Of a DNA stretch of 64,000 nt, positions 1-64,000 are shown one piece after another (within the stretch, counting starts at the first letter, position 1; each line of letters begins with the position of its first letter). Below the pieces are notes generated by a model. The model ran no database searches and was not told the origin of the DNA. It saw nothing but the letters and a program-made list of their open reading frames with translations. The translations under genes were made by a program, and so were the position numbers. This DNA comes from Serratia quinivorans (GTDB lineage: Bacteria > Pseudomonadota > Gammaproteobacteria > Enterobacterales > Enterobacteriaceae). The stretch lies in the NCBI GenBank assembly GCA_900457075.1, contig UGYN01000002.1, forward strand, positions 4,774,001 to 4,838,000, given 5' to 3'.

Positions 1-1349
1 CCTTTGTGCCGATCCTGGCCGAATATAAAAGCCAGCAGGGTGAAGAGGCGACGCGTACCTTTATCTCCTACGTTTCTGGTCTGTTAACGCTGATACTGGC
101 GTTGGTCACGGTGTTGGGGATGCTGGCCGCCCCCTGGGTTATCTATATTACCGCACCGGGTTTTGCCGATTCGCCGGACAAGTTTGCTCTGACGTCGTCG
201 CTGCTCCGCGTGACCTTTCCCTATATTCTGCTGATTTCGCTGGCCTCGCTGGTCGGCTCGATCCTCAATACCTGGAACCGTTTTTCAATCCCGGCGTTCG
301 CGCCGACGCTGCTAAACGTCAGCATGATCGGTTTTGCGCTGTTTGCCGCGCCTTACTTCAATCCACCGGTGATGGCGCTGGCCTGGGCGGTGGTGGTCGG
401 TGGGGTACTGCAACTGGGTTATCAACTGCCGCACCTGAAGAAGATCGGCATGCTGGTGCTGCCGCGCATCAAACTTGGCGATGCCGGCGTATGGCGCGTG
501 ATGCGTCAGATGGGGCCGGCGATTTTTGGCGTTTCGGTTAGCCAGATTTCACTGATTATCAATACCATTTTCGCCTCGTTTCTGGTCTCGGGATCGGTTT
601 CCTGGATGTACTATGCCGACCGTCTGATGGAGTTCCCTTCCGGGGTGTTGGGTGTGGCATTGGGCACCATTTTGTTGCCGTCGCTGGCAAAAAGTTTCTC
701 CAGCGGTAACCACGATGAATATTCCCGACTGATGGACTGGGGGCTGCGTCTGTGCTTCCTGCTGGCGCTGCCGAGTGCTATCGCACTGGGTATTTTGGCC
801 AAGCCGCTGACCGTTTCGTTGTTCCAGTATGGCAAGTTCAGTGCCTTTGATGCCGCCATGACTCAGCGTGCGCTGGTGGCCTATTCGGTCGGGCTGATGG
901 GGTTGATCGTGGTCAAGGTGTTGGCGCCAGGATTCTATTCGCGCCAGGACATTAAGACGCCGGTTAAAATCGCCATTATCACGCTGATTTTGACCCAGGT
1001 GATGAACCTGATGTTTATCGGCCCGCTGAAACATGCCGGGCTTTCGCTGTCGATTGGTCTCGGGGCCTGCCTTAACGCTTCGCTGTTGTACTGGCAGTTG
1101 CGTAAGCAGAAGATTTTCCACCCGCAGCCGGGTTGGGCGATGTTCCTGACCAAGTTGGTGATTGCGGTGATGGTGATGTCGGTGGTGCTGGTCGGTGTGA
1201 TGTGGCTAATGCCTGCCTGGGATCAGGGCAATATGCTGGAGCGCCTGCTACGACTGGCGGTCGTGGTGGTCACCGGCGTGGTGGCTTACTTTGGCGTATT
1301 GGCTGGCTTGGGCTTCCGGCCTCGCGACTTTGCACGCCGGGTGGCATAA
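1..1349 (+). CDS. murJ: MurJ lipid II flippase, 5'-truncated by window edge
   Basis: Inner-membrane MOP-family flippase that moves lipid II to the periplasmic face for peptidoglycan synthesis. The reading frame is open from the first bases, so about 448 residues are visible and some 60 N-terminal residues lie upstream (E. coli MurJ has 511). The visible part is a string of hydrophobic helices; the segments [10 protein letters not shown], the [13 protein letters not shown] loop and the C-terminal [10 protein letters not shown] are characteristic. The GTG at position 6 is internal, not a start. The gene converges on argS, with a repeat element and a duplicated terminator hairpin between them. 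Identification is by family resemblance and is very secure. Confidence 0.97.
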
Positions 1350-1374
1350 ACGGATATTGCCGTTACCAAAGCAT

Positions 1375-1401
1375 AAAAAAAGGGTCGCCGTGGCGACCCT
1401 T
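1375..1401 (-). terminator. Rho-independent terminator for argS
   Basis: A GGGTCGCC/GGCGACCC hairpin at 1380-1401 is preceded on the + strand by an A run, so on the minus strand the stem is followed by Us. It serves argS. The same 22 nt recur in direct orientation at 1532-1553. Confidence 0.75.
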
Positions 1402-1429
1402 GAGTTTGATGACAACGTTGTCTTTGAAT

Positions 1430-1512
1430 CCGAGATACCCGGGCCTAGCGCACCGAGGGGCACTCCGGCGGGCAAGCCGCTACGACCCCTTCGGCACGCT
1501 CTCCCTAATAAC
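1430..1512. repeat. 83-bp dispersed repeat, copy 1
   Basis: This GC-rich segment recurs in inverse orientation at 16953-17035; by eye 81 of 83 positions agree. It begins CCGAGATACCCGGGCC and ends CCTAATAAC. The copy lies inside a 130-bp segment (1402-1531) bounded on both sides by the same 22-nt terminator hairpin, as if the element had entered one bidirectional murJ/argS terminator and duplicated it. It has no coding potential of its own. It does not resemble the ERIC or REP consensus as I remember them. Confidence 0.85.
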
Positions 1513-1531
1513 GGGCTTTGTCAGTCGTCTG

Positions 1532-1557
1532 AAGGGTCGCCGTGGCGACCCTTTTTC
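1532..1557 (+). terminator. Rho-independent terminator for murJ
   Basis: The second copy of the GGGTCGCC/GGCGACCC hairpin is followed by TTTTT on the + strand, so it can end murJ transcription even though it lies beyond the inserted repeat. Confidence 0.75.
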
Positions 1558-1575
1558 GTATTCAACCCCGAGAGG

Positions 1576-3306
1576 TTACATACGTTCGACGGTTTCGATG
1601 CCCAGCGTGTCCAGACCGACCTTCAACGTTTTGGCGGTCAACAGTGACAGTTTCAGGCGGCTCTGACGCGCTTCTTCGCTGTCCGCATTGAGGATCTGGC
1701 AGTGCTCGTAGAAGCCGGAGAACAGGCCCGCGAGGTCATACAGGTAGCTACACATCACGTGTGGGGTGCCTTCGCGCGCTACGGTGGTGATCACCTCTTC
1801 AAACTGCAGCAGACGGGTTGCCAGCGTGATTTCACGCTCTTCGGTCATCACCAGTGGCAGGGTCAGGTTGCTTTCATCGACACCGGCGCGTTTGAACACC
1901 GAGGCAACGCGGGTATAGGCATACTGCATATAAGGTGCGGTATTGCCTTCAAACGCCAGCATGTTATCCCAGTCGAAGATGTAATCGGTAGTCCGGCTTT
2001 TTGACAGGTCGGCGTATTTCACCGCACCGATGCCAACGGCATTGGCCAGGCTTTGCATTTCTTCTGCCGGCATATCCGGGTTTTTCTCGGCGATCAGTTT
2101 GCCGGCGCGGTCCACCGCTTCATCCAGCAGATCGGACAGTTTCACCGTGCCGCCTGAGCGGGTTTTGAACGGCTTGCCGTCTTTACCCAACATCATGCCG
2201 AACATGTGGTGTTCCAGCGACAGCGAGTCCGGGATATAGCCGGCTTTACGCACGATGGTCCAGGCCTGCATCAGGTGCTGGTGCTGACGCGAGTCGATGT
2301 AATACAGCACACGATCGGCGCCCAGCGTTTCATAACGGTATTTGGCACAGGCAATATCGGTAGTGGTGTACAGGTAGCCGCCATCCTTTTTCTGGATGAT
2401 GACGCCCATCGGCTCGCCGTCTTTATTCTTGTATTCATCGAGGAATACCACGGTGGCGCCTTCGCTTTCCACCGCCAGACCCTTGGCCTTGAGATCGGCA
2501 ACAATCCCCGGCAGCATCGCGTTGTACAGGCTTTCACCCATCACGTCGTCTTCGGTCAGGGTGACGTTCAGACGGTTATAGGTCAGCTGGTTTTGTGCCA
2601 TGGTAATGTCGACCAGCTTGCGCCACATCTTCAGACAGTACTGGTCGCCGCCTTGCAACTTCACCACATAGGCGCGAGCGCGCTCGGCAAAATCGGCGTC
2701 TTCGTCATAGTGTTTCTTCGCTTCGCGGTAGAACTGTTCCAGGTCGGACAGACCCATATCGCTGGCGTTCTCGTTCTGCATTTTTTCCAGATAGGCGATT
2801 AACATGCCGAACTGGGTGCCCCAGTCGCCAACGTGGTTAGCGCGGATCACCTTGTGGCCCAGGAACTCCTGGGTACGTGCGGCGGCGTCACCGATAATGG
2901 TGGAGCGCAGGTGGCCGACGTGCATTTCTTTCGCCACGTTGGGGGCAGAGTAGTCAATAACGATGGTCTGTTGCTTGACTGGTGCAATATCGAGTTTTGG
3001 CGCACTCAGCACGCGATCGGCTTGCTGGGCAACCCATTGGCTGTTCAGGAAAATATTGATAAAGCCGGGGCCGGCGATTTCCACTTTGCTGGCGACGTCG
3101 CCGAGGTCAAGCAGTTGCACCACTTTTTCCGCCAACTGGCGCGGCGGCATGCCGAGTTTTTTGGCGACGGACATCACGCCATTGGCCTGATAATCACCGA
3201 ACTGTGCTTTTGCTGATTGACGGACCTGCGCTTCGCAATCGGCTGGCGCGCCTGCGGCAATCAGCGCCTGGCTGACTTTATCTGAAAGAAGAACCTGAAT
3301 ATTCAC
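1576..3306 (-). CDS. argS: Arginyl-tRNA synthetase
   Basis: Class I aminoacyl-tRNA synthetase charging tRNA-Arg with arginine in the cytoplasm. The 576 residues match the E. coli length. The N-terminal additional domain occupies roughly residues 1-110, the HIGH-type motif reads HVGH near 129-132, and the C-terminal anticodon-binding domain ends [12 protein letters not shown]. Like E. coli ArgRS it lacks a canonical KMSKS; the [18 protein letters not shown] region takes its place. The gene is convergent with murJ. It is monocistronic as far as the sequence shows. Confidence 0.98.
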
Positions 3307-3568
3307 CGGGTTACCTTAATGACGAACGAGGGGCCGTATGCCATGCCCCTGCGGGATTCAAAGGTGGTTTTTTTGGCTGCGCGTCAACACGGCGGCCCAC
3401 CACAAAACAGCCTGTAATTGTAACTGATTTGATGGGTTACGTCAGCAGTTGGCGCGGGAGGATTAGGTGAAAGTCTTGGTTCATTAATGCCCGCCTGCAA
3501 TGAGTTGCGGTGGCAGAGTGAACGGCATACGAGAAAAACATGGATGGGATAAAATGGAATCAGCAGAA

Positions 3569-3688
3569 CTAGTGCTTTTTGTTTCGGCGGCCGGCATCCA
3601 GCGTGTTATTGCGACGTGATTTAAAATGACGATATATCGCATAGGCAGCAATAACTACCAATAGCAAAGAAACTATTAAAAGGAACAT
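3569..3688 (-). CDS. Putative 39-aa single-span membrane protein
   Basis: ATG at 3688 opens a 39-codon frame ending in TAG. Residues 2-19 are strongly hydrophobic (MFLLIVSLLLVVIAAYAIY), followed by a basic tail rich in Arg, Lys and Asn ending RRNKKH. This is the typical layout of enterobacterial small inner-membrane proteins with a positive cytoplasmic tail. The Shine-Dalgarno match is weak (AGAGAT). I do not recognise the family. It sits in the otherwise non-coding argS/yecM gap, in the same orientation as argS and upstream of it. It could be a chance frame; conservation would decide. Confidence 0.45.
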   Translation of the reverse strand: MFLLIVSLLLVVIAAYAIYRHFKSRRNNTLDAGRRNKKH

Positions 3689-4207
3689 AAGTGATTATCT
3701 CTGACTCAATTTTCACTAAAGTAGCTCAATTGATATTTCCAAGCAATTACCGTACTCGTGTTTAGGAAGATTCTCATGCTTGGTTTATTGTAAAATCTTT
3801 AGTTAACAGGTTGTTACTGTTTGTTTTTGTATGGGGATTCATTTCCAATCGTTTTTTGCTACGTATGAATTAACTATTTCTTAAGCATTTATGAATGTTG
3901 ACAGCGCTGAATTATTTGGCTTAATAAGTTAGCAATATCTTCAGTGCTCTGGTCATAAGAAAAAGCTATAAACTTATGCCATAGCCTTTGTCAGGAATTA
4001 AAGGCTTAAAAAGTAAAATCCGCAGTGTAATAAAAAACGTGAAAATTATTCTTTCGTGCTTTTTATGTTCAGCGAATAGCCACTTTATCTTGTCGCGATT
4101 TTTGAGAGCAAAAAATATTAACTCGCCGCGTCAGCCGGGTGGCTAGCAGCACCTCAGACGTGTAAATTACACCTCCTGAAAACCGCTTCCGCAGTATCGA
4201 GGACGTT
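3689..4207. other. AT-rich intergenic region upstream of yecM
   Basis: About 520 bp without a convincing gene. It is far more AT-rich than its flanks. It must hold the yecM promoter, and possibly that of the 39-aa gene reading the other way. A short GTGTAAATTACAC palindrome lies near 4158-4170, just ahead of yecM; I cannot assign it to a regulator. Confidence 0.4.
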
Positions 4208-4771
4208 ATGACCACTTTCCCGGCGATGGCCGAACTTAACGATTTAGCGCTGGATTTACCCCGCTTTGAACTGGCGTTGAGCCGGTTTGCCGAAAAGCTG
4301 CATTTGGATTTGTCCCAGTTTACGGCGGATCATATCTCGGTGCGTTGCCATCAAAACACCACGGCCGATCGCTGGCGGCAGGGGTTGCTGCAGTGTGGCT
4401 CATTGCTGTCAGAGTCGATGATCAATGGCCGTCCTATTTGCTTGTTTGATCTCCAGCAACCGCTCAAGGTCGGGCCATGGTTGATCGACTGCGTGGAGCT
4501 GCCTTATCCCGGCGATAAACGCTATCCGCACGAGGGTTGGGAACATGTGGAGCTGGTGCTGAGTGGCGAACCGGCCACCTTGTATGCGCGGGCGTTGAGT
4601 CATTTGCCTGATGAAGCGTTGTTGGCACCTGGGATTAAATTGAAACAGAGTTCACCGCAGGGCGAGGGCGAACGTTTGCCGAACCCGACGCTGGCGATCA
4701 CCGATGGGACTGTGACTATCAAATTTCATCCTTATTCCATCCGGGAAATCGTCGCCAGCGAGCAAGCCTAA
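4208..4771 (+). CDS. yecM: YecM, VOC-superfamily metal-binding protein
   Basis: A 187-residue cytoplasmic protein of the YecM family, whose E. coli member has a vicinal-oxygen-chelate fold with a metal site; the substrate is unknown. Characteristic segments include FTADHISVRCHQ, the acidic WLIDCVELPYPGDKRYPHEGWEH core with likely metal-ligand His and Glu residues, and a C-terminal VTIKFHPYSIREIV. It is placed between argS and cutC as in E. coli. Its last bases overlap the stop of the convergent aminotransferase-like gene by 4 nt. It carries no signal peptide or membrane segment. Confidence 0.93.
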   Translation: MTTFPAMAELNDLALDLPRFELALSRFAEKLHLDLSQFTADHISVRCHQNTTADRWRQGLLQCGSLLSESMINGRPICLFDLQQPLKVGPWLIDCVELPYPGDKRYPHEGWEHVELVLSGEPATLYARALSHLPDEALLAPGIKLKQSSPQGEGERLPNPTLAITDGTVTIKFHPYSIREIVASEQA

Positions 4772-5919
4772 TTTGGCATCAGCGCCTGGGTCGCCAGCAT
4801 CATGCGATCCAGCGCCTGACTCAGCAGTTCGCGCCGACAACCGAAATTCAAACGGACGAAATGTCGGTTGCCAAAATCCAGCCCCGGACTTAACCCGACG
4901 CCAGCCTGTTCAAAAAAGGCGTGCGGGTTATCGACCGCCAGTTGACTGCAGTCGATCCAGGCCAGATAAGTGGCTTCGATGGGCTGCAGCAACAGTCCGG
5001 GCATGGCATTAATACGCTCGGTCACCAAATCACGGTTGGCGCGCAGATAAACCAACAGCGCGTCCAGCCAGTCTTGGCCATGCTGGTAGGCGGCCTGGGC
5101 GGCAACCAGCGCCAGTACGTCCACCTCTGGCACGATGCCGCTGCGAGCACGGGCCAGCTTCTGACGTAACTGCGGGTTGGGAACAATCGCCATCGAGGCG
5201 CCAAGACCGGCAATGTTGAAGGTTTTTGACGGCGACATCAGCGTGATACTGCGCTGGGCCGCATCTTCATTCAAAGTGGCAAAGGGGATGTGCTCACAGC
5301 CGGGTTCAAGCAGCAGGTCGCAATGAATTTCGTCCGAACAGACTGTCAGCTCATGGGCCAGGGCAAACTCATGGTGTTCCAGTAACTCCTGCCGGCGATA
5401 AACCGTACCGCCCGGATTTTGCGGGTTGCACAACAACAGTAATTTCTCTTTGCCGTTGAGCTGCCCGGTAATGGCGCTGAAATCCAACAGCCAGCGACGG
5501 TCGCGCAGCGTCAACGGCACCGGCAACTGGGTGCGTCCGGCGAATTTCGCCGCTTTGCGAAACGGGGGATAAATGGGTGACGGTGCCAGGGTGCCTTCTC
5601 CTTCGACGGTAAAGGCACGCACGCATAAATTAAGACCGCAAACCAGACCGGGCAGGAAAATCAGCCATTCGGGGTTGATTCGCCAGCCGTAACGTTCCAG
5701 CATGCGGCGGGTAAAAACCTCAATAAGTTCGGGTGAGGGATGACTGTAGCCGAACACCGCATGGGCTACGCGCTCCTGTAATGCGTCGATGATGGCCGGT
5801 GGTGACGGGAAGTCAGTATCAGCGACCCAGACTGGAATAATGTCGCGGTCGCGATATTTATCCCACTTAACGCTGTCACTGTGACTACGGTCTACCCATT
5901 GATCAAAATTGAATGCCAT
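4768..5919 (-). CDS. MalY/PatB-family PLP-dependent C-S lyase or aminotransferase
   Basis: A 383-residue fold-type I PLP enzyme. The likely Schiff-base lysine is K232 in SPSKTFNIAG. NPQNPGG near 165-171 and SDEIHCD near 195-201 are the cofactor-binding motifs, and the N-terminal VWVADTDFPSP is typical of the MalY/PatB (cystathionine beta-lyase-like) group. Members cleave cystathionine or cysteine S-conjugates and some have regulatory side roles (MalY). Which substrate this one uses cannot be read from sequence. It is not in the E. coli yecM-cutC interval, so it is an insertion relative to that order. It is divergent from cutC. Confidence 0.85.
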   Translation of the reverse strand: MAFNFDQWVDRSHSDSVKWDKYRDRDIIPVWVADTDFPSPPAIIDALQERVAHAVFGYSHPSPELIEVFTRRMLERYGWRINPEWLIFLPGLVCGLNLCVRAFTVEGEGTLAPSPIYPPFRKAAKFAGRTQLPVPLTLRDRRWLLDFSAITGQLNGKEKLLLLCNPQNPGGTVYRRQELLEHHEFALAHELTVCSDEIHCDLLLEPGCEHIPFATLNEDAAQRSITLMSPSKTFNIAGLGASMAIVPNPQLRQKLARARSGIVPEVDVLALVAAQAAYQHGQDWLDALLVYLRANRDLVTERINAMPGLLLQPIEATYLAWIDCSQLAVDNPHAFFEQAGVGLSPGLDFGNRHFVRLNFGCRRELLSQALDRMMLATQALMPN

Positions 5920-6020
5920 AGTTACTACCCTGTATAGGTTGATAGCTCTTTATCAGCCTAAGAGATAAATCGAAAAATTAACAATTGCCGTCGCAGGTTA
6001 GCCGTCATCTGGGGGTGACA

Positions 6021-6779
6021 ATGATAAAACTGGAAGTTTGTTGCTATAGCGTCGATTGCGCGCTGACGGCTGAGCGGGCAGGTGCCGATCGCATAGAATT
6101 GTGCGCCAGCCCGAGTGAGGGCGGTTTGACACCCAGCTACGGCTCATTACGCCTGGCGCGCGACAGAGTCAGCGTGCCGGTGCATCCTATTATTCGTCCA
6201 CGCGGTGGGGATTTTTGCTACGGTGCGGTGGATTTTGATGTGATCAAGCATGATATTGCGCAGATCCGCGATATGGGTTTTGCCGGTGTGGTGGTCGGCA
6301 TGCTGGATGAAGAAGGGCATATCGACCTGCCGCGCATGCGTGAAGTGATGCGCTTGAGTGGCAATATGGCGGTGACCTTTCATCGCGCGTTTGATATGTG
6401 CCAGAACCCGATGGTGGCGCTCAGTCAACTAACTCAGTTGGGCGTGGCGCGGATACTGACTTCCGGCCAGCAGCAAAATGCGGAGCTGGGTTTACCCTTG
6501 CTGCGTGATCTGCTGCAGGCCAGTCAGGGGCCGGTAATTATGGCCGGTGCCGGCGTGCGCCTGAGCAATCTGCATAAATTTGTCGATATCGGTATTCAGG
6601 AGCTGCATAGCTCATCCGGTCATGCGGTGCCTTCGACCATGCGTTATCGCAAAGCCGGCGTGACCATGTGTTCAGACAGTGAGTTTGATGAATTTAGCCA
6701 TTATTGCGTGGATGGCGAAATGGTCGAAGCCATGAAAAACTCGTTGGCGCTGGTCGATCCGCTGGTGCAAAGTGCCTAA
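6021..6779 (+). CDS. cutC: CutC family protein
   Basis: A 252-residue TIM-barrel protein of the CutC family, historically linked to copper homeostasis; the biochemical role is not settled. The N-terminus KLEVCCYS, the core [20 protein letters not shown], and IIRPRGGDF are family signatures. I chose ATG 6021 rather than the upstream in-frame ATG at 5985, because MIKLEV is the family start and a GGGGGTG element lies just before it. It is followed by a stem-loop at about 6796-6830. Confidence 0.95.
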
Positions 6780-7299
6780 TAGCTAATAGATAGCAAAGGG
6801 GGCAGCCGTAGAGCTTCGGCAGTCCCCTTGGCGCCACTCTCCGTAAGTATTCCTTCCGTATCTACCGTTAATATAAAATCGGTAAAGCAAGAAATTATGT
6901 CAAAAATATATCGGCCACTCGCGATGTGATACCCATTGGCGGAATACAATAATTTTTCGTCTGGGATTTGTTTTTCTGGATGATGTTATGTATTCCCTTG
7001 AACAAGTTATTATCAGCTGATAGATTTTGTTTTTTAATGTCGGATGACATTATTTTTATAGATTAATTTGATTGTAGTTATTTGTTTTGTGAATGTGTTT
7101 GATTAAATGTTAACGGTCCCTTGTTTTTATTTTAACTGATTTTATTCTATGTTATTAATTTCATTGGTTTATTAAATTTAAATGCCGTTAGCGATACCTG
7201 TGTTGCAATATGATTACTGCGACCTGTCTCAACGCGCCAAGTGGCCGTTATGGACATAAACTGAAGTCCTTTTTGGACTTAATAATGGAGATAAAAACA
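6780..7299. other. AT-rich leader of the lipoprotein/FKBP gene pair
   Basis: About 520 bp without a gene. The first 50 bp hold a GC-rich hairpin (AAGGGG...CCCCTT, about 6796-6830) that may end cutC transcription. From about 6850 to 7200 the sequence is extremely AT-rich with T and A tracts, unlike the flanks and typical of H-NS-bound or laterally acquired DNA. A perfect AAGTCC-TTTTT-GGACTT hairpin at 7264-7280 lies just ahead of the ribosome-binding site of the next gene. Confidence 0.5.
7264..7280 (+). promoter_or_regulatory. Perfect 6-bp hairpin in the lipoprotein 5' leader
   Basis: AAGTCC, five Ts, GGACTT form a perfect stem-loop ending 5 nt before the ATGGAG ribosome-binding segment and 20 nt before the start codon at 7300. 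It could affect translation initiation or mRNA stability. No known riboregulator is recognised. Confidence 0.35.
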
Positions 7300-7701
7300 A
7301 TGACCAGAACGGCATATTGCCTAACCGCTACACTTTTGTTGGCCATGACATTGACCGGTTGTCAAAAGGTTAAACGCCCTGTGACCGCCGTGAATAAAAT
7401 CGGCGCAACAGAAACGATAGAGCAAGATAAAAAACAACGCGAGGCCGAACGTATACAACAATGCCAACATGAACTTGAGGCAATGAGAAATATGGATCCC
7501 GAGAAGTACAAAAAATTCAAACTCGAATTTGACACTTTGATGAGCGGCGCGGCGCAATATGCCGGTGTACGATCAAGTGTCACGATGGGCACTCAGGAAA
7601 CCGTTGATGCACTTTACCGTTACCGCATTAGCCGCACTTGCGCCGATATCAGTGCCACTATGATGACCAGCCTCGCCGATCGGGGAGAACGTATCCAATG
7701 A
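7300..7701 (+). CDS. Uncharacterised outer-membrane-type lipoprotein
   Basis: 133 residues starting MTRTAYCLTATLLL with a lipobox LTGC: the hydrophobic signal peptide is cut before the Cys near residue 21. The mature part is charged and helical (EQDKKQREAERIQQCQHELEAM), with further Cys residues, and ends with a predicted helix. The residue after the lipid Cys is Gln, not Asp, which favours outer-membrane sorting. I chose ATG 7300 because it follows a GGAG at good spacing and gives a clean lipoprotein signal; the frame extends upstream to 7210. The stop overlaps the next start as ATGA, so the two are coupled. I do not recognise the family. Confidence 0.8.
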   Translation: MTRTAYCLTATLLLAMTLTGCQKVKRPVTAVNKIGATETIEQDKKQREAERIQQCQHELEAMRNMDPEKYKKFKLEFDTLMSGAAQYAGVRSSVTMGTQETVDALYRYRISRTCADISATMMTSLADRGERIQ

Positions 7702-8991
7702 CCTCTTGTTCCCGATTGACTCTTTTGGGGTTAATGCTGCCGCTGATAGTGGCACCGGGCTCGCTTTATGCGGATGACGGCGTACCCGCTTTACTGCAGT
7801 TTGCAGAGCAATATCACAGGCAGGAGCCACAGCAAGCTCCGAAAGACAAGTCACCGCCGGCCAAGGCTCCGGCCCCAAAACCCGTGAGCAAGGTGGGTCC
7901 GACGCGAGAGCTTAGCGTGCGTCAGCAGCAGCAATTGGCGGCAGCCCGGGCGACACTGCGTGAAAAAGAAGCTCAACTGGAGCATCAGCAGGCCAGGATA
8001 CAGTCTTTGCAAAAGGAGTTAACGGCATTGCGCGTGGAGGCATCAGACAATGTACTGTCACAACAGGATCTTAACGAATTAAGTAAGTTCGCCAGCGGCA
8101 TACGACAGGCGTTTAATTTGACGCCGAAGGAACAACAGATGCAGGCGCTAATCGCAAAGACGCAGCAGGAGCTGGAACAGCAAAAGTCTGAGGCCGCCAA
8201 GGCGATAAGTGGGCTTCAGCAGCAGCTCACGCAGCTTCAGGATAAGAATCTGCAGCAGGCGAAACAGTCTGATGAAGCGCAGGTCACTGCCAATCGGGTG
8301 CAAAAAAAACCTGCGTGACGAAATCGAAGGGTTGCGTTCCCAGGGCAGACTCTTGCTGGACCATCAGGCATTGGAAAAAGACCGGGATCGGCAGAGTTAT
8401 GCCGCCGGTGTGGCACTGGGACGAGATATTCAGACCCTGCTGGGTGAACGTAAAAGCTGGGGGATTGATCCCGATAGAACAGCGCTGTTGGCCGGCGTGA
8501 TTGACACTTTTAATGGTCAGTATCAATTGAGTGAAAAGTTATTGGCAAGCTCGCTGGCAGAATCAGAACAAGCCGTGAATGTTGCCAGAGGCCAGGTGCT
8601 AAAAGATCAGCGTGCCAAGGGCGAATCTTTTGTCGCTGAATTCAAAAAGAAAAAAGGGGCAAAGAAATCGTCCTCCGGTTTCTGGTACCGGATTGACTAC
8701 CCGGGTGACGGAGCCATCGCTGAAACCTCTCGGATAGATGTAGTGGTAAAAGAAACGCTGACCGATGGGCTCGTCATTCAGGATATGGAAAGCAGTGGGA
8801 AGGTACTTTCCCAGTCGTTGTCGGCTTTCCCGCCGTTATTCCGTGAAGCCATCGGTTACCTGAAAAATCATGGTTCACTGACGATGGTGGTTCCGCCAGA
8901 GCTGGCCTATGGAGAGGCGGGCTACGCGCCCCAAATCCCACCGGATGCCACTATGGTGTATGTACTGCGGATTGTGGATGTCGACAAGTGA
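7698..8991 (+). pseudogene. FKBP-type peptidyl-prolyl isomerase with coiled-coil N-terminus, frameshifted
   Basis: Predicted periplasmic prolyl cis-trans isomerase. The first frame (7698-8318) gives a Sec signal peptide (cleavage likely after SLYA), a Pro/Ala/Lys-rich linker and long Gln-rich coiled coils. The second frame (to 8991) carries an FKBP_N-like dimerisation region, then a C-terminal FKBP domain ending MVYVLRIVDVDK with the PPELAYGEAGYAPQIPPDA core. The frames meet at an A8 tract (8302-8309). Removing one A joins them into a single chain of about 430 residues. This is either a sequence error, a true one-base insertion, or transcriptional slippage on the A8 run. The gene is coupled to the preceding lipoprotein by an ATGA overlap. 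Confidence 0.8.
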
Positions 8992-9030
8992 TAATACAGG
9001 GCCTGGTCTCCCAGGCCCGATTGGCAAGCA

Positions 9031-10751
<1,721 letters not shown>

Positions 10752-10844
10752 TCAGTTCAGAATTCGAAGGCGCATATGCTAACAGAAAATGGCAAGAAAG
10801 AGCAGCGGAAGCAGGCGGCGTAACCGCCTGAGGTGGTGCGGGGA

Positions 10845-11240
10845 TCAATGAAGGCTGAAAATAATATCCCACGGCAGATAGAAAATATTGGCCAGCACCA
10901 TTAACACCAACGAAAGGTAGGTGGCAGTCATGCCGGAACGACGCCAGCGGACTTCACGATTGCGTAAACCGTAATAATGCACCAAACGGCCGGCCATCAA
11001 CATCAGGCCACAAATATGGATCATCCATACTTCAGCGCCGTTCATCTCCATGATCACCAGCAAAACGGCGGCGATAGGAATGTATTCTACGGCATTGCCG
11101 TGAACGCGGATGGCGGTCTGTAGCTCGTAAAACCCGCCGTCTCCGTAAGCGACACGGTATTGCATCCTTAGCCTAACCACGTCATAAGATAGTTTGAGCA
11201 ACAACAGTGCGCCGAGCACGACATAAAGCGCGCTTACCAT
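10845..11240 (-). CDS. yecN: YecN, MAPEG-family membrane protein
   Basis: A 131-residue inner-membrane protein of the MAPEG superfamily (eicosanoid and glutathione metabolism relatives) with four predicted helices. The MAPEG signature appears as RVAYGDGGFYELQTAIRVHGNAVEYIPIA, with Glu and Asn in the likely glutathione-facing helix. I chose ATG 11240 (MVSALYVVLG) because a GGAG sits 6 nt before it; the upstream codon at 11252 overlaps that site. The bacterial substrate is unknown. Confidence 0.9.
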   Translation of the reverse strand: MVSALYVVLGALLLLKLSYDVVRLRMQYRVAYGDGGFYELQTAIRVHGNAVEYIPIAAVLLVIMEMNGAEVWMIHICGLMLMAGRLVHYYGLRNREVRWRRSGMTATYLSLVLMVLANIFYLPWDIIFSLH

Positions 11241-11342
11241 TTTTAACTCCATTCCCTAACCAAAACTGGCAGCCAGCATCATAGCCGCCATTGCATTCAC
11301 TGTCGCGAGGAAAAATCTGATGTTATTGGTCAGATTAATAGT

Positions 11343-12158
11343 TCAAAACAGTGCATCCTGCTCGGGCCAGTCTGGTGGGGCCGGTAAATTCGGAATAGCC
11401 TGATAAAGCTGTTGCCAGATTTTCTGGGCCTGTTGCGGGGAATCGCCGTTATCCGGCGTATGGATAAACAAGAAGGGTTGATGTTGAGCTTGCCAACTGG
11501 GCAGCTTCTGTTGCCAGGCGTCGAACCAGCGCAGGTTATCCTGCAACACATCGCCACCGATAAAACGTACCAATGGATTGTTGGCGGTGACCAGCGCGTG
11601 TACCGGCAGTTTGGGTTTTTTCTGCTGTGCATCGCGCACCGCTGCACTGTTGGGGGCGGCGTGATGTACCGGCCGGCTGTCGAGGATCACCCGGTTGATA
11701 CCGCGCTGATGCAGCCCCTGATTCAGCAGTCTTTCTTCTTCCCCCTTGCCAAAGAATGCCGGGTGGCGGACTTCCACTCCGTAGGTAAACTCTTTTGGCA
11801 AGGCGTCAAAAAATTGCCACATTGCCGGTAGCTCCGCCGGGCCGAACGCGGCGGGCAATTGCAGCCACAGTTGACCGATACGTTGATGCACCGGGCTCAG
11901 GCACTGGTAAAAGGCTTGTAGATCGGCGTCACAGTTGCGTAGTGCGGCCTGATGACTGATGGTGGCGGGAAATTTGAAACAGAAGCGAAAATCATCGGTG
12001 GTCATGTCGCGCCAGCGTTGGACGATTTCCAGTTTCGGTAACGCGTAGAAGGTGGTATTACCTTCCACGCAGTTAAAGTAGCGGCTGTAATCCGCCAAAT
12101 CGCGCAGCCCGATACGGTTCCAGGCCGGGTGTTGCCACTGTGGGAGTCCGATATACAT
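11343..12158 (-). CDS. yecE: YecE, DUF72 family protein
   Basis: A 271-residue DUF72 protein with a TIM-barrel-like fold and unknown function. The FNCVEGNTTFYALP motif near the N-terminus, FCFKFPATISHQ, YGVEVRHPAFF and RVILDSRPVH are family signatures. The start is ATG 12158, as in the E. coli protein, although a TTG directly before it is also in frame. It neighbours yecD and yecN as in E. coli; there is about 75 bp to yecD, so they may be co-transcribed. Confidence 0.93.
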   Translation of the reverse strand: MYIGLPQWQHPAWNRIGLRDLADYSRYFNCVEGNTTFYALPKLEIVQRWRDMTTDDFRFCFKFPATISHQAALRNCDADLQAFYQCLSPVHQRIGQLWLQLPAAFGPAELPAMWQFFDALPKEFTYGVEVRHPAFFGKGEEERLLNQGLHQRGINRVILDSRPVHHAAPNSAAVRDAQQKKPKLPVHALVTANNPLVRFIGGDVLQDNLRWFDAWQQKLPSWQAQHQPFLFIHTPDNGDSPQQAQKIWQQLYQAIPNLPAPPDWPEQDALF

Positions 12159-12199
12159 CAAGCTGGCATCTTCCTTAATTATCCCTGTCAGTCAAACGC

Positions 12200-12223
12200 G
12201 GGCGCAGTATGCGACGCCCCTAC
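12200..12223. repeat. 24-nt palindromic intergenic repeat, variant A
   Basis: A short imperfect palindrome of the form GGGCGCAGTATGCGACGCCC followed by CTAC, in the yecE/yecD gap. A second element with the same frame (GGGC, palindromic centre, GCCCCTAC) but a different centre lies at 41096-41119. Both look like members of a small dispersed palindrome family. Confidence 0.45.
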
Positions 12224-12232
12224 AACTTAACG

Positions 12233-12811
12233 TTACTCGCCGATGGCGGCAAGAATTTCACGGGTGCTGCGAACGCGCGCCAGACGCGGGAAGATGTTGC
12301 TGAAAGCAAACTGGTGCATTTCAGCGTTGGGTGCGCTACACAGGTCTTCGGCGATCACCAATTCATAGCCGTGTTCCCAGGCGTCACGGGCGGTCGATTC
12401 CACGCCAATGTTGGTGGCAATGCCCCCCAGCACGATGGATTTAATGCCGCGGCGACGCAGTTGCAGCTCAAGGTCGGTACCGTAAAATGCGCCCCATTGG
12501 CGTTTGGTCACCAGGATATCGCTGTCGCTAACCGCCAGAGACTCGGGGAATTCCCACCAGTTGGCCGGCAACCCGCCTGCAGGCGCTGGGGCGGGTTGAT
12601 CCACCGGCTGTTTCAGCGCTTCGGCAAAGGAATCTGACCAGCCGACACGTACCAGGACAACCGGTGCACCCAGCGAACGAAAGTGTGCTGCCAACTGTGC
12701 ACCATGGGCAACCACGCTCTCGGCGCTGTGTGGTCCACCGGCATAGGGCAGAATGCCGTTTTGCAAATCAATCAAGACCAGGGCCGTGGTTTGAGCATCA
12801 AGTTTTAACAT
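12233..12811 (-). CDS. yecD: YecD, isochorismatase-like hydrolase
   Basis: A 192-residue protein with the cysteine-hydrolase (isochorismatase-like) fold. Candidate triad positions are D15 in LVLIDLQNG and K103 in [15 protein letters not shown]. The position of the usual nucleophilic Cys is Gly136 in [13 protein letters not shown]. coli YecD, as I recall it, has the same substitution. That makes a nicotinamidase-type reaction unlikely and an isochorismatase-like or non-catalytic role possible. The substrate is unknown. It is divergent from the FmdB-like gene and aspS. Confidence 0.9.
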
Positions 12812-13052
12812 GGGAATATCTCGTTACGAGGTGGATAAAATACGCGCAGGTGAGCTGGCGTGCTAAACAGGGGTTGATTCAGGCTACGTGAAAAAAGCGT
12901 CACGGGTTAATGGGAAATTTGTTAATCAATGTGTTACTTCGGGCAAAAACACGTCATTTAGTGCTGCAACAAAACCGTGTTCGCACTTATCTGGCGCATG
13001 AATTTCCTTTATAATGATCGCCTTTTTTCAACACACTTTACTCCGACGACCT

Positions 13053-13244
13053 ATGCCGATTTATGAATATGCATGTGGTGCTTGCAGCCTTCGGTTAGAG
13101 AAACTGCAAAAATTTTCCGATGCGCCGCTGACAGATTGTCCGGCGTGTGGGCAGCCCGCGTTAACCAAGCTGATTTCGTCCACCGGTTTCCAGTTAAAGG
13201 GTACGGGTTGGTATGCAACAGACTTCAAACCGGGTAATAAGTAG
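13053..13244 (+). CDS. FmdB-family zinc-ribbon protein
   Basis: A 63-residue protein with two CxxC pairs (C8/C11 and C29/C32), giving one zinc ribbon. It opens [12 protein letters not shown], the hallmark of the FmdB/CxxC_CxxC_SSSS family of putative regulatory proteins, and includes [22 protein letters not shown] chose ATG 13053 because MPIYEY is the family start; the frame extends to 13014. It lies 83 bp upstream of aspS in the same direction, so co-transcription is likely. Function is unknown. Confidence 0.87.
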
Positions 13245-13327
13245 AGTTCATCAGAAATCATCAGAAAACAGCCGCGTGGCAGGCGCTAAAGCCCGCGCGG
13301 CATCGGCTTAAGCCAAAAGGATAGCGT

Positions 13328-15109
13328 ATGCGTACTGAATATTGCGGGCAGTTGAATCTGTCTCACGTGGGCCAGGAAGTCACTTTGTGTGGTTGGGTCA
13401 ACCGTCGTCGCGATCTGGGCGGCCTGATCTTTATTGATATGCGCGACCGCGAAGGCATCGTGCAGGTGTTTTTCGATCCGGACCAGAAGGCCGCGTTCGA
13501 TAAGGCGTACGACCTGCGCAATGAATTCTGCATCCAGATCGTTGGCACCGTGCGTGCCCGTCCGGACAGCCAGATCAATAAAGATATGGCCACCGGCGAA
13601 GTGGAAGTGTTCGTTCACGCTCTGGAGATCATCAACCGTTCCGAGCCTCTGCCGCTGGACTCCAACCAGGTCAACAGCGAAGAAGCGCGCCTGAAATATC
13701 GCTACCTGGATCTGCGTCGTCCGGAAATGGCCGATCGCCTGAAAACCCGCGCCAAAATCACCAGTTTTGTGCGTCGCTTTATGGACAGCCACGGCTTCCT
13801 CGATATCGAAACGCCGATGTTGACCAAAGCCACGCCGGAAGGTGCCCGCGACTACCTGGTACCGAGCCGGGTACATAAAGGCAAATTCTACGCGTTACCG
13901 CAGTCACCACAGCTGTTCAAACAGTTGCTGATGATGTCCGGTTTTGATCGCTACTATCAAATCGTTAAATGCTTCCGCGACGAAGACCTGCGTGCTGACC
14001 GTCAGCCTGAATTTACCCAGATCGACGTGGAAACCTCTTTCATGACCGCCGAACAGGTGCGTGAAGTGATGGAGAAACTGGCGCGTGAACTGTGGCTGGA
14101 CGTGAAGAACGTAGATCTGGGTGATTTCCCGATCATGACCTTCGAAGAAGCGATGCGCCGTTACGGCTCGGACAAACCGGACCTGCGTAACCCATTGGAA
14201 CTGGTGGACGTTGCCGATCTGGTGAAAGACGTAGAGTTCAAAGTGTTCTCCGGCCCGGCTAACGATGCCAAAGGCCGCGTAGCCGCGATTTGCGTTCCGG
14301 GCGGCGCGCAGCTGACGCGTAAACTGATCGACGAGTACGGCGCTTTCGTTAACATCTATGGTGCCAAAGGCCTGGCCTGGTTGAAGGTCAATGACCGTGC
14401 CGCAGGCATGGAAGGCGTACAGAGCCCGATCGCCAAATTCCTCAGCGCAGAAGTGCTGGAAGCGATCCTGGCGCGCACTAACGCGCAGTCAGGCGACATC
14501 CTGTTCTTCGGCGCCGACAGCTTCAAAATTGTCACCGATGCGATGGGCGCACTGCGTCTGAAACTGGGCCGCGATCTGGAGCTGACTAAGCTGGACAGCT
14601 GGGCACCGCTGTGGGTGGTTGACTTCCCAATGTTCGAAGAAGACGGTGAAGGCGGCCTGGCAGCGATGCACCATCCGTTCACTGCTCCACGCGACATGAG
14701 CCCGGAAGAGCTGGCTGGCACGCCAACTAACGCTATTGCCAACGCTTACGACATGGTTATCAATGGCTATGAAGTGGGCGGCGGTTCAGTGCGTATTCAC
14801 CGCAGCGAAATGCAGCAGACGGTGTTCAGCATTCTCGGTATTAACGAGCACGAACAGCGCGAGAAGTTTGGCTTCCTGCTGGACGCGCTGAAGTACGGCA
14901 CGCCGCCACACGCCGGCCTGGCTTTTGGCCTGGATCGTCTGGTAATGCTGCTGACCGGTACCGACAACATTCGTGACGTCATCGCCTTCCCGAAAACCAC
15001 CGCAGCGGCCTGTCTGATGACCGAAGCGCCGAGCTTCGCCAACCCGGCGTCGCTGCAGGAGCTGGCGATCTGCGTGGTGAAGAAAGCCTCTGAACAAGAG
15101 AGCGAGTGA
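13328..15109 (+). CDS. aspS: Aspartyl-tRNA synthetase
   Basis: Class II aminoacyl-tRNA synthetase, 593 residues, charging tRNA-Asp. An N-terminal OB-fold anticodon-binding domain (residues 1-105, [21 protein letters not shown]) precedes the catalytic core, with motif 2 [14 protein letters not shown] and motif 3 [13 protein letters not shown], and a GAD domain is inserted in the middle, as in bacterial AspRS. The stop codon overlaps the nudB start by one base, so aspS, nudB and probably yebC are one transcription unit. Confidence 0.98.
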
Positions 15110-15555
15110 TGAACTACAAGCGGCCCGAGTCTATTCTGGTAGTGATTTATGCAAAATCCAGTGGTCGGGTGCTGATGTTACAGCGGCGCGATGATATCGA
15201 ATTCTGGCAGTCGGTGACCGGCAGCCTGGAGGAAGATGAGTCGCCGCCGCATGCCGCCCGGCGTGAGGTCATGGAAGAAGTCGGCATCGATATCGAAGCA
15301 GAGAATCTGCCGTTGTTCGATTGCCAGCGCTGTGTGGAGTTTGAACTCTTTGTCCATTTGCGACATCGCTATGCCCCGGGAACCACGCGCAATAAAGAGC
15401 ATTGGTTCTGTCTGGCTTTGCCTGAAGAGCGCGATCCGGTGATTACCGAACATCACGCCTACCAGTGGCTTGAGGCGGCGCAGGCCGTGAAGTTGACCAA
15501 GTCCTGGAGCAATCAGCAGGCGATTGAAGAGTTTGTGATTAATTCAGTCCAGTAA
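15109..15555 (+). CDS. nudB: Dihydroneopterin triphosphate diphosphatase (Nudix)
   Basis: A 148-residue Nudix hydrolase that removes pyrophosphate from dihydroneopterin triphosphate in folate synthesis and can act on dATP. The Nudix box spans residues 38-60 ([20 protein letters not shown]) with the catalytic REVMEE core. I chose ATG 15109, which overlaps the aspS stop by one base, over the GTG one codon earlier, by analogy with E. coli. The C-terminal [15 protein letters not shown] is diagnostic. Confidence 0.95.
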
Positions 15556-15574
15556 TTTTTTTCGGAGATTTTTT

Positions 15575-16318
15575 ATGGCAGGTCATAGTAAGTGGGCCAA
15601 CACCAAGCACCGCAAGGCAGCGCAGGATTCCAAGCGCGGTAAAATTTTCACCAAAATTATTCGTGAGCTGGTGACCGCCGCGAAACTGGGCGGTGGCGAT
15701 CCGGGGGCTAACCCGCGTCTGCGTGCGGCGATCGACAAGGCGCTGTCCAACAACATGACGCGCGATACCCTGAACCGTGCCATCGCGCGTGGCGTGGGCG
15801 GTGACGATGATTCCAACATGGAAACCATCATTTATGAAGGCTACGGCCCGGGCGGTACTGCCGTCATGATCGAATGCCTGAGTGATAACCGTAACCGTAC
15901 CGTGGCCGAAGTGCGTCATGCCTTCACCAAATGTGGCGGTAACCTGGGTACTGATGGCTCCGTGGCTTACCTGTTCACCAAGAAGGGCGTAATCACTTAC
16001 GCACCGGGCCTGGATGAAGACGTGGTGATGGAAGCGGCGCTGGAAGCCGGTGCCGAAGATATCGTCAGCTACGACGACGGCGTGATCGACGTATTCACCG
16101 CCTGGGAAAACCTCGGCGAAGTGAAAGACGCTCTGACCGCAGCCGGTTTCACCGCCGACTCGGCAGAAGTTTCCATGATCCCATCGACCAAGGCCGATAT
16201 GGATGAGGAAACCGCGCCTAAACTGTTGCGCCTGATCGACATGCTGGAAGACTGTGACGACGTGCAGGAGGTTTACCACAACGGTGAGATCTCCGACGAA
16301 GTAGCAGCGACGCTGTAA
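15575..16318 (+). CDS. yebC: YebC/TACO1-family protein
   Basis: A 247-residue YebC-family protein opening [18 protein letters not shown]. Family members were annotated as DNA-binding regulators (PmpR); more recent work on the family links it to relief of ribosome stalling, especially at proline-rich motifs. Twenty bp from nudB, with a purine-rich site (TTCGGAG) before the ATG. It is followed by the ruvC start region, matching E. coli order. Confidence 0.96.
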
Positions 16319-16391
16319 TCGGCTTGAAGTACGGCGCTGCCTGGTGGCAGCGCCTGGCGAAGTTAATGCTTAACGCAAGGTGGGTGTAGGG

Positions 16392-16914
16392 ATGACGATC
16401 ATTCTCGGTATCGATCCCGGATCGCGCGTCACCGGTTACGGCCTTATTCGCCAGCAGGGACGCCAGTTGACCTATGTGGCCAGCGGCTGTATCCGTACCG
16501 TGGTGGATGATATGCCGACGCGTTTGAAGCTGATTTATGCGGGCGTCAGCGAAATCATCACCCAGTTTAAACCGGACTTTTTTGCCATCGAACAGGTATT
16601 TATGGCGAAAAACCCGGATTCGGCGCTCAAACTCGGGCAGGCGCGCGGTGTGGCCATTGTCGCCGCCGTGAACCAGGATTTGGAAGTGTTTGAGTATGCG
16701 GCACGCCAGGTGAAACAAACGGTGGTCGGTACCGGTGCGGCAGAAAAAGCGCAGGTGCAGCATATGGTGCGCTCCTTGCTGAAGCTGTCGGCCAACCCTC
16801 AGGCTGATGCCGCCGATGCGCTGGCCCATCGCCATTACTCACTGCCATCTCAGCCAGAACGTGCTGCGGATGAGTGAAGGGCGCTTGAACCTGGCGCGTG
16901 GGCGTTTAAAGTAG
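16392..16914 (+). CDS. ruvC: RuvC Holliday junction resolvase, frameshifted near its 3' end
   Basis: Endonuclease that resolves Holliday junctions with RuvAB. As read, the frame stops at 16877 after 161 residues with an unrelated tail ([16 protein letters not shown]). If one C of the CCC at 16825-16827 is dropped, the frame continues as [11 protein letters not shown]...[14 protein letters not shown] to TAG 16912-16914, giving 173 residues, the E. coli length. All four expected acidic active-site positions (D8 in GIDPGS, the Glu of AIEQVF and the two Asp of DAADAL) precede the shift. The start is ATG 16392 with AAGGTGG upstream; the frame extends to GTG 16380. A consensus error is more likely than a real mutation. 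Confidence 0.9.
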
Positions 16915-16952
16915 CGCTTGATCGGTGATATAACAGGCTCCAGATAAAGTTT

Positions 16953-17035
16953 GTTATTAGGGAGAGCGTGCCGAAGGGGTCGTAGCGGCTTGTCCGCCGG
17001 AGTGCCCCTCGGTGAGCTAGGCCCGGGTATCTCGG
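16953..17035. repeat. 83-bp dispersed repeat, copy 2
   Basis: Inverse-orientation copy of the element at 1430-1512, with two mismatches by eye. It lies between the ruvC stop and the LexA box of ruvAB. The sequence TTTGTTATTA occurs directly at both sides (16950-16959 and 17049-17058); part of it (GTTATTA) also belongs to the conserved core, so it is either a target duplication or an element end repeat. Confidence 0.85.
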
Positions 17036-17063
17036 GCTTGAAGGCCACTTTGTTATTAAACTT

Positions 17064-17090
17064 AGGCTGGATATTCATCCAGCCTTTTTT
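17064..17090 (+). promoter_or_regulatory. LexA (SOS) box of ruvAB, also a hairpin with a T run
   Basis: CTGGATATTCATCCAG at 17067-17082 fits the LexA pattern CTG-N10-CAG and closely resembles the E. coli ruvA operator. A TTATAA element follows about 12-18 nt downstream, as a possible -10. The palindrome extends to AGGCTGG/CCAGCCT and is followed by six Ts, so as RNA it would also terminate ruvC read-through. Confidence 0.8.
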
Positions 17091-17155
17091 ATGTTATAAG
17101 CTTTACCAGCACGGCATGACAGCAGGTCATGCTCATGAATTCTGCAGGAGGGTAA

Positions 17156-17767
17156 ATGATAGGTCGTCTCAGAGGATATATTCTGGAAAAGCAGCCGCCG
17201 CTGGTGTTACTGGAGGCAAACGGTGTGGGCTATGAAGTGCATATGCCGATGACCTGCTTTTATGAGCTGCCGGAACTGGGGCAAGAGGCTATCGTGTTTA
17301 CCCAATTCGTGGTGCGCGAAGATGCACAGCTGCTGTACGGTTTTAATGATAAGCAAGAGCGTGCGCTGTTCCGCGAATTGATCAAAGTCAACGGCGTGGG
17401 GCCAAAGCTGGCGCTGGCCATTTTGTCCGGCATGTCCGCGCAACAGTTCGTCAGCGCGGTAGAGCGTGAAGAGATCACTTCATTGGTGAAATTGCCGGGC
17501 GTAGGCAAGAAAACCGCTGAGCGCCTGGTGGTGGAAATGAAAGACCGCTTCAAAGGGCTTAATGGCGATCTGTTCAATAACAGCAGTGAGATCACGCTGC
17601 CAACCGCAGCGCAAGCCGCCGAGTTGGACGCGGAAGCCGAGGCAGCATCTGCACTGGTGGCATTGGGATACAAACCACAGGAAGCCAGCCGTATGGTCAG
17701 CAAAATCGCCAAGCCTGGCGCCGATTGCGAAACCCTGATCCGCGACGCGTTGCGCGCCGCGCTGTAA
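17156..17767 (+). CDS. ruvA: RuvA, Holliday junction branch migration subunit
   Basis: A 203-residue DNA-binding subunit that grips Holliday junctions and recruits the RuvB motor. It has the N-terminal OB fold ([15 protein letters not shown]), helix-hairpin-helix motifs ([16 protein letters not shown] and [15 protein letters not shown]) and a C-terminal RuvB-binding domain ([16 protein letters not shown]). A strong GCAGGAGG precedes ATG 17156. It is transcribed with ruvB from the SOS-type promoter region upstream. Confidence 0.98.
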
Positions 17768-17787
17768 GCGCCGATAAGGGATAGAGA

Positions 17788-18792
17788 ATGATTGAAGCCG
17801 ATCGCCTGATTTCTGCCGAACCGATCAATGAAGAAGAAATTCTTGATCGCGCCATCCGGCCGAAGCTGCTGACGGAGTACGTCGGTCAGCCACATGTCCG
17901 CGAGCAGATGGAAATCTTTATTCAGGCGGCCAAGCAGCGTGGCGACGCGCTGGACCACCTGCTGATTTTCGGTCCGCCGGGGCTGGGTAAAACCACGCTG
18001 GCCAACATCGTTGCCAATGAAATGGGCGTTAACCTGCGTACCACTTCCGGGCCGGTATTGGAGAAGGCGGGCGATCTGGCGGCGATGCTGACCAACCTCG
18101 AGCCACACGACGTGCTGTTCATCGATGAAATCCACCGCCTCTCTCCGGTAGTAGAAGAAGTGCTGTATCCGGCGATGGAAGATTACCAACTGGATATCAT
18201 GATCGGTGAAGGCCCGGCCGCTCGCTCGATCAAACTCGATTTGCCGCCGTTCACGCTGGTGGGCGCAACCACCCGTGCCGGTTCACTGACGTCGCCATTG
18301 CGTGACCGCTTCGGTATTGTGCAGCGCCTGGAGTTTTATCAGGTCGCCGATTTGCAACATATCGTTTCACGCAGCGCTAATTGCCTGGGGCTGGATCTGT
18401 CGGAAGAGGGCGCCCATCAGGTAGCTCGTCGTGCGCGCGGCACACCGCGTATTGCCAACCGTTTACTGCGCCGGGTGCGTGACTTTGCCGAAGTTCGCGC
18501 CAATGGCGTCATCAATGGCGAAGTGGCGATGCAGGCGCTGGATATGTTGAACGTCGACGCCGAAGGCTTCGACTATATGGACCGCAAGCTGTTGCTGGCG
18601 ATTATCGACAAGTTCACCGGCGGGCCAGTGGGCCTGGATAACCTGGCGGCGGCGATTGGCGAGGAGCGGGAAACTATCGAAGACGTTATCGAACCCTTCC
18701 TGATCCAGCAAGGTTTTATCCAGCGCACACCGCGTGGGCGCATGGCGACCAATCATGCCTATAAGCACTTTGGCATGGTGCGCGAAGAGTAA
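17788..18792 (+). CDS. ruvB: RuvB, Holliday junction branch migration ATPase
   Basis: A 334-residue AAA+ hexameric motor that drives branch migration with RuvA. Walker A is GPPGLGKTT at residues 62-70, Walker B reads [10 protein letters not shown], sensor 1 lies at [10 protein letters not shown], and the C-terminal winged helix is [13 protein letters not shown]. It begins 20 bp after ruvA with a GGGATAGAG site. A strong bidirectional terminator follows. Confidence 0.98.
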
Positions 18793-18808
18793 GAGAACTC
18801 TGTGCATT

Positions 18809-18846
18809 AAAAAGGGCCGCAATTGAATCAATTGCGGCCCTTTTGA
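18809..18846. terminator. Bidirectional terminator between ruvB and znuB
   Basis: An AAAAAGGGCCGCAATTG / CAATTGCGGCCCTTTT hairpin has an A run on one side and a T run on the other, and so can end both the ruvAB and znuCB transcripts. Confidence 0.88.
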
Positions 18847-18865
18847 CATCGGTAGCTGCCGGGGG

Positions 18866-19651
18866 TCAGGCTTGCTGCTTCTTGGACAAGCTTAAAACAA
18901 ACAGCACCGCGGCGCTCAAGACGACCGACGGACCGGCCGGAGTGTCGTAGAAGGCCGAAAAGGTCAGCCCGCCGGTTACGGCAAGTATGCCCACCAGCAC
19001 CGCGTATCCGGCCATTTGCTCCGGCGTGCGGGCGAAGCGGCGTGCAGTCGCCGCAGGAATAATCAACAGTGAAGTGATGATCAGCGCACCGACGAATTTC
19101 ATCGCCAGGCCGATGGTCAGGGCCGTCACCAGCATCAACACGGTGCGCGCACGCACCAGATTAACACCGTCGACATGTGCCAGTTCCGGGCTGACGGTCA
19201 TTGAAAGCAGGTTGCGCCACTGCCACCACAGGATCAGCAGCACGACGGTTACGCCAATGCCAATCATCCAGATATCGGTGAGGGTGACCGACAGCAGATC
19301 GCCAAACAGGTAGGCCATCAGATCTACCCGCACGTTCGACATCAACGCCACCACGACCAGCCCCAATGAGAGTGCGCTGTGCGCCATAATCCCTAGCAGG
19401 GTATCAACGGAAAGCTGCGGGCGACGCTCCAGCCACACTAACACCAGAGCCAACACCAGCGTCACGGCAATCACCGCATAGAAGGGGTTGATGTCCAGCA
19501 GCAGACCGAAAGCCACGCCAAGCAACGAGGCATGCGCCAGGGTATCGCCGAAATAGGACATCCGTCGCCAGACCACAAATGAGCCAAGCGGACCGGCGGC
19601 GCAGGCCAACAGGACGCCGGCCAGCCAGCCGGGTAATAACAGTTCGATCAT
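18866..19651 (-). CDS. znuB: Zinc ABC transporter permease ZnuB
   Basis: Inner-membrane permease of the high-affinity zinc importer ZnuABC; 261 residues, the E. coli length, with about eight hydrophobic helices and ABC-3 family signatures ([31 protein letters not shown]). It overlaps the end of znuC by 4 nt, so the two are translationally coupled. It is expected to be repressed by Zur with zinc. Confidence 0.97.
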
Positions 19652-20406
19652 GCCTCACGGCCCCCGGTTTTCTTCAACACAATTCGTCCTTGCTGGTCGT
19701 GACGGTGGTTATGGTGGTGGCGATAGACCGCCAGCTGTTCCGCACCGCGGTTGCCGAACATGGCGATAAATTCAGGATGCATCGAAACCACCTCCGGCGC
19801 GCCGGAACAGCAGATGTGTTGGTTGAGGCACAGCACTTCGTCGGTTTTCGCCATCACCAGGTGCAGGTCATGGGACACCATCAATACCGCGCAGCCCAAC
19901 TCTTTACGCAGTTGGTCGATCAGATCGTACAGCGCCAGTTGGCCGTTAACATCAACCCCCTGGGTCGGCTCATCCAGCACCAGTAGTTGTGGCTTGTTCA
20001 GCAGCGCCCGAGCCAGCAATACGCGCTGGTTTTCACCGCCTGAGAGTTTTTGCATGGGTTGATCGAGCAGGTGGGCTGCCTGCACACGCTTAAGCGCTGG
20101 CAGAATATCGGCCTTTTTGACGCCGGGCTTCAGGCGCATAAAGCGGCTGACGGTCAGCGGCAGGGTGGCATCGAGGTGCAATTTTTGCGGCACATAGCCA
20201 ATGCGCAGGCCAGGCTCGCGTTCGAGCTTTCCCTCGGTGGGCGCAATCAGCCCCAGCACCACTCGCACCAGCGTAGATTTGCCCGCGCCATTTGGGCCTA
20301 GCAGCGTCAGAATACGGCCCGGCTGCAGGCTGAGCGAAATATTCGACAGCACCTTGCGGTTACCAAAGGAGACGGAAATATTTTTTAGCGTTGTCAGTGT
20401 GGACAT
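19648..20406 (-). CDS. znuC: Zinc ABC transporter ATPase ZnuC
   Basis: A 252-residue ATP-binding subunit. Walker A is GPNGAGKST at 37-45, the signature is [15 protein letters not shown], Walker B is [12 protein letters not shown], and the switch His lies in MVSHDLHLV. The C-terminus carries a His-rich stretch near [10 protein letters not shown], typical of ZnuC. It is divergent from znuA, with a Zur box between the two. Confidence 0.97.
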
Positions 20407-20432
20407 CTCATGATTACATTTTGCAGAACTAA

Positions 20433-20455
20433 CCGAATGTTATAATATCACGCCT
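20433..20455. promoter_or_regulatory. Zur operator between znuC and znuA
   Basis: GAATGTTATAATATCACGCC at 20435-20454 matches the E. coli znuA/znuC Zur operator as I remember it and lies at the expected divergent position. Its core AATGTTATAATATCAC (20436-20451) is matched at 14 of 16 positions by a site ahead of the ABC operon at 58 kb. Confidence 0.88.
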
Positions 20456-20484
20456 CGCTGATGAAAACGACGGGATTACTGATA

Positions 20485-21451
20485 ATGGCACAGAAAAATA
20501 AATGGCTGCAGCGTACGTTGCTGGCCAGCGCATTGATGATGGCCGGGCCGCTGAGCAGCACGTCTGCGGCAGTGGTGACTTCTATACGGCCGGTGGGTTT
20601 TATCGCTGCGGCAATAGCCGACGGCGTAACACCGACCGAAGTGCTGTTGCCGGATGGCGCATCACCGCACGATTTCGCGCTGCGGCCTTCCGATATCCAG
20701 CGCCTGCGTGCCGCCGATCTGGTGGTATGGGTGGGGCCGGATATGGAAGCCTTTCTGGCCAAACCCTTAATCTCCATATCGGCTAACCGCCAGGTTGCCA
20801 TCAGTGAATTGAGTGGGGTCAAACCGCTGCTGATGAAGGGTGAAGACGACGATCACGACCATGAACACGACCATGATCATGCAGCAGATACGCATAATAA
20901 TGCTGGAAGTGACGAAGGGGATGGGCACCATCACGGCGAATATAATATGCACGTTTGGCTGTCCCCGGAAGTGGCAAAAGTGACCGCGATCGCGATTCAC
21001 GACAGGTTATTGGAACTTATGCCGCAAAATAAAGACAAATTAGACGCAAACCTGCGCCAGTTCGAGAATCTGCTGACGCAAACTGACAAAAATGTTGGTA
21101 ACATGCTTAAGCCTGTGCAAGGCAAGGGATATTATGTTTTTCATGATGCTTACGGCTACTTTGAGAAACATTTCGGTTTGAGCCCGCTGGGGCCATTTTA
21201 CCGTTAATCCCGAAATCCAGCCTGGGGCACAGCGCTTACACCAAATTCGAACACAGTTGGTTGAGCAGAAAGCAGTATGCGTTTTTGCTGAGCCACAATT
21301 CAGGCCGGCCGTAATCAATGCGGTTGCCAAGGGGACCAAAGTGCGTTCTGGAACGCTGGATCCGCTGGGCACCGGCATCGCACTGGGGAAAGACAGCTAC
21401 GGGAACTTCCTGACTCAGCTGTCAAACCAGTACGTGAGCTGCCTGAAGTAA
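20485..21451 (+). pseudogene. znuA: Zinc ABC transporter periplasmic protein ZnuA, frameshifted
   Basis: Periplasmic zinc-binding protein feeding ZnuBC. It has a signal peptide, the core [29 protein letters not shown], a His/Asp-rich zinc loop ([12 protein letters not shown] near residues 120-131), then MHVWLSPE and FHDAYGYFE. The first frame stops at 21207 after LSPLGPFYR. Dropping one base of GGGGCC (21189-21194) restores [15 protein letters not shown] and joins the remaining third, which ends NQYVSCLK at 21451, for about 321 residues. I favour ATG 20485 over 20461 because the signal peptide fits better. A working zinc importer would need this gene, so a consensus error is the simplest explanation. 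Confidence 0.9.
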
Positions 21452-21472
21452 AGATTATGAGGATAAAATCGA

Positions 21473-22795
21473 GTGCAGCAGATAGTCAAAACTATCGCTC
21501 TGGCGTATAACAACCTGCCACGGCCCCACCGCGTCATGCTGGGGTCGTTGACAGTGGTTACATTGGCCGTTGCCGTCTGGCGGCCTTTTGTTTATCACCC
21601 AGAACATAACCCCATCGTTAAGAGTATCGAATTAGAATCCAGCCAGTTACGATCCTTGCTGCCAGAAGCCAGTGAGCCGATCGATCTTGACCAAGCCACC
21701 CCCGATGATGACATCCCACAGGATGAACTGGACCAGAAGGTCGCCGGCGAGGATGGAGTGCATGAATATGTGGTTTCCACGGGTGACACCCTCGGCAGTA
21801 TCCTGACCCAATATGGCATCGATATGTCGGACGTCACCCTGCTGGCATCGCAGAACCGCGATTTGCGTAATCTGAAAATTGGCCAACAGCTGTCATGGAC
21901 AGTGAACGATGCGGGCGATCTGCAGCGTTTGACCTGGGAAGTGTCCCGCCGCGAGACCCGTACTTACGATCGTACGGGCAACAGCTTCAAAGAAAGTCAG
22001 GAATCTCAACAGGGTGAATGGCGTAATAATGTGATCAGCGGCCGACTCAACGGCAGCTTTGTCACCAGCGCCGCTAACGCCGGCCTGAGCCGTGCCGAAA
22101 TCAATGCGGTGATCAAGGCGCTGCAGTGGCAGTTGGATTTCCGCAAACTGCGCAAGGGCGATCAATTCTCGGTATTGATGTCCCGCGAACACTTTGATGG
22201 CAAGAGTGCGCAGAGCCAGTTGCTGGGTGTGCGTATGCGCACCGGCGGTAAGGACTACTACGCTATTCGTGCCGAAGACGGTAAATTCTACGATCGTCAA
22301 GGTTCCGGTCTGGCGAAAGGCTTTATGCGTTTCCCGACCATGAAGCAATTCCGCATTTCCTCAAACTTCAACCCACGCCGGGTTAACCCGGTCACCGGGC
22401 GCATTGCGCCGCATAAAGGCGTCGACTTCGCGATGCCGGTTGGCACCCCGGTGCTGGCCGTGGGTGACGGTGAAGTACTTATCGCCAAACGCAGTGGCGC
22501 TGCGGGTAACTATGTGGCCATTCGTCATGGTCGCCAGTACACCACGCGTTATATGCATCTGAAAAAATTGTTGGTTAAGCCAGGTCAGAAAGTGAAGCGT
22601 GGTGATCGTATTGCGTTGTCCGGTAACACCGGCCGCTCTACCGGCCCACATCTGCACTTTGAAATGTGGACCAACCAACAGGCCGTGAACCCATTGACGG
22701 CGAAACTGCCGCGCTCTGAAGGGTTGACCGGCAAAGATCGCAGTGATTATCTGGCGCAGGTGAAGGAAGTCACCCCGCAGCTGCAGTTGGATTAA
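21473..22795 (+). CDS. mepM: Murein DD-endopeptidase MepM
   Basis: A 440-residue envelope peptidase that cuts 3-4 (D-Ala-mDAP) crosslinks to allow sidewall growth. It has an N-terminal membrane anchor (about 20-40), a LysM-like domain (HEYVVSTGDTLGSILTQYG, near 98-116) and a C-terminal M23 domain with HKGVDFAMPVGTPV and GPHLHFEMW supplying zinc ligands. The start is GTG 21473, as for E. coli (MQQI...), preceded by GAGGA. It follows znuA in the same direction by 21 bp, so read-through is possible. Confidence 0.96.
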   Translation: MQQIVKTIALAYNNLPRPHRVMLGSLTVVTLAVAVWRPFVYHPEHNPIVKSIELESSQLRSLLPEASEPIDLDQATPDDDIPQDELDQKVAGEDGVHEYVVSTGDTLGSILTQYGIDMSDVTLLASQNRDLRNLKIGQQLSWTVNDAGDLQRLTWEVSRRETRTYDRTGNSFKESQESQQGEWRNNVISGRLNGSFVTSAANAGLSRAEINAVIKALQWQLDFRKLRKGDQFSVLMSREHFDGKSAQSQLLGVRMRTGGKDYYAIRAEDGKFYDRQGSGLAKGFMRFPTMKQFRISSNFNPRRVNPVTGRIAPHKGVDFAMPVGTPVLAVGDGEVLIAKRSGAAGNYVAIRHGRQYTTRYMHLKKLLVKPGQKVKRGDRIALSGNTGRSTGPHLHFEMWTNQQAVNPLTAKLPRSEGLTGKDRSDYLAQVKEVTPQLQLD

Positions 22796-22827
22796 TCCCT
22801 TGTTTGGGCGCTACGCGCCAGTGATAC

Positions 22828-22858
22828 CATCGGCCTGATTTCGGGCCGATGTTGTTTT
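22828..22858 (+). terminator. Putative terminator after mepM
   Basis: An ATCGGCC / GGCCGAT hairpin is followed by a T-rich stretch (TGTTGTTTTAT) in the mepM-lpxM gap. Confidence 0.6.
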
Positions 22859-22940
22859 ATATTGGCGCTTCGCCGTGGTTAATTGCAAAATCAATCTTTG
22901 CAATTATGATTAGCCGAACCGCTAAGTTAAGAGCTTGTGC

Positions 22941-23909
22941 ATGCAAAACGAAAAAAAATCTAACTCAGAGTTCATCCCGCAATTTCAGAAAGCCTTTTAC
23001 CACCCGCGCTACTGGGGCGTTTGGCTGGGAACCGGGCTGATGGCCGGTATTTCATTAGTGCCTGCGCGCTTGCGCGATCCGGTGTTGGGTGCCGTTGGCA
23101 AGCTGGCCGGCAAGGTGGCTAAAGGTGCCCGACGTCGTGCGCGCATCAACCTGCTGTATTGCTTGCCGGAAGTGCCGGAAAACGAGCGTGAGCACATCAT
23201 TGATGAGATGTTTGCCACCGCGCCGCAGTCGATGATCCTGATGGCCGAACTGGCCTGTACCAAACCGGAAAAAGTGTTGAAGCGCGTTCGCTGGCACGGG
23301 GAAGAGGTGCTGGATAAAATCCGTGAAGAAGGCCGTAACGTGATTTTTCTGGTACCACATGGCTGGGCGGTGGATGTTCCGGCGATGTTAATGGCGGCTC
23401 GCGGTCAGCCGATGGCGGCGATGTTCCACAACCAGAGCAACCCGCTGGTCGACTACCTGTGGAATACGGTGCGCCGTAAATTTGGTGGACGGATGCATGC
23501 GCGCAATGACGGCATCAAGCCTTTTATCAGCTCAGTGCGCCAGGGCTATTGGGGTTATTATCTGCCCGATCAGGATCACGGTGCCGAACACAGTGAGTTC
23601 GTCGACTTCTTCGCCACCTATAAGGCGACGCTGCCGGCGGTGGGCCGTCTGATGAAAGTCTGTCGTGCGGCCATTGTGCCTTTGTTCCCGGTGTATGACG
23701 GCAAAACCAGTATGCTGGATGTTTATATTCGTCCGCCGATGGACGATTTGGCCACCGCCGATGACCACACTATTGCGCGTCGGATGAATGAAGAGGTGGA
23801 GAATCTGGTAGGGCCGAACCCGGAACAGTACACCTGGATCCTCAAACTGTTGAAAACGCGTAAAGAAGGTGAGATTGAACCTTATTCGCGCGATGATCTC
23901 TATCGCTAA
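22941..23909 (+). CDS. lpxM: Lipid A myristoyl acyltransferase LpxM
   Basis: A 322-residue late acyltransferase completing hexa-acyl lipid A at the inner membrane. The catalytic HX4D motif is H140-D145 in VPHGWAVDVP. An N-terminal membrane-associated segment spans roughly 25-50, and the conserved MFHNQSNPLVDYLWNTVRR and YYLPDQDHGAEHSEFVDFFAT blocks are present. I chose ATG 22941 (MQNEKKSN), which resembles the E. coli N-terminus, over TTG 22935. The next gene, pykA, is convergent. Confidence 0.97.
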   Translation: MQNEKKSNSEFIPQFQKAFYHPRYWGVWLGTGLMAGISLVPARLRDPVLGAVGKLAGKVAKGARRRARINLLYCLPEVPENEREHIIDEMFATAPQSMILMAELACTKPEKVLKRVRWHGEEVLDKIREEGRNVIFLVPHGWAVDVPAMLMAARGQPMAAMFHNQSNPLVDYLWNTVRRKFGGRMHARNDGIKPFISSVRQGYWGYYLPDQDHGAEHSEFVDFFATYKATLPAVGRLMKVCRAAIVPLFPVYDGKTSMLDVYIRPPMDDLATADDHTIARRMNEEVENLVGPNPEQYTWILKLLKTRKEGEIEPYSRDDLYR

Positions 23910-23930
23910 AAGTCATATTTGCTTAATGCC

Positions 23931-23963
23931 AAAGGTCAGTCATCTCAGGTGATTGGCCTTTTT
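23931..23963 (+). terminator. Terminator after lpxM
   Basis: An AAAGGTCAGTCA / TGATTGGCCTTTTT stem-loop, ending in a T run, lies just after the lpxM stop. Confidence 0.7.
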
Positions 23964-24053
23964 CGTATGGTGCTTAAAAATGCAATAGGTGGCTCTCCAT
24001 TTGCCGTAACGGCGATTAGAGGGGAGTTTCTCAGGGGGAAGGGGGAGCGTAAA

Positions 24054-24082
24054 AAAATGCCGACCGCGTTAACGGCCGGCAG
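24054..24082 (-). terminator. Terminator after pykA
   Basis: Read on the minus strand, a GCCGGCCG-TTAA-CGCGGTCGGC hairpin is followed by a run of seven Ts. Confidence 0.75.
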
Positions 24083-24091
24083 CAGTATATT

Positions 24092-25534
24092 TTACTCGAC
24101 GCGCAGGATACGGCTGGTATTGGTGGTACCCACGGTTTCCATCACGTCGCCCTGGGTGACGATCACCAGATCGCCTGAGACCAGGAAGCCTTTATCACGC
24201 AGGCGGTTAACCGCGTCATTGGCCGCGATAACGCCGTCATTATGGCTGTCGAAGTACACTGGCGTAACGCCGCGGTACAGCGCAGTCAGGTTCAACGTGT
24301 GCTCATGGCGTGACATGGCGAAGATCGGCAGACCGGAGCTGATACGTGACATCATCAGCGCGGTGCGGCCTGACTCGGTCATGGCGATCAGTGCGGTAAC
24401 CCCTTTCAGGTGGTTAGCCGCATACATGGAAGACATGGCAATAGCTTCTTCAATGTTGTCGAACTGCACGTCCAGACGGTGTTTGGAGACGTTGATGCTT
24501 GGGATTTTCTCTGCACCCAGACAAACACGCGCCATAGCCGCCACGGTTTCTGCCGGGTACTGGCCTGCCGCGGTTTCAGCAGACAGCATCACGGCGTCGG
24601 TACCATCCAGCACGGCGTTCGCCACGTCCATGACTTCGGCACGGGTAGGCATAGGGTTGGTGATCATCGACTCCATCATCTGGGTCGCGGTAATGACGGC
24701 GCGGTTGAGCGTACGGGCACGGCGGATCAGTTTTTTCTGGATGCCGACCAGTTCCGGATCGCCGATTTCGACGCCCAGGTCGCCACGGGCTACCATCACG
24801 ACGTCGGAGGCCAGGATGATGTCATCCATGGCTTCGTCGCTGCAAACGGCTTCGGCACGTTCAACCTTGGACACGATCTTGGCGTTGCAGCCGGCATCGC
24901 GCGCCAGTCGACGTGCGTAGTTCAAATCTTCGCCGGTACGCGGGAAGGAAACCGCCAGGTAGTCGACGCCGATTTTTGCCGCGGTGACGATATCGGCCTT
25001 GTCTTTCTCGGTCAGGGCTTCAGCGGACAGGCCACCACCCAGTTTGTTGATGCCTTTGTTGTTGGACAGTGGGCCGCCAACGGTGACTTCGGTAAACACT
25101 TTCATGCCCTGAACTTCGAGCACTTTCAGCTGTACGCGGCCGTCATCGAGCAGCAGTACGTCGCCGGGTACCACGTCGGCAGGCAGGCCTTTATAGTCGA
25201 TACCGACTTTTTCTTTATCGCCTTCGCCCTTGGACATGTTGGCATCAAGCAGGAATTTATCACCGATGTTAAGGAAGATTTTGCCTTCCTTAAAGGTGGA
25301 AACACGAATTTTCGGCCCTTGCAGGTCACCCAGAATAGCGACGTGGCGTCCCAACTTGGCAGCAATTTCGCGCACTTTGTCAGCGCGGATCTGGTGGTCT
25401 TCTGCGGTGCCGTGGGAAAAGTTAAGCCGAACTACGTTAGCGCCGGCGGCAATGATCTTTTCCAGATTATTGTCGCGGTCTGTAGCCGGACCCAGGGTGG
25501 TAACAATTTTGGTTCTTCTGAGCCGTCTGGACAT
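24092..25534 (-). CDS. pykA: Pyruvate kinase II (PykA type)
   Basis: A 480-residue glycolytic enzyme converting phosphoenolpyruvate and ADP to pyruvate and ATP. N-terminal [14 protein letters not shown], the active-site [12 protein letters not shown] segment, and [15 protein letters not shown] are signatures; its length and context beside hexR and zwf identify it as the AMP/sugar-phosphate-responsive PykA rather than PykF. Upstream, at 25608-25622, lies a weak HexR-like palindrome. Confidence 0.96.
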
Positions 25535-25607
25535 GTATTACTCCGTTGACTGGTGAAGCAAATTATTGGTGTTGCGATAACGTCGGATAACGAAACCAGG
25601 AGTGAAA

Positions 25608-25622
25608 TGTCATTTTACTACA
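25608..25622. promoter_or_regulatory. Weak HexR-like site upstream of pykA
   Basis: TGTCATTTTACTACA matches 11 of 15 positions of the pattern TGTAATTAAATTACA. pykA is a known HexR target in other gammaproteobacteria, and the site lies in the pykA/hexR gap, so it is plausible but not strong. Confidence 0.35.
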
Positions 25623-25721
25623 CTGATATTTCACCCGGGTTACCCGCATGAGCGTATTACAGGGTACTGCCTCTAATGCTGCCGTCCAGATGACTTTGAG
25701 CGACAGTTTTTTTCACATAGG

Positions 25722-26594
25722 TTACGAGTCGAAACTGTTGGGGATAACCACACCCTTATCAAAGCGCGATTCTTTCAACGCTTCCTTGACCCGCTTCAAG
25801 TTATCTCTGAATTTGGCCCCTCTACGCAAGGTAAATCCGGTGGCCAGCACGTCGATGAGCGTTAATTGCGCAATTCGCGATACCATCGGCATATAAACGT
25901 CGGTATCTTCCGGAACATCGAGCAATAATGCCAGCGTGGCTTCATGAGCCAGCGGGGTATCGCGCGAGGTAATGGCTATTACCGTGGCATCGTTTTCGCG
26001 TGCCAGTTGCGCCATTTCCACCAGGTTCTTGGTGCGACCGGTATGGGAGATGAGTACTACCACATCCCCCTCGCTGGAATTCATGCATCCCATGCGTTGC
26101 ATGACGATGTCATCGAAATAGACCACTGGAATATTGAAGCGGAAAAATTTGTTCATCGCGTCGTGGGCCACTGCCGCCGAGGCACCCAAACCGAAGAAAG
26201 AGATTTTTTTTGCCTGGGTAAGCAAGTCAACCGCACGATTGATTGCTGCAATATCCAAATTTGCCTTTACTGTATCAAGGCTGGCCATGACGGATTCGAA
26301 AATTTTACCGGTATAGGAAGCAACGCTGTCATCTTCCTCCACGTTACGGTTTACGTACGGGGTGCCGTTGGCCAGGCTTTGGGCAAGATGCAGTTTAAAA
26401 TCGGGAAAACCCTTGGTATCGAGACGGCGACAAAAGCGGTTGACGGTGGGCTCGCTAACGTCCGCCATCCTGGCCAGCGTCGCGATACTTGAGTGAATGG
26501 CGGTCTGCGGGGAGGCGAGGATCACCTCGGCGACTTTCCGTTCAGATTTGCTCAGCAGCTCCAGATGGCTCTGGATTTTTTCCAGCGTATTCAT
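25722..26594 (-). CDS. hexR: HexR, RpiR-family transcriptional regulator
   Basis: A 290-residue repressor of central sugar metabolism, released by KDPG. It has an N-terminal RpiR helix-turn-helix (SIATLARMADVSEPTVNRFCRRL, residues about 33-55) and a C-terminal SIS sugar-phosphate domain (FFGLGASAAVAHDAMNKFFR; VVVLISHTGRTKNLVE). I chose ATG 26594 (MNTLEKIQS), matching the E. coli start; the frame extends 12 codons further. It is divergent from zwf. Confidence 0.96.
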   Translation of the reverse strand: MNTLEKIQSHLELLSKSERKVAEVILASPQTAIHSSIATLARMADVSEPTVNRFCRRLDTKGFPDFKLHLAQSLANGTPYVNRNVEEDDSVASYTGKIFESVMASLDTVKANLDIAAINRAVDLLTQAKKISFFGLGASAAVAHDAMNKFFRFNIPVVYFDDIVMQRMGCMNSSEGDVVVLISHTGRTKNLVEMAQLARENDATVIAITSRDTPLAHEATLALLLDVPEDTDVYMPMVSRIAQLTLIDVLATGFTLRRGAKFRDNLKRVKEALKESRFDKGVVIPNSFDS

Positions 26595-26946
26595 ATAACG
26601 AGAGTCACTCATGGGTTTTGTCGATTTCAATCAAAGGAGAAATCAATGCCGGTTTAGTGAAAATATACTACGTGCTGGTAACCGTTGGCAGTGTCGACAG
26701 AGGGTATGCAGAGTTTTTTCATCAGAACATGACCTGTGTCTAACTTTCATAATGGTAAAAGAGCGTCAAAAAAGACAGAAAATTACAGTTTTTAGTTCAG
26801 TCAGCGGCATTTACTGCCAATAGCGCTTAACACTGCAATTTTTGGGGCTTTTTTTCTACTTTTGATCCGGGTTTACTGGCTGTAGTTAAAGAGAGTACAT
26901 TAGTAATGTAAGAAAATTACAAATATCCTGCAACGAGGAGATGAAC
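26595..26946. other. hexR/zwf divergent regulatory region
   Basis: About 350 bp without a gene. It is AT-rich and contains the HexR operator at 26907-26921 plus a second partial AAATTACA half-site near 26780-26787. It must hold the promoters for both hexR and zwf. Confidence 0.6.
26907..26921. promoter_or_regulatory. HexR operator upstream of zwf
   Basis: TGTAAGAAAATTACA has perfect outer half-sites TGTAA/TTACA of the HexR consensus and lies 26-40 nt before the zwf start, where bound HexR would block transcription. Confidence 0.8.
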
Positions 26947-28422
26947 ATGGCGGTAACCTCTACAGCCCAGGCGTGTGACCTGGTTATTTTCGGCGCGAAA
27001 GGCGATTTGGCGCGTCGTAAGCTGTTGCCTTCCCTGTACCAGTTAGAGAAAGCCGGTCATATCCACCCGGATACCCGTATTATCGGCGTCGGTCGTGCCG
27101 AGTGGGATAAAGATGCCTATATCAAGGTGGTCAAGGAAGCGCTTGGCACCTTTATGAAAGAAAAACTCGATGACGAACTTTGGGCCACGCTGAGTGCGCG
27201 CCTGGACTTCTGCAACCTGGATGTGAACGACAGCAAAAATTTTGCCAAATTGGGCAAAATGCTGGATCAGAAACATCGCACCACCATCAACTATTTTGCC
27301 ATGCCGCCCAGCACTTTCGGCGCGATCTGCAAAGGGTTGGGTGAAGCCAAGCTGAACCACGAGCCGGCACGCGTCGTGATGGAAAAACCACTAGGTACCG
27401 ATCTGGCCTCTTCGCGCGTGATCAACGATCAGGTGGCAGAGTATTTCAACGAGTCTCAGGTTTACCGTATTGACCACTATCTTGGCAAAGAGACGGTGTT
27501 GAACCTGCTGGCACTGCGTTTTGCCAACTCACTGTTTGCCTCCAACTGGGACAATCGTACCATCGACTCGGTGCAAATTACCGTAGCGGAAGAGGTGGGT
27601 ATTGAAGGGCGCTGGGGTTACTTTGACCAGGCCGGCCAGATGCGCGACATGATCCAGAACCACCTGTTGCAAATTCTGACCATGATCGCCATGTCACCTC
27701 CGGCGGATCTGACCACTGACCGTATTCGCGATGAGAAAGTGAAGGTGCTGCGCTCACTGCGTCGTATCAATCAGACCAATGTGCGCGAAACCACGGTGCG
27801 TGGCCAATATACTGCCGGTTTTGTGCAGGGCAAAAAGGTTCCTGGTTACCTGGAAGAGGAAGGGGCGAACAAAAGCAGCAACACCGAAACCTTCGTCTCT
27901 ATCCGCGTTGATATCGACAACTGGCAGTGGGCCGGCGTGCCGTTTTACCTGCGAACCGGTAAGCGCTTGCCGACCAAGTGCTCTGAAGTGGTGGTCTACT
28001 TCAAGAACCCACCGCTGAACCTGTTCAGCGATTCTTACCAGCAACTGCCGCAGAACAAATTGACCATTCGTCTGCAGCCGGATGAAGGCATCGAGATCCA
28101 GGTATTGAACAAGGTCCCTGGCCTGGATCACAAACACCGCCTGCAAACCACCAAGCTGGATCTGAGTTTCTCAGAGACCTTCAACCAGGAGCACGTGGCA
28201 GACGCCTACGAGCGTCTGTTGCTGGAGACCATGCGTGGTATCCAGGCGCTGTTTGTGCGCCGTGACGAAGTGGAAGAAGCCTGGAAGTGGGTTGACTCCA
28301 TCATGGACGCCTGGAAAGCGGATAACGAAGCGCCGAAGCCGTATCAGTCCGGTACCTGGGGCCCGGTAGCCTCGGTGGCGATGATCACCCGCGATGGCCG
28401 TTCCTGGAACGAGTTCGAATAA
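26947..28422 (+). CDS. zwf: Glucose-6-phosphate 1-dehydrogenase
   Basis: A 491-residue NADP-dependent enzyme that opens the oxidative pentose phosphate and Entner-Doudoroff routes. The cofactor loop FGAKGDLARRKLLPSL, the active-site RIDHYLGKE and MEKPLGTDL are signatures. Two ATGs are in frame; I prefer 26947 (MAVTSTAQ) because a GAGGAG sits 6 nt before it and the length then equals E. coli Zwf. A terminator follows, separating it from eda; edd, which lies between them in E. coli, is absent here. Confidence 0.97.
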   Translation: MAVTSTAQACDLVIFGAKGDLARRKLLPSLYQLEKAGHIHPDTRIIGVGRAEWDKDAYIKVVKEALGTFMKEKLDDELWATLSARLDFCNLDVNDSKNFAKLGKMLDQKHRTTINYFAMPPSTFGAICKGLGEAKLNHEPARVVMEKPLGTDLASSRVINDQVAEYFNESQVYRIDHYLGKETVLNLLALRFANSLFASNWDNRTIDSVQITVAEEVGIEGRWGYFDQAGQMRDMIQNHLLQILTMIAMSPPADLTTDRIRDEKVKVLRSLRRINQTNVRETTVRGQYTAGFVQGKKVPGYLEEEGANKSSNTETFVSIRVDIDNWQWAGVPFYLRTGKRLPTKCSEVVVYFKNPPLNLFSDSYQQLPQNKLTIRLQPDEGIEIQVLNKVPGLDHKHRLQTTKLDLSFSETFNQEHVADAYERLLLETMRGIQALFVRRDEVEEAWKWVDSIMDAWKADNEAPKPYQSGTWGPVASVAMITRDGRSWNEFE

Positions 28423-28429
28423 CGACCCG

Positions 28430-28458
28430 GCCGGCAGTTTATCTGCCGGCATTTTTTT
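28430..28458 (+). terminator. Terminator after zwf
   Basis: A GCCGGCAG-TTT-ATCTGCCGGC hairpin followed by seven Ts ends zwf transcription before eda. Confidence 0.85.
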
Positions 28459-28574
28459 GCCTGCACGACCGGGGCGCAACATCACTTGGGGTACGGCCGG
28501 ACGCCCGCGAGACTCCGTGGGCCCCTGTGGCAGGGGCGTGCCATTGATAACCCGTAAGTAATGGAGAAGTAACG

Positions 28575-29216
28575 ATGAAAAACTGGAAAACCAGCGCGGA
28601 ACAGATCCTGACCGCCGGTCCGGTAGTTCCGGTGATTGTGATTAATAAGCTGGAACATGCGGTGCCGCTGGCCAGGGCGCTGGTCGCCGGTGGCGTGCGC
28701 GTATTGGAAGTCACTTTGCGCACTGCCTGCGCGATGGACGCGATCCGCGCTATCGCAGCGGAGGTGCCGGAGGCGATTATCGGTGCCGGTACTGTGCTTA
28801 ACCCGCAGCAGTTACAGGCGGTGACCGAAGCCGGTGCGCAATTCGCTATCAGTCCGGGCCTGACGGAGGCGCTGCTGAAAGCCGCTACCGCAGGCAGCAT
28901 TCCATTGATTCCGGGTATCAGCACCGTTTCAGAACTGATGCTGGGCCTGGATCACGGTCTGCGTGAGTTCAAGTTCTTCCCGGCTGAAGCCAACGGTGGC
29001 GTTAAGGCGTTACAGGCGATCGGCGGCCCATTCCCGCAGGTACGTTTCTGCCCGACCGGTGGCATTACACCAGGCAACTACCGTGATTACCTGGCGCTGA
29101 AAAGCGTACTGTGTATCGGTGGTTCCTGGTTGGTACCGGCCGACGCGTTGGAAAATGGCGACTACGCACGCATCACTGAACTGGCTCGTACCGCAGTGAG
29201 TGGCGCCACGGCGTAA
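28575..29216 (+). CDS. eda: KDPG/KHG aldolase Eda
   Basis: A 213-residue class I aldolase that splits 2-keto-3-deoxy-6-phosphogluconate into pyruvate and glyceraldehyde-3-phosphate. The Schiff-base lysine is in REFKFFPAE; the Glu-containing VLEVTLRT and [11 protein letters not shown] phosphate loop are present. A TGGAGAAG site precedes the start. With edd absent from this locus and a zwf terminator upstream, it probably has its own promoter and may serve hexuronate breakdown as well as any Entner-Doudoroff flux. Confidence 0.97.
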
Positions 29217-29266
29217 CCCGCGCCGGGCCTGGGTTTGGCGATTATTTACCCGAACCAACCTAAACC

Positions 29267-29298
29267 AAGGTTCAACAGAATGTTGAGCCTTTTTTTAT
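29267..29298 (+). terminator. Terminator after eda
   Basis: An AAGGTTCAACA-GAA-TGTTGAGCCTT hairpin is followed by a long T run. Confidence 0.88.
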
Positions 29299-29481
29299 TT
29301 TTAAATTCCTTAACTTTCTTATTTATAGACTATTTTTTTATAGTTTTTGTGAAAATAGCGGTTTGCTTTATGATTATTGCTATGGTACAACTATTGCAGT
29401 TAAAATTTTACTTGATGAGGATATTGGGCAAATCGCACTCCGTGTAACAAGATTATGTGCGGCTGAGAATAGAGAATACTT

Positions 29482-29580
29482 ATGATGACAACTAATGGAA
29501 TTACCCTCAGAACCTCTACTTGCCAGCTTTTCCTGTCTGCCATCCTTGCCAGTGAGCATCACTGGTGCAGCGAGCTATAG
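29482..29580 (+). CDS. Upstream leader ORF of mdtJI (MdtU-like), 32 aa
   Basis: Two consecutive ATGs (29482 and 29485) open a 32-codon frame ending TAG, 200 nt ahead of mdtJ. It reads MMTTNGITLRTSTCQLFL at the start and has a His/Trp/Cys-rich C-terminus ending CSEL. E. coli mdtJI has a short ORF of comparable length in its 5' leader (mdtU), whose translation couples exporter synthesis to spermidine; position and size here fit that role. I cannot align the two from memory, so orthology is an inference. An AGAGAAT element is the only ribosome-binding candidate. Confidence 0.55.
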   Translation: MMTTNGITLRTSTCQLFLSAILASEHHWCSEL

Positions 29581-29780
29581 CGTCTTTCTCCCTTAACCGG
29601 TGCTGGTGACAGGCTCAGTCCTTCGTCATTTCGCGTAGCCGGGCAAACATTTTTATTACGTTTGGGTCAGTTTATCCCCAGGGATCTCTGCGTCTTCAGC
29701 GCCTGTTTGCGCCTGTCTGACGAGATAAATCGGGATAAATATGCCTTAGCGTGCCTTATTCGCCGTTTGGGAGAGAAATC
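29581..29780 (+). promoter_or_regulatory. mdtJI 5' untranslated region
   Basis: 200 nt between the leader ORF and mdtJ, with several possible GC-rich pairings (for example AGCGCCTG...) but no terminator-type hairpin with a T run. It is consistent with a structured leader whose folding depends on translation of the upstream ORF. Confidence 0.35.
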
Positions 29781-30149
29781 ATGATTTATTGGATCTTTTT
29801 AGGTTTGGCCATAGCGACCGAAATTATCGGTACCCTGTCAATGAAATACGCCAGCATTAGCGGCGGTATGACCGGCCATATAGTGATGTATGTAATGATC
29901 ACCGCATCGTATGTGATGCTGTCGATGGCGGTAAAACGGGTTGCTCTGGGCGTCGCTTATGCCCTGTGGGAAGGTATCGGTATCCTGTTTATTACCCTGT
30001 TTAGCGTGCTGTGGTTTGACGAACCGATCTCGGCGTTGAAGGTGCTGGGTCTGGTGACGTTGATTGTCGGCATCATGCTGGTGAAGTCCGGCACCCGCAA
30101 ACCACGAAAACAGGTAACGCCGCGAGGTGACAACCATGCAACAGCTTGA
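29781..30149 (+). CDS. mdtJ: Spermidine exporter subunit MdtJ (SMR family)
   Basis: A 122-residue small multidrug-resistance-family protein with four membrane helices that pairs with MdtI to export spermidine. The conserved Glu lies in helix 1 ([18 protein letters not shown]), followed by [14 protein letters not shown]. The start is ATG 29781 with GGGAGAGA upstream; the frame extends to 29751. Its end overlaps mdtI by 14 nt, so the two are made together. Confidence 0.94.
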
Positions 30150-30465
30150 GTTGTACCACATTGCTTTTCTGGGATTGGCGATCGTACTGGAGATTATCGC
30201 CAACATTTTCCTGAAGATGTCGGACGGTTTCCGTAAAGTTTGGTTGGGCCTGCTGTCTCTGCTGTCGGTACTGGGGGCGTTCAGTGCGCTGGCGCAGGCG
30301 GTGAAGGGGATTGATCTTTCGGTTGCCTATGCGCTGTGGGGCGGTTTCGGTATCGCCGCGACAATCGCTGCCGGCTGGATCCTGTTTGGTCAACGGTTAA
30401 ATGCCAAGGGCTGGATTGGTCTGGTATTGTTACTGGCGGGGATGGTGATCATCAAACTGGCTTAA
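30136..30465 (+). CDS. mdtI: Spermidine exporter subunit MdtI (SMR family)
   Basis: A 109-residue SMR protein, partner of MdtJ. Helix 1 carries the essential Glu in [39 protein letters not shown] and [18 protein letters not shown] are nearly identical to the E. coli protein. I chose ATG 30136 (MQQLELYH) over GTG 30127, because it follows AGGTGACAA at normal spacing. It ends before a bidirectional terminator shared with yoaB. Confidence 0.95.
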
Positions 30466-30488
30466 TCAGCCGCAAACACGACAAAATA

Positions 30489-30520
30489 AAACCGCAGGCG
30501 TTATCGTCTGCGGTTTTTTT
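30489..30520. terminator. Bidirectional terminator between mdtI and yoaB
   Basis: An ACCGCAGGCG-TTAT-CGTCTGCGGT hairpin with A-rich left and T7 right flanks lies between convergent genes. Confidence 0.88.
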
Positions 30521-30523
30521 GCT

Positions 30524-30868
30524 TTACAGCGCGGCAATGATTTTGATTTCAACCTTGTATTTCGGGTTCATCAATTTTGCCTGCACGGTACAACGCACTG
30601 GGGCACTACCGGCAACCACCCAGGCATCCCAGGCGGCATTCATCCCGGCAAAGTCAGCGCCGTCGGCCAGAAAAATGGTGGCGTCGAGCACCCGGCTTTT
30701 GTCGGAACCCACACGGGCCAGGATCACGTCAATCGCCGCCAGGGCGTTAGCGGTCTGTGCGGTAGCGTCATCATCCAGATTTTCCGGCACGCTGGTGTAA
30801 TAAACGGTGTCGTTGTGAACCACGGCTTCAGACCAGCGATCGGCGGGATCAATTCTTTCAATATTCAT
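30524..30868 (-). CDS. yoaB: YoaB, RidA family protein
   Basis: A 114-residue member of the YjgF/YER057c/UK114 (RidA) family, of which RidA itself hydrolyses reactive enamine/imine intermediates. The sequence RIDPADRWSEAVVHNDTVYYTSVPENLDDD is YoaB-type, and the family Arg is in SAPVRCTVQAKL. Divergent from yoaA across about 130 bp, as in E. coli. Confidence 0.93.
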   Translation of the reverse strand: MNIERIDPADRWSEAVVHNDTVYYTSVPENLDDDATAQTANALAAIDVILARVGSDKSRVLDATIFLADGADFAGMNAAWDAWVVAGSAPVRCTVQAKLMNPKYKVEIKIIAAL

Positions 30869-31001
30869 TCGGTTATCTCCATATCATAGTCGCGTGTAGG
30901 GTATCACAGCCATCGGCAGAAATACTCGACGTTAAAGTCGGTGGTAGCCGCGCTGCAGGATTGGCATAATCAACGCTGAATAATACCGGCAGAGAGATAG
31001 C

Positions 31002-32909
31002 GTGACAGACGATTTCGCAACAGACGGCGCCCTGGCGCAGGCAATCAAGGGTTTCAAACCGCGTGAAGCACAGCGGCAGATGGCGGAAGCGGTCACCGAA
31101 GCCATTAACTTCAAGCAGGAGTTGGTGGTTGAAGCGGGCACCGGCACCGGTAAAACCTTCGCCTACCTGGCACCGGCACTGCGGGCCGATCGCAAAGTGA
31201 TTATTTCCACCGGTTCAAAAGCGCTGCAGGACCAGCTTTATGCACGGGATCTGCCCACCGTTGCCAAGGCGCTGAACTACAAAGGCAAGATGGCGCTGTT
31301 GAAGGGGCGATCCAACTACCTGTGTCTGGAGCGTCTGGAGCAGCAGTCGATGGCCGGTGGCGAACTGGCCGGACAGGCGCTGATCGATCTGGTCCATCTG
31401 CGCAAATGGTCATCAATGACCAAAGAGGGTGACATCAGCAGCTGCAGCGACGTGGCGGAAGATAGCTTCGTCTGGCCGCTGGTGACCAGTACCAACGATA
31501 ACTGCCTGGGCAGCGATTGCCCGCTGTATAAAGATTGCTTTGTGGTCAAGGCGCGTCGCCGTGCCATGGATGCGGACGTGGTGGTAGTGAACCACCATCT
31601 GTTCCTGGCGGACATGGTAGTGAAAGAGGGCGGCTTTGCCGAACTGATCCCCGAGGCCGATGTGATGATCTTCGATGAAGCGCATCAGATCCCTGACATC
31701 GCCAGCCAGTATTTTGGCAAACAGCTAACCAGCCGCCAACTGCTGGACTTGGCCAAAGACATTTCCATTGCTTACCGCACCGAAGTGCGTGACGCGGCGC
31801 AGCTGCAAAAAAGTGCCGACCGTCTTAGCCAAAGTACGCAGGATTTCCGCTTAATGCTGGGAGAGCCAGGCTTTCGCGGCAACCTGCGCGAGGTACTAAG
31901 CCAACCTAATGTGCAGCGCGCCTTGCTGTTGCTCGATGATGCACTTGAACTCTGCTACGACGTAGTCAAACTGTCCCTCGGTCGTTCAGCCTTGCTGGAT
32001 GCCGCCTTCGAACGCGCCACGCTGTATCGTGCGCGCCTCAAACGTTTGAAAGAGGTAACGGAACCCGGTTTCAGCTACTGGTACGAGTGCAACTCACGCC
32101 ATTTTTATTTTGGCGCTGACGCCATTGACGGTCGCCGATCGTTTCCGCGAGTTGCTCGATGAAAAACCGGGCAGTTGGATTTTCACCTCGGCAACGTTAT
32201 CGGTTAATGAGCAAATGGGGCATTTTACCGATCGTCTGGGCCTGAATAAGGCCAAAACCTTGCTGTTGGCCAGCCCGTTCGACTATGCGAAACAGGCATT
32301 GCTGTGCGTGCCGCGCTTTTTTGCCGTCACCGAACCAGCCGGGTGGGGCACGGCAATTGGCGCGTATGCTGCGGCCGTTGATTGAGGCCAATAACGGCCG
32401 CTGTTTCTTCCTCTGTACCTCGCACCAGATGATGCGTGAACTGGCGGAAGAGTTCCGTGCAACCATGACCTTGCCGGTGCTGTTGCAGGGGGAAACCAGT
32501 AAGGGCCAACTGTTGGCGCAATTTGTTGAGTCCGGTAATGCGCTGTTGGTGGCGACCAGCAGTTTTCTGGGAAGGGGTCGACGTGCGTGGCGATGCTTTG
32601 TCGTGCGTGATTATCGACAAGCTGCCGTTTACCTCGCCCGACGATCCCTTGCTGAAAGCGAGGATTGAAGATTGTCGACTGCGCGGTGGCGATCCTTTTA
32701 ACGATGTGCAATTGCCGGATGCGGTCATCACTCTGAAACAGGGCGTTGGGCGCTTGATCCGCGATACCGACGACCGTGGCGTGTTGGTGATCTGCGATAA
32801 CCGCCTGGTGATGCGGCCGTATGGAGAAGTGTTCCTCAACAGCCTGCCGCCGACACCCCGTACCCGCGATATCGCCCAGGCGATTGCCTTCCTGCAGGCA
32901 GAGCGCTAG
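31002..32909 (+). pseudogene. yoaA: YoaA, DinG-family helicase, broken by three +1 frameshifts
   Basis: XPD/Rad3-like iron-sulfur DNA helicase; in E. coli YoaA works with the HolC subunit in repair of blocked forks. The start is GTG 31002. Walker A is VEAGTGTGKT, Fe-S Cys residues occur in NYLCLERL and CLGSDCPLYKDC, and the DEAH box is FDEAHQIP. The frame breaks three times: at T5 32102-32106 (should continue ILALTPLTVADRF), T6 32317-32322 (FLPSPNQPGGARQ), and an extra C at 32577 (SSFWEGVDVRGDAL). Removing one base at each gives about 634 residues colinear with E. coli YoaA. Three same-sign insertions in 480 bp look like sequence error, though real decay is possible. Confidence 0.88.
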
Positions 32910-32989
32910 CGGATAGGCGTGACCACAGGGCTGTGCTACAATGCGCGCCCTGTATGAAAAACCCTGTTTTTTTCCCGCCTGAGGTTGGC

Positions 32990-33691
32990 ATGTCCACGCG
33001 AATTTTAGCGATCGATACAGCGACGGAAGCCTGTTCCGTTGCCATCTGGAATCAAGGCGAAATCCACGCCCTGTTTGAACTGTGCCCACGTGAGCATACG
33101 CAACGCATTTTACCTATGGTGCAGCAAGTGCTGGCGGAATCCGGCGTCACTCTTAATCAACTCGATGCTCTGGCCTTTGGCCGCGGCCCAGGGAGTTTTA
33201 CCGGCGTGCGTATTGGTATCGGTATCGCGCAGGGTCTGGCGTTGGGCGCCGACTTGCCGTTACTGGGTATTTCTACTTTGCAGACCATGGCACAGGGTGC
33301 CTGGCGCGTCGCCGGGGCTGATCGAGTACTGGCAGCGATAGATGCGCGCATGGGTGAAGTTTACTGGGGCCAGTTTGAGCGTCAGCAAGACGGCCATTGG
33401 CTGGAAAGCGAAGGTGAGGCGGTACTTTCACCTCCGCAGGCGCTGGCGCGAGCGCAAGGCCTGCAGGGGCACTGGGCGCATGTTGGCACCGGCTGGCAAA
33501 CCTATCCGGATCTGGTCACCGGTTCTTCGCTAAGCTTGAGCGATGGCCAAATGCTGTTGCCGCAGGCGGAAGATATGCTGCCATTGGCGCTGCATGCCTG
33601 GCAACAGGGGCAGGCCGTAGCGGTAGAAAATGCCGAGCCGACCTACCTGCGTAACGAAGTCACCTGGAAAAAATTGCCGGGGCGTGAATAG
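32990..33691 (+). CDS. tsaB: TsaB, tRNA t6A modification protein
   Basis: A 233-residue ASKHA-fold protein that scaffolds TsaD and TsaE in making N6-threonylcarbamoyl-adenosine at position 37 of ANN-decoding tRNAs. It opens [18 protein letters not shown] and carries [18 protein letters not shown] and [14 protein letters not shown] chose ATG 32990 (MSTRIL), preceded by CTGAGG; the frame runs up to 32933. In E. coli it also follows yoaA. Confidence 0.96.
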
Positions 33692-33792
33692 CGCAAACCT
33701 ATTGTGCTTTGCTGGCGTTCGGCATATGAATGAACTGCAACTTGCTCGGTGAACTGATGTCAAAGTTACAGCTATTTCAGGAGATTGCGACG

Positions 33793-34383
33793 ATGCTAAC
33801 CCGCACTGTAAGTAAAAAAATGGCGCTACTGGCTATTGCCGGTGGTGCGTTTGCGTTGTCGGGCTGCGTTACCGTGCCCGATGCAATTAAAGGCAGCACG
33901 GAAACGCCGGTGCAGCAGTTGTCCTCGGTGCAGAATGCACCGAACCTGTTTGTGGGTGCTGAGGCCCGTTTTGGCGGTACCGTGGTGAATGTCGCTAATG
34001 AGCAGGGGCGTACGGTGCTGGAAATTGCCGCCGTGCCGCTCGATTCCGGTGCCCGACCGATTTTGGGCGAGCCGTCACGGGGGCGCTTGCTGGCCTCTGT
34101 TAACGGTTTCCTGGAACCGGTTGATTTCAAAGGTCAGCTGGTTACCGTGGTGGGCCCAATTACCGGCGTCAGAGACGGCAAGATTGGCATGACGCCGTAC
34201 AAGTTTGTCACCATGAACGCCACCGGCTATAAACGCTGGCACCTTAGCCAACAGGTGATGATGCCGCCGGCGCCAATGGGGCCATGGGGCTGGCGTAGCG
34301 GTACCTGGGGCCCCGGCTGGGGCGTGGGTTACGGCTGGTACAATCCTGGTCCGGTGCAGGTGCAAACCATAGTTACCGAGTAG
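33793..34383 (+). CDS. yeaY: YeaY, Slp-family outer-membrane lipoprotein
   Basis: A 196-residue lipoprotein of the Slp family. The signal peptide ends in the lipobox LSGC (Cys near residue 25), followed by [10 protein letters not shown]. The body has [10 protein letters not shown] and [17 protein letters not shown], and the Gly/Trp/Pro-rich end ([16 protein letters not shown]) is typical of YeaY. I chose ATG 33793 because it gives a clean signal peptide and follows AGGAG at 33779-33783. Function is unknown; in E. coli this gene belongs to the sigma-E-linked envelope set. Confidence 0.93.
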
Positions 34384-34407
34384 TGTTCGCGAGAAGTTAA
34401 CAATTTT

Positions 34408-34436
34408 GAAAGGGCGGCTCCGGCCGCCTTTTCCTT
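34408..34436 (+). terminator. Terminator after yeaY
   Basis: An AAAGGGCGG-CTCCGG-CCGCCTTTT hairpin with a T-rich tail. Confidence 0.8.
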
Positions 34437-34500
34437 TTGGCGCAGGGAAACGGCGCCAATTAGTGACGTACATCGCAACCTTAATATTGTTTAAAACTCA

Positions 34501-34517
34501 AACTGGTCTGCTGAGTT
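34501..34517. promoter_or_regulatory. FadR operator upstream of fadD
   Basis: AACTGGTCTGCTGAGTT fits the FadR consensus (CTGGT...GTT) and strongly resembles the E. coli fadD operator. It lies 74-90 nt before the TTG start, around the expected promoter. The regulator gene fadR is itself in this window. Confidence 0.8.
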
Positions 34518-34590
34518 AAAATATTGTTATGGTTTGGCTGCATATTTAGGGGCTGCGATGATAATGAATAATGATTTCAGGAGTAATACC

Positions 34591-36279
34591 TTGGATAAGG
34601 TTTGGTTAAAACGTTACCCGGCAGATGTTCCGGCAGAGATCGACGCCGATCGTTATTCATCTTTGGTCGAAATGTTTGAAAATGCGGTTAAGCGTTACGC
34701 GGATCAACCCGCTTTTATGAACATGGGCGAGGTGATGACCTACCGCAAGCTGGAAGAGCGTAGTCGCGCTTTTGCCGCTTACCTGCAAAATGAACTGGGT
34801 CTGCAGAAGGGTGACCGCGTTGCCCTGATGATGCCGAATTTGTTGCAGTATCCGATCGCACTGTTTGGCATTTTGCGAGCCGGCATGGTGGTGGTCAACG
34901 TTAACCCACTGTATACGCCGCGTGAATTGGAGCACCAATTGAACGACAGCGGTGCCAGCGCCATCGTGATCGTCTCCAACTTCGCCCACACGCTGGAAAA
35001 AGTGGTGTTCAACACCCAGATAAAGCACGTGATCCTGACGCGCATGGGCGACCAGCTCTCCGCTGCCAAAGGTACGCTGGTTAACTTTGTGGTGAAATAC
35101 ATTAAGCGGCTGGTGCCGAAATACCATCTGCCGGCGGCTATTTCTTTCCGCAGTGCGCTGCAGCGCGGCCGGCGGCTGCAGTATGTCAAACCCGATATCA
35201 TCAACTCTGACCTGGCGTTCCTGCAATATACCGGTGGCACCACCGGCGTGGCAAAAGGCGCGATGCTGACGCACCGTAACATGCAGGCCAACCTGGAACA
35301 GGCCAAGGCGGCCTATTTACCGCTGTTCCGCGAAGGGCAGGAACTGGTGGTGACGGCGCTGCCGCTGTACCACATCTTCGCATTGACGGTGAACTGCCTG
35401 CTGTTTATCGATCTGGGCGGACATAATCTGCTGATCACCAACCCGCGCGATATTCCGGGGCTGGTGAAGGAACTGGGCAAATATCCGTTCACCGCCATGA
35501 GCGGGGTGAACACCCTGTTCAATGCGCTGTTGAACAACGAGGACTTCCACAAGCTCGATTTCTCCACGTTGCGTTTCTCCGTCGGCGGTGGCATGTCGGT
35601 GCAGAAAGCAGTGGCGGAAAAGTGGGAGAAAACCACCGGCAAGCACTTGCTGGAGGGGTATGGCCTGACGGAGTGTGCGCCACTGGTCACCGGAAATCCT
35701 TACGATCTGAAACACTACAGCGGCAGCATCGGTTTACCGGTGCCTTCCACCGATATTCGGCTGGTGGACGACAATGGCCATGATGTGCCGGTCGGCGAGC
35801 CGGGCGAACTGTGGGTTAAAGGGCCGCAAGTTATGTTAGGCTACTGGCAGCGGCCGGATGCCACTGATGAAGTGTTGAAAGATGGCTGGCTCGCGACCGG
35901 CGATATCGTTACAGTGGATGAGATGGGCTTTGTGCGCGTCGTCGATCGCAAGAAGGACATGATCCTGGTTTCCGGGTTCAACGTCTACCCGAACGAGATT
36001 GAAGACGTGGTCAGCCAGCACCCTAAAGTGTTGGAATGCGCGGCGATTGGCGTGCCAAGTGACGTCTCCGGTGAAGCGGTCAAGATCTGCGTAGTGAAGA
36101 AAGACGCCTCGTTGACCAAAGAAGAGCTGTTGACCCATTGTCGTCGGCAGCTTACCGGGTATAAAGTGCCTAAAATTGTTGAGTTCCGCGACGAGCTGCC
36201 GAAGTCTAACGTCGGTAAAATTTTGCGGCGAGAACTGCGTGATGAACAGAAAAAACCTGTGGCAGCCGATGCCGCCTAG
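34591..36279 (+). CDS. fadD: Long-chain acyl-CoA synthetase FadD
   Basis: A 562-residue adenylate-forming enzyme that activates imported long-chain fatty acids at the inner membrane for beta-oxidation. The AMP-binding motif [11 protein letters not shown] is near residue 213, GYGLTECAP and the FadD motif [13 protein letters not shown] [11 protein letters not shown] follow, and the C-terminal lysine is in [13 protein letters not shown]. The start is TTG 34591: AGGAG at 34579-34583 is ideally spaced, and the product then begins [10 protein letters not shown], like E. coli FadD, which also uses TTG. The frame runs on to 34534. Repression by FadR is expected. Confidence 0.96.
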
Positions 36280-36302
36280 GCTATCATCTACGCCTTACAG
36301 AT

Positions 36303-36335
36303 CAACAACGCCGGTGAATGCCGGCGTTGTTGTGT
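36303..36335 (+). terminator. Strong hairpin between fadD and rnd
   Basis: A CAACAACGCCGG-TGAAT-CCGGCGTTGTTG hairpin lies between fadD and rnd. It resembles the stem-loop in the E. coli rnd leader and may both end fadD transcription and shape rnd translation. Confidence 0.7.
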
Positions 36336-36368
36336 TTGAATCATGAAAGCGACCAAGAGAATGACGTT

Positions 36369-37490
36369 TTGAACTATCAGTTGATCACTACCGATGCCGG
36401 ATTGCAGCAGGTCTGCGATCAGGCGAAAAAGCATGCCCAGATTGCGCTGGACACCGAATTTGTCAGAACGCGCACTTACTATCCGCAGTTAGGCCTGATT
36501 CAGTTATACGATGGTGAACAACTCTCCCTGATTGACCCCTTGCCGATCAAGCAGTGGCAGCCGTTTATCGAGCTGCTGAGCAACACTCAGGTGGTGAAAT
36601 TCCTGCACGCCGGCAGTGAGGATCTGGAAGTGTTCCTCAACGCGTTCAAAACGCTACCGACGCCAATGGTGGATACCCAGATCCTGGCGGCCTTTACCGG
36701 TCGTCCGATGTCTTGTGGCTTCGCTACCCTGGTGGCGGAGTACATGCAGGTGGAGCTGGATAAAAGCGAAGCCCGGACTGACTGGCTGGCGCGTCCGCTG
36801 ACGGAAAAACAGTGTGTCTACGCCGCTGCGGACGTGTTCTATCTGTTGCCAATGGCCAAACGGCTGGTGCAGGAGACGGAAGAGGCCGGTTGGACGGCGG
36901 CTGCCAGTAACGAATGCCTGCTGTTGTGTCAACGCCGTAGCGAGACGCTGGCGCCGGAATTGGCCTATCGCGAAATTACCAACGCCTGGCAATTACGTCC
37001 CCGCCAGTTGGGTTGCTTGCAGAAACTGGCTGAATGGCGACTGCGTCAGGCTCGTGAGCGTGATCTGGCGGTGAACTTCGTGGTACGTGAGGAAAACCTC
37101 TGGCAGGTAGCGCGTCATATGCCGACCTCGCTGGGTGAACTGGACTCGCTGGGGCTGAGCGGCCCTGAAATTCGTTATCATGGTAAAACGCTGGTGGCGT
37201 TGGTGGCAGAGGCCGCCGAGCTGGAAGAATCGGCATTGCCGGAGCCTTTACCGAACCTGATCGACCAGCCGGGTTATAAGAAAGTGTTTAAGGAAATCAA
37301 AGCGGCAATCGTCATTGCCAGTGAGCAAAGCGGGTTGAGCAGCGAATTGTTGGCGTCGCGTCGGCAGATTAACCAGTTGCTGAACTGGCATTGGAAATTG
37401 AAGGTTAGCGACAATTTGCCAGAATTAGTCAGCGGATGGCGCGGTGATTTATTAGCGGCGCCACTTCAGGACATTTTGAAGGGTTATTAA
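36369..37490 (+). CDS. rnd: Ribonuclease D
   Basis: A 373-residue 3'-5' exoribonuclease trimming tRNA precursors and other small RNAs. The DEDD exonuclease core begins with D28/E30 in IALDTEFVRTRTYYPQLGLIQL; AGSEDLEVF, DTQILAAF and CVYAAADVFYLLP supply the other acidic and Tyr residues. Two HRDC domains follow. The start is TTG 36369 (product MNYQLITT), the same rare initiation codon as E. coli rnd; the annotated frame could extend to 36318, but that region is the upstream hairpin. Confidence 0.94.
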   Translation: MNYQLITTDAGLQQVCDQAKKHAQIALDTEFVRTRTYYPQLGLIQLYDGEQLSLIDPLPIKQWQPFIELLSNTQVVKFLHAGSEDLEVFLNAFKTLPTPMVDTQILAAFTGRPMSCGFATLVAEYMQVELDKSEARTDWLARPLTEKQCVYAAADVFYLLPMAKRLVQETEEAGWTAAASNECLLLCQRRSETLAPELAYREITNAWQLRPRQLGCLQKLAEWRLRQARERDLAVNFVVREENLWQVARHMPTSLGELDSLGLSGPEIRYHGKTLVALVAEAAELEESALPEPLPNLIDQPGYKKVFKEIKAAIVIASEQSGLSSELLASRRQINQLLNWHWKLKVSDNLPELVSGWRGDLLAAPLQDILKGY

Positions 37491-37682
37491 TCGGGCTGTA
37501 AAACGTTGGGGTAGGGTAAGGAAACCCTGCTCTGATTATTTATTAGAAATAGTCGAAGTCAAAACACTTATCGGTAGCTTTTACTTTAAACAAACGTGAC
37601 GCAAGATTAATTGAGATTAATCCCAAAGGATAAAAACGATTATTAAGTCTTTTTTATCTCAATAACTGGTTATGCATACAGT

Positions 37683-37712
37683 TACCCCCTGTATAAAATA
37701 CACAGGGGTAAT
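37683..37712 (-). terminator. Putative terminator after minE
   Basis: TTACCCCTGTGTA / TACAGGGGGTAA read on the minus strand forms a stem-loop just after the minE stop; the T tail is weak. Confidence 0.5.
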
Positions 37713-37725
37713 TAATGCGTCACAC

Positions 37726-37995
37726 TCATTTAGTTACTTCTTCCGATTCCGGTAATGTCACGTTGAGTTCAAGCACCGAAATATCGTCCCCTTTCTGCTC
37801 AAACTGCACGTGCAGCATTTCAGGGTCGATTTGAATGTATTTGCAAATTACCGCCAGAATATCGCGTTTCAAATCAGGCAGATACGGGGGCTCACTGTCC
37901 CCCCGACGACGCTCAGCGACGATAATCTGCAGCCGTTCCTTGGCTATATTGGCTGTCTGCTTTTTGCGGGACAGAAAGAAGTCTAGTAATGCCAT
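37726..37995 (-). CDS. minE: MinE, cell division topological specificity factor
   Basis: An 89-residue protein that drives MinD off the membrane and produces pole-to-pole oscillation. The N-terminal membrane-targeting and MinD-binding part ([26 protein letters not shown]) is followed by a beta-rich dimerisation domain ([16 protein letters not shown]). Last in minCDE; 3 bp separate it from minD, so translation is tightly linked. Confidence 0.97.
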
Positions 37996-37998
37996 GGT

Positions 37999-38811
37999 TT
38001 ATCCCCCAAAAAGGCGTTTCAGGAAACCCTTCTTCTCTTCTTCAATGAAGCGGAAGGGGCGTTCTTCCCCTAACAAGCGGCTAACGGTGTCGTCATAGGC
38101 CTTGCCAGCGTCTGATTCGGCATCAAGGATCACCGGCTCACCCTGGTTGGAGGCCCGCAGCACGGACTGGTCTTCCGGGATAACGCCGACCAGTGGAATG
38201 CGCAGGATTTCCAGTACGTCTTCCATGCTCAGCATATCGCCACGGCTCACGCGGCCCGGGTTATAGCGAGTCAGCAGCAGATGTTCCTTAATCGCCGATT
38301 CGCCTCTTTCAGCGCGACGGGATTTAGATGACAAAATGCCCAGAATACGGTCGGAGTCACGTACTGAGGAAACTTCCGGGTTGGTGGTGATGATGGCTTC
38401 ATCCGCGAAGTACAGCGCCATCAGCGCGCCGGTTTCGATACCTGCCGGAGAGTCACAGACCACGAAGTCAAAATTCATCTCGCCCAAATCGTTGAGGATC
38501 TTTTCAACGCCTTCGCGGGTCAGCGCGTCTTTATCGCGCGTTTGCGAAGCCGGCAAGATAAACAGGTTATCGGTGCGCTTGTCTTTGATCAACGCCTGGT
38601 TCAGCGTGGCATCACCCTGAATGACGTTAACGAAATCGTAAACCACCCGGCGTTCGCAGCCCATGATCAGGTCAAGATTCCGCAGACCGATATCAAAATC
38701 GATCACCACGGTTTTCTTACCTTTTTGGGCTAGGCCGGTAGCGATGGCCGCGCTTGAAGTGGTCTTGCCAACGCCCCCTTTACCCGATGTAACAACAATA
38801 ATGCGTGCCAT
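37999..38811 (-). CDS. minD: MinD, septum-site-determining ATPase
   Basis: A 270-residue ParA/MinD-family ATPase that binds the membrane as an ATP dimer and recruits MinC. The deviant Walker A KGGVGKTT is at residues 11-18, and the C-terminal amphipathic membrane anchor is KKGFLKRLFGG. It lies between minC and minE in the conserved operon order. Confidence 0.98.
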   Translation of the reverse strand: MARIIVVTSGKGGVGKTTSSAAIATGLAQKGKKTVVIDFDIGLRNLDLIMGCERRVVYDFVNVIQGDATLNQALIKDKRTDNLFILPASQTRDKDALTREGVEKILNDLGEMNFDFVVCDSPAGIETGALMALYFADEAIITTNPEVSSVRDSDRILGILSSKSRRAERGESAIKEHLLLTRYNPGRVSRGDMLSMEDVLEILRIPLVGVIPEDQSVLRASNQGEPVILDAESDAGKAYDDTVSRLLGEERPFRFIEEEKKGFLKRLFGG

Positions 38812-38836
38812 GAAATGGATTCCTTGTCAAAAGGGC

Positions 38837-39538
38837 TTAATTTAAAGGTTGTATGGTTAAAGCGTTATCCAACAGGCTGAGTCGTACAGCCTGCCCGACA
38901 AAGTCGGACGGGATTTGGTCGCTCAACCAGTACTGCCCTGCGATAGAGACTAGCTCAGCACCCAGGTGCGTGCAAAAAATCTGGCACTGCGTATCACCTG
39001 AAGCACCAGCCAGCGCACGACCGCGCATCATGCCGTAAACGTGAATATTGCCATCGGCAATTAATTCAGCGCCGGCGCTGACGCTGCTGGTCACGATCAG
39101 ATCGCTGTTGCGGGCATAAATCTGTTGGCCGGAACGAACAGGGGTACTGATGATGCGCGTCTTGGCGGGGGCGTTGGGATCCACCACCGGGGCTGGCGCG
39201 GGCGCCGGTTCCGGGGTAGCCATCTTCTGGCCTTTGCCTTCGTTCAATAACGGCAGCCCGGCACGGGCTATTGCACGTTTTTGCCGCTCATCTCTGCAAC
39301 CGCTGATACCCACAACGCGCAGCCCTGCTGCCGTGACAGCCTGTTGAAGTTCTTTCCAGTTTGCGTCGCCGTTCAGCGTTGCAACGTTGATAACAACAGG
39401 GGCATTTTTCAAAAAAGCGGGCGCTTGCTCGACTTTTTCTTGTAACGCCTGACGTATTACCTCGGGTTCCGAATTATACAAATGAACAACCGATAGGGTA
39501 AAACTGCTGCCTTTTAGCTCAATTGGCGATTGTGACAT
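38837..39538 (-). CDS. minC: MinC, septum-site-determining FtsZ inhibitor
   Basis: A 233-residue inhibitor of FtsZ polymerisation away from midcell. It has an N-terminal FtsZ-binding domain, an Ala/Pro-rich linker ([13 protein letters not shown] near 110-122) and a C-terminal beta-helix for MinD binding ([27 protein letters not shown]). First gene of the minCDE operon, divergent from ycgL across about 135 bp. Confidence 0.96.
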
Positions 39539-39674
39539 CTATCCTGACTCAGTCTCAGCAACTTTAAATCCCCGGAATACCAATCGGGGTGCGATATTCC
39601 GAAGTACTATAAGCATGTTATAGTCAGAGTTATATCCAGGCAAGACGCTGCCCCAATTAAATAGAGTTAAAAAC

Positions 39675-39947
39675 ATGCTTTGTGTGATCTATAGAAGCTC
39701 GAAACGCGATCAAACTTATCTTTATGTCGAAAAAAAAGACGATTTCTCCCGAGTGCCGGAAGATCTGCTGAAAAGTTTCGGCACGCCGCAATTGGCAATG
39801 GTGCTTTCTCTTGAAGGTCGGGAGAAATTAGCCTCGGCAGATATTGAGAAAGTGAAAGAGGCCCTGAAAGAAGAAGGGTTCTATCTGCAGGTTCCACCGC
39901 CGCTGGAAAATTTATTAAAACAGCACTTGTCTGACGACAAAAAATAA
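39675..39947 (+). CDS. ycgL: YcgL domain protein
   Basis: A 90-residue YcgL-domain protein of unknown function, with an alpha/beta fold known from the E. coli structure. It opens [24 protein letters not shown] and ends in a Lys/Asp-rich tail; the segment [16 protein letters not shown] is typical. It is followed 63 bp later by a lytic transglycosylase gene in the same direction. Confidence 0.92.
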
Positions 39948-40010
39948 CCGTCGTTGGCGTACAGGGGCTACGCTGGATCAGTAACCCCAAACCAACAAAG
40001 GAGCTGGGTG

Positions 40011-41057
40011 ATGAGAGGGTCAGCGAAGACAGCGATAGTGGCTCTGCTGGCGTTGGGAACTGGCGTCTGTCCGCAACTGATGGCGCAGGTCGCTTCACCG
40101 GCCACAACTGCTGCGCCAGCACAAGGCACGTTGGCTGAAACCGGTCGCGATCCGGCACAGTTCCCAGCCTATATAGAACAACTGAAACGTCAGGCGCTGG
40201 CGCAGGGCATTAGCCCGGCTATCGTCGCCAGCGCTTTTGCCAACGCGCATTTTGTCGACCGAGTGATTAAGGCAGACCGTAATCAGCCGGAAAAGAAAAT
40301 CACGCTGGATGATTATCTAAAACGTGTATTGCCGCCGGCCAAGATAGCGCAGGGCCGCGCTCTTTACCGGCAATATCAACCCCAGTTGTCTCGTGTTACC
40401 GCTCACTACGGTGTTCCTGGGCGTTATGTGGTGGCGCTGTGGGGGATGGAAAGCGCATTCGGCAAGATCCAGGGGCGTGAAGACGTGATATCTGCGCTGG
40501 CTACGCTGGCCTTTGAAGGTCGCCGTGAAGCTTTCTTCAGCCAACAGCTAATGGCAGCACTGCGGATCCTCGAACAGGGGCATGTCAGCCGTGAACAACT
40601 GAAAGGCTCCTGGGCCGGTGCGATGGGACAGTGCCAGTTTATGCCGACCTCATTCCTGAATTATGCGGCGGATGGCGATGGCGATGGCCGTATTGATATT
40701 TGGAACAACGTTGATGATGTGTTTGCCTCTACGGCCCGTTATCTGTCGCGTGAAGGTTGGCAACCGGGCGTAGGCTGGGGCAGGGAAGTTAAACTGCCTG
40801 TCGGTTTCAGCAGTGACAGCCTCGGGCTGAAAGTGAGCCAGGCGCACAGCGTCAATGAATGGCAAAAACGTGGCGTGCGTCGTGCGGATGGTTCAGCCTT
40901 GCCGCATTCTACCCTGCGCAGTTGGGTGATCACGCCGGATGACATGCAGGGCCGGGCGTTCATGGTTTATGACAATTTTCGCACGATCATGCACTGGAAT
41001 CGCTCTTACTATTTTGCCATCGGTGTGGGTATGATGGCTGACGGTATCGGGCAATAA
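40011..41057 (+). CDS. MltB-family lytic murein transglycosylase
   Basis: 348 residues with a Sec signal peptide (about 1-26). Predicted periplasmic transglycosylase cleaving the glycan chain of peptidoglycan. The catalytic Glu lies in LWGMESAFGKIQGRED, with the MltB-type WAGAMGQCQFMPTSFLNYAADGDGDGRIDIW block; the DGDGDGRIDIW loop resembles the metal-binding EF-hand loop of Slt35/MltB. No lipobox, so it is soluble, unlike E. coli MltB. I chose ATG 40011 with AAGGAG upstream; the frame extends to 39954. It is an addition relative to the E. coli ycgL-ycgM order. Confidence 0.9.
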   Translation: MRGSAKTAIVALLALGTGVCPQLMAQVASPATTAAPAQGTLAETGRDPAQFPAYIEQLKRQALAQGISPAIVASAFANAHFVDRVIKADRNQPEKKITLDDYLKRVLPPAKIAQGRALYRQYQPQLSRVTAHYGVPGRYVVALWGMESAFGKIQGREDVISALATLAFEGRREAFFSQQLMAALRILEQGHVSREQLKGSWAGAMGQCQFMPTSFLNYAADGDGDGRIDIWNNVDDVFASTARYLSREGWQPGVGWGREVKLPVGFSSDSLGLKVSQAHSVNEWQKRGVRRADGSALPHSTLRSWVITPDDMQGRAFMVYDNFRTIMHWNRSYYFAIGVGMMADGIGQ

Positions 41058-41095
41058 ATTAGGGCCAGGGTACCTCCACCCGCGCGTGGGATAAC

Positions 41096-41119
41096 GGGCT
41101 TAGCAAGCTAAGCCCCTAC
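41096..41119. repeat. 24-nt palindromic intergenic repeat, variant B
   Basis: GGGCTTAG-CAAG-CTAAGCCC followed by CTAC, in the gap before ycgM. It has the same frame as the element at 12200-12223 but a different palindromic centre. It has no T run, so it is not a standard terminator. Confidence 0.45.
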
Positions 41120-41140
41120 ATGATTGTAGGGAGATGCGGT

Positions 41141-41797
41141 ATGTATCAACATAGAGACTGGCAGGGTTCATTACTTGATTTTCCGGTAAACAAAGTGGTT
41201 TGTGTCGGCAGTAACTACGCCGATCATATTAAGGAAATGGGTAGTGCGACCTCGGCAGAGCCGGTAGTGTTTATCAAGCCTGAAACGGCGCTGTGCGATA
41301 TCCGCCAGCCGGTGGCGATCCCCAAAGAGTTCGGTTCGGTACATCATGAAGTGGAACTGGCAGTGTTGATTGGCACGCCGTTAAAACAGGCTAATGAAGA
41401 TCGAGTGGCTCGGGCTATCGCCGGTTACGGTGTTGCGCTGGATTTGACGCTGCGTGAGCTGCAGGCGGGGTTCAAGAAGGCCGGGCAGCCTTGGGAAAAA
41501 GCCAAGGGTTTTGACGGCTCTTGCCCGATCTCCGGTTTTATTCCGGTGGCAGAGTTTGGCGATCCGCAAAATGCCGAGCTGTCACTGACGGTCAATGACC
41601 AGGTGCGTCAGCAGGGCAATACTCGCGATATGATCACCCCGATCCTGCCGCTGATCAGCTATATGAGCCGTTTCTTCACGCTGCGCGCAGGTGACATTAT
41701 TCTTACCGGTACTCCGCAAGGCGTTGGCCCGATGAGCTCAGGCGACATGCTGAAAATCACACTCAACGGTAAATCATTAACGACTCGCGTGATTTAA
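41141..41797 (+). CDS. ycgM: YcgM, fumarylacetoacetate hydrolase family protein
   Basis: A 218-residue FAH-superfamily enzyme; relatives cleave or decarboxylate beta-keto acids with a divalent metal. It has KVVCVGSNYADHIKEMGS, FIKPETALCD and the metal-binding HHEVELAVLIG (His/Glu) plus ILTGTPQGVGP. I chose ATG 41141 (MYQHRDWQG), as in E. coli, with AGGGAGATG upstream. The physiological substrate is not readable from sequence. Confidence 0.94.
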   Translation: MYQHRDWQGSLLDFPVNKVVCVGSNYADHIKEMGSATSAEPVVFIKPETALCDIRQPVAIPKEFGSVHHEVELAVLIGTPLKQANEDRVARAIAGYGVALDLTLRELQAGFKKAGQPWEKAKGFDGSCPISGFIPVAEFGDPQNAELSLTVNDQVRQQGNTRDMITPILPLISYMSRFFTLRAGDIILTGTPQGVGPMSSGDMLKITLNGKSLTTRVI

Positions 41798-41814
41798 AGC
41801 CAGGCAAGACGCAC

Positions 41815-41840
41815 TAAAAAAGGCCCCATGGGGCCTTTTG
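41815..41840. terminator. Bidirectional terminator after ycgM
   Basis: An AAAAAAGGCCCCATGGGGCCTTTTG perfect palindrome with A and T flanks between convergent genes. Confidence 0.85.
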
Positions 41841-41871
41841 TCTTTTCTTCGGTTAGGGGCGGGCAAAGTGC

Positions 41872-42120
41872 TTATTTACGGCCCAGCAAGAAACCGAAAA
41901 CAATCCCGACTGCAGCGGCGATAGCCACGCCGGCAAGTGGGTTGGATTCAACCTGAGTCCGCACCGTATCAGCCGCATCGCGAGCCGCGTAGCTGGCCTG
42001 AGAGGCATATTTGCGGGCTGCGCCTTTAACCTGATGATCCGGCGAGTCCGTTGCCTTACCAAAGGCTTCTTCAACGGCACCGGCAGCTTCATTGACCTTG
42101 TCTTCTGCTTTTCCAAACAT
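41872..42120 (-). CDS. ElaB/YqjD-like DUF883 membrane-anchored protein
   Basis: An 82-residue protein whose last 20 residues (GVAIAAAVGIVFGFLLGRK) form a C-terminal membrane anchor, as in ElaB/YqjD/YgaM proteins that attach to the inner membrane and bind ribosomes in stationary phase. The N-terminal half (KAEDKVNEAAGAVEEAFGKA) is helical and CsbD-like. I chose ATG 42120 with AGGGAGCC upstream; the frame extends to 42162. No specific orthologue is assigned. Confidence 0.8.
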   Translation of the reverse strand: MFGKAEDKVNEAAGAVEEAFGKATDSPDHQVKGAARKYASQASYAARDAADTVRTQVESNPLAGVAIAAAVGIVFGFLLGRK

Positions 42121-42528
42121 ACTTGGCTCCCTATCTCGGTTATAAAGGCGAACATTAAACATAGCAGGATTATGCCGTTCCTGGCGGCAAAAAGTGCTTT
42201 ATAAGATGAATCTTAGCGGTGAGTTGAAGCGTTGGCCGGCAATAATCCTGGGGTAAACGAAAGGGTGATAGGCCTGTGATTTGTACGTATAATTAAGCGA
42301 TACGAGCCGTGTTGTTTTCCACCGAAAGCTCACAAAAATTGGCCGATGGTCATGACGCTTAATGCTGAATACTGTTGTTTTAAATAGCATTTTTTTTAAA
42401 CAGATATATTGTTATCGCTATGATTATATTGTGTTTTCAGCCTTTCCATTTGGTTGGGATATCTATATAGTGCATCCTCAAAACCTGTACGCAGGTTATC
42501 TATTCATTTACCTATACCGGACGCGAAC
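42121..42528. other. Intergenic region upstream of ycgN
   Basis: About 400 bp with no gene that I can support. AT-rich from 42270 on, with T and A tracts and TATAT steps suggesting the ycgN promoter region; no recognised operator. Confidence 0.4.
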
Positions 42529-42975
42529 ATGTCACAAACCCCTTTTTGGCAACAAAAAACGCTGGCGGAAATGTCAGAACAAGAGTGGGAATCGCTGTGC
42601 GACGGTTGTGGGCAATGCTGTCTGAATAAGCTGATCGACGAAGATACCGACGAGATTTATTTCACCAACGTAGCCTGTGACCAGTTGAATATTAAATCGT
42701 GCCAGTGCCGCAACTATGAACGTCGCTTTGAGCTGGAAGAAGACTGCATCAAGTTGACGCGTGAAAACCTCACGACGTTTGACTGGTTGCCACCGACCTG
42801 CGCATATCGCCTGATTGGCGAAGGCAAACCGTTATTCTCCTGGCACCCACTGGTTAGCGGTTCCAAGGCGGCGATGCACGGTGAGCGCATTACGGTGCGG
42901 CATATTGCGGTACGTGAAAGTGAGGTGGTGGACTGGCAGGACCACATCATGAACAAACCTAGCTGGGCGCGATAA
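42529..42975 (+). CDS. ycgN: YcgN, UPF0260 Cys-cluster protein
   Basis: A 148-residue UPF0260 protein with a Cys-rich cluster: [10 protein letters not shown] near residues 24-33 and further Cys in [16 protein letters not shown] and PPTCAYRL, suggesting a bound metal or Fe-S centre. I chose ATG 42529 (MSQTPFWQQ); the frame extends upstream to 42454 without support. Function is unknown. Confidence 0.92.
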
Positions 42976-43331
42976 ACGAAAAAAGCCCCTGCAAAGAAGA
43001 GGGGCAAGACACACAACAACACCAGGGAAATCGTTAATACTAACTTGCGGATACTATAAGGTTTTTGCGGCCAAACTTCATCAAAATATCGATGCAATAA
43101 TGCATCACTATGATGAGTTTTTTTGTATAAGGTGGGTGCGAGCAGATAAGTTGTTCCGTTATAGTACGATTTTATAGCGGAAAAGTGAGATTGTAATCCC
43201 GCGAATAAGACGTTTTCCCCCGCTAACTTAATGTTATGTAAATTACGTGCTAAATCTTGCCCGGATGCTTCTTTTTATACAGAAGGTTAGGTAGTTTGAC
43301 CGCTCTCACGCTAAGTTCCGAGAGTAAAATA
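42976..43331. other. ycgN to 23-aa ORF gap
   Basis: About 355 bp with no gene. A GCCCCT/AGGGGC stem at about 42986-43005 has an A run on its left only. AT-rich beyond 43060, with several TATAAT-like elements that could drive the small gene at 43332. Confidence 0.35.
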
Positions 43332-43403
43332 ATGAAAATGATACGTCTGTTTGCCGTCGCTGGGGCACTGATAGTGCTCGTTTATTACCTTACGCACACT
43401 TGA
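43332..43403 (+). CDS. Putative 23-aa membrane peptide
   Basis: ATG 43332 opens a 23-codon frame: MKMIRLFAVAGALIVLVYY then THT-type polar end and TGA. One membrane helix with a basic N-terminus. GAGAG sits 8 nt before the ATG, and a strong terminator follows 37 nt after the stop, so the segment looks like a complete small transcription unit. I do not recognise the peptide; it could also be a small RNA with a chance ORF. Confidence 0.5.
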   Translation: MKMIRLFAVAGALIVLVYYLTHT

Positions 43404-43438
43404 TATCGCTTTATCTCTGAAGAGTCTCCTCAACTCCA

Positions 43439-43470
43439 TAAAAAACGGCGCCCTGAGGCGCCGTTTTTTA
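43439..43470. terminator. Bidirectional terminator before dsbB
   Basis: An AAAAACGGCGCC-CTGA-GGCGCCGTTTTTT hairpin with A and T runs serves the dsbB transcript and the small + strand unit. Confidence 0.9.
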
Positions 43471-43481
43471 TTCGGGTATGC

Positions 43482-44012
43482 TTAACGACCAAACAGGTCA
43501 CGTCGACGCGGGCGCACAAACTGCGCGATCAACACAATGATGGCGAAAAGCAGATAAGCCGTGAAGATACCCACCAGCCACTGCGGCATCTCCAGAGTCA
43601 GAAACTCCCATTGACGCACTGAACAGTCACCGGACGCGTGAAACACGGCAGGCAGCCACTTATCCAGCGGCAGCCAAGATGGGAAGCTGACAAAGAAATC
43701 ACAGGTATTAAACGGCGAAGGATGCAGTTGGATCATGGTGTGTTTCCATGCCAATTGCAGGCCTTCCCAGGCGCTGTAAATCCACAGCAGGATAGCGGCA
43801 TAACGCAGTGGCGTTTTCGGTGCGATGGCACCGAGCAGCGAGGCGCCCAGAATGCCAAACAGCGCACAGCGTTCGTAAATGCACATCACACAGGGTTGCA
43901 GCAGCATTACGTGCTGAAAGTAGAGAGCAACTAATTCCAGCACCAGCGCAGTCAGGGCCATCAACAGCCAAGCACCGCGCCCCTGCGAGCAGCGGTTAAA
44001 GAATTGCAACAT
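43482..44012 (-). CDS. dsbB: DsbB, disulfide bond oxidoreductase
   Basis: A 176-residue inner-membrane protein with four helices that reoxidises DsbA and passes electrons to quinone. Both periplasmic Cys pairs are present: CVMC (after VMLLQP) and the Cys in FNTCDFF with the Cys in [11 protein letters not shown] chose ATG 44012 ([13 protein letters not shown]), as in E. coli; the frame extends to 44066. Downstream of nhaB, as in E. coli. Confidence 0.96.
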
Positions 44013-44136
44013 ATATTTATTCTTCCATGCAGTAAGCAATTGAACTGGCAGTGTAAACCAATTCAACTCTGCTGCCAGCTACCTGAGCCTGTTTCAGCAC
44101 AAAAATAGTCGCTGACAGCGGAGTGGGTTAACAGGG

Positions 44137-45717
44137 TCAGTGTGTAGCGGCTTCAATCGATGGCAGCGTGAGCCAATGCCACTGGGTCAGCAGGTCAGTC
44201 GCAGGTGCCAGTGTAAACTGGACGCACAGCAGACCCACCAGGGTTAATACCACAGTATAGGGTAAAGCCATCCATACCATCCGCCCGTAAGACAAACGCA
44301 CCAGCGGTGCCAGCGCAGAGGTCAGCAGGAACAGGAAAGCCGCCTGACCATTCGGCGTGGCGACCGATGGCAGATTGGTGCCGGTATTAATAGCGACCGC
44401 CAGCATTTCGAACTGCTTCAGGGAAATCACACCGTTTTCAAATGCAGCACGGGCTTCATTGATGTATACCGTACCGACGAACACGTTGTCAGATACCGAA
44501 GACAGCAGGCCATTAAACAGATAAAACAGCGCCAGTTGTGAAGAGGGTTGCGCCTGCAGAACAAAATGAATAATCGGTGTAAACAGGTGTTGCTCAATAA
44601 TTACTGCCACCACGGTGAAAAATACCGTCAGTAGCGCGGTAAAAGGCAGTGCCTCCTGGAAGGCCTTACCGATGGCGTGTTCATCGGTGACGCCGCACAG
44701 TGAAGTGGCGAGAATAATGACCGAAAGACCAATCAGGCCTACTTCCGCCAGATGAAAGGCCAGCGCCACCACCAACCAAATGCCGATTAGCGCCTGAACG
44801 ACCAATCTGACCTGTTCTTGTTTACTGCGTCCGGCGGTAGCCTGGCGGTCAAACTCGGTCAGTACCTCACGTACGCGTTCCGGCAGTTTTGCTCCGTAGC
44901 CGAAGACGCCGAAGCGTTCGAGCAGTAAGCAAACCAGCAGGCCGCACGCAAACACCGGCAGGGTAACCGGCGCCATGCGCAGGAAGAAGTCAACAAATCC
45001 CCAGCCGGCGCTTTTGGCAATAATCAGGTTCTGCGGTTCACCCACCATGGTCATCACGCCGCCCAGCGCGGTACCGACGCCTGCGTGCATCAGCAGGCTG
45101 CGCAAGAAGGCGCGGAACTGCTCGAGCGTCTGTTTGTGATCGTCACTGACCAGGGTGCTATCGTCACCGACATCAATATTACCGTCATTACCGTCAGAAC
45201 GGTTTGAAGCCACGTTGTGGTAGATCGAATAAAATCCGGTAGCGACGCTGATAACCACCGCAACGACCGTCAATGCATCGAGGAAGGCTGACAGCAGCGC
45301 CGCCGCAAAACAGAATGCCAAAGAAAGCAGCATTTTTGAGCGGATGTTGAGCAGTAGCTTGGTGAAAACGAACAGCAGCAACTGCTTCATAAAGTAGATG
45401 CCGGCTACCATAAAGATCAGCAGCAGCAGCACTTCCAGATTATGGGCAATTTCCTCACCCACCCGATCGGGGCTGGTCATGCCGATCAGCACTGACTCAA
45501 TGGCCAGCAGACCACCCGGCAGCAGTGGGTAGCACTTCAGCGCCATTGCCAGGGTAAAGATAAATTCGACTACTAACAGCCAACCCGCAATGAACGGATC
45601 GACCAGGAAGAAAACCAGTGGGTTGACCACCAGGAAAACCAGAATGGCCAGTTTGTACCAGTCTGGTGATTGCCCGAGGAAGTTTTTCACCAGGGCACTG
45701 CGAAAGGTCGTTTCCAT
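44137..45717 (-). CDS. nhaB: NhaB Na+/H+ antiporter
   Basis: A 526-residue multi-spanning antiporter exporting Na+ against H+. About a dozen hydrophobic helices; the sequence [18 protein letters not shown] at the N-terminus and [23 protein letters not shown] are diagnostic for NhaB. Slightly longer than E. coli NhaB because of a longer polar loop ([12 protein letters not shown], near residue 180). Divergent from fadR and upstream of dsbB. Confidence 0.96.
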
Positions 45718-45900
45718 TATGCGTTACACGTCCTGAAAATAAGTTGTCTCATACTAGCCTAACAATGCCGCCGGGGCAGATGCAATAAGGGCTTGCTTTA
45801 CGATGAGAAATTTCTCTAAGCGGTGTTTTTGCACGTTTTTTGCCACTTTATGCACAGTTTCGTTCAATGTTTTTCGCTCACGCTAGGTCATGCAATAGCG

Positions 45901-45917
45901 ATCTGGTATGATCAGCC
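45901..45917. promoter_or_regulatory. FadR-like operator upstream of fadR
   Basis: ATCTGGTATGATCAGCC matches 13 of 17 positions of the E. coli fadBA-type FadR site (ATCTGGTACGACCAGAT) as I remember it. It lies 43-59 nt before the fadR start, in the nhaB/fadR divergent gap, consistent with autoregulation. Confidence 0.6.
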
Positions 45918-45959
45918 GACTACTATTACTGATTATCGTCGCTACGGAACGTCAAACAC

Positions 45960-46679
45960 ATGGTCATAAAGGCGCAGAGTCCTGCCGGTTTCGCGGAAGA
46001 ATACATTATCGAGAGTATCTGGAATAATCGCTTCCCTCCTGGCACTATTTTGCCCGCGGAGCGTGAGCTTTCAGAACTGATTGGTGTCACGCGCACCACG
46101 TTACGTGAAGTTTTACAACGCCTGGCGCGTGATGGCTGGTTGACCATTCAGCATGGCAAACCGACCAAAGTAAATAATTTCTGGGAAACATCCGGCCTCA
46201 ATATTCTTGAGACGGTGGCACGCCTCGACCATCAGAGCGTTCCACAATTGATCGACAACCTGCTGTCTGTGCGAACCAATATTGCGGCGATCTTTATTCG
46301 CGCAGCGGTGCGTAACCATCCAGAGGCCGCTCAGGAAGTGTTGGCGAAAGCCACTCAGGTGGAAGATCAGGCGGATGCTTTCAACCTGTTGGACTACGAA
46401 ATTTTCCGTGGTCTGGCGTTTGCTTCCGGCAACCCGATTTACGGTCTGATCTTCAACGGTCTGAAAGGCTTGTATACCCGCGTTGGCCGTTACTACTTCT
46501 CAAACCCGGAGTCTCGCAAACTGGCGCTGACTTTCTATAGCAAGCTGTCGACGCTGTGCCATGAGAAGTCATACGATCAGGTAATGGACTGCGTGCGTAA
46601 CTACGGTAAAGATAGCGGCGCCATTTGGCAAAGCATGCAAGGCACGATGCCAAGCGATCTGACCGAAGCCCGTCGTTAA
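45960..46679 (+). CDS. fadR: FadR, fatty acid metabolism regulator
   Basis: A 239-residue GntR-family regulator that represses fad genes and activates fab genes, released from DNA by long-chain acyl-CoA. The winged helix ([25 protein letters not shown], residues about 31-55) is followed by an all-helical acyl-CoA domain ([36 protein letters not shown]). FadR operator-like sequences occur in this window at fadD and at its own promoter. Confidence 0.97.
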
Positions 46680-46696
46680 CCTCAACACCGCATTAC

Positions 46697-46735
46697 GTAA
46701 AAGGGGCGCCATTTGGCGCCCCTTTAGTTTTTAGT
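46697..46735. terminator. Bidirectional terminator between fadR and ycgB
   Basis: An AAAAGGGGCGCC-ATTT-GGCGCCCCTTT hairpin between convergent genes, followed by TTTTT on the + strand. Confidence 0.85.
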
Positions 46736-46747
46736 TATTGAACAGTC

Positions 46748-48283
46748 TTACAGCGGTGTTGGGCGCGGTGGGCAACGCTCCAACAGCTCGACGCTGCCGT
46801 CTTCGTTCTGTTGCTCCAAAATAATGTCGAAGCCCCACAGACGGTGCAGGTGTTTCATCACTTCACGCCGACTTTTATCCAGCGGGGCGCGATCCTGCGG
46901 GATATAACGCAACGTTAATGAACGGTCACCGCGTAAATCTACATTCCAGATCTGTATGTTCGGTTCGTGGTCGCTCAGATTATATTGCGCCGACAGCTCC
47001 TGACGGATTGCGCGGTAACCGGCTTCATCATGGATCGCGGCTATTTCCAGGTAGTTATTGCGATCGTCATCCAGTACGGTGAACAGCCGGAAATCACGCA
47101 TGATCTTCGGCGACAGGAACTGGCTGATAAAGCTTTCATCCTTGAAGTCACGCATGGCGAAGTGAAGTGTTTCCAGCCAGTCTTTACCGGCGATGTCCGG
47201 GAACCAGTAACGATCTTCTTCCGTCGGCGACTGGCAGATGCGCTTGATGTCCTGGAACATGGCAAAGCCCAGTGCGTAAGGGTTAATGCCGTTGTAATAA
47301 GGGCTGTTGTAAGGCGGTTGATAAACCACGTTGGTATGGCTGTGCAAAAATTCCAGCATAAAACGTTCGGTTACCCGGCCCTCGTCGTACAGATGATTGA
47401 GGATGGTGTAGTGCCAGAATGTCGCCCAGCCTTCGTTCATCACCTGGGTTTGTTTCTGCGGATAAAAATACTGACTCACTTTGCGCACGATGCGCAGAAT
47501 CTCACGCTGCCAGGGTTCCAGCAACGGAGCATTCTTCTCCATAAAGTAGAGGATGTTTTCCTGCGGTTCGCTCGGATAGCGGCGCGCCTGCTCAGGTGCC
47601 TCTTCACGTTCAACCCGTGGCAGGGTCTTCCACAGCGTGTTTACCTGGCTTTGCAGGTACTCTTCGCGGCTTTTTTGCCGGGCAGTTTCTTCGACCAGTG
47701 AAATTTTCTGCGGCCGTTTGTAACGGTCCACGCCGTAGTTCATCAACGCATGGCAAGAGTCCAGCAGCCTCTCCACCTCTTCAACGCCGTAGCGCTCTTC
47801 GCACTGGCTGATGTAGTGGCGGGCGAACAGCAGGTAATCGACAATCGAACTGGCGTCGGTCCAACTGCGGAACAGGTAGTTATTCTTGAAGAAGGAATTG
47901 TGCCCATAGCAGGCGTGCGCCATCACCAAAGCCTGCATGGTGATGGTGTTTTCTTCCATCAGGTAGGCGATGCAGGGGTTGGAGTTGATCACAATCTCAT
48001 AGGCCAGGCCCTGTTGCCCATGCTTATAGCGCTGCTCGGTCTCAATGAATTTTTTACCGAATGACCAATGGGTGTAGTTAATCGGCATGCCGACGCTGGA
48101 ATAAGCGTCCATCATCTGCTCTGAGGTAATGACCTCGATCTGATGCGGGTAGGTGTCGAGCTTGTAATGTTTGGCTACGCGATCGATGTGCTCCAGATAC
48201 ACCTGCAGCAACTCGAACGTCCAGTCCGGTCCATCGCTCAGACGTTTATCTTCCTTGACCTTATCATGTGTTGAAGTAGTCAT
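46748..48283 (-). CDS. ycgB: YcgB, SpoVR family protein
   Basis: A 511-residue SpoVR-family protein. In E. coli it is a stationary-phase (sigma-S) gene; the biochemical role is unknown. Diagnostic blocks are GPDWTFELLQVYLEHIDRVA at the N-terminus, MAHACYGHNSFFKNNYLF and VMNEGWATFWHYTILNHLYD, whose His/Glu pattern resembles a metalloprotein helix, plus NPYALGFAMFQDI. Neighbours match E. coli. Confidence 0.96.
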   Translation of the reverse strand: MTTSTHDKVKEDKRLSDGPDWTFELLQVYLEHIDRVAKHYKLDTYPHQIEVITSEQMMDAYSSVGMPINYTHWSFGKKFIETEQRYKHGQQGLAYEIVINSNPCIAYLMEENTITMQALVMAHACYGHNSFFKNNYLFRSWTDASSIVDYLLFARHYISQCEERYGVEEVERLLDSCHALMNYGVDRYKRPQKISLVEETARQKSREEYLQSQVNTLWKTLPRVEREEAPEQARRYPSEPQENILYFMEKNAPLLEPWQREILRIVRKVSQYFYPQKQTQVMNEGWATFWHYTILNHLYDEGRVTERFMLEFLHSHTNVVYQPPYNSPYYNGINPYALGFAMFQDIKRICQSPTEEDRYWFPDIAGKDWLETLHFAMRDFKDESFISQFLSPKIMRDFRLFTVLDDDRNNYLEIAAIHDEAGYRAIRQELSAQYNLSDHEPNIQIWNVDLRGDRSLTLRYIPQDRAPLDKSRREVMKHLHRLWGFDIILEQQNEDGSVELLERCPPRPTPL

Positions 48284-48821
48284 CAGCGCACCCTCGTTAT
48301 TACGGACCTTGCTCGAACGGCAGACCCTGTATCAATCGTAGCTCAATCTACGCAGAGGTAATAATGATATAAAGCTTAAAAATTCAACGATCTGTCGTTG
48401 GGAACCCACATGGAGAGCTACCGGGGAGCTTTTACCCTGAGTTTTTTCTGCTGGAACAGGATCTCACTCCTGCAAAGCGTTATATCAGTAAAGTTGCTAT
48501 TTTGTAGTTTATTACTCTGTGGTATTGGCGCTGTTTCATTTTTATATTCTGTTAAATCCTTGTTGCTTTCTTGGCTTTTACTTGGTGCTATCAATGCAGT
48601 CATTGACTGCACATCGGCCTGTGTTTCGCTCTCAAATCCTCCTTTCACCGCATCTTATCGCTATTTATAGGTAGCTATTGCAAAAGAGACGGGCATGAAC
48701 GATAAATTAATTGTGAATGTTGTCACGTTTGATGACGAAGATGTTGGACGGATTTTTCCACTGAGTTAATTTCCTGTGAGCAGAAGATTATGCTTTGTGA
48801 AGCCTTAAGCTGGAGTCAGCG
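48284..48821. other. ycgB/dadA intergenic region
   Basis: About 540 bp. It must hold the ycgB promoter and the dadA regulatory region. A hydrophobic 86-codon frame from an ATG at 48410 (to 48670) and a 24-codon frame at 48695-48769 (starting MNDKLIVNVV) both lack good ribosome-binding sites and are not called as genes. The stretch is T-rich; no operator is recognised. Confidence 0.4.
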
Positions 48822-50126
48822 ATGCGAGTGGTAATTTTAGGTAGTGGAGTGGTGGGTGTTGCCAGCGCCTGGTATTTGGCGAAAGCGGGGCATGAGGTGA
48901 CGGTGATCGATCGTCAACCCGGCCCGGCGATGGAAACCAGTGCGGCGAATGCCGGTCAGATCTCACCGGGCTATGCGGCTCCGTGGGCTGCGCCTGGCGT
49001 GCCTTTGAAGGCGGTTAAATGGATGTTCCAGCGCCATGCGCCTTTGGCGGTTCGTCTGGACGGCAGCAGCTTCCAATTGAGCTGGATGTGGCAGATGCTC
49101 AAAAACTGCAACACCGAACACTACATGACCAATAAAGGGCGTATGGTGCGGCTGGCGGAATACAGTCGTGACTGTATCAAGGCGCTGCGCCAGGAAACCG
49201 GCATCCAGTATGAAGGCCGTCAGGGCGGGACGCTGCAACTGTTCCGTACCCAGCAACAGTTTGAAAGTGCGGCGAAAGACATCGCGGTGTTGGAAGATGC
49301 CGGCGTGCCCTACAAACTGCTGGAAGCCAGTCAGTTGGCCAGCGTTGAACCTGCACTTGCGCAGGTGGCACATAAGCTGACCGGTGGGCTGCAACTGCCT
49401 AACGATGAAACCGGCGACTGCCAACTCTTTACCCAGCAACTGGCCAAACTGGCGCAGCAGGCCGGAGTTACTTTCCTGTATAACCGCAGCGTCGATCGCC
49501 TGCTGGTAGAAGGGGACAAGATCAGCGGTGTGCAATGTGGCGGAGAAATCTTCAAAGCCGACAGCTACGTAGTGGCCTTTGGTTCTTATTCCACCGCGCT
49601 GTTGCGTGACCTGGTGTCGATCCCTGTCTATCCGCTGAAAGGCTACTCGCTGACCATTCCTATTACCGATGAGTCCGCCGCACCGTTCTCGACCGTGCTG
49701 GATGAAACTTACAAAATCGCCATTACCCGTTTCGATCAGCGTATTCGCGTCGGCGGCATGGCGGAAATCGTTGGTTTTAACACTCAGCTTGAACAAAAGC
49801 GTAGAGAGACGCTGGAGATGGTGGTGCGCGACCTTTACCCTAACGGTGGACGGGTGGAAGACGCTACCTTCTGGACTGGTTTGCGGCCGATGACGCCGGA
49901 CGGCACGCCAATTGTCGGCAAGACCTCGCTGAAAAATCTGTTCCTGAATACCGGCCACGGCACCCTGGGCTGGACCATGGCCTGTGGTTCCGGCCAACTG
50001 CTTTCCGATTTGATTTCCGGTATCACACCGGCCATTCCTTCAGACGATCTGGGAGTGGCACGTTACAGCGCCGGATTTCGCAGCCTCTACACCGGCCCCT
50101 TGAACGATGTGCATCCCGCGCGTTAA
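48822..50126 (+). CDS. dadA: D-amino acid dehydrogenase
   Basis: A 434-residue FAD-dependent membrane-associated dehydrogenase that oxidises D-alanine to pyruvate and ammonia. The N-terminal dinucleotide loop [21 protein letters not shown] (starts at residue 3) and the C-terminal [16 protein letters not shown] plus [16 protein letters not shown] are signatures. It works with DadX, which follows 72 bp downstream, to let L-alanine serve as a carbon source. Confidence 0.97.
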
Positions 50127-50198
50127 AAACCCTAATTTATAATGTTATTGTCACGGGCGTTGGCCCGTGACCGCATTTGCCGGCCCGTAGGAGTGCCC

Positions 50199-51272
50199 AT
50201 GCCTCGCCCGATTTCCGCCACGTTACACCTTGGCGCTTTTGAAAATAACCTGCAGGTGGTTCGCCGTTTCGCCCCCAAAGCCAAAGTCTGGTCGGTGGTC
50301 AAGGCCAATGCCTATGGTCACGGTATCAAACATGTCTGGCGCAGTCTGGCGCAGACCGACGGTTTTGCCTTGCTGGATCTGGCCGAAGCCATCTTGCTGC
50401 GTGAGTCCGGCTGGCAAGGACCGATTTTGTTGCTGGAAGGTTTTTTCAAGCCACAGGATTTGGCCCTGCTGGACCGCTATCGTTTGACGACCTCGGTACA
50501 CAGCGACTGGCAACTGGCGGCGATAGCCGAGGCCAAACTGTCGGCACCGCTGGATGTTTACCTGAAAGTGAACAGTGGCATGAACCGTCTGGGTTTTGCA
50601 CCGGAACGTTTGCACTCTATCTGGATGAAGGCTCAGGAGATCGGCAATATCGCCAGCCTGACGCTGATGAGTCATTTCGCCACCGCGGACGGTCCACAGG
50701 GCGTCGAGTCGCAAATGGCCAGCATAGAACGGGCGGCGAAGGGCATCACTTTGCCGCGCTGTCTGGCCAACTCTGCCGCTACGCTGTGGCACCCGCAAAC
50801 CCATGGCAGTTGGGTGCGGCCGGGCATTGTGCTCTATGGCGCTTCTCCAAGCGGCCAATGGCGTGACATTGCCGACAGCGGTCTGCAACCCACCATGACG
50901 CTGAGTAGCGAAATTATCGGTGTTCAAACGCTGAAATCCGGTGATCAGGTGGGTTATGGCTGGCGTTACCGCGCCGAGGGAGCGCAACGCATCGGCGTGG
51001 TAGCCTGTGGTTATGCCGATGGTTATCCGCGTCATGCGCAAACCGGTACGCCAGTCTGGGTGGACGGTGTGCTGACACGAACGTTAGGCACGGTTTCAAT
51101 GGATATGCTGGTGGTCGATCTGACGCCTTGCCCGCATGCGGGTATCGGGGCGGAAGTGGAACTGTGGGGGCGGCGCCTGCCGGTTGACGATGTCGCCACC
51201 GCGGCAGGTACGCTGGGTTATGAATTACTGACGGCGCTGGCCGCCAGAGTGCCAATCATCACCGAGGCGTAA
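50199..51272 (+). CDS. dadX: Catabolic alanine racemase DadX
   Basis: A 357-residue PLP-dependent racemase converting L- to D-alanine for DadA. The Schiff-base lysine is K35 in [10 protein letters not shown]; the second catalytic base Tyr is in [10 protein letters not shown], and [14 protein letters not shown] is conserved. I chose ATG 50199 (MPRPISATL), preceded by AGGAG; the frame extends to 50142. The dadAX pairing makes the catabolic isozyme, rather than Alr, the right call. Confidence 0.96.
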
Positions 51273-51275
51273 ACC

Positions 51276-52469
51276 TCAGATAATCTTCTTCAACTGACCT
51301 TTTATTTGCTTGCTGCGCTGTCGTGCGTGCAGCGCCAGCAGGCAACCCACCAGCATCACCAGCGCCAGTGACAGTTTGGGCTGCAATGGCAGCGCCATCG
51401 CCAACAAGCCCAGAGCCGCACCGCCGGCCATCTGCACAAAACCTACCAATGCAGAAGCTACCCCGGCCTCATTGGAATACGGCTCCAGCGCGTAGCTGGT
51501 TGCCGGGCCCATCACAAAGGCTAAACCAGCGCAGGCAAAAGCGACCGGTAGCATATAAGCCAGCCAGTGAGTTTGTGCCGCACCAGACAGTAAGGAGACG
51601 CCCAGCAGTAGCCCAATAGCCCCGATACCCATCAATATACCGCCGGTTGCCAGACAGACTGGGCGTCCGACCTTGTGAATGATGCGGTTGGCGAAAAAAC
51701 TCACCAGCATGATCCAAAAACCATTGGCGCCAAACACCAACGAGAATTGCAACGGCGTCAGCCCGGCGGTGCCCATTAGCACGTTGGGGGCCAGCGAGAC
51801 GTAGGTCAGCGCCATGCCCATGGCACCGGAGTTGACTACGGCGAAGGACAGAAAGCGGCGATCGCGGGCGATGCGTGCATATTGTCGCACCGGCAATCCT
51901 TTGACGCGCACGGTGTCCGCCGGACGGGTTTCCGGCAGGCGAAGGGCGATCAGTACCAGTACCGCCAGCGCATAACACACCAGGAACCAGAATGGGGCGC
52001 GCCAGCCAAAGGCTTCTGCCAGCAGCCCACCCAGCAAGGGGGCCAGAGCAGGAATAATATTCAGCGTACCGTTGAGAAAACCGAAGGCACGGGCCGCATC
52101 GTCGCCGTTCATCCGATCGCGCACGCCACTGAATGCCACCACTGCGGTACAGCACACCGCCACACCCTGCAACAGGCGAGAGGCGACAAACATCGTTGGC
52201 GTGGTGGCCAGCGCCGCCATCGCAGCGCCAATCATGTAAATCGCAATACCGGCCAGAGCCACCGGCTTGCGGCCGTAGTTATCCACCAGCGGGCCGGCAA
52301 TAACGTGCCCGAGGCCCAGCACCAAAATGAACAGAGAAATGGTGGACTGAATCAGCGCTTCACTGCTGTTAAGGCCAACGGCGATAGCGGGGATGGTCGG
52401 CAGATAGAGATCGATACCCAGCGGGCCGAGCAGCACCAGGCTAAGAAGCAGAAACAGAAATTTTTGCAT
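51276..52469 (-). CDS. Bcr/CflA-family MFS efflux transporter
   Basis: A 397-residue 12-helix major facilitator of the Bcr/CflA drug:H+ antiporter family. Motif A appears as AGPLVDNYGRKPVALAGI, and the N-terminal LGPLGIDLYLPTIPAIA is typical of the family. The substrate is not predictable. I chose ATG 52469 (MQKFLFLL) because the hydrophobic first helix starts there; the frame runs up to 52496. It converges on dadX, only 3 bp away. Confidence 0.85.
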   Translation of the reverse strand: MQKFLFLLLSLVLLGPLGIDLYLPTIPAIAVGLNSSEALIQSTISLFILVLGLGHVIAGPLVDNYGRKPVALAGIAIYMIGAAMAALATTPTMFVASRLLQGVAVCCTAVVAFSGVRDRMNGDDAARAFGFLNGTLNIIPALAPLLGGLLAEAFGWRAPFWFLVCYALAVLVLIALRLPETRPADTVRVKGLPVRQYARIARDRRFLSFAVVNSGAMGMALTYVSLAPNVLMGTAGLTPLQFSLVFGANGFWIMLVSFFANRIIHKVGRPVCLATGGILMGIGAIGLLLGVSLLSGAAQTHWLAYMLPVAFACAGLAFVMGPATSYALEPYSNEAGVASALVGFVQMAGGAALGLLAMALPLQPKLSLALVMLVGCLLALHARQRSKQIKGQLKKII

Positions 52470-52578
52470 AACAAAAACAGCACATCCGAGTGACAAAGAG
52501 GGCTAGAGTAGAGATTCTGGCGCTAAATGGAAAGAGGCAAAACATAGGCCCGCCGCCGGTACGCCAGTCCGGTTCTAT

Positions 52579-53139
52579 TTATGACCCAGCGGCTTTGCGA
52601 TAGTAAAGTGCCGATACCGTATCCGCCACGTAACGCGCCTGATGTTTGGCGTCGTCCAATGCCCGGTGGGGCGTGCCTTCAAATGCCCGTTCTTTCTTCG
52701 GGTTAAAGCCCAGCATTTCTGCCAGGGTGATCACCGTGCGCACATCTTGCGTATCCCAAAACTTCCATGGACAGGGCATATCAAGCTGCTGGAAGGCATG
52801 TTCGAGGATGGCGCAATCGAACTCCTTGCCGTTACCCCAGACCTTGACCTTATCGGTGCTGTTCATATGGATAAACCGGCTCAGATTGGTCAGCGTGCGT
52901 TTAAGGCTTTCTGTGCCGCCGAAAGCCAGTTTGCGCGCTTCGTCAGACTGTTTCGCCCACCAGGCGACGGTATCCAGGCTGATGGTTCTGCCGGGCTGAT
53001 CTTTTTGGCTGCTGACGGCGTTTTCAAATTCCGCACCGAGCTGCCCGGTTTGAGGATCGAAAAATACCGCGGCGACCACCAGGATCACCGCGCTGGGTTT
53101 TATATCCAGGGTTTCAATATCTAACATCAGATGGTGCAT
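52579..53139 (-). CDS. DEDD-type 3'-5' exonuclease (DexA/Rv2179c-like)
   Basis: 186 residues. The ExoI acid pair is in MLDIETLDI (Asp6/Glu8), followed by VKVWGNGKEFDCAILEHAF (second Asp) and HRALDDAKHQARYV (His and Asp of DEDDh). This fits the phage DexA/Rv2179c-like 3'-5' exoribonuclease family often found in prophages. The substrate, DNA or RNA, is not settled. I chose ATG 53139 with GGGAGA upstream; the frame's 5' extension overlaps the permease gene antisense-free but in another frame and is not coding. No other phage genes are nearby. Confidence 0.82.
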   Translation of the reverse strand: MHHLMLDIETLDIKPSAVILVVAAVFFDPQTGQLGAEFENAVSSQKDQPGRTISLDTVAWWAKQSDEARKLAFGGTESLKRTLTNLSRFIHMNSTDKVKVWGNGKEFDCAILEHAFQQLDMPCPWKFWDTQDVRTVITLAEMLGFNPKKERAFEGTPHRALDDAKHQARYVADTVSALYYRKAAGS

Positions 53140-53201
53140 TGGGTCTCCCGGCCGGTTGAGGTACCGCATAATATTACTACAAACCGGGCCAGGATGCGCC
53201 G

Positions 53202-54920
53202 TCAGCCCCGACGGTTGCCGGCGGTATTGGCCAACGTTACTGCGAGCACCGCCAGTAATATCAGAGCGATCGCCGGTGCCAGGACTCCCCACGGCGCCCG
53301 TTCGATATAGGGCATGCCTTCCGCCAGCACCAGCCCCCATTCTGCGCTGGGTGGCTGTGGACCCAGGCCAAGGAAACCCAGGGCGGCCAGCGCCAGCGCA
53401 ATGCCCGGCAGGCGCAGCATGGCATGGCGCAGCAGTGGCCCCCATAAGGCAGGCAGCAGGTAATGCGTCAAGGTGCGCACTCGGCCTATTCCCAACACCG
53501 GCAGCATGCGGATATAGGGTTGAGTGCGGGCTTCCATCAGCAGCGAAGCGCAATGAGCGGCCAGCGGAGCCCAACTAACCAACATCACCGCGCAGGCGGC
53601 GCCGTAGGCTGAAGGGCCGCTAATGGCGACCACTAACAGGCCTGCGATAATCGGCGGTGTGGCGTTGGCCAGCTCAATCATTCCGCACATCAGACGTGGC
53701 ATCAGCCCGAACATTATCCCGAGGAACAGCGAAGCGAAGCTGACCGCCAGTGCCAGCAGGCTGGTATTCAGCGCACCGTAAGCGACGCGCGCCAGGATGT
53801 CCCGACCGGTGGCATCCGCGCCGAAGGGCAGATCGAGGCTGGGCGGCTGGAGGCGAATATGCAGAGACGAAAGTGGATCGCGTATGATCCCGCTCAGCAC
53901 CAACAAGCATAACAACAGCGCGGCAAAGGCGGCGAAAACGTAACTGCCTTTGCCGCTGTGCGGTGGCGGCATCGAATTGGCCAGGCTTGGCGCTACCCGA
54001 CCCAGCAACAGATAATGCGTGCCCTGTGCCAAAAAACCGGTGCTGAAGGCGATCAGCAACAAGATCAGAATTCCGCATTGCAGCGTTGGCAGATCTTGTG
54101 CGATGGCGGCACCTAATGTCGCTCTGCCCAGACCGGGAATGGCGAAGACTTTCTCGACGGCGATGGCGCCGCCGGTAAGCCCAACCAGCACCAAACCGAT
54201 TTGCGGTAACAAGGCGGGTAGCGTGCGGCGCAACACCGCCAGCAGACAATGCCACCGGGAGATACCGGCCAGGCTCCAGGTGATTAACCAGCGTTCGGAT
54301 AAGGTCGCGGCCAAACCGTCACTGAACAACAGGCCCAGCAGGCCGCCGGCAGGTAAACCCAATGCCAGCGCCGGCAGCACCACATGGCGCAAACTTTGCC
54401 AGCCGTAGGGGGGAAACCAGTTTAGCCAGACGGCGCCGAGGATCAGTAACAGCGCGGCCAGGAGAAACTCGGGCAGGGCGGTCAGCGCCACCGCCAACAC
54501 GCCTGCAGAACGGCGGTACTCGCCATGCAGGCCGCGCCAAAGGGTTGGCAGTGCCAGCAACCCTGCGACTAACAGCGCTATCGCCAGCGCGTAGCCCATT
54601 AACGTTAGAGAAACCCCGGTAGCCTGTAACAGCCCCTCCAGTACCGGGCGGCCGGAGATCCAGGAGTGACCAGCGTCGCCATGCAATACCCCATTAAGCC
54701 AGCGGCCAAGCAGCATCAGCGGCCCGTCGTCCAGAGCAAAGCGTTGGCGAATGGCATTCAGGGCTTCGGGCGTCGCTTCCTGTTCGGCCGAGCGAGCTCG
54801 CAGCAGGCTAATTGCCGGGTCGCGACCGGATAGCCAGGGCATCAGACCGATCAGGGATATCATTGCCAACAGGGCAAACAGCCGCGAGGCCAGTGGCAAT
54901 AGCCATTGCGCCAGTCGCAT
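53202..54920 (-). CDS. ABC importer permease, DppB- and DppC-type domains fused
   Basis: A 572-residue inner-membrane protein in which two peptide/nickel-family permeases form one chain. Residues about 1-300 are DppB/NikB-like (the EAA-type loop near LTGGAIAVEKVFAIPGLGRA), and residues about 320-572 are DppC/NikC-like (SLDLPFGADATGRDILARVAYG; ALAALGFLGLGPQPPSAEWG). The join lies around the polar PPPHSGKGS linker. The start overlaps the binding-protein stop, so the genes are coupled. Such importers take up oligopeptides, nickel or metal-chelator complexes; the Zur-like site upstream of the operon favours zinc or a zinc-metallophore. Confidence 0.82.
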   Translation of the reverse strand: MRLAQWLLPLASRLFALLAMISLIGLMPWLSGRDPAISLLRARSAEQEATPEALNAIRQRFALDDGPLMLLGRWLNGVLHGDAGHSWISGRPVLEGLLQATGVSLTLMGYALAIALLVAGLLALPTLWRGLHGEYRRSAGVLAVALTALPEFLLAALLLILGAVWLNWFPPYGWQSLRHVVLPALALGLPAGGLLGLLFSDGLAATLSERWLITWSLAGISRWHCLLAVLRRTLPALLPQIGLVLVGLTGGAIAVEKVFAIPGLGRATLGAAIAQDLPTLQCGILILLLIAFSTGFLAQGTHYLLLGRVAPSLANSMPPPHSGKGSYVFAAFAALLLCLLVLSGIIRDPLSSLHIRLQPPSLDLPFGADATGRDILARVAYGALNTSLLALAVSFASLFLGIMFGLMPRLMCGMIELANATPPIIAGLLVVAISGPSAYGAACAVMLVSWAPLAAHCASLLMEARTQPYIRMLPVLGIGRVRTLTHYLLPALWGPLLRHAMLRLPGIALALAALGFLGLGPQPPSAEWGLVLAEGMPYIERAPWGVLAPAIALILLAVLAVTLANTAGNRRG

Positions 54921-56428
54921 CAGGGCTGTCCGCTGGCGATCATGCTGCGCGGTGTCACCAGTTGGCGTTCTCGCGGATCGCGCTCTGCATTCTTCATGCC
55001 CGCGGCTTCCCCCTGGATCACTCGTTCATGCAGCAGCGGGATCGCGGCATTAGTGGCCATTATGCGGTTTTCCGCCGCCATGATCGCCTGACGCCGCTGT
55101 GCTCCGGCCGCAATAGCAGCAGCCTGAGTTATAGCCGCATCCACCTGCGGGTCGCACAGTTGGGCGATATTGAACGAGCCCTGACAGGCGAAATCGCTGA
55201 ACATATAAGCCAGTGGATCGCCGGAGTCCAACACCGTGGCTCGCGACAGAATAAATGCGTCGAATTTGCCTGCCAGCGCATCGGCCTCAATATGCGCATA
55301 TTCCCGCACTTCCTGTTTCACCTCAAAACCGGCTGCGCCAAGCTGTTGCGCCAGATAAACGGCGACTTCCGGTAGCTCGGCGCGATCGCTGAAGGTGGCC
55401 AGGGTGATGGTTTTATTCGTTACCGTCTGGGTGGGCAGCAAGGGTTGCGGCTGTCTCAATGGGGCGGCCCAGGGCAGTGCCGGGCCAAGCAGCCCGCTGG
55501 CGACATCGGCACGGCCTTCGTAGACATTGTCCACCAGGGGTTGACGCTCAATAGCCGCGGCGGCGGCGGCACGCACCTGCGGATCGCTAAAGACACCTAC
55601 TCGGGTGTTCAGATACAGGGTATTGGTGCGCGGCATCGGCACTTCATGGATGCGTTCTGCCGCAATCAGTGGCAACTGTGATACCGGCACGGCTTCAACC
55701 AGATCGGCACTGCCGGTGCGCAGAGCTGCGGCTCGGGCGGAACCGTCCGGTACAAAACTGACGTCGATACCCGGCGTTGCGGCTTTTTGGCCCCAATAAC
55801 CTTCAAAACGCTTTAGTCGCGCGCTGCTGGTCCCGTTGATTTCCGTCAGCACAAAAGCACCGGTCCCGGCCAGCAATGGGTTAACCACGCCGTTGGCACC
55901 GTAAGCCCGTTCGGCAAGGATCGCCAACTGTGGGCTGGACAGCCGTTGCGGAAGTAAAGGGTCGGGGACCGCGGTGGAAATAATCACGGCGTGATCGCCT
56001 TCAATGCTGACTGATAATTCAATGCCGTCGAGGATACGCGGTTTGGGTGCGGCGTTGATTGCCGCCGAAAGTGAGCGTACGACGCTCTGTGCTGTCATTA
56101 CACTGCCGTCGTGGAAACTGACCCCCGGCCGCAACACAAAGCGCCAGCGGTGTTGATCTATCTGCTGCCATTCGGTGGCCAATGCCGGTTCGGCATCACC
56201 ATTGGCGTTCAGCAGCACCAGCGTTTCGGTATTGCTCCAGCGCGAAAGTTTAAACGCATCATCGCTGAGCGGCGTGAGCCCGGAACGAGGCGGTTGCAAC
56301 ATGGCCAGCCGGATGCGCCGTTCTTCGCCGTTACCGGCTTTCGGTTCGGCAGGGTCAAAACAGCCGCCAAGCAGCAAGCTGCCGGCGAGCAGGCAGCCGG
56401 AGGGGCCAATAAAGCGTGGGTTCAACAT
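54920..56428 (-). CDS. ABC importer substrate-binding lipoprotein (SBP_bac_5 family)
   Basis: A 502-residue family 5 solute-binding protein with a lipoprotein signal ending LGGC (Cys near residue 23), anchoring it in the periplasm. Conserved family features include EPALATEWQQIDQHRWRFVL and LRPGVSFHDGSVMTAQSV near residues 100-125, and IPLLHERV near the end. Ligand is not readable. It lies third in a four-gene operon: ATPase, ATPase, binding protein, fused permease. It overlaps the permease start by one base. Confidence 0.85.
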   Translation of the reverse strand: MLNPRFIGPSGCLLAGSLLLGGCFDPAEPKAGNGEERRIRLAMLQPPRSGLTPLSDDAFKLSRWSNTETLVLLNANGDAEPALATEWQQIDQHRWRFVLRPGVSFHDGSVMTAQSVVRSLSAAINAAPKPRILDGIELSVSIEGDHAVIISTAVPDPLLPQRLSSPQLAILAERAYGANGVVNPLLAGTGAFVLTEINGTSSARLKRFEGYWGQKAATPGIDVSFVPDGSARAAALRTGSADLVEAVPVSQLPLIAAERIHEVPMPRTNTLYLNTRVGVFSDPQVRAAAAAAIERQPLVDNVYEGRADVASGLLGPALPWAAPLRQPQPLLPTQTVTNKTITLATFSDRAELPEVAVYLAQQLGAAGFEVKQEVREYAHIEADALAGKFDAFILSRATVLDSGDPLAYMFSDFACQGSFNIAQLCDPQVDAAITQAAAIAAGAQRRQAIMAAENRIMATNAAIPLLHERVIQGEAAGMKNAERDPRERQLVTPRSMIASGQP

Positions 56429-56446
56429 GAAAAAGTCCTCAGAATG

Positions 56447-57229
56447 TCAGGGCTGATAAAGGGCGGGTAACGAGGGAATGGCGGCCAGCAGATCGCAGGT
56501 GGCGGCATGTCGCGGGCTGCGCAGCAGTTCATCGGTTGGACGATCTTCCACGATGACGCCGCAGGCCATCACCAGCGTTCGTTGGCATAGGGCGGCGACC
56601 AGTGAAATATCATGGGAGACGAGCAGCATGCCCATATTTTGTTGACGAGTAATCTTGTCCAGCAGGCCGATGATCTGCTGACGCAGTGGCAGATCCAGAC
56701 CGCTGACCGGTTCATCGGCGATTAAAAATCGGGGCTGTAGCGCGATAGCACGCGCCAGCGCCACCCGTTGTGCCTGCCCACCGGAGAGCTGGCCGGGGCG
56801 GGCGTGTATCAGGTGATCATCCAATTCGACCTGCCGCAAGGCCCGCTCAGCGGCAATGCTCAAATCCTGCCTGGGTGCCAGCTGACGCAGAGGTTCAATA
56901 ATCAACTCGGCCACCGTGTGGCGCGGGTTAAGTGAGGCATGGGCATCCTGAGGGACGTATTGCACCAAACGTCGATACCAGCGCAATGGGTTCACAGCGG
57001 TTGGGCGGACGACATTACCCTGGCACAGGATATGGCCGGCATCCGCGGTTTCCAATGCCAGCAACAGCCTGAGCAGCGTCGATTTCCCTGCGCCGGAACA
57101 GCCTACCAGCCCGACGCGTTCCTCCGGATACAGATTCAGGTCGGTGGGTTTCAGTCCGTCAGACTGTGATGAATATCGTCGACAGACTTGCTGCAGGCTG
57201 ATAAAGGGCAGCGTTCCGCTGATTGACAT
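56447..57229 (-). CDS. ABC importer ATPase, DppF/NikE type
   Basis: A 260-residue ATP-binding subunit. Walker A is GCSGAGKST (near 43-51), the signature is [16 protein letters not shown], Walker [13 protein letters not shown], and the switch His is in [10 protein letters not shown] chose ATG 57229 (MSISGTLPF), 9 nt after a GGAG, rather than GTG 57238. It pairs with the other ATPase just upstream to form the motor of the importer. Confidence 0.87.
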
Positions 57230-57242
57230 GCCATTCACTCCG

Positions 57243-58052
57243 TTAACCTGCCAGACTCAACGGCGCTGTCCGCTTGGAGGTTGGGCGCTGCGCTGTGGCA
57301 ACCAATTGCCGGGTATAGGGGTGAGCAGGGTGATGCAGCAATTGTGCGAACGATCCCTGCTCGACTATTTTGCCATCTACCATCACGATGGCGCGCTGAC
57401 ACAGGTTGGCGGCAACGGTGAGATCGTGGGTAATAAACAGCAATGCCGGTGCGTGAGGACGTTCGGTATAAGCTTTCAGGATCTCGATCAGTTGATGTTG
57501 GCTGACCATGTCCAACGCCGTGGTAGGCTCATCGGCGATTAGCAGGCTTTTCTCACCCACCAATGCCAGCGCCGCGCAGACTCGCTGGCATTGTCCGCCA
57601 GACAGTTGGCCAGGATAGCGTGACATGATGATCTCCGGCGGCAAGCCTAATACTGCCAGCAACTCGATGGCGCAACGCTGTGCCCGCTGTTTTTTCATGT
57701 TGTTCTGCCCCTGCAGTGCCAGGATTAGCTGCTGGCCCACGCGGGTCAGGGGATTGAGACTGGTAAAGGGATCCTGAAAGATGGCCGCCAGTGCGGGGCG
57801 TTTGCGCTGTTGCAAATGCCGGCCAGCGAGTTCTTGCCCTTGCAGCCGAATGGAACCATTGACTGTCGCGCCAGTCGGTAGAGTCCCCAAAATGGCGGCG
57901 GCAGTGAGTGATTTACCTGAACCCGATGCACCCAACAGACACAGACGTTCGCCGGCATACAGCGTAAAATTCAAATCGTGAATTTTGACGTCTCCATCAA
58001 GCGACAGCGTCAGGTGTTCTACGGTGAGTAACGGCGAGGGTCGGTTATCCAT
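57243..58052 (-). CDS. ABC importer ATPase, DppD/NikD type
   Basis: A 269-residue ATP-binding subunit. Walker A GASGSGKSLT (near 40-49), signature LSGGQCQRVCAALAL, Walker B LLIADEPTTALD, switch His in FITHDLTVA. I chose ATG 58052 (MDNRPSPLL): the frame extends to 58103, but that extension runs through the Zur-like operator at 58078-58100. First gene of the operon. Confidence 0.88.
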   Translation of the reverse strand: MDNRPSPLLTVEHLTLSLDGDVKIHDLNFTLYAGERLCLLGASGSGKSLTAAAILGTLPTGATVNGSIRLQGQELAGRHLQQRKRPALAAIFQDPFTSLNPLTRVGQQLILALQGQNNMKKQRAQRCAIELLAVLGLPPEIIMSRYPGQLSGGQCQRVCAALALVGEKSLLIADEPTTALDMVSQHQLIEILKAYTERPHAPALLFITHDLTVAANLCQRAIVMVDGKIVEQGSFAQLLHHPAHPYTRQLVATAQRPTSKRTAPLSLAG

Positions 58053-58077
58053 GGCAGATCTTTTTCTTGTGATTCTT

Positions 58078-58100
58078 GTTATGTGATAACATAACATTTG
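58078..58100 (-). promoter_or_regulatory. Zur-like operator upstream of the fused-permease ABC operon
   Basis: Read on the minus strand, AATGTTATGTTATCAC (58083-58098) is identical to the znuA/znuC operator core in this window except for the two central bases. The flanks extend it (leading CA, trailing ATAAC) to 18 of 22 informative positions of the Zur consensus as I recall it. It ends 26 nt before the chosen start of the first ATPase gene, and also faces the small ORFs reading the other way. Confidence 0.7.
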
Positions 58101-58166
58101 CATGCCGGAAATAACCAGCGGATTTACGAAATACTTTGAAATAGTCTAAAACGGGGTAAGCAAGGT

Positions 58167-58208
58167 ATGATGCTGAGGGCTTTGTTGTCAGGTTGGTCTT
58201 ATCGGTGA
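58167..58208 (+). CDS. 13-codon upstream ORF overlapping the 51-aa gene
   Basis: ATG ATG opens a 13-codon frame (MMLRALLSGWSYR) whose TGA overlaps the GTG start of the next frame as GTGA. It looks like a leader ORF coupling translation of the following small membrane protein; a weak AAGG precedes it. It could be chance. Confidence 0.3.
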   Translation: MMLRALLSGWSYR

Positions 58209-58360
58209 GAACGCTTATTTTTGTTTTGTGTATGGCAGGTTATCTGCTGGTGCTGAGTTACCTTGGTGTTTTCGTCACGGATAAAATATGTGAGAAATCC
58301 AATAACTACACCAAGGTGTGCCGCCTGGTCGATATTTCAGAACCGCATATTCCAAAGTAA
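58205..58360 (+). CDS. Putative 51-aa membrane protein, GTG start
   Basis: The GTG at 58205 begins a 51-codon frame: one strong hydrophobic helix (residues 3-24), then a polar tail with two Cys (near 29 and 39) and ending EPHIPK. It is divergent from the ABC operon across the Zur-like site. I do not recognise it. Support is the clean one-helix layout and the coupled upstream ORF; the lack of a good Shine-Dalgarno is against it. Confidence 0.45.
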   Translation: MRTLIFVLCMAGYLLVLSYLGVFVTDKICEKSNNYTKVCRLVDISEPHIPK

Positions 58361-58369
58361 ATTCGGCTG

Positions 58370-58852
58370 TCAGCTCAAATAGTCAGCGGTGATCAACGGC
58401 GTCAACAGCCCTGATAATGCCGCCAGCGTTGCCCACTGTCGCCACCCAAGTCGTGCCAACCAATCCTGGCGCAGTGGCGGTGTCGCAAGTTGACCCACCG
58501 CAACTGTCCCGGTCAGCAGCAGCGTCAGAAAAATGAAAACCAACCCACGGCTCCATGCATTGAACTCGATGTGCAGCACATTGGCGTAGTACAGCCGCAT
58601 CAGAATGTAATAGGCCAGCATCACCCAGGCGAAATGGGTGCGTTTTTTCAGCACCTGGTAAAGTAAAAATGCGATGAAAATACTGTGGCACACGGAGATC
58701 AGCGGCGCTTCAATCGGGCGCCTGACGCAGCCGTTATAGACCGCCAGATAGATATTAAAGACCAACTGGGCATAGAGGGTATAGATATACCAGCCATAGA
58801 TGATTTTGAGCTTTTTGGGGGTGGGTGGGGTTGGGCAATAATCCGATATCAT
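58370..58852 (-). CDS. Uncharacterised 160-aa membrane protein
   Basis: Four to five hydrophobic helices (LVFNIYLAVYNG, LISVCHSIFIAFLLYQVL, FAWVMLAYYILMRLYYANVL, LVFIFLTLLLTGTVAVG, TLAALSGLLTPLI) with a polar N-terminus containing PTPPTPKKLK. A perfect AGGAGG sits 6 nt before ATG 58852. No family is recognised. It stands alone between the ABC operon and foxA. Confidence 0.75.
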   Translation of the reverse strand: MISDYCPTPPTPKKLKIIYGWYIYTLYAQLVFNIYLAVYNGCVRRPIEAPLISVCHSIFIAFLLYQVLKKRTHFAWVMLAYYILMRLYYANVLHIEFNAWSRGLVFIFLTLLLTGTVAVGQLATPPLRQDWLARLGWRQWATLAALSGLLTPLITADYLS

Positions 58853-59023
58853 TGGAGCCTCCTGAGCTGACTAGCGTTATACCACCTAAAAACTAAATGA
58901 AAATTAAACGCCAAACAGGCTTTATTTTACCCCCGATCTGGAACTAAGCCGCATTCGCCAGGTCTGTTAAATGCTGCGACACGCAAGGTGTTTTTATGTG
59001 GTTTATGATGGTAATTCATTGAT

Positions 59024-59317
59024 ATGAAAGATTATAAAAGCGATAACTCCGCCGTGTATCTGCTGATTATCACCCTGGGACTTTATTTTTTCCTGCCACC
59101 AGCGCTGGTCGCTTTCTTCTTTGATTGGTTAAACCTTAATCCCTTCGTCATTATTCGCTTCTGGCATTTTAATCCGTTTTCCGCCGACCGCGGGATCCCC
59201 CTCTATCAAACCTTTATATACATATTAAGTTTATGGGTTATAGCGAATATTCTGCTGGCGCTTATTTTGCTGGTGGCTCGGCGTCTCTATGTTTGGTTCG
59301 TCAAAGGAACTCGTTGA
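59024..59317 (+). CDS. Uncharacterised 97-aa membrane protein
   Basis: Two hydrophobic segments (VYLLIITLGLYFFLPPALVAFFF and FIYILSLWVIANILLALILLV) joined by an aromatic loop (NPFVIIRFWHFNPFSADRG), with a basic C-terminus. The ribosome-binding site is weak. A terminator follows. The layout resembles small enterobacterial inner-membrane proteins of unknown role; no family is recognised. Confidence 0.65.
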   Translation: MKDYKSDNSAVYLLIITLGLYFFLPPALVAFFFDWLNLNPFVIIRFWHFNPFSADRGIPLYQTFIYILSLWVIANILLALILLVARRLYVWFVKGTR

Positions 59318-59355
59318 GCACTGGCACCAGATAGATCATATTGATTCGAGTGTGT

Positions 59356-59382
59356 ATGCCAGCCAAATGCTGGCATTTTTTT
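59356..59382 (+). terminator. Terminator after the 97-aa membrane protein gene
   Basis: An ATGCCAGC-CAAAT-GCTGGCAT hairpin followed by seven Ts. Confidence 0.85.
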
Positions 59383-59496
59383 ATTGTTGATTTTCAATCT
59401 ACTTTTCCACAATCAGCCCAAGGTTTTTTGCCGACGGCAAGTTAGTTCGTCTGCTGATAAAAAGTATCCTCATGCTTGTAATTCCTTATCGATAAA

Positions 59497-59515
59497 GATA
59501 ATAATTATCATTAAT
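59497..59515. promoter_or_regulatory. Fur box upstream of foxA
   Basis: GATAATAATTATCATTAAT agrees with 15 of 19 positions of the Fur consensus GATAATGATAATCATTATC and lies about 115 nt before the foxA start. Iron-dependent repression of foxA is expected. Confidence 0.8.
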
Positions 59516-59629
59516 ATTTCCTTTTCTTTACATACAGCACACCGATAGATCTTTTGCACTCTTGTCAGCCAGCGCTGCTGATGGGGGCGGGTCGGGGTGA
59601 CTTAATGATACTTACCGGGGATTACAAAT

Positions 59630-61747
59630 ATGCAGATGATTTTTCCTGTCAAACGATCGCGTGTTTTGTGTGCATTCGCGATGTTCCTGCCGTTGACTTC
59701 GTTGGCTGAAGACACCCTGGTGGTTAGCGCCAGGCCCGCTGATACTGCCGAGTCGGTGACTCAGGGCTACCAGGCGACCACCAGTCAGGGGGCGACTAAA
59801 ACCGACCAGCCGCTGATCCTGACAGCGCAATCTGTTTCCGTGGTGACACGCCAACAAATGAGCGATCAGAATACCCAAACGGTCAACGATGCACTGAAAT
59901 ATACCCCGGGCGTTTTCACTAACTTCGCCGGCGGCGCGACACGCTATGACACCATTGCATTACGCGGTTTCCACGGCGGTGATGTCAATAACACCTTCCT
60001 CGACGGCCTGCGCCTGTTAAGTGACGGCGGCACCTATAATGCCTTGCAGGTTGATCCCTGGTTCCTGGAGCGTATCGACGTTATCAAGGGGCCTTCTTCA
60101 GTGATGTATGGGCAAAGCATTCCGGGCGGGCTGGTGGCCTTGACCACCAAGCGCCCGCAGTTTGCCACGCAGGGGCAGGTTAATCTTTCGGCGGGTAATA
60201 ACAACACCCAGGGCGCGGCTTTCGATGTGACCGGTCCTTTGTCGGAGCAGTGGGCTTACCGGCTGACCGGAATGACGCGCAGCAGCGATACCATGTATGA
60301 CCATCAGCGCGAAGAACGCTATGCAATTTCGCCGTCATTGCTGTGGCAACCAGATGAAAATACCTCACTGTTACTGAAAGCTTACCTGCAAAAGGATCCG
60401 TCCGGCGGTTATCACAGTGCAGTACCGGCAGATGGCAGTCTCTATTCCAGCTCGGGTGACAAACTGGGGCGCGGATTTTTTGATGGCGAGAGCAGTCGTA
60501 ACGTCTTCAAACGTTGGGAGCAGATTTACAGCTACGCTTTCTCGCACAGCTTTAATGACGTTTGGTCATTCCGCCAGAATGCCAGCTATACCCATTCTAA
60601 CGTTGAACTGCAGCAGGTTTATCAGATTGGCTGGGATCAGGATCACCAGTTACTGAACCGCTATTACAGCGGCTCGGCAACCTCACTGGATGCATTCGCC
60701 GTCGACAACCAACTGGAGGCCGACTTTGCTACCGGGCCGCTGGATCACAAAGTGATGCTGGGCCTGGATTACCAGCGTTTTCGTAATAACCTGTGGGATG
60801 AATCTGCCGGCGCCTCTCAATTGAACCCTTATACCGGTGTGTCGTGGGGCGCGGGACTGACCAATCTGACGCATACCGATTCCCGACGCCACTATGAACA
60901 GACGGGCGTTTATCTGCAGGATGAAATCAGCCTGCAGAACTGGTATCTGAATCTGTCTGGCCGTTTTGACCGTATAGAGGCAAAAAATACGGTGCTCAAC
61001 ACCGGCACCAGCGATGAACGTCGTGACGACAACTTTAGCGGCCGTGCCTCGTTGCTGTATCGCTTTGACAGCGGTTTCTCACCTTACGCCAGTTACAGCA
61101 CGGCGGTGACGCCGGAAGCGCTGGCCGATCAAAACGGCCATATGCTGAAGCCGAGCACCAGCGAGCAGTACGAGGTGGGCCTGAAATATCAACCGCCGGG
61201 CAGTTCATCAATCTACAGCATGGCCCTGTATGACCTGACGCAGAATGACGTCGCCAATCGGGTGGTGCAGCAAAGTTATTATCTGCCTGCCGGGAAAGTA
61301 CATTCTCAGGGGATTGAACTGGAGGCTCGCAGCAAGTTAACCGAACATCTCGATCTGATAGCAGGCTACACCTACAACAAGGTGAAGTTTAAAGATGCAA
61401 TTGACGGCAACAATGGCAATACGCCGTATCTGGCACCGGAGCAAATGGCTTCGCTGTGGGGCAAATATGCCACTGCCTACGGCGTGGATCTGGGGGCTGG
61501 GGTGCGTTATATCGGCAAGCAGTGGGCGGATAACGAAAATACGCTACGTATTCCTTCCGTGACGCTGGTGGATGCTTCGGTGCGGATGAATCTGGATCGC
61601 GTTAATCCATCGTTGAAAGGGGCATATGTGCAGTTAAACGTGAATAACCTGACCGACCGAAAATACGTCGCGGCCTGTTATGGCACCGGTTATTGCTATT
61701 GGGGGGCAGAACGCTCCGTGCTGGCGACGGTAGGGTACGATTTTTAA
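59630..61747 (+). CDS. foxA: FoxA, TonB-dependent ferrioxamine receptor
   Basis: A 705-residue outer-membrane receptor for ferrioxamine-type hydroxamate siderophores. After the signal peptide (cleavage after SLAE-like site near 27) comes the TonB box DTLVVSA, the plug (TDQPLILTAQSVSVVTRQQM; LQVDPWFLERIDVIKGPSS) and a 22-strand barrel ending in YGTGYCYWGAERSVLATVGYDF, including the terminal aromatic. Long blocks are nearly identical to Yersinia FoxA as I remember it. No siderophore biosynthesis genes are nearby, so it probably takes up a foreign siderophore. Confidence 0.93.
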   Translation: MQMIFPVKRSRVLCAFAMFLPLTSLAEDTLVVSARPADTAESVTQGYQATTSQGATKTDQPLILTAQSVSVVTRQQMSDQNTQTVNDALKYTPGVFTNFAGGATRYDTIALRGFHGGDVNNTFLDGLRLLSDGGTYNALQVDPWFLERIDVIKGPSSVMYGQSIPGGLVALTTKRPQFATQGQVNLSAGNNNTQGAAFDVTGPLSEQWAYRLTGMTRSSDTMYDHQREERYAISPSLLWQPDENTSLLLKAYLQKDPSGGYHSAVPADGSLYSSSGDKLGRGFFDGESSRNVFKRWEQIYSYAFSHSFNDVWSFRQNASYTHSNVELQQVYQIGWDQDHQLLNRYYSGSATSLDAFAVDNQLEADFATGPLDHKVMLGLDYQRFRNNLWDESAGASQLNPYTGVSWGAGLTNLTHTDSRRHYEQTGVYLQDEISLQNWYLNLSGRFDRIEAKNTVLNTGTSDERRDDNFSGRASLLYRFDSGFSPYASYSTAVTPEALADQNGHMLKPSTSEQYEVGLKYQPPGSSSIYSMALYDLTQNDVANRVVQQSYYLPAGKVHSQGIELEARSKLTEHLDLIAGYTYNKVKFKDAIDGNNGNTPYLAPEQMASLWGKYATAYGVDLGAGVRYIGKQWADNENTLRIPSVTLVDASVRMNLDRVNPSLKGAYVQLNVNNLTDRKYVAACYGTGYCYWGAERSVLATVGYDF

Positions 61748-61799
61748 GGGAAGGCTCATGACTGCCCCGTCGCTCTTTGGCGGGGCGGTATCTCAAGCG

Positions 61800-61976
61800 T
61801 TAGAACAAGGAGAACATCAACACTACCGGCAGGCTCAATGGCCAGGTCAGGCCAATGGTTAACGCACTGATAAAACGAATCTTAATGGTATCTCGGCTGA
61901 CCAGATAGGTAAAAATCATAGAAACTAACAGGCCAATTAAATAAAAGTATTGTGTTGCTACCCACAGCGACGACAT
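61800..61976 (-). CDS. GhoT/OrtT-family small membrane toxin
   Basis: A 58-residue, two-helix protein. Its C-terminal half (IRFISALTIGLTWPLSLP followed by VVLMFSLF) matches the end of E. coli GhoT and OrtT, which damage the inner membrane and lower ATP under stress. The N-terminus (MSSLWVATQYFYLIGLLVSM) forms the first helix. No ghoS-type antitoxin frame is visible nearby, so it resembles the orphan OrtT rather than GhoT. It lies between foxA and yqaE, convergent with foxA. ATG 61976 is the only plausible start. Confidence 0.8.
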   Translation of the reverse strand: MSSLWVATQYFYLIGLLVSMIFTYLVSRDTIKIRFISALTIGLTWPLSLPVVLMFSLF

Positions 61977-62198
61977 GAAACCAATCCCAGTTGTATTTTT
62001 AAGCCTTAAATTTTAAGACCTCAATCCCACATAATCAATGCTTATTAATTCTTTCTTTTTTTAACGAAATATACCCACAGAATTTGTAGATATATACCAA
62101 TTTAACGGTTTTATTAGACTGCCGGGAGAGAGCGTAATTTGAAAATGTTAAGGATATGTAATATATTGGTGTCTTATAAAGCAAAATGAGGCGTTATT

Positions 62199-62357
62199 AT
62201 GAGCTTTTGGAGAATTGTATTTACCATCATCTTGCCCCCTTTGGGTGTACTGCTGGATAAAGGGATCGGCGGGGCGTTTATCCTCAACATTATTCTGACC
62301 TTGCTTGGCTACTTCCCCGGCCTGATCCACGCATTTTGGATCCAGACCAAACAGTAA
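62199..62357 (+). CDS. yqaE: YqaE, PMP3/UPF0057 family small membrane protein
   Basis: A 52-residue, two-helix inner-membrane protein: MSFWRIVFTIILPPLGVLL, then a short loop and LTLLGYFPGLIHAFWIQTK. This is the PMP3/UPF0057 pattern, nearly identical to E. coli YqaE. Family members respond to envelope and salt stress. GAGG lies 8 nt before the ATG. Confidence 0.93.
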   Translation: MSFWRIVFTIILPPLGVLLDKGIGGAFILNIILTLLGYFPGLIHAFWIQTKQ

Positions 62358-62454
62358 TGGTTTTGCGGGCATATCGCCCAGGGAAGCGGTCTGTTCAGCG
62401 TAACGCTATCAACCCTGGTATGGGCACATGCCGGGGTTTTTATCTTTGAAGAGG

Positions 62455-62595
62455 CTAATGAATATTGAGGCCGTAGACAAACAACCATGAAAAAAGCATC
62501 GCCAACAGGCCTGCGATACAAAGAATGGAGATCATTTCCTTCACTGAATAATTCCCTTTTGGTTTCGTTGAAATTACTTCCCATTGTTTTTTCAT
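62455..62595 (-). CDS. Putative 46-aa single-span membrane protein
   Basis: ATG 62595 opens a 46-codon frame with a polar basic N-terminus (MKKQWEVISTKPKGNYSVKE) and one hydrophobic helix (MISILCIAGLLAMLFSWLFV), ending NIH. It converges with yqaE. No clear Shine-Dalgarno sequence and no recognised family; the clean membrane layout is the main support. Confidence 0.45.
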   Translation of the reverse strand: MKKQWEVISTKPKGNYSVKEMISILCIAGLLAMLFSWLFVYGLNIH

Positions 62596-62885
62596 GAGAT
62601 TTTAGATCGTAATGGGTAAAAATCCTAGTTTTAATGTCGTGATGTGACCGAACCGTGGACGCATGCTGACGGAAATCTGGCAGCTCACCCGAGCTGAATG
62701 GAACGCCAGAAGGGATATAACCAAGGGTTAACTATTCGTAGCTATTGCTGAAAGCGGCGGCAGTGAACTATATACAACAGGGCATATAAGGCGTTTTGGC
62801 TTGGTGCAGATGGCGCTGGAAGCATGGCGATGTTGATTATCGGGTCTGGTGTAACGCCTCCACGTGGTTAAAGAAGGAATTTGTA

Positions 62886-63575
62886 ATGAATGCAAAACCT
62901 ACAGTAGTCCTGGTTCATGGATTTTGGGGCGGTGCAGCGCACTGGAGTAAAGTCATTACCGAATTGTCGCATAAAGGTTATCACTCGATTCATGCCGTAG
63001 AGATGCCGCTGACATCGCTGGCCGATGATGCAGAGCGCACGCGCAAGATGGTGGCACAGCAAGAAGGCCCGGTGTTATTGGTCGGGCACTCTTATGGTGG
63101 CGCGGTAATCAGCGAAATGGGCAATTTGCCTAATGTGGTCGGGCTGGTGTTTATCGCTGCCTTTGCACCAGATGCAGGGGAAAGCCCTGGCGGCATCACT
63201 CAGCAACATCCTCCAATTGCGGCGGCGAACCTGGCACCAGACAGTGATGGCTATTTATGGATTAAAGCCGATAAATTTCACGAAAGCTTCTGTCAGGATC
63301 TTTCCGCCGATGCAGCACTGGTGATGGCGGTGACCCAGAAGGCACCGCTGGCCAGCACCTTCGGTAACGTGATCACCGAACCGGCCTGGAAACACAAACC
63401 TTCCTGGTATCAAATTTCCAGCAATGACCGAATGATTGCACCAGAAAATCAACAGCATATGTCGGCGCGGTTGAAGGCAAAAAAAGTGATTACGTTGAAT
63501 GCCAGCCATGCCTCACTCGCTTCGCATCCAAAGGAAATCGCCGCTTTGATCGACGATGCCGCTAACGCTTCGTAA
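62886..63575 (+). CDS. Alpha/beta hydrolase
   Basis: A 229-residue alpha/beta hydrolase of the salicylate-binding-protein/EstC-like group. The oxyanion region is VLVHGFWGGAAHW, the nucleophile Ser69 is in VGHSYGGAVI, and the general base His is probably in LNASHASLASHP (near 210). No signal peptide. I chose ATG 62886 (MNAKPTVVL) with AAGGA upstream; the frame extends to 62796 without support. Substrate unknown. Confidence 0.87.
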   Translation: MNAKPTVVLVHGFWGGAAHWSKVITELSHKGYHSIHAVEMPLTSLADDAERTRKMVAQQEGPVLLVGHSYGGAVISEMGNLPNVVGLVFIAAFAPDAGESPGGITQQHPPIAAANLAPDSDGYLWIKADKFHESFCQDLSADAALVMAVTQKAPLASTFGNVITEPAWKHKPSWYQISSNDRMIAPENQQHMSARLKAKKVITLNASHASLASHPKEIAALIDDAANAS

Positions 63576-63589
63576 ACCTCCATCGCTCA

Positions 63590-63615
63590 GGCCCTGCGAC
63601 TGCGGGGCTTTTTTA
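63590..63615 (+). terminator. Terminator after the alpha/beta hydrolase gene
   Basis: A GGCCCTGCGAC / TGCGGGGCTTTTTTA stem-loop with a T6 tail. Confidence 0.75.
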
Positions 63616-63695
63616 TGACTGTCGGTTACTCGCGGACGTCTACCAGACCTCAAAATCCCTTCTGGTTATCCTGTTGACCTACAAAGTTTGATGCC

Positions 63696-63911
63696 AAAAA
63701 AATCCCGCACAGCGGCGGGATTAAGGGATGATAGCGACAAACTGGATGTTGTTCTGATTCTGCGGTGTTGTGTGTTTCCAGACCACGACAGTAGCGCACC
63801 TGAATTTCGACGACAAGACGAAAAACGGCAATAGCGTCGGTATCAGAATATCCTCATAAGAAACTGAAATTGTTTGCTAAATGGGTAACTCAATGGAAGG
63901 GGCATAGCCTG
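63696..63911 (-). ncRNA. Candidate small RNA transcript
   Basis: On the minus strand a perfect TATAAT (complement of 63918-63923) is followed about 200 nt later by a terminator (ATCCCGC...GCGGGAT then seven Ts, at 63696-63722), with no protein-sized frame between. The -35 match is poor. This could be an intergenic small RNA of about 215 nt, or the end of a transcript starting outside the window. It does not resemble any enterobacterial sRNA I can recall. Confidence 0.3.
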
Positions 63912-64000
63912 ATAGCGATTATAGAACCACTTCCTTGTGGAGAGGCGTCCTAGCGTCGTTTCCGCTTGGTGTTGAAAGTAGTTCCCCTTCTTTGCCGCAA

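Follow-up and report, generated by a model that had tools for sequence, protein, structure and literature searches.

A peptide/nickel-type ABC importer operon with a Zur-type operator in Serratia quinivorans, a candidate for uptake of chelated zinc

Introduction

Several ABC importers are linked to zinc starvation in bacteria. ZnuABC and ZniABC/AztABC serve under this condition (PMC10797113); they combine ZnuA-type binding proteins with ABC-3 permeases, whereas the operon described here combines an SBP_bac_5 protein with BPD_transp_1 domains. In Paracoccus denitrificans, pden1341-1344 encode a cluster C importer, called "somewhat unusual" and not assigned to a substrate, which is induced 12.6-16-fold in zinc-depleted medium, has a Zur motif upstream, and has a promoter that is bound by Zur in gel shifts (PMC5387054). 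According to the published table, its gene order is binding protein, permease, permease, ATPase (PMC5387054). In the literature covered, mostly titles and abstracts, with subscription papers largely outside its scope, a peptide/nickel-type importer under Zur was met only in Paracoccus (PMC5387054), and the word "peptide" is absent from a review on Zur (PMC6103462).

The operon of Serratia quinivorans resembles pden1341-1344 in that a peptide/nickel-type ABC importer is preceded by a Zur motif (PMC5387054). It lies in a 64-kb window, which is the whole stretch of DNA that was analysed (G000:C2:4774001-4838000), of a 5.88-Mb genome. We interpret it as a Zur-repressed ABC importer, most likely for chelated zinc, and give this reading as a whole a probability of roughly 0.7.

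Organization of the importer operon

The preliminary description of this DNA had named a four-gene importer operon, and its genes can be read directly. They are tightly spaced on the minus strand:

57243..58052, minus strand: ATPase 1, NikD/OppD-like, 269 aa (ORF, profile matches and orthologues)
56447..57238, minus strand: ATPase 2, NikE-like, 263 aa (ORF, profile matches and orthologues)
54920..56428, minus strand: solute-binding protein, SBP_bac_5, 502 aa (ORF, profiles and structure model)
53202..54920, minus strand: fused permease, 572 aa, with a NikB-like half (17-290) and a NikC-like half (342-563) (ORF and profiles)

Transcription would thus run from ATPase 1 through ATPase 2 and the binding protein to the fused permease. 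Base 54920 is common to the last two genes, and sequence reading places a lipobox-like LLGGC at Cys23 of the binding protein, whose closest named relatives, from Serratia quinivorans and S. proteamaculans, are 95% identical. The Pfam matches above cut-off (SBP_bac_5 in the binding protein, two BPD_transp_1 domains and the ABC ATPases) are those of a peptide/nickel-type importer; judged by sequence, the four genes encode such a cluster C ABC importer, import itself being predicted. The start codon of ATPase 1 is the ATG at 58052-58050. A longer ORF, set mechanically, begins at 58103, with the 58078-58100 box within it, but the alignment with six Serratia orthologues (L067-L072) begins at the 58052 start. 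With this ATG, the box ends 25 nt upstream of the ATPase 1 start.

Comparison with known importer families

NCBIfam cut-offs are reached by none of the four proteins, for any family listed. NikABCDE belongs to the same ABC family, and the operon shares with it NikD/NikE-like ATPases, NikB- and NikC-like permease halves and a NikA-like fold of the binding protein. It differs in that the permease halves are fused, in that the operator is of the Zur type and not of the NikR type, and in that the proteins score under the cut-offs (NikA, 91.5 against 393 bits; NikB, 138 against 447; NikC, 108.1 against 358.45; NikD, 212.1 against 318.7; NikE, 190.9 against 332.55). The staphylopine-type CntABCDF system is likewise a peptide-type ABC importer, for metal chelates, and its CntF and CntD models match ATPase 1 at 188 bits, but the Serratia proteins remain far under the Cnt cut-offs (CntA, 38.6 against 800 bits; CntC, 63.1 against 440; CntF, 188.3 against 385; CntD, 188.2 against 380). 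A search of the genome for an opine dehydrogenase gave no match and was equally silent in control genomes, and no gene for the synthesis of a chelator was recognised. Neither of the Pfam models ZnuA and ABC-3 matches any of the operon genes, which match only SBP_bac_5, BPD_transp_1 and ATPase-type models.

A first structure model of the binding protein, from 13 close sequences, was discarded (pLDDT 57). The model used rests on 53 rows (the window sequence, 34 of the 80 family loci described below and 18 distant paralogues) and has a peptide/nickel-type, NikA-like fold. Its best matches among solved structures are nickel or nickel-chelate binders, closely followed by proteins that bind glutathione, dipeptides, sialic acid or opines, so that the fold does not name the substrate. 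Because rows not more than 1 Z unit apart were treated as ties, the structure matches favour no substrate class.

The operator in front of the importer

The preliminary description had noticed that the core of the znu operator recurs on the minus strand at 58083-58098, and AATGTTATnnTATCAC is indeed found exactly at 20436-20451 (plus strand) and at 58083-58098 (minus strand) only, in the whole window. With up to three mismatches, 5 places are found in the window versus 3.35 expected, which is no enrichment, and therefore only the exact matches carry weight; the loose 16-mer matches, being at chance level, were discarded as evidence. A looser form, AATGTTATNNTATNAC, has three exact places genome-wide, namely the cysS/ppiB intergenic region, znu and the importer operon, while at up to two mismatches its 64 matches are about as many as the 57 of a reversed-pattern control.

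In E. coli, two Zur dimers occupy overlapping sites of the motif TGWNAYRWTATAWYRTNWCA (PMC4219657). The following sites were compared with it or scored by a matrix for which eight further candidate Zur sites in the same genome were chosen by pattern and neighbours, with the importer site left out:

58077..58096, minus strand: 20-bp operator TGTTATGTTATCACATAACA, 19/20 to the two-dimer Zur motif (pattern match, motif from PMC4219657)
58078..58100, minus strand: first overlapping 23-bp Zur-type box, top score of the window, 25.19 (eight-site matrix)
58073..58095, plus strand: the other of the two overlapping Zur-type boxes, offset from the first by 5 bp and ranked second in the window with 22.61 (eight-site matrix)
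20434..20456, plus strand: znuA/znuC operator, comparison site (pattern and matrix)

Apart from the 20-bp operator, no sequence in the window comes within one mismatch of the two-dimer motif, to which the znu site has three mismatches. At up to three mismatches the window holds six places versus 1.18 expected, and none of 100 shuffles reaches six. The purine-pyrimidine skeleton of this motif alone is uninformative (297 matches versus 288.63 expected). Scoring with a Zur matrix, which the preliminary description had suggested, places the importer site first in the window, and in about 5.9 million positions of simulated sequence no score is as high (maximum, 20.74). The znu site scores 18.81 when included in the matrix and 14.62 when left out, and since the latter value is below that of an unrelated window position, 26903-26925 (17.45), the matrix separates sites imperfectly. 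The 18-mer that is conserved at the importer promoter is nearly identical to GATATGTTATAACATATC, the Zur box of the Rhodobacter group (PMC2706843).

A pileup of 44 promoters shows TTTGCATCA, 17 bp and then TTATGT within the palindrome, from which the following elements are predicted:

58089..58094, minus strand: predicted -10, TTATGT, inside the palindrome
58112-58117, minus strand: predicted -35, poor in this genome (TGGTTA) but TTGCAT in many of the relatives, with a spacing of 17 bp to the -10

A consensus promoter scanner reported no promoter at the importer operon. The genome encodes Zur (325.7 bits, cut-off 167), which aligns over its full length with 4mtd and keeps the dimer-dimer and base-contact residues given in PMC4219657.

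Conservation of the operon and the operator

Among 149 genomes sampled from the family, the binding protein is found at E 1e-60 or better in 13, the Serratia quinivorans genome included; the sole other genome of the same genus in this sample is without it at this threshold. The four genes are kept in all 12 other genomes that have it. From the 13 orthologous promoters a 19-mer, TGTTATGTTATNACATAWC, was derived, which is exact in 10 of them and has one mismatch in 3; its presence before the importer is partly by construction, because the motif was first read off these promoters.

A scan of 84,980 species genomes yielded 507 confirmed relatives; the comparison uses the best 80 loci among them. 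In 79 of these 80 named loci, the order is ATPase, ATPase, binding protein and fused permease. The 80th, from Streptomyces, is reordered (binding protein, permease, two ATPase-like matches) and was not scored upstream. The carriers among the best 80 of 507 belong to Enterobacterales, Halomonadaceae, Vibrio, alphaproteobacteria and Actinomycetota. A palindrome that is not conserved before orthologous operons had been named beforehand as one observation that would speak against Zur. In Enterobacterales the palindrome is kept: of the 47 loci from this order among the best 80, 40 have the exact 19-mer upstream of the operon, and 43 have it with at most one mismatch. The four deviating loci are those of Citrobacter (two mismatches), Pantoea sp. 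1.19 (four) and two Symbiopectobacterium (three and five). In these two symbionts (L114, L137), the operon is present with broken reading frames and an operator of 3 to 5 mismatches.

The E. coli two-dimer motif is matched at 17/20 or better by 71 of the 79 promoters from the best 80 of 507 loci, versus 0 of 80 control sequences from inside genes and 13 of 790 shuffled ones. Of the eight promoters under 17/20, three are from Halomonadaceae and reach 16, and five are actinobacterial and reach 13-14; the operator is absent from the five actinobacterial promoters scored. An actinobacterial Zur-type pattern, TGAAAATGATTTTCA, is matched upstream of the five actinobacterial copies scored with 3 to 6 mismatches, best in Pseudonocardia, and is not taken as support.

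Of the 502 positions of the binding protein, 215 are conserved in 95% or more of 81 sequences from two phyla, and His106, His467, Cys415 and Cys425 are conserved in at least 79 of the 81. In a tree of these 81 rows, Vibrio falls inside Enterobacterales on a weak branch (94/67), a hint that the Vibrio copy may have been acquired by transfer, and Pseudomonadota and Actinomycetota are one change apart. The importer looks like a separate, very strongly conserved subfamily, with Zur-type operators in most of the proteobacterial copies examined.

The same motif at other zinc-response genes

The exact 19-mer occurs at three places in the genome, i.e., the importer operon, a TonB receptor gene, and folE2-carbonic anhydrase-zigA. 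Copies that deviate from it at two or three positions are found at a single-cysteine dksA paralogue, rpmE2, a second ZnuA-type ABC system, cysS/ppiB, and a gene for a TIGR04028-type binding protein, to which a genome scan with the 16-mer adds a DUF1007-NicO pair. ZnuABC and the second ZnuA-type system both have Zur-type sites; the operon, first described as a second zinc-starvation importer, is therefore still a candidate Zur-controlled importer, but at least the third of the genome and not the second.

In the family sample, the exact 19-mer is present in 30 of 149 genomes, versus 0 for a reversed control. The 29 loci outside the Serratia quinivorans genome (one per genome) include 5 at the importer operon, 21 of a zinc-starvation or metal-uptake type and 3 that are unassigned. 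The 21 are at rpmE2 (6), COG0523 (5), ABC ATPases (4), folE2 (2), zinT (2), a TonB receptor (1) and a siderophore-type binding protein (1); ten neighbour proteins were checked with Pfam, and sequence reading alone gave the names rpmE2 and folE2 and, in four of five cases, COG0523. Class-wide, 5 of 274 genomes have the exact site, again with the Serratia quinivorans genome included. In Vreelandella venusta, GTTATRWYATAAC stands at five places, one of which is the importer operon; the other four, named by sequence reading, are a dksA-like gene with COG0523, two Znu-type systems and a hisI-like gene. The 19/20 match to the two-dimer motif and its presence at known kinds of Zur target support the Zur-like operator and the Zur control that had been proposed at the outset, and the operon is very probably controlled by Zur.

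Relation to the Paracoccus importer

The Serratia operon (ATPase, ATPase, binding protein and one fused permease) differs in gene order from pden1341-1344, genes that were compared by description. The Serratia-type binding protein is present in two of 61 genomes from the Paracoccus genus group, and five have a relative of 31-34% identity, as measured against the copy of locus L145. In 4 of the 5, the Paracoccus Zur-like motif is found in the flank with one or two mismatches, and in the two readable relatives of those four (L220, L224) the next genes encode two separate permeases. The two Paracoccus promoters of the Serratia-type operon deviate from the published Paracoccus Zur motif at 3 positions, and the exact published motif of pden1341 was found in 0 of the 61 genomes. 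From the differing gene order, together with these relatives that have a Zur-like motif and separate permeases, two distinct Zur-linked cluster C importers seem to exist.

Proposed function and alternatives

As a Zur-type operator and the pump are kept together in relatives, the pump is likely to import zinc under shortage. Zinc-loaded Zur would shut the operon, two dimers on the overlapping boxes covering the predicted -10 and blocking RNA polymerase, whereas zinc starvation would open it, the dimers presumably leaving the operator as zinc falls. The membrane-anchored NikA-like protein would then capture the ligand and pass it to the fused permease, with transport driven by the two ATPases. 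A role in zinc uptake is probable; that the zinc is chelated rather than free is favoured by a narrower balance. The ligand is most probably zinc complexed with a small chelator, which would be either of outside origin or made by another locus.

Import of free zinc(II) under Zur, as by ZnuABC, is unlikely. It would agree with the operator, and the four conserved His and Cys residues named above could serve as ligands, but in the structures listed the ligands of family 5 binding proteins are peptides, glutathione, opines or metal chelates, and the operon is without matches to the Znu-type models. It is improbable that a Zur-controlled operon imports instead a helper nutrient that becomes limiting at low zinc, for instance a peptide or an amino acid that binds zinc: the family takes its name from peptides and nickel, and dipeptide and glutathione binders are among the fold neighbours, but the best solved matches bind nickel or nickel chelates, and the ZigA-like or DUF1007-NicO genes that adjoin the operon in 3 of the best 80 of 507 loci point to a metal. 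An ordinary nickel importer, with an operator that is coincidental or belongs to another regulator (NikR, Fur), would explain why similarity-based annotation would name these genes for nickel or peptide transport but is very improbable, as the operator is conserved with the operon across families, the same motif stands at zinc genes, the nickel equivalog cut-offs are missed, NikR-type consensus matches are 13 weak ones in the window versus 15.06 expected with none upstream of the operon, and the only Fur-box-like consensus matches of the window are at 59491-59515, none being at the importer operon. This Fur-box-like sequence is upstream of a FoxA-like TonB receptor gene (59630-61747; 731 bits, under the 1300-bit FoxA cut-off), which adjoins the importer and is outside the operon.

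The Zur-repressed importer of chelated zinc may be placed in a wider and much more tentative picture, in which the operon has spread horizontally among Enterobacterales, Halomonadaceae, alphaproteobacteria and soil Actinomycetota for import of a zinc-chelator complex that the cell does not make itself. It would be under the host's Zur in most of the proteobacteria that have it, and in some lineages an MFS protein encoded in the operon would return the emptied carrier. If true, this would be a zinc counterpart of siderophore piracy. Knowledge of the ligand would show the form in which bacteria associated with soil, plants and salt compete for zinc, and would allow the correction of gene names that at present suggest nickel or peptides.

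Further observations in the genome

The TonB receptor gene with the exact 19-mer is split over three ORFs (L059:1037-3178; G000:C2 about 860536-862677), and a gene for a siderophore-type binding protein follows it. A Zur-type palindrome lies between cysS and a ppiB-like gene (L060:3783). The znuA frame (20486-21451) is broken about three quarters along, with a stop near 21207 and the remainder in another frame, and thus ZnuA is broken in this strain or the assembly contains an error. The gene for the peptide-type binding protein of the TIGR04028 family (L065:2827-4313, over the cut-off) has the 19-mer with two mismatches upstream and is a possible further Zur target. Finally, the genuine sapA gene is divergent to folE2 across one common Zur-type operator (L058:1019-2900), an arrangement read in three genomes (this one, L206 and L207), and therefore the sap operon might also respond to zinc.
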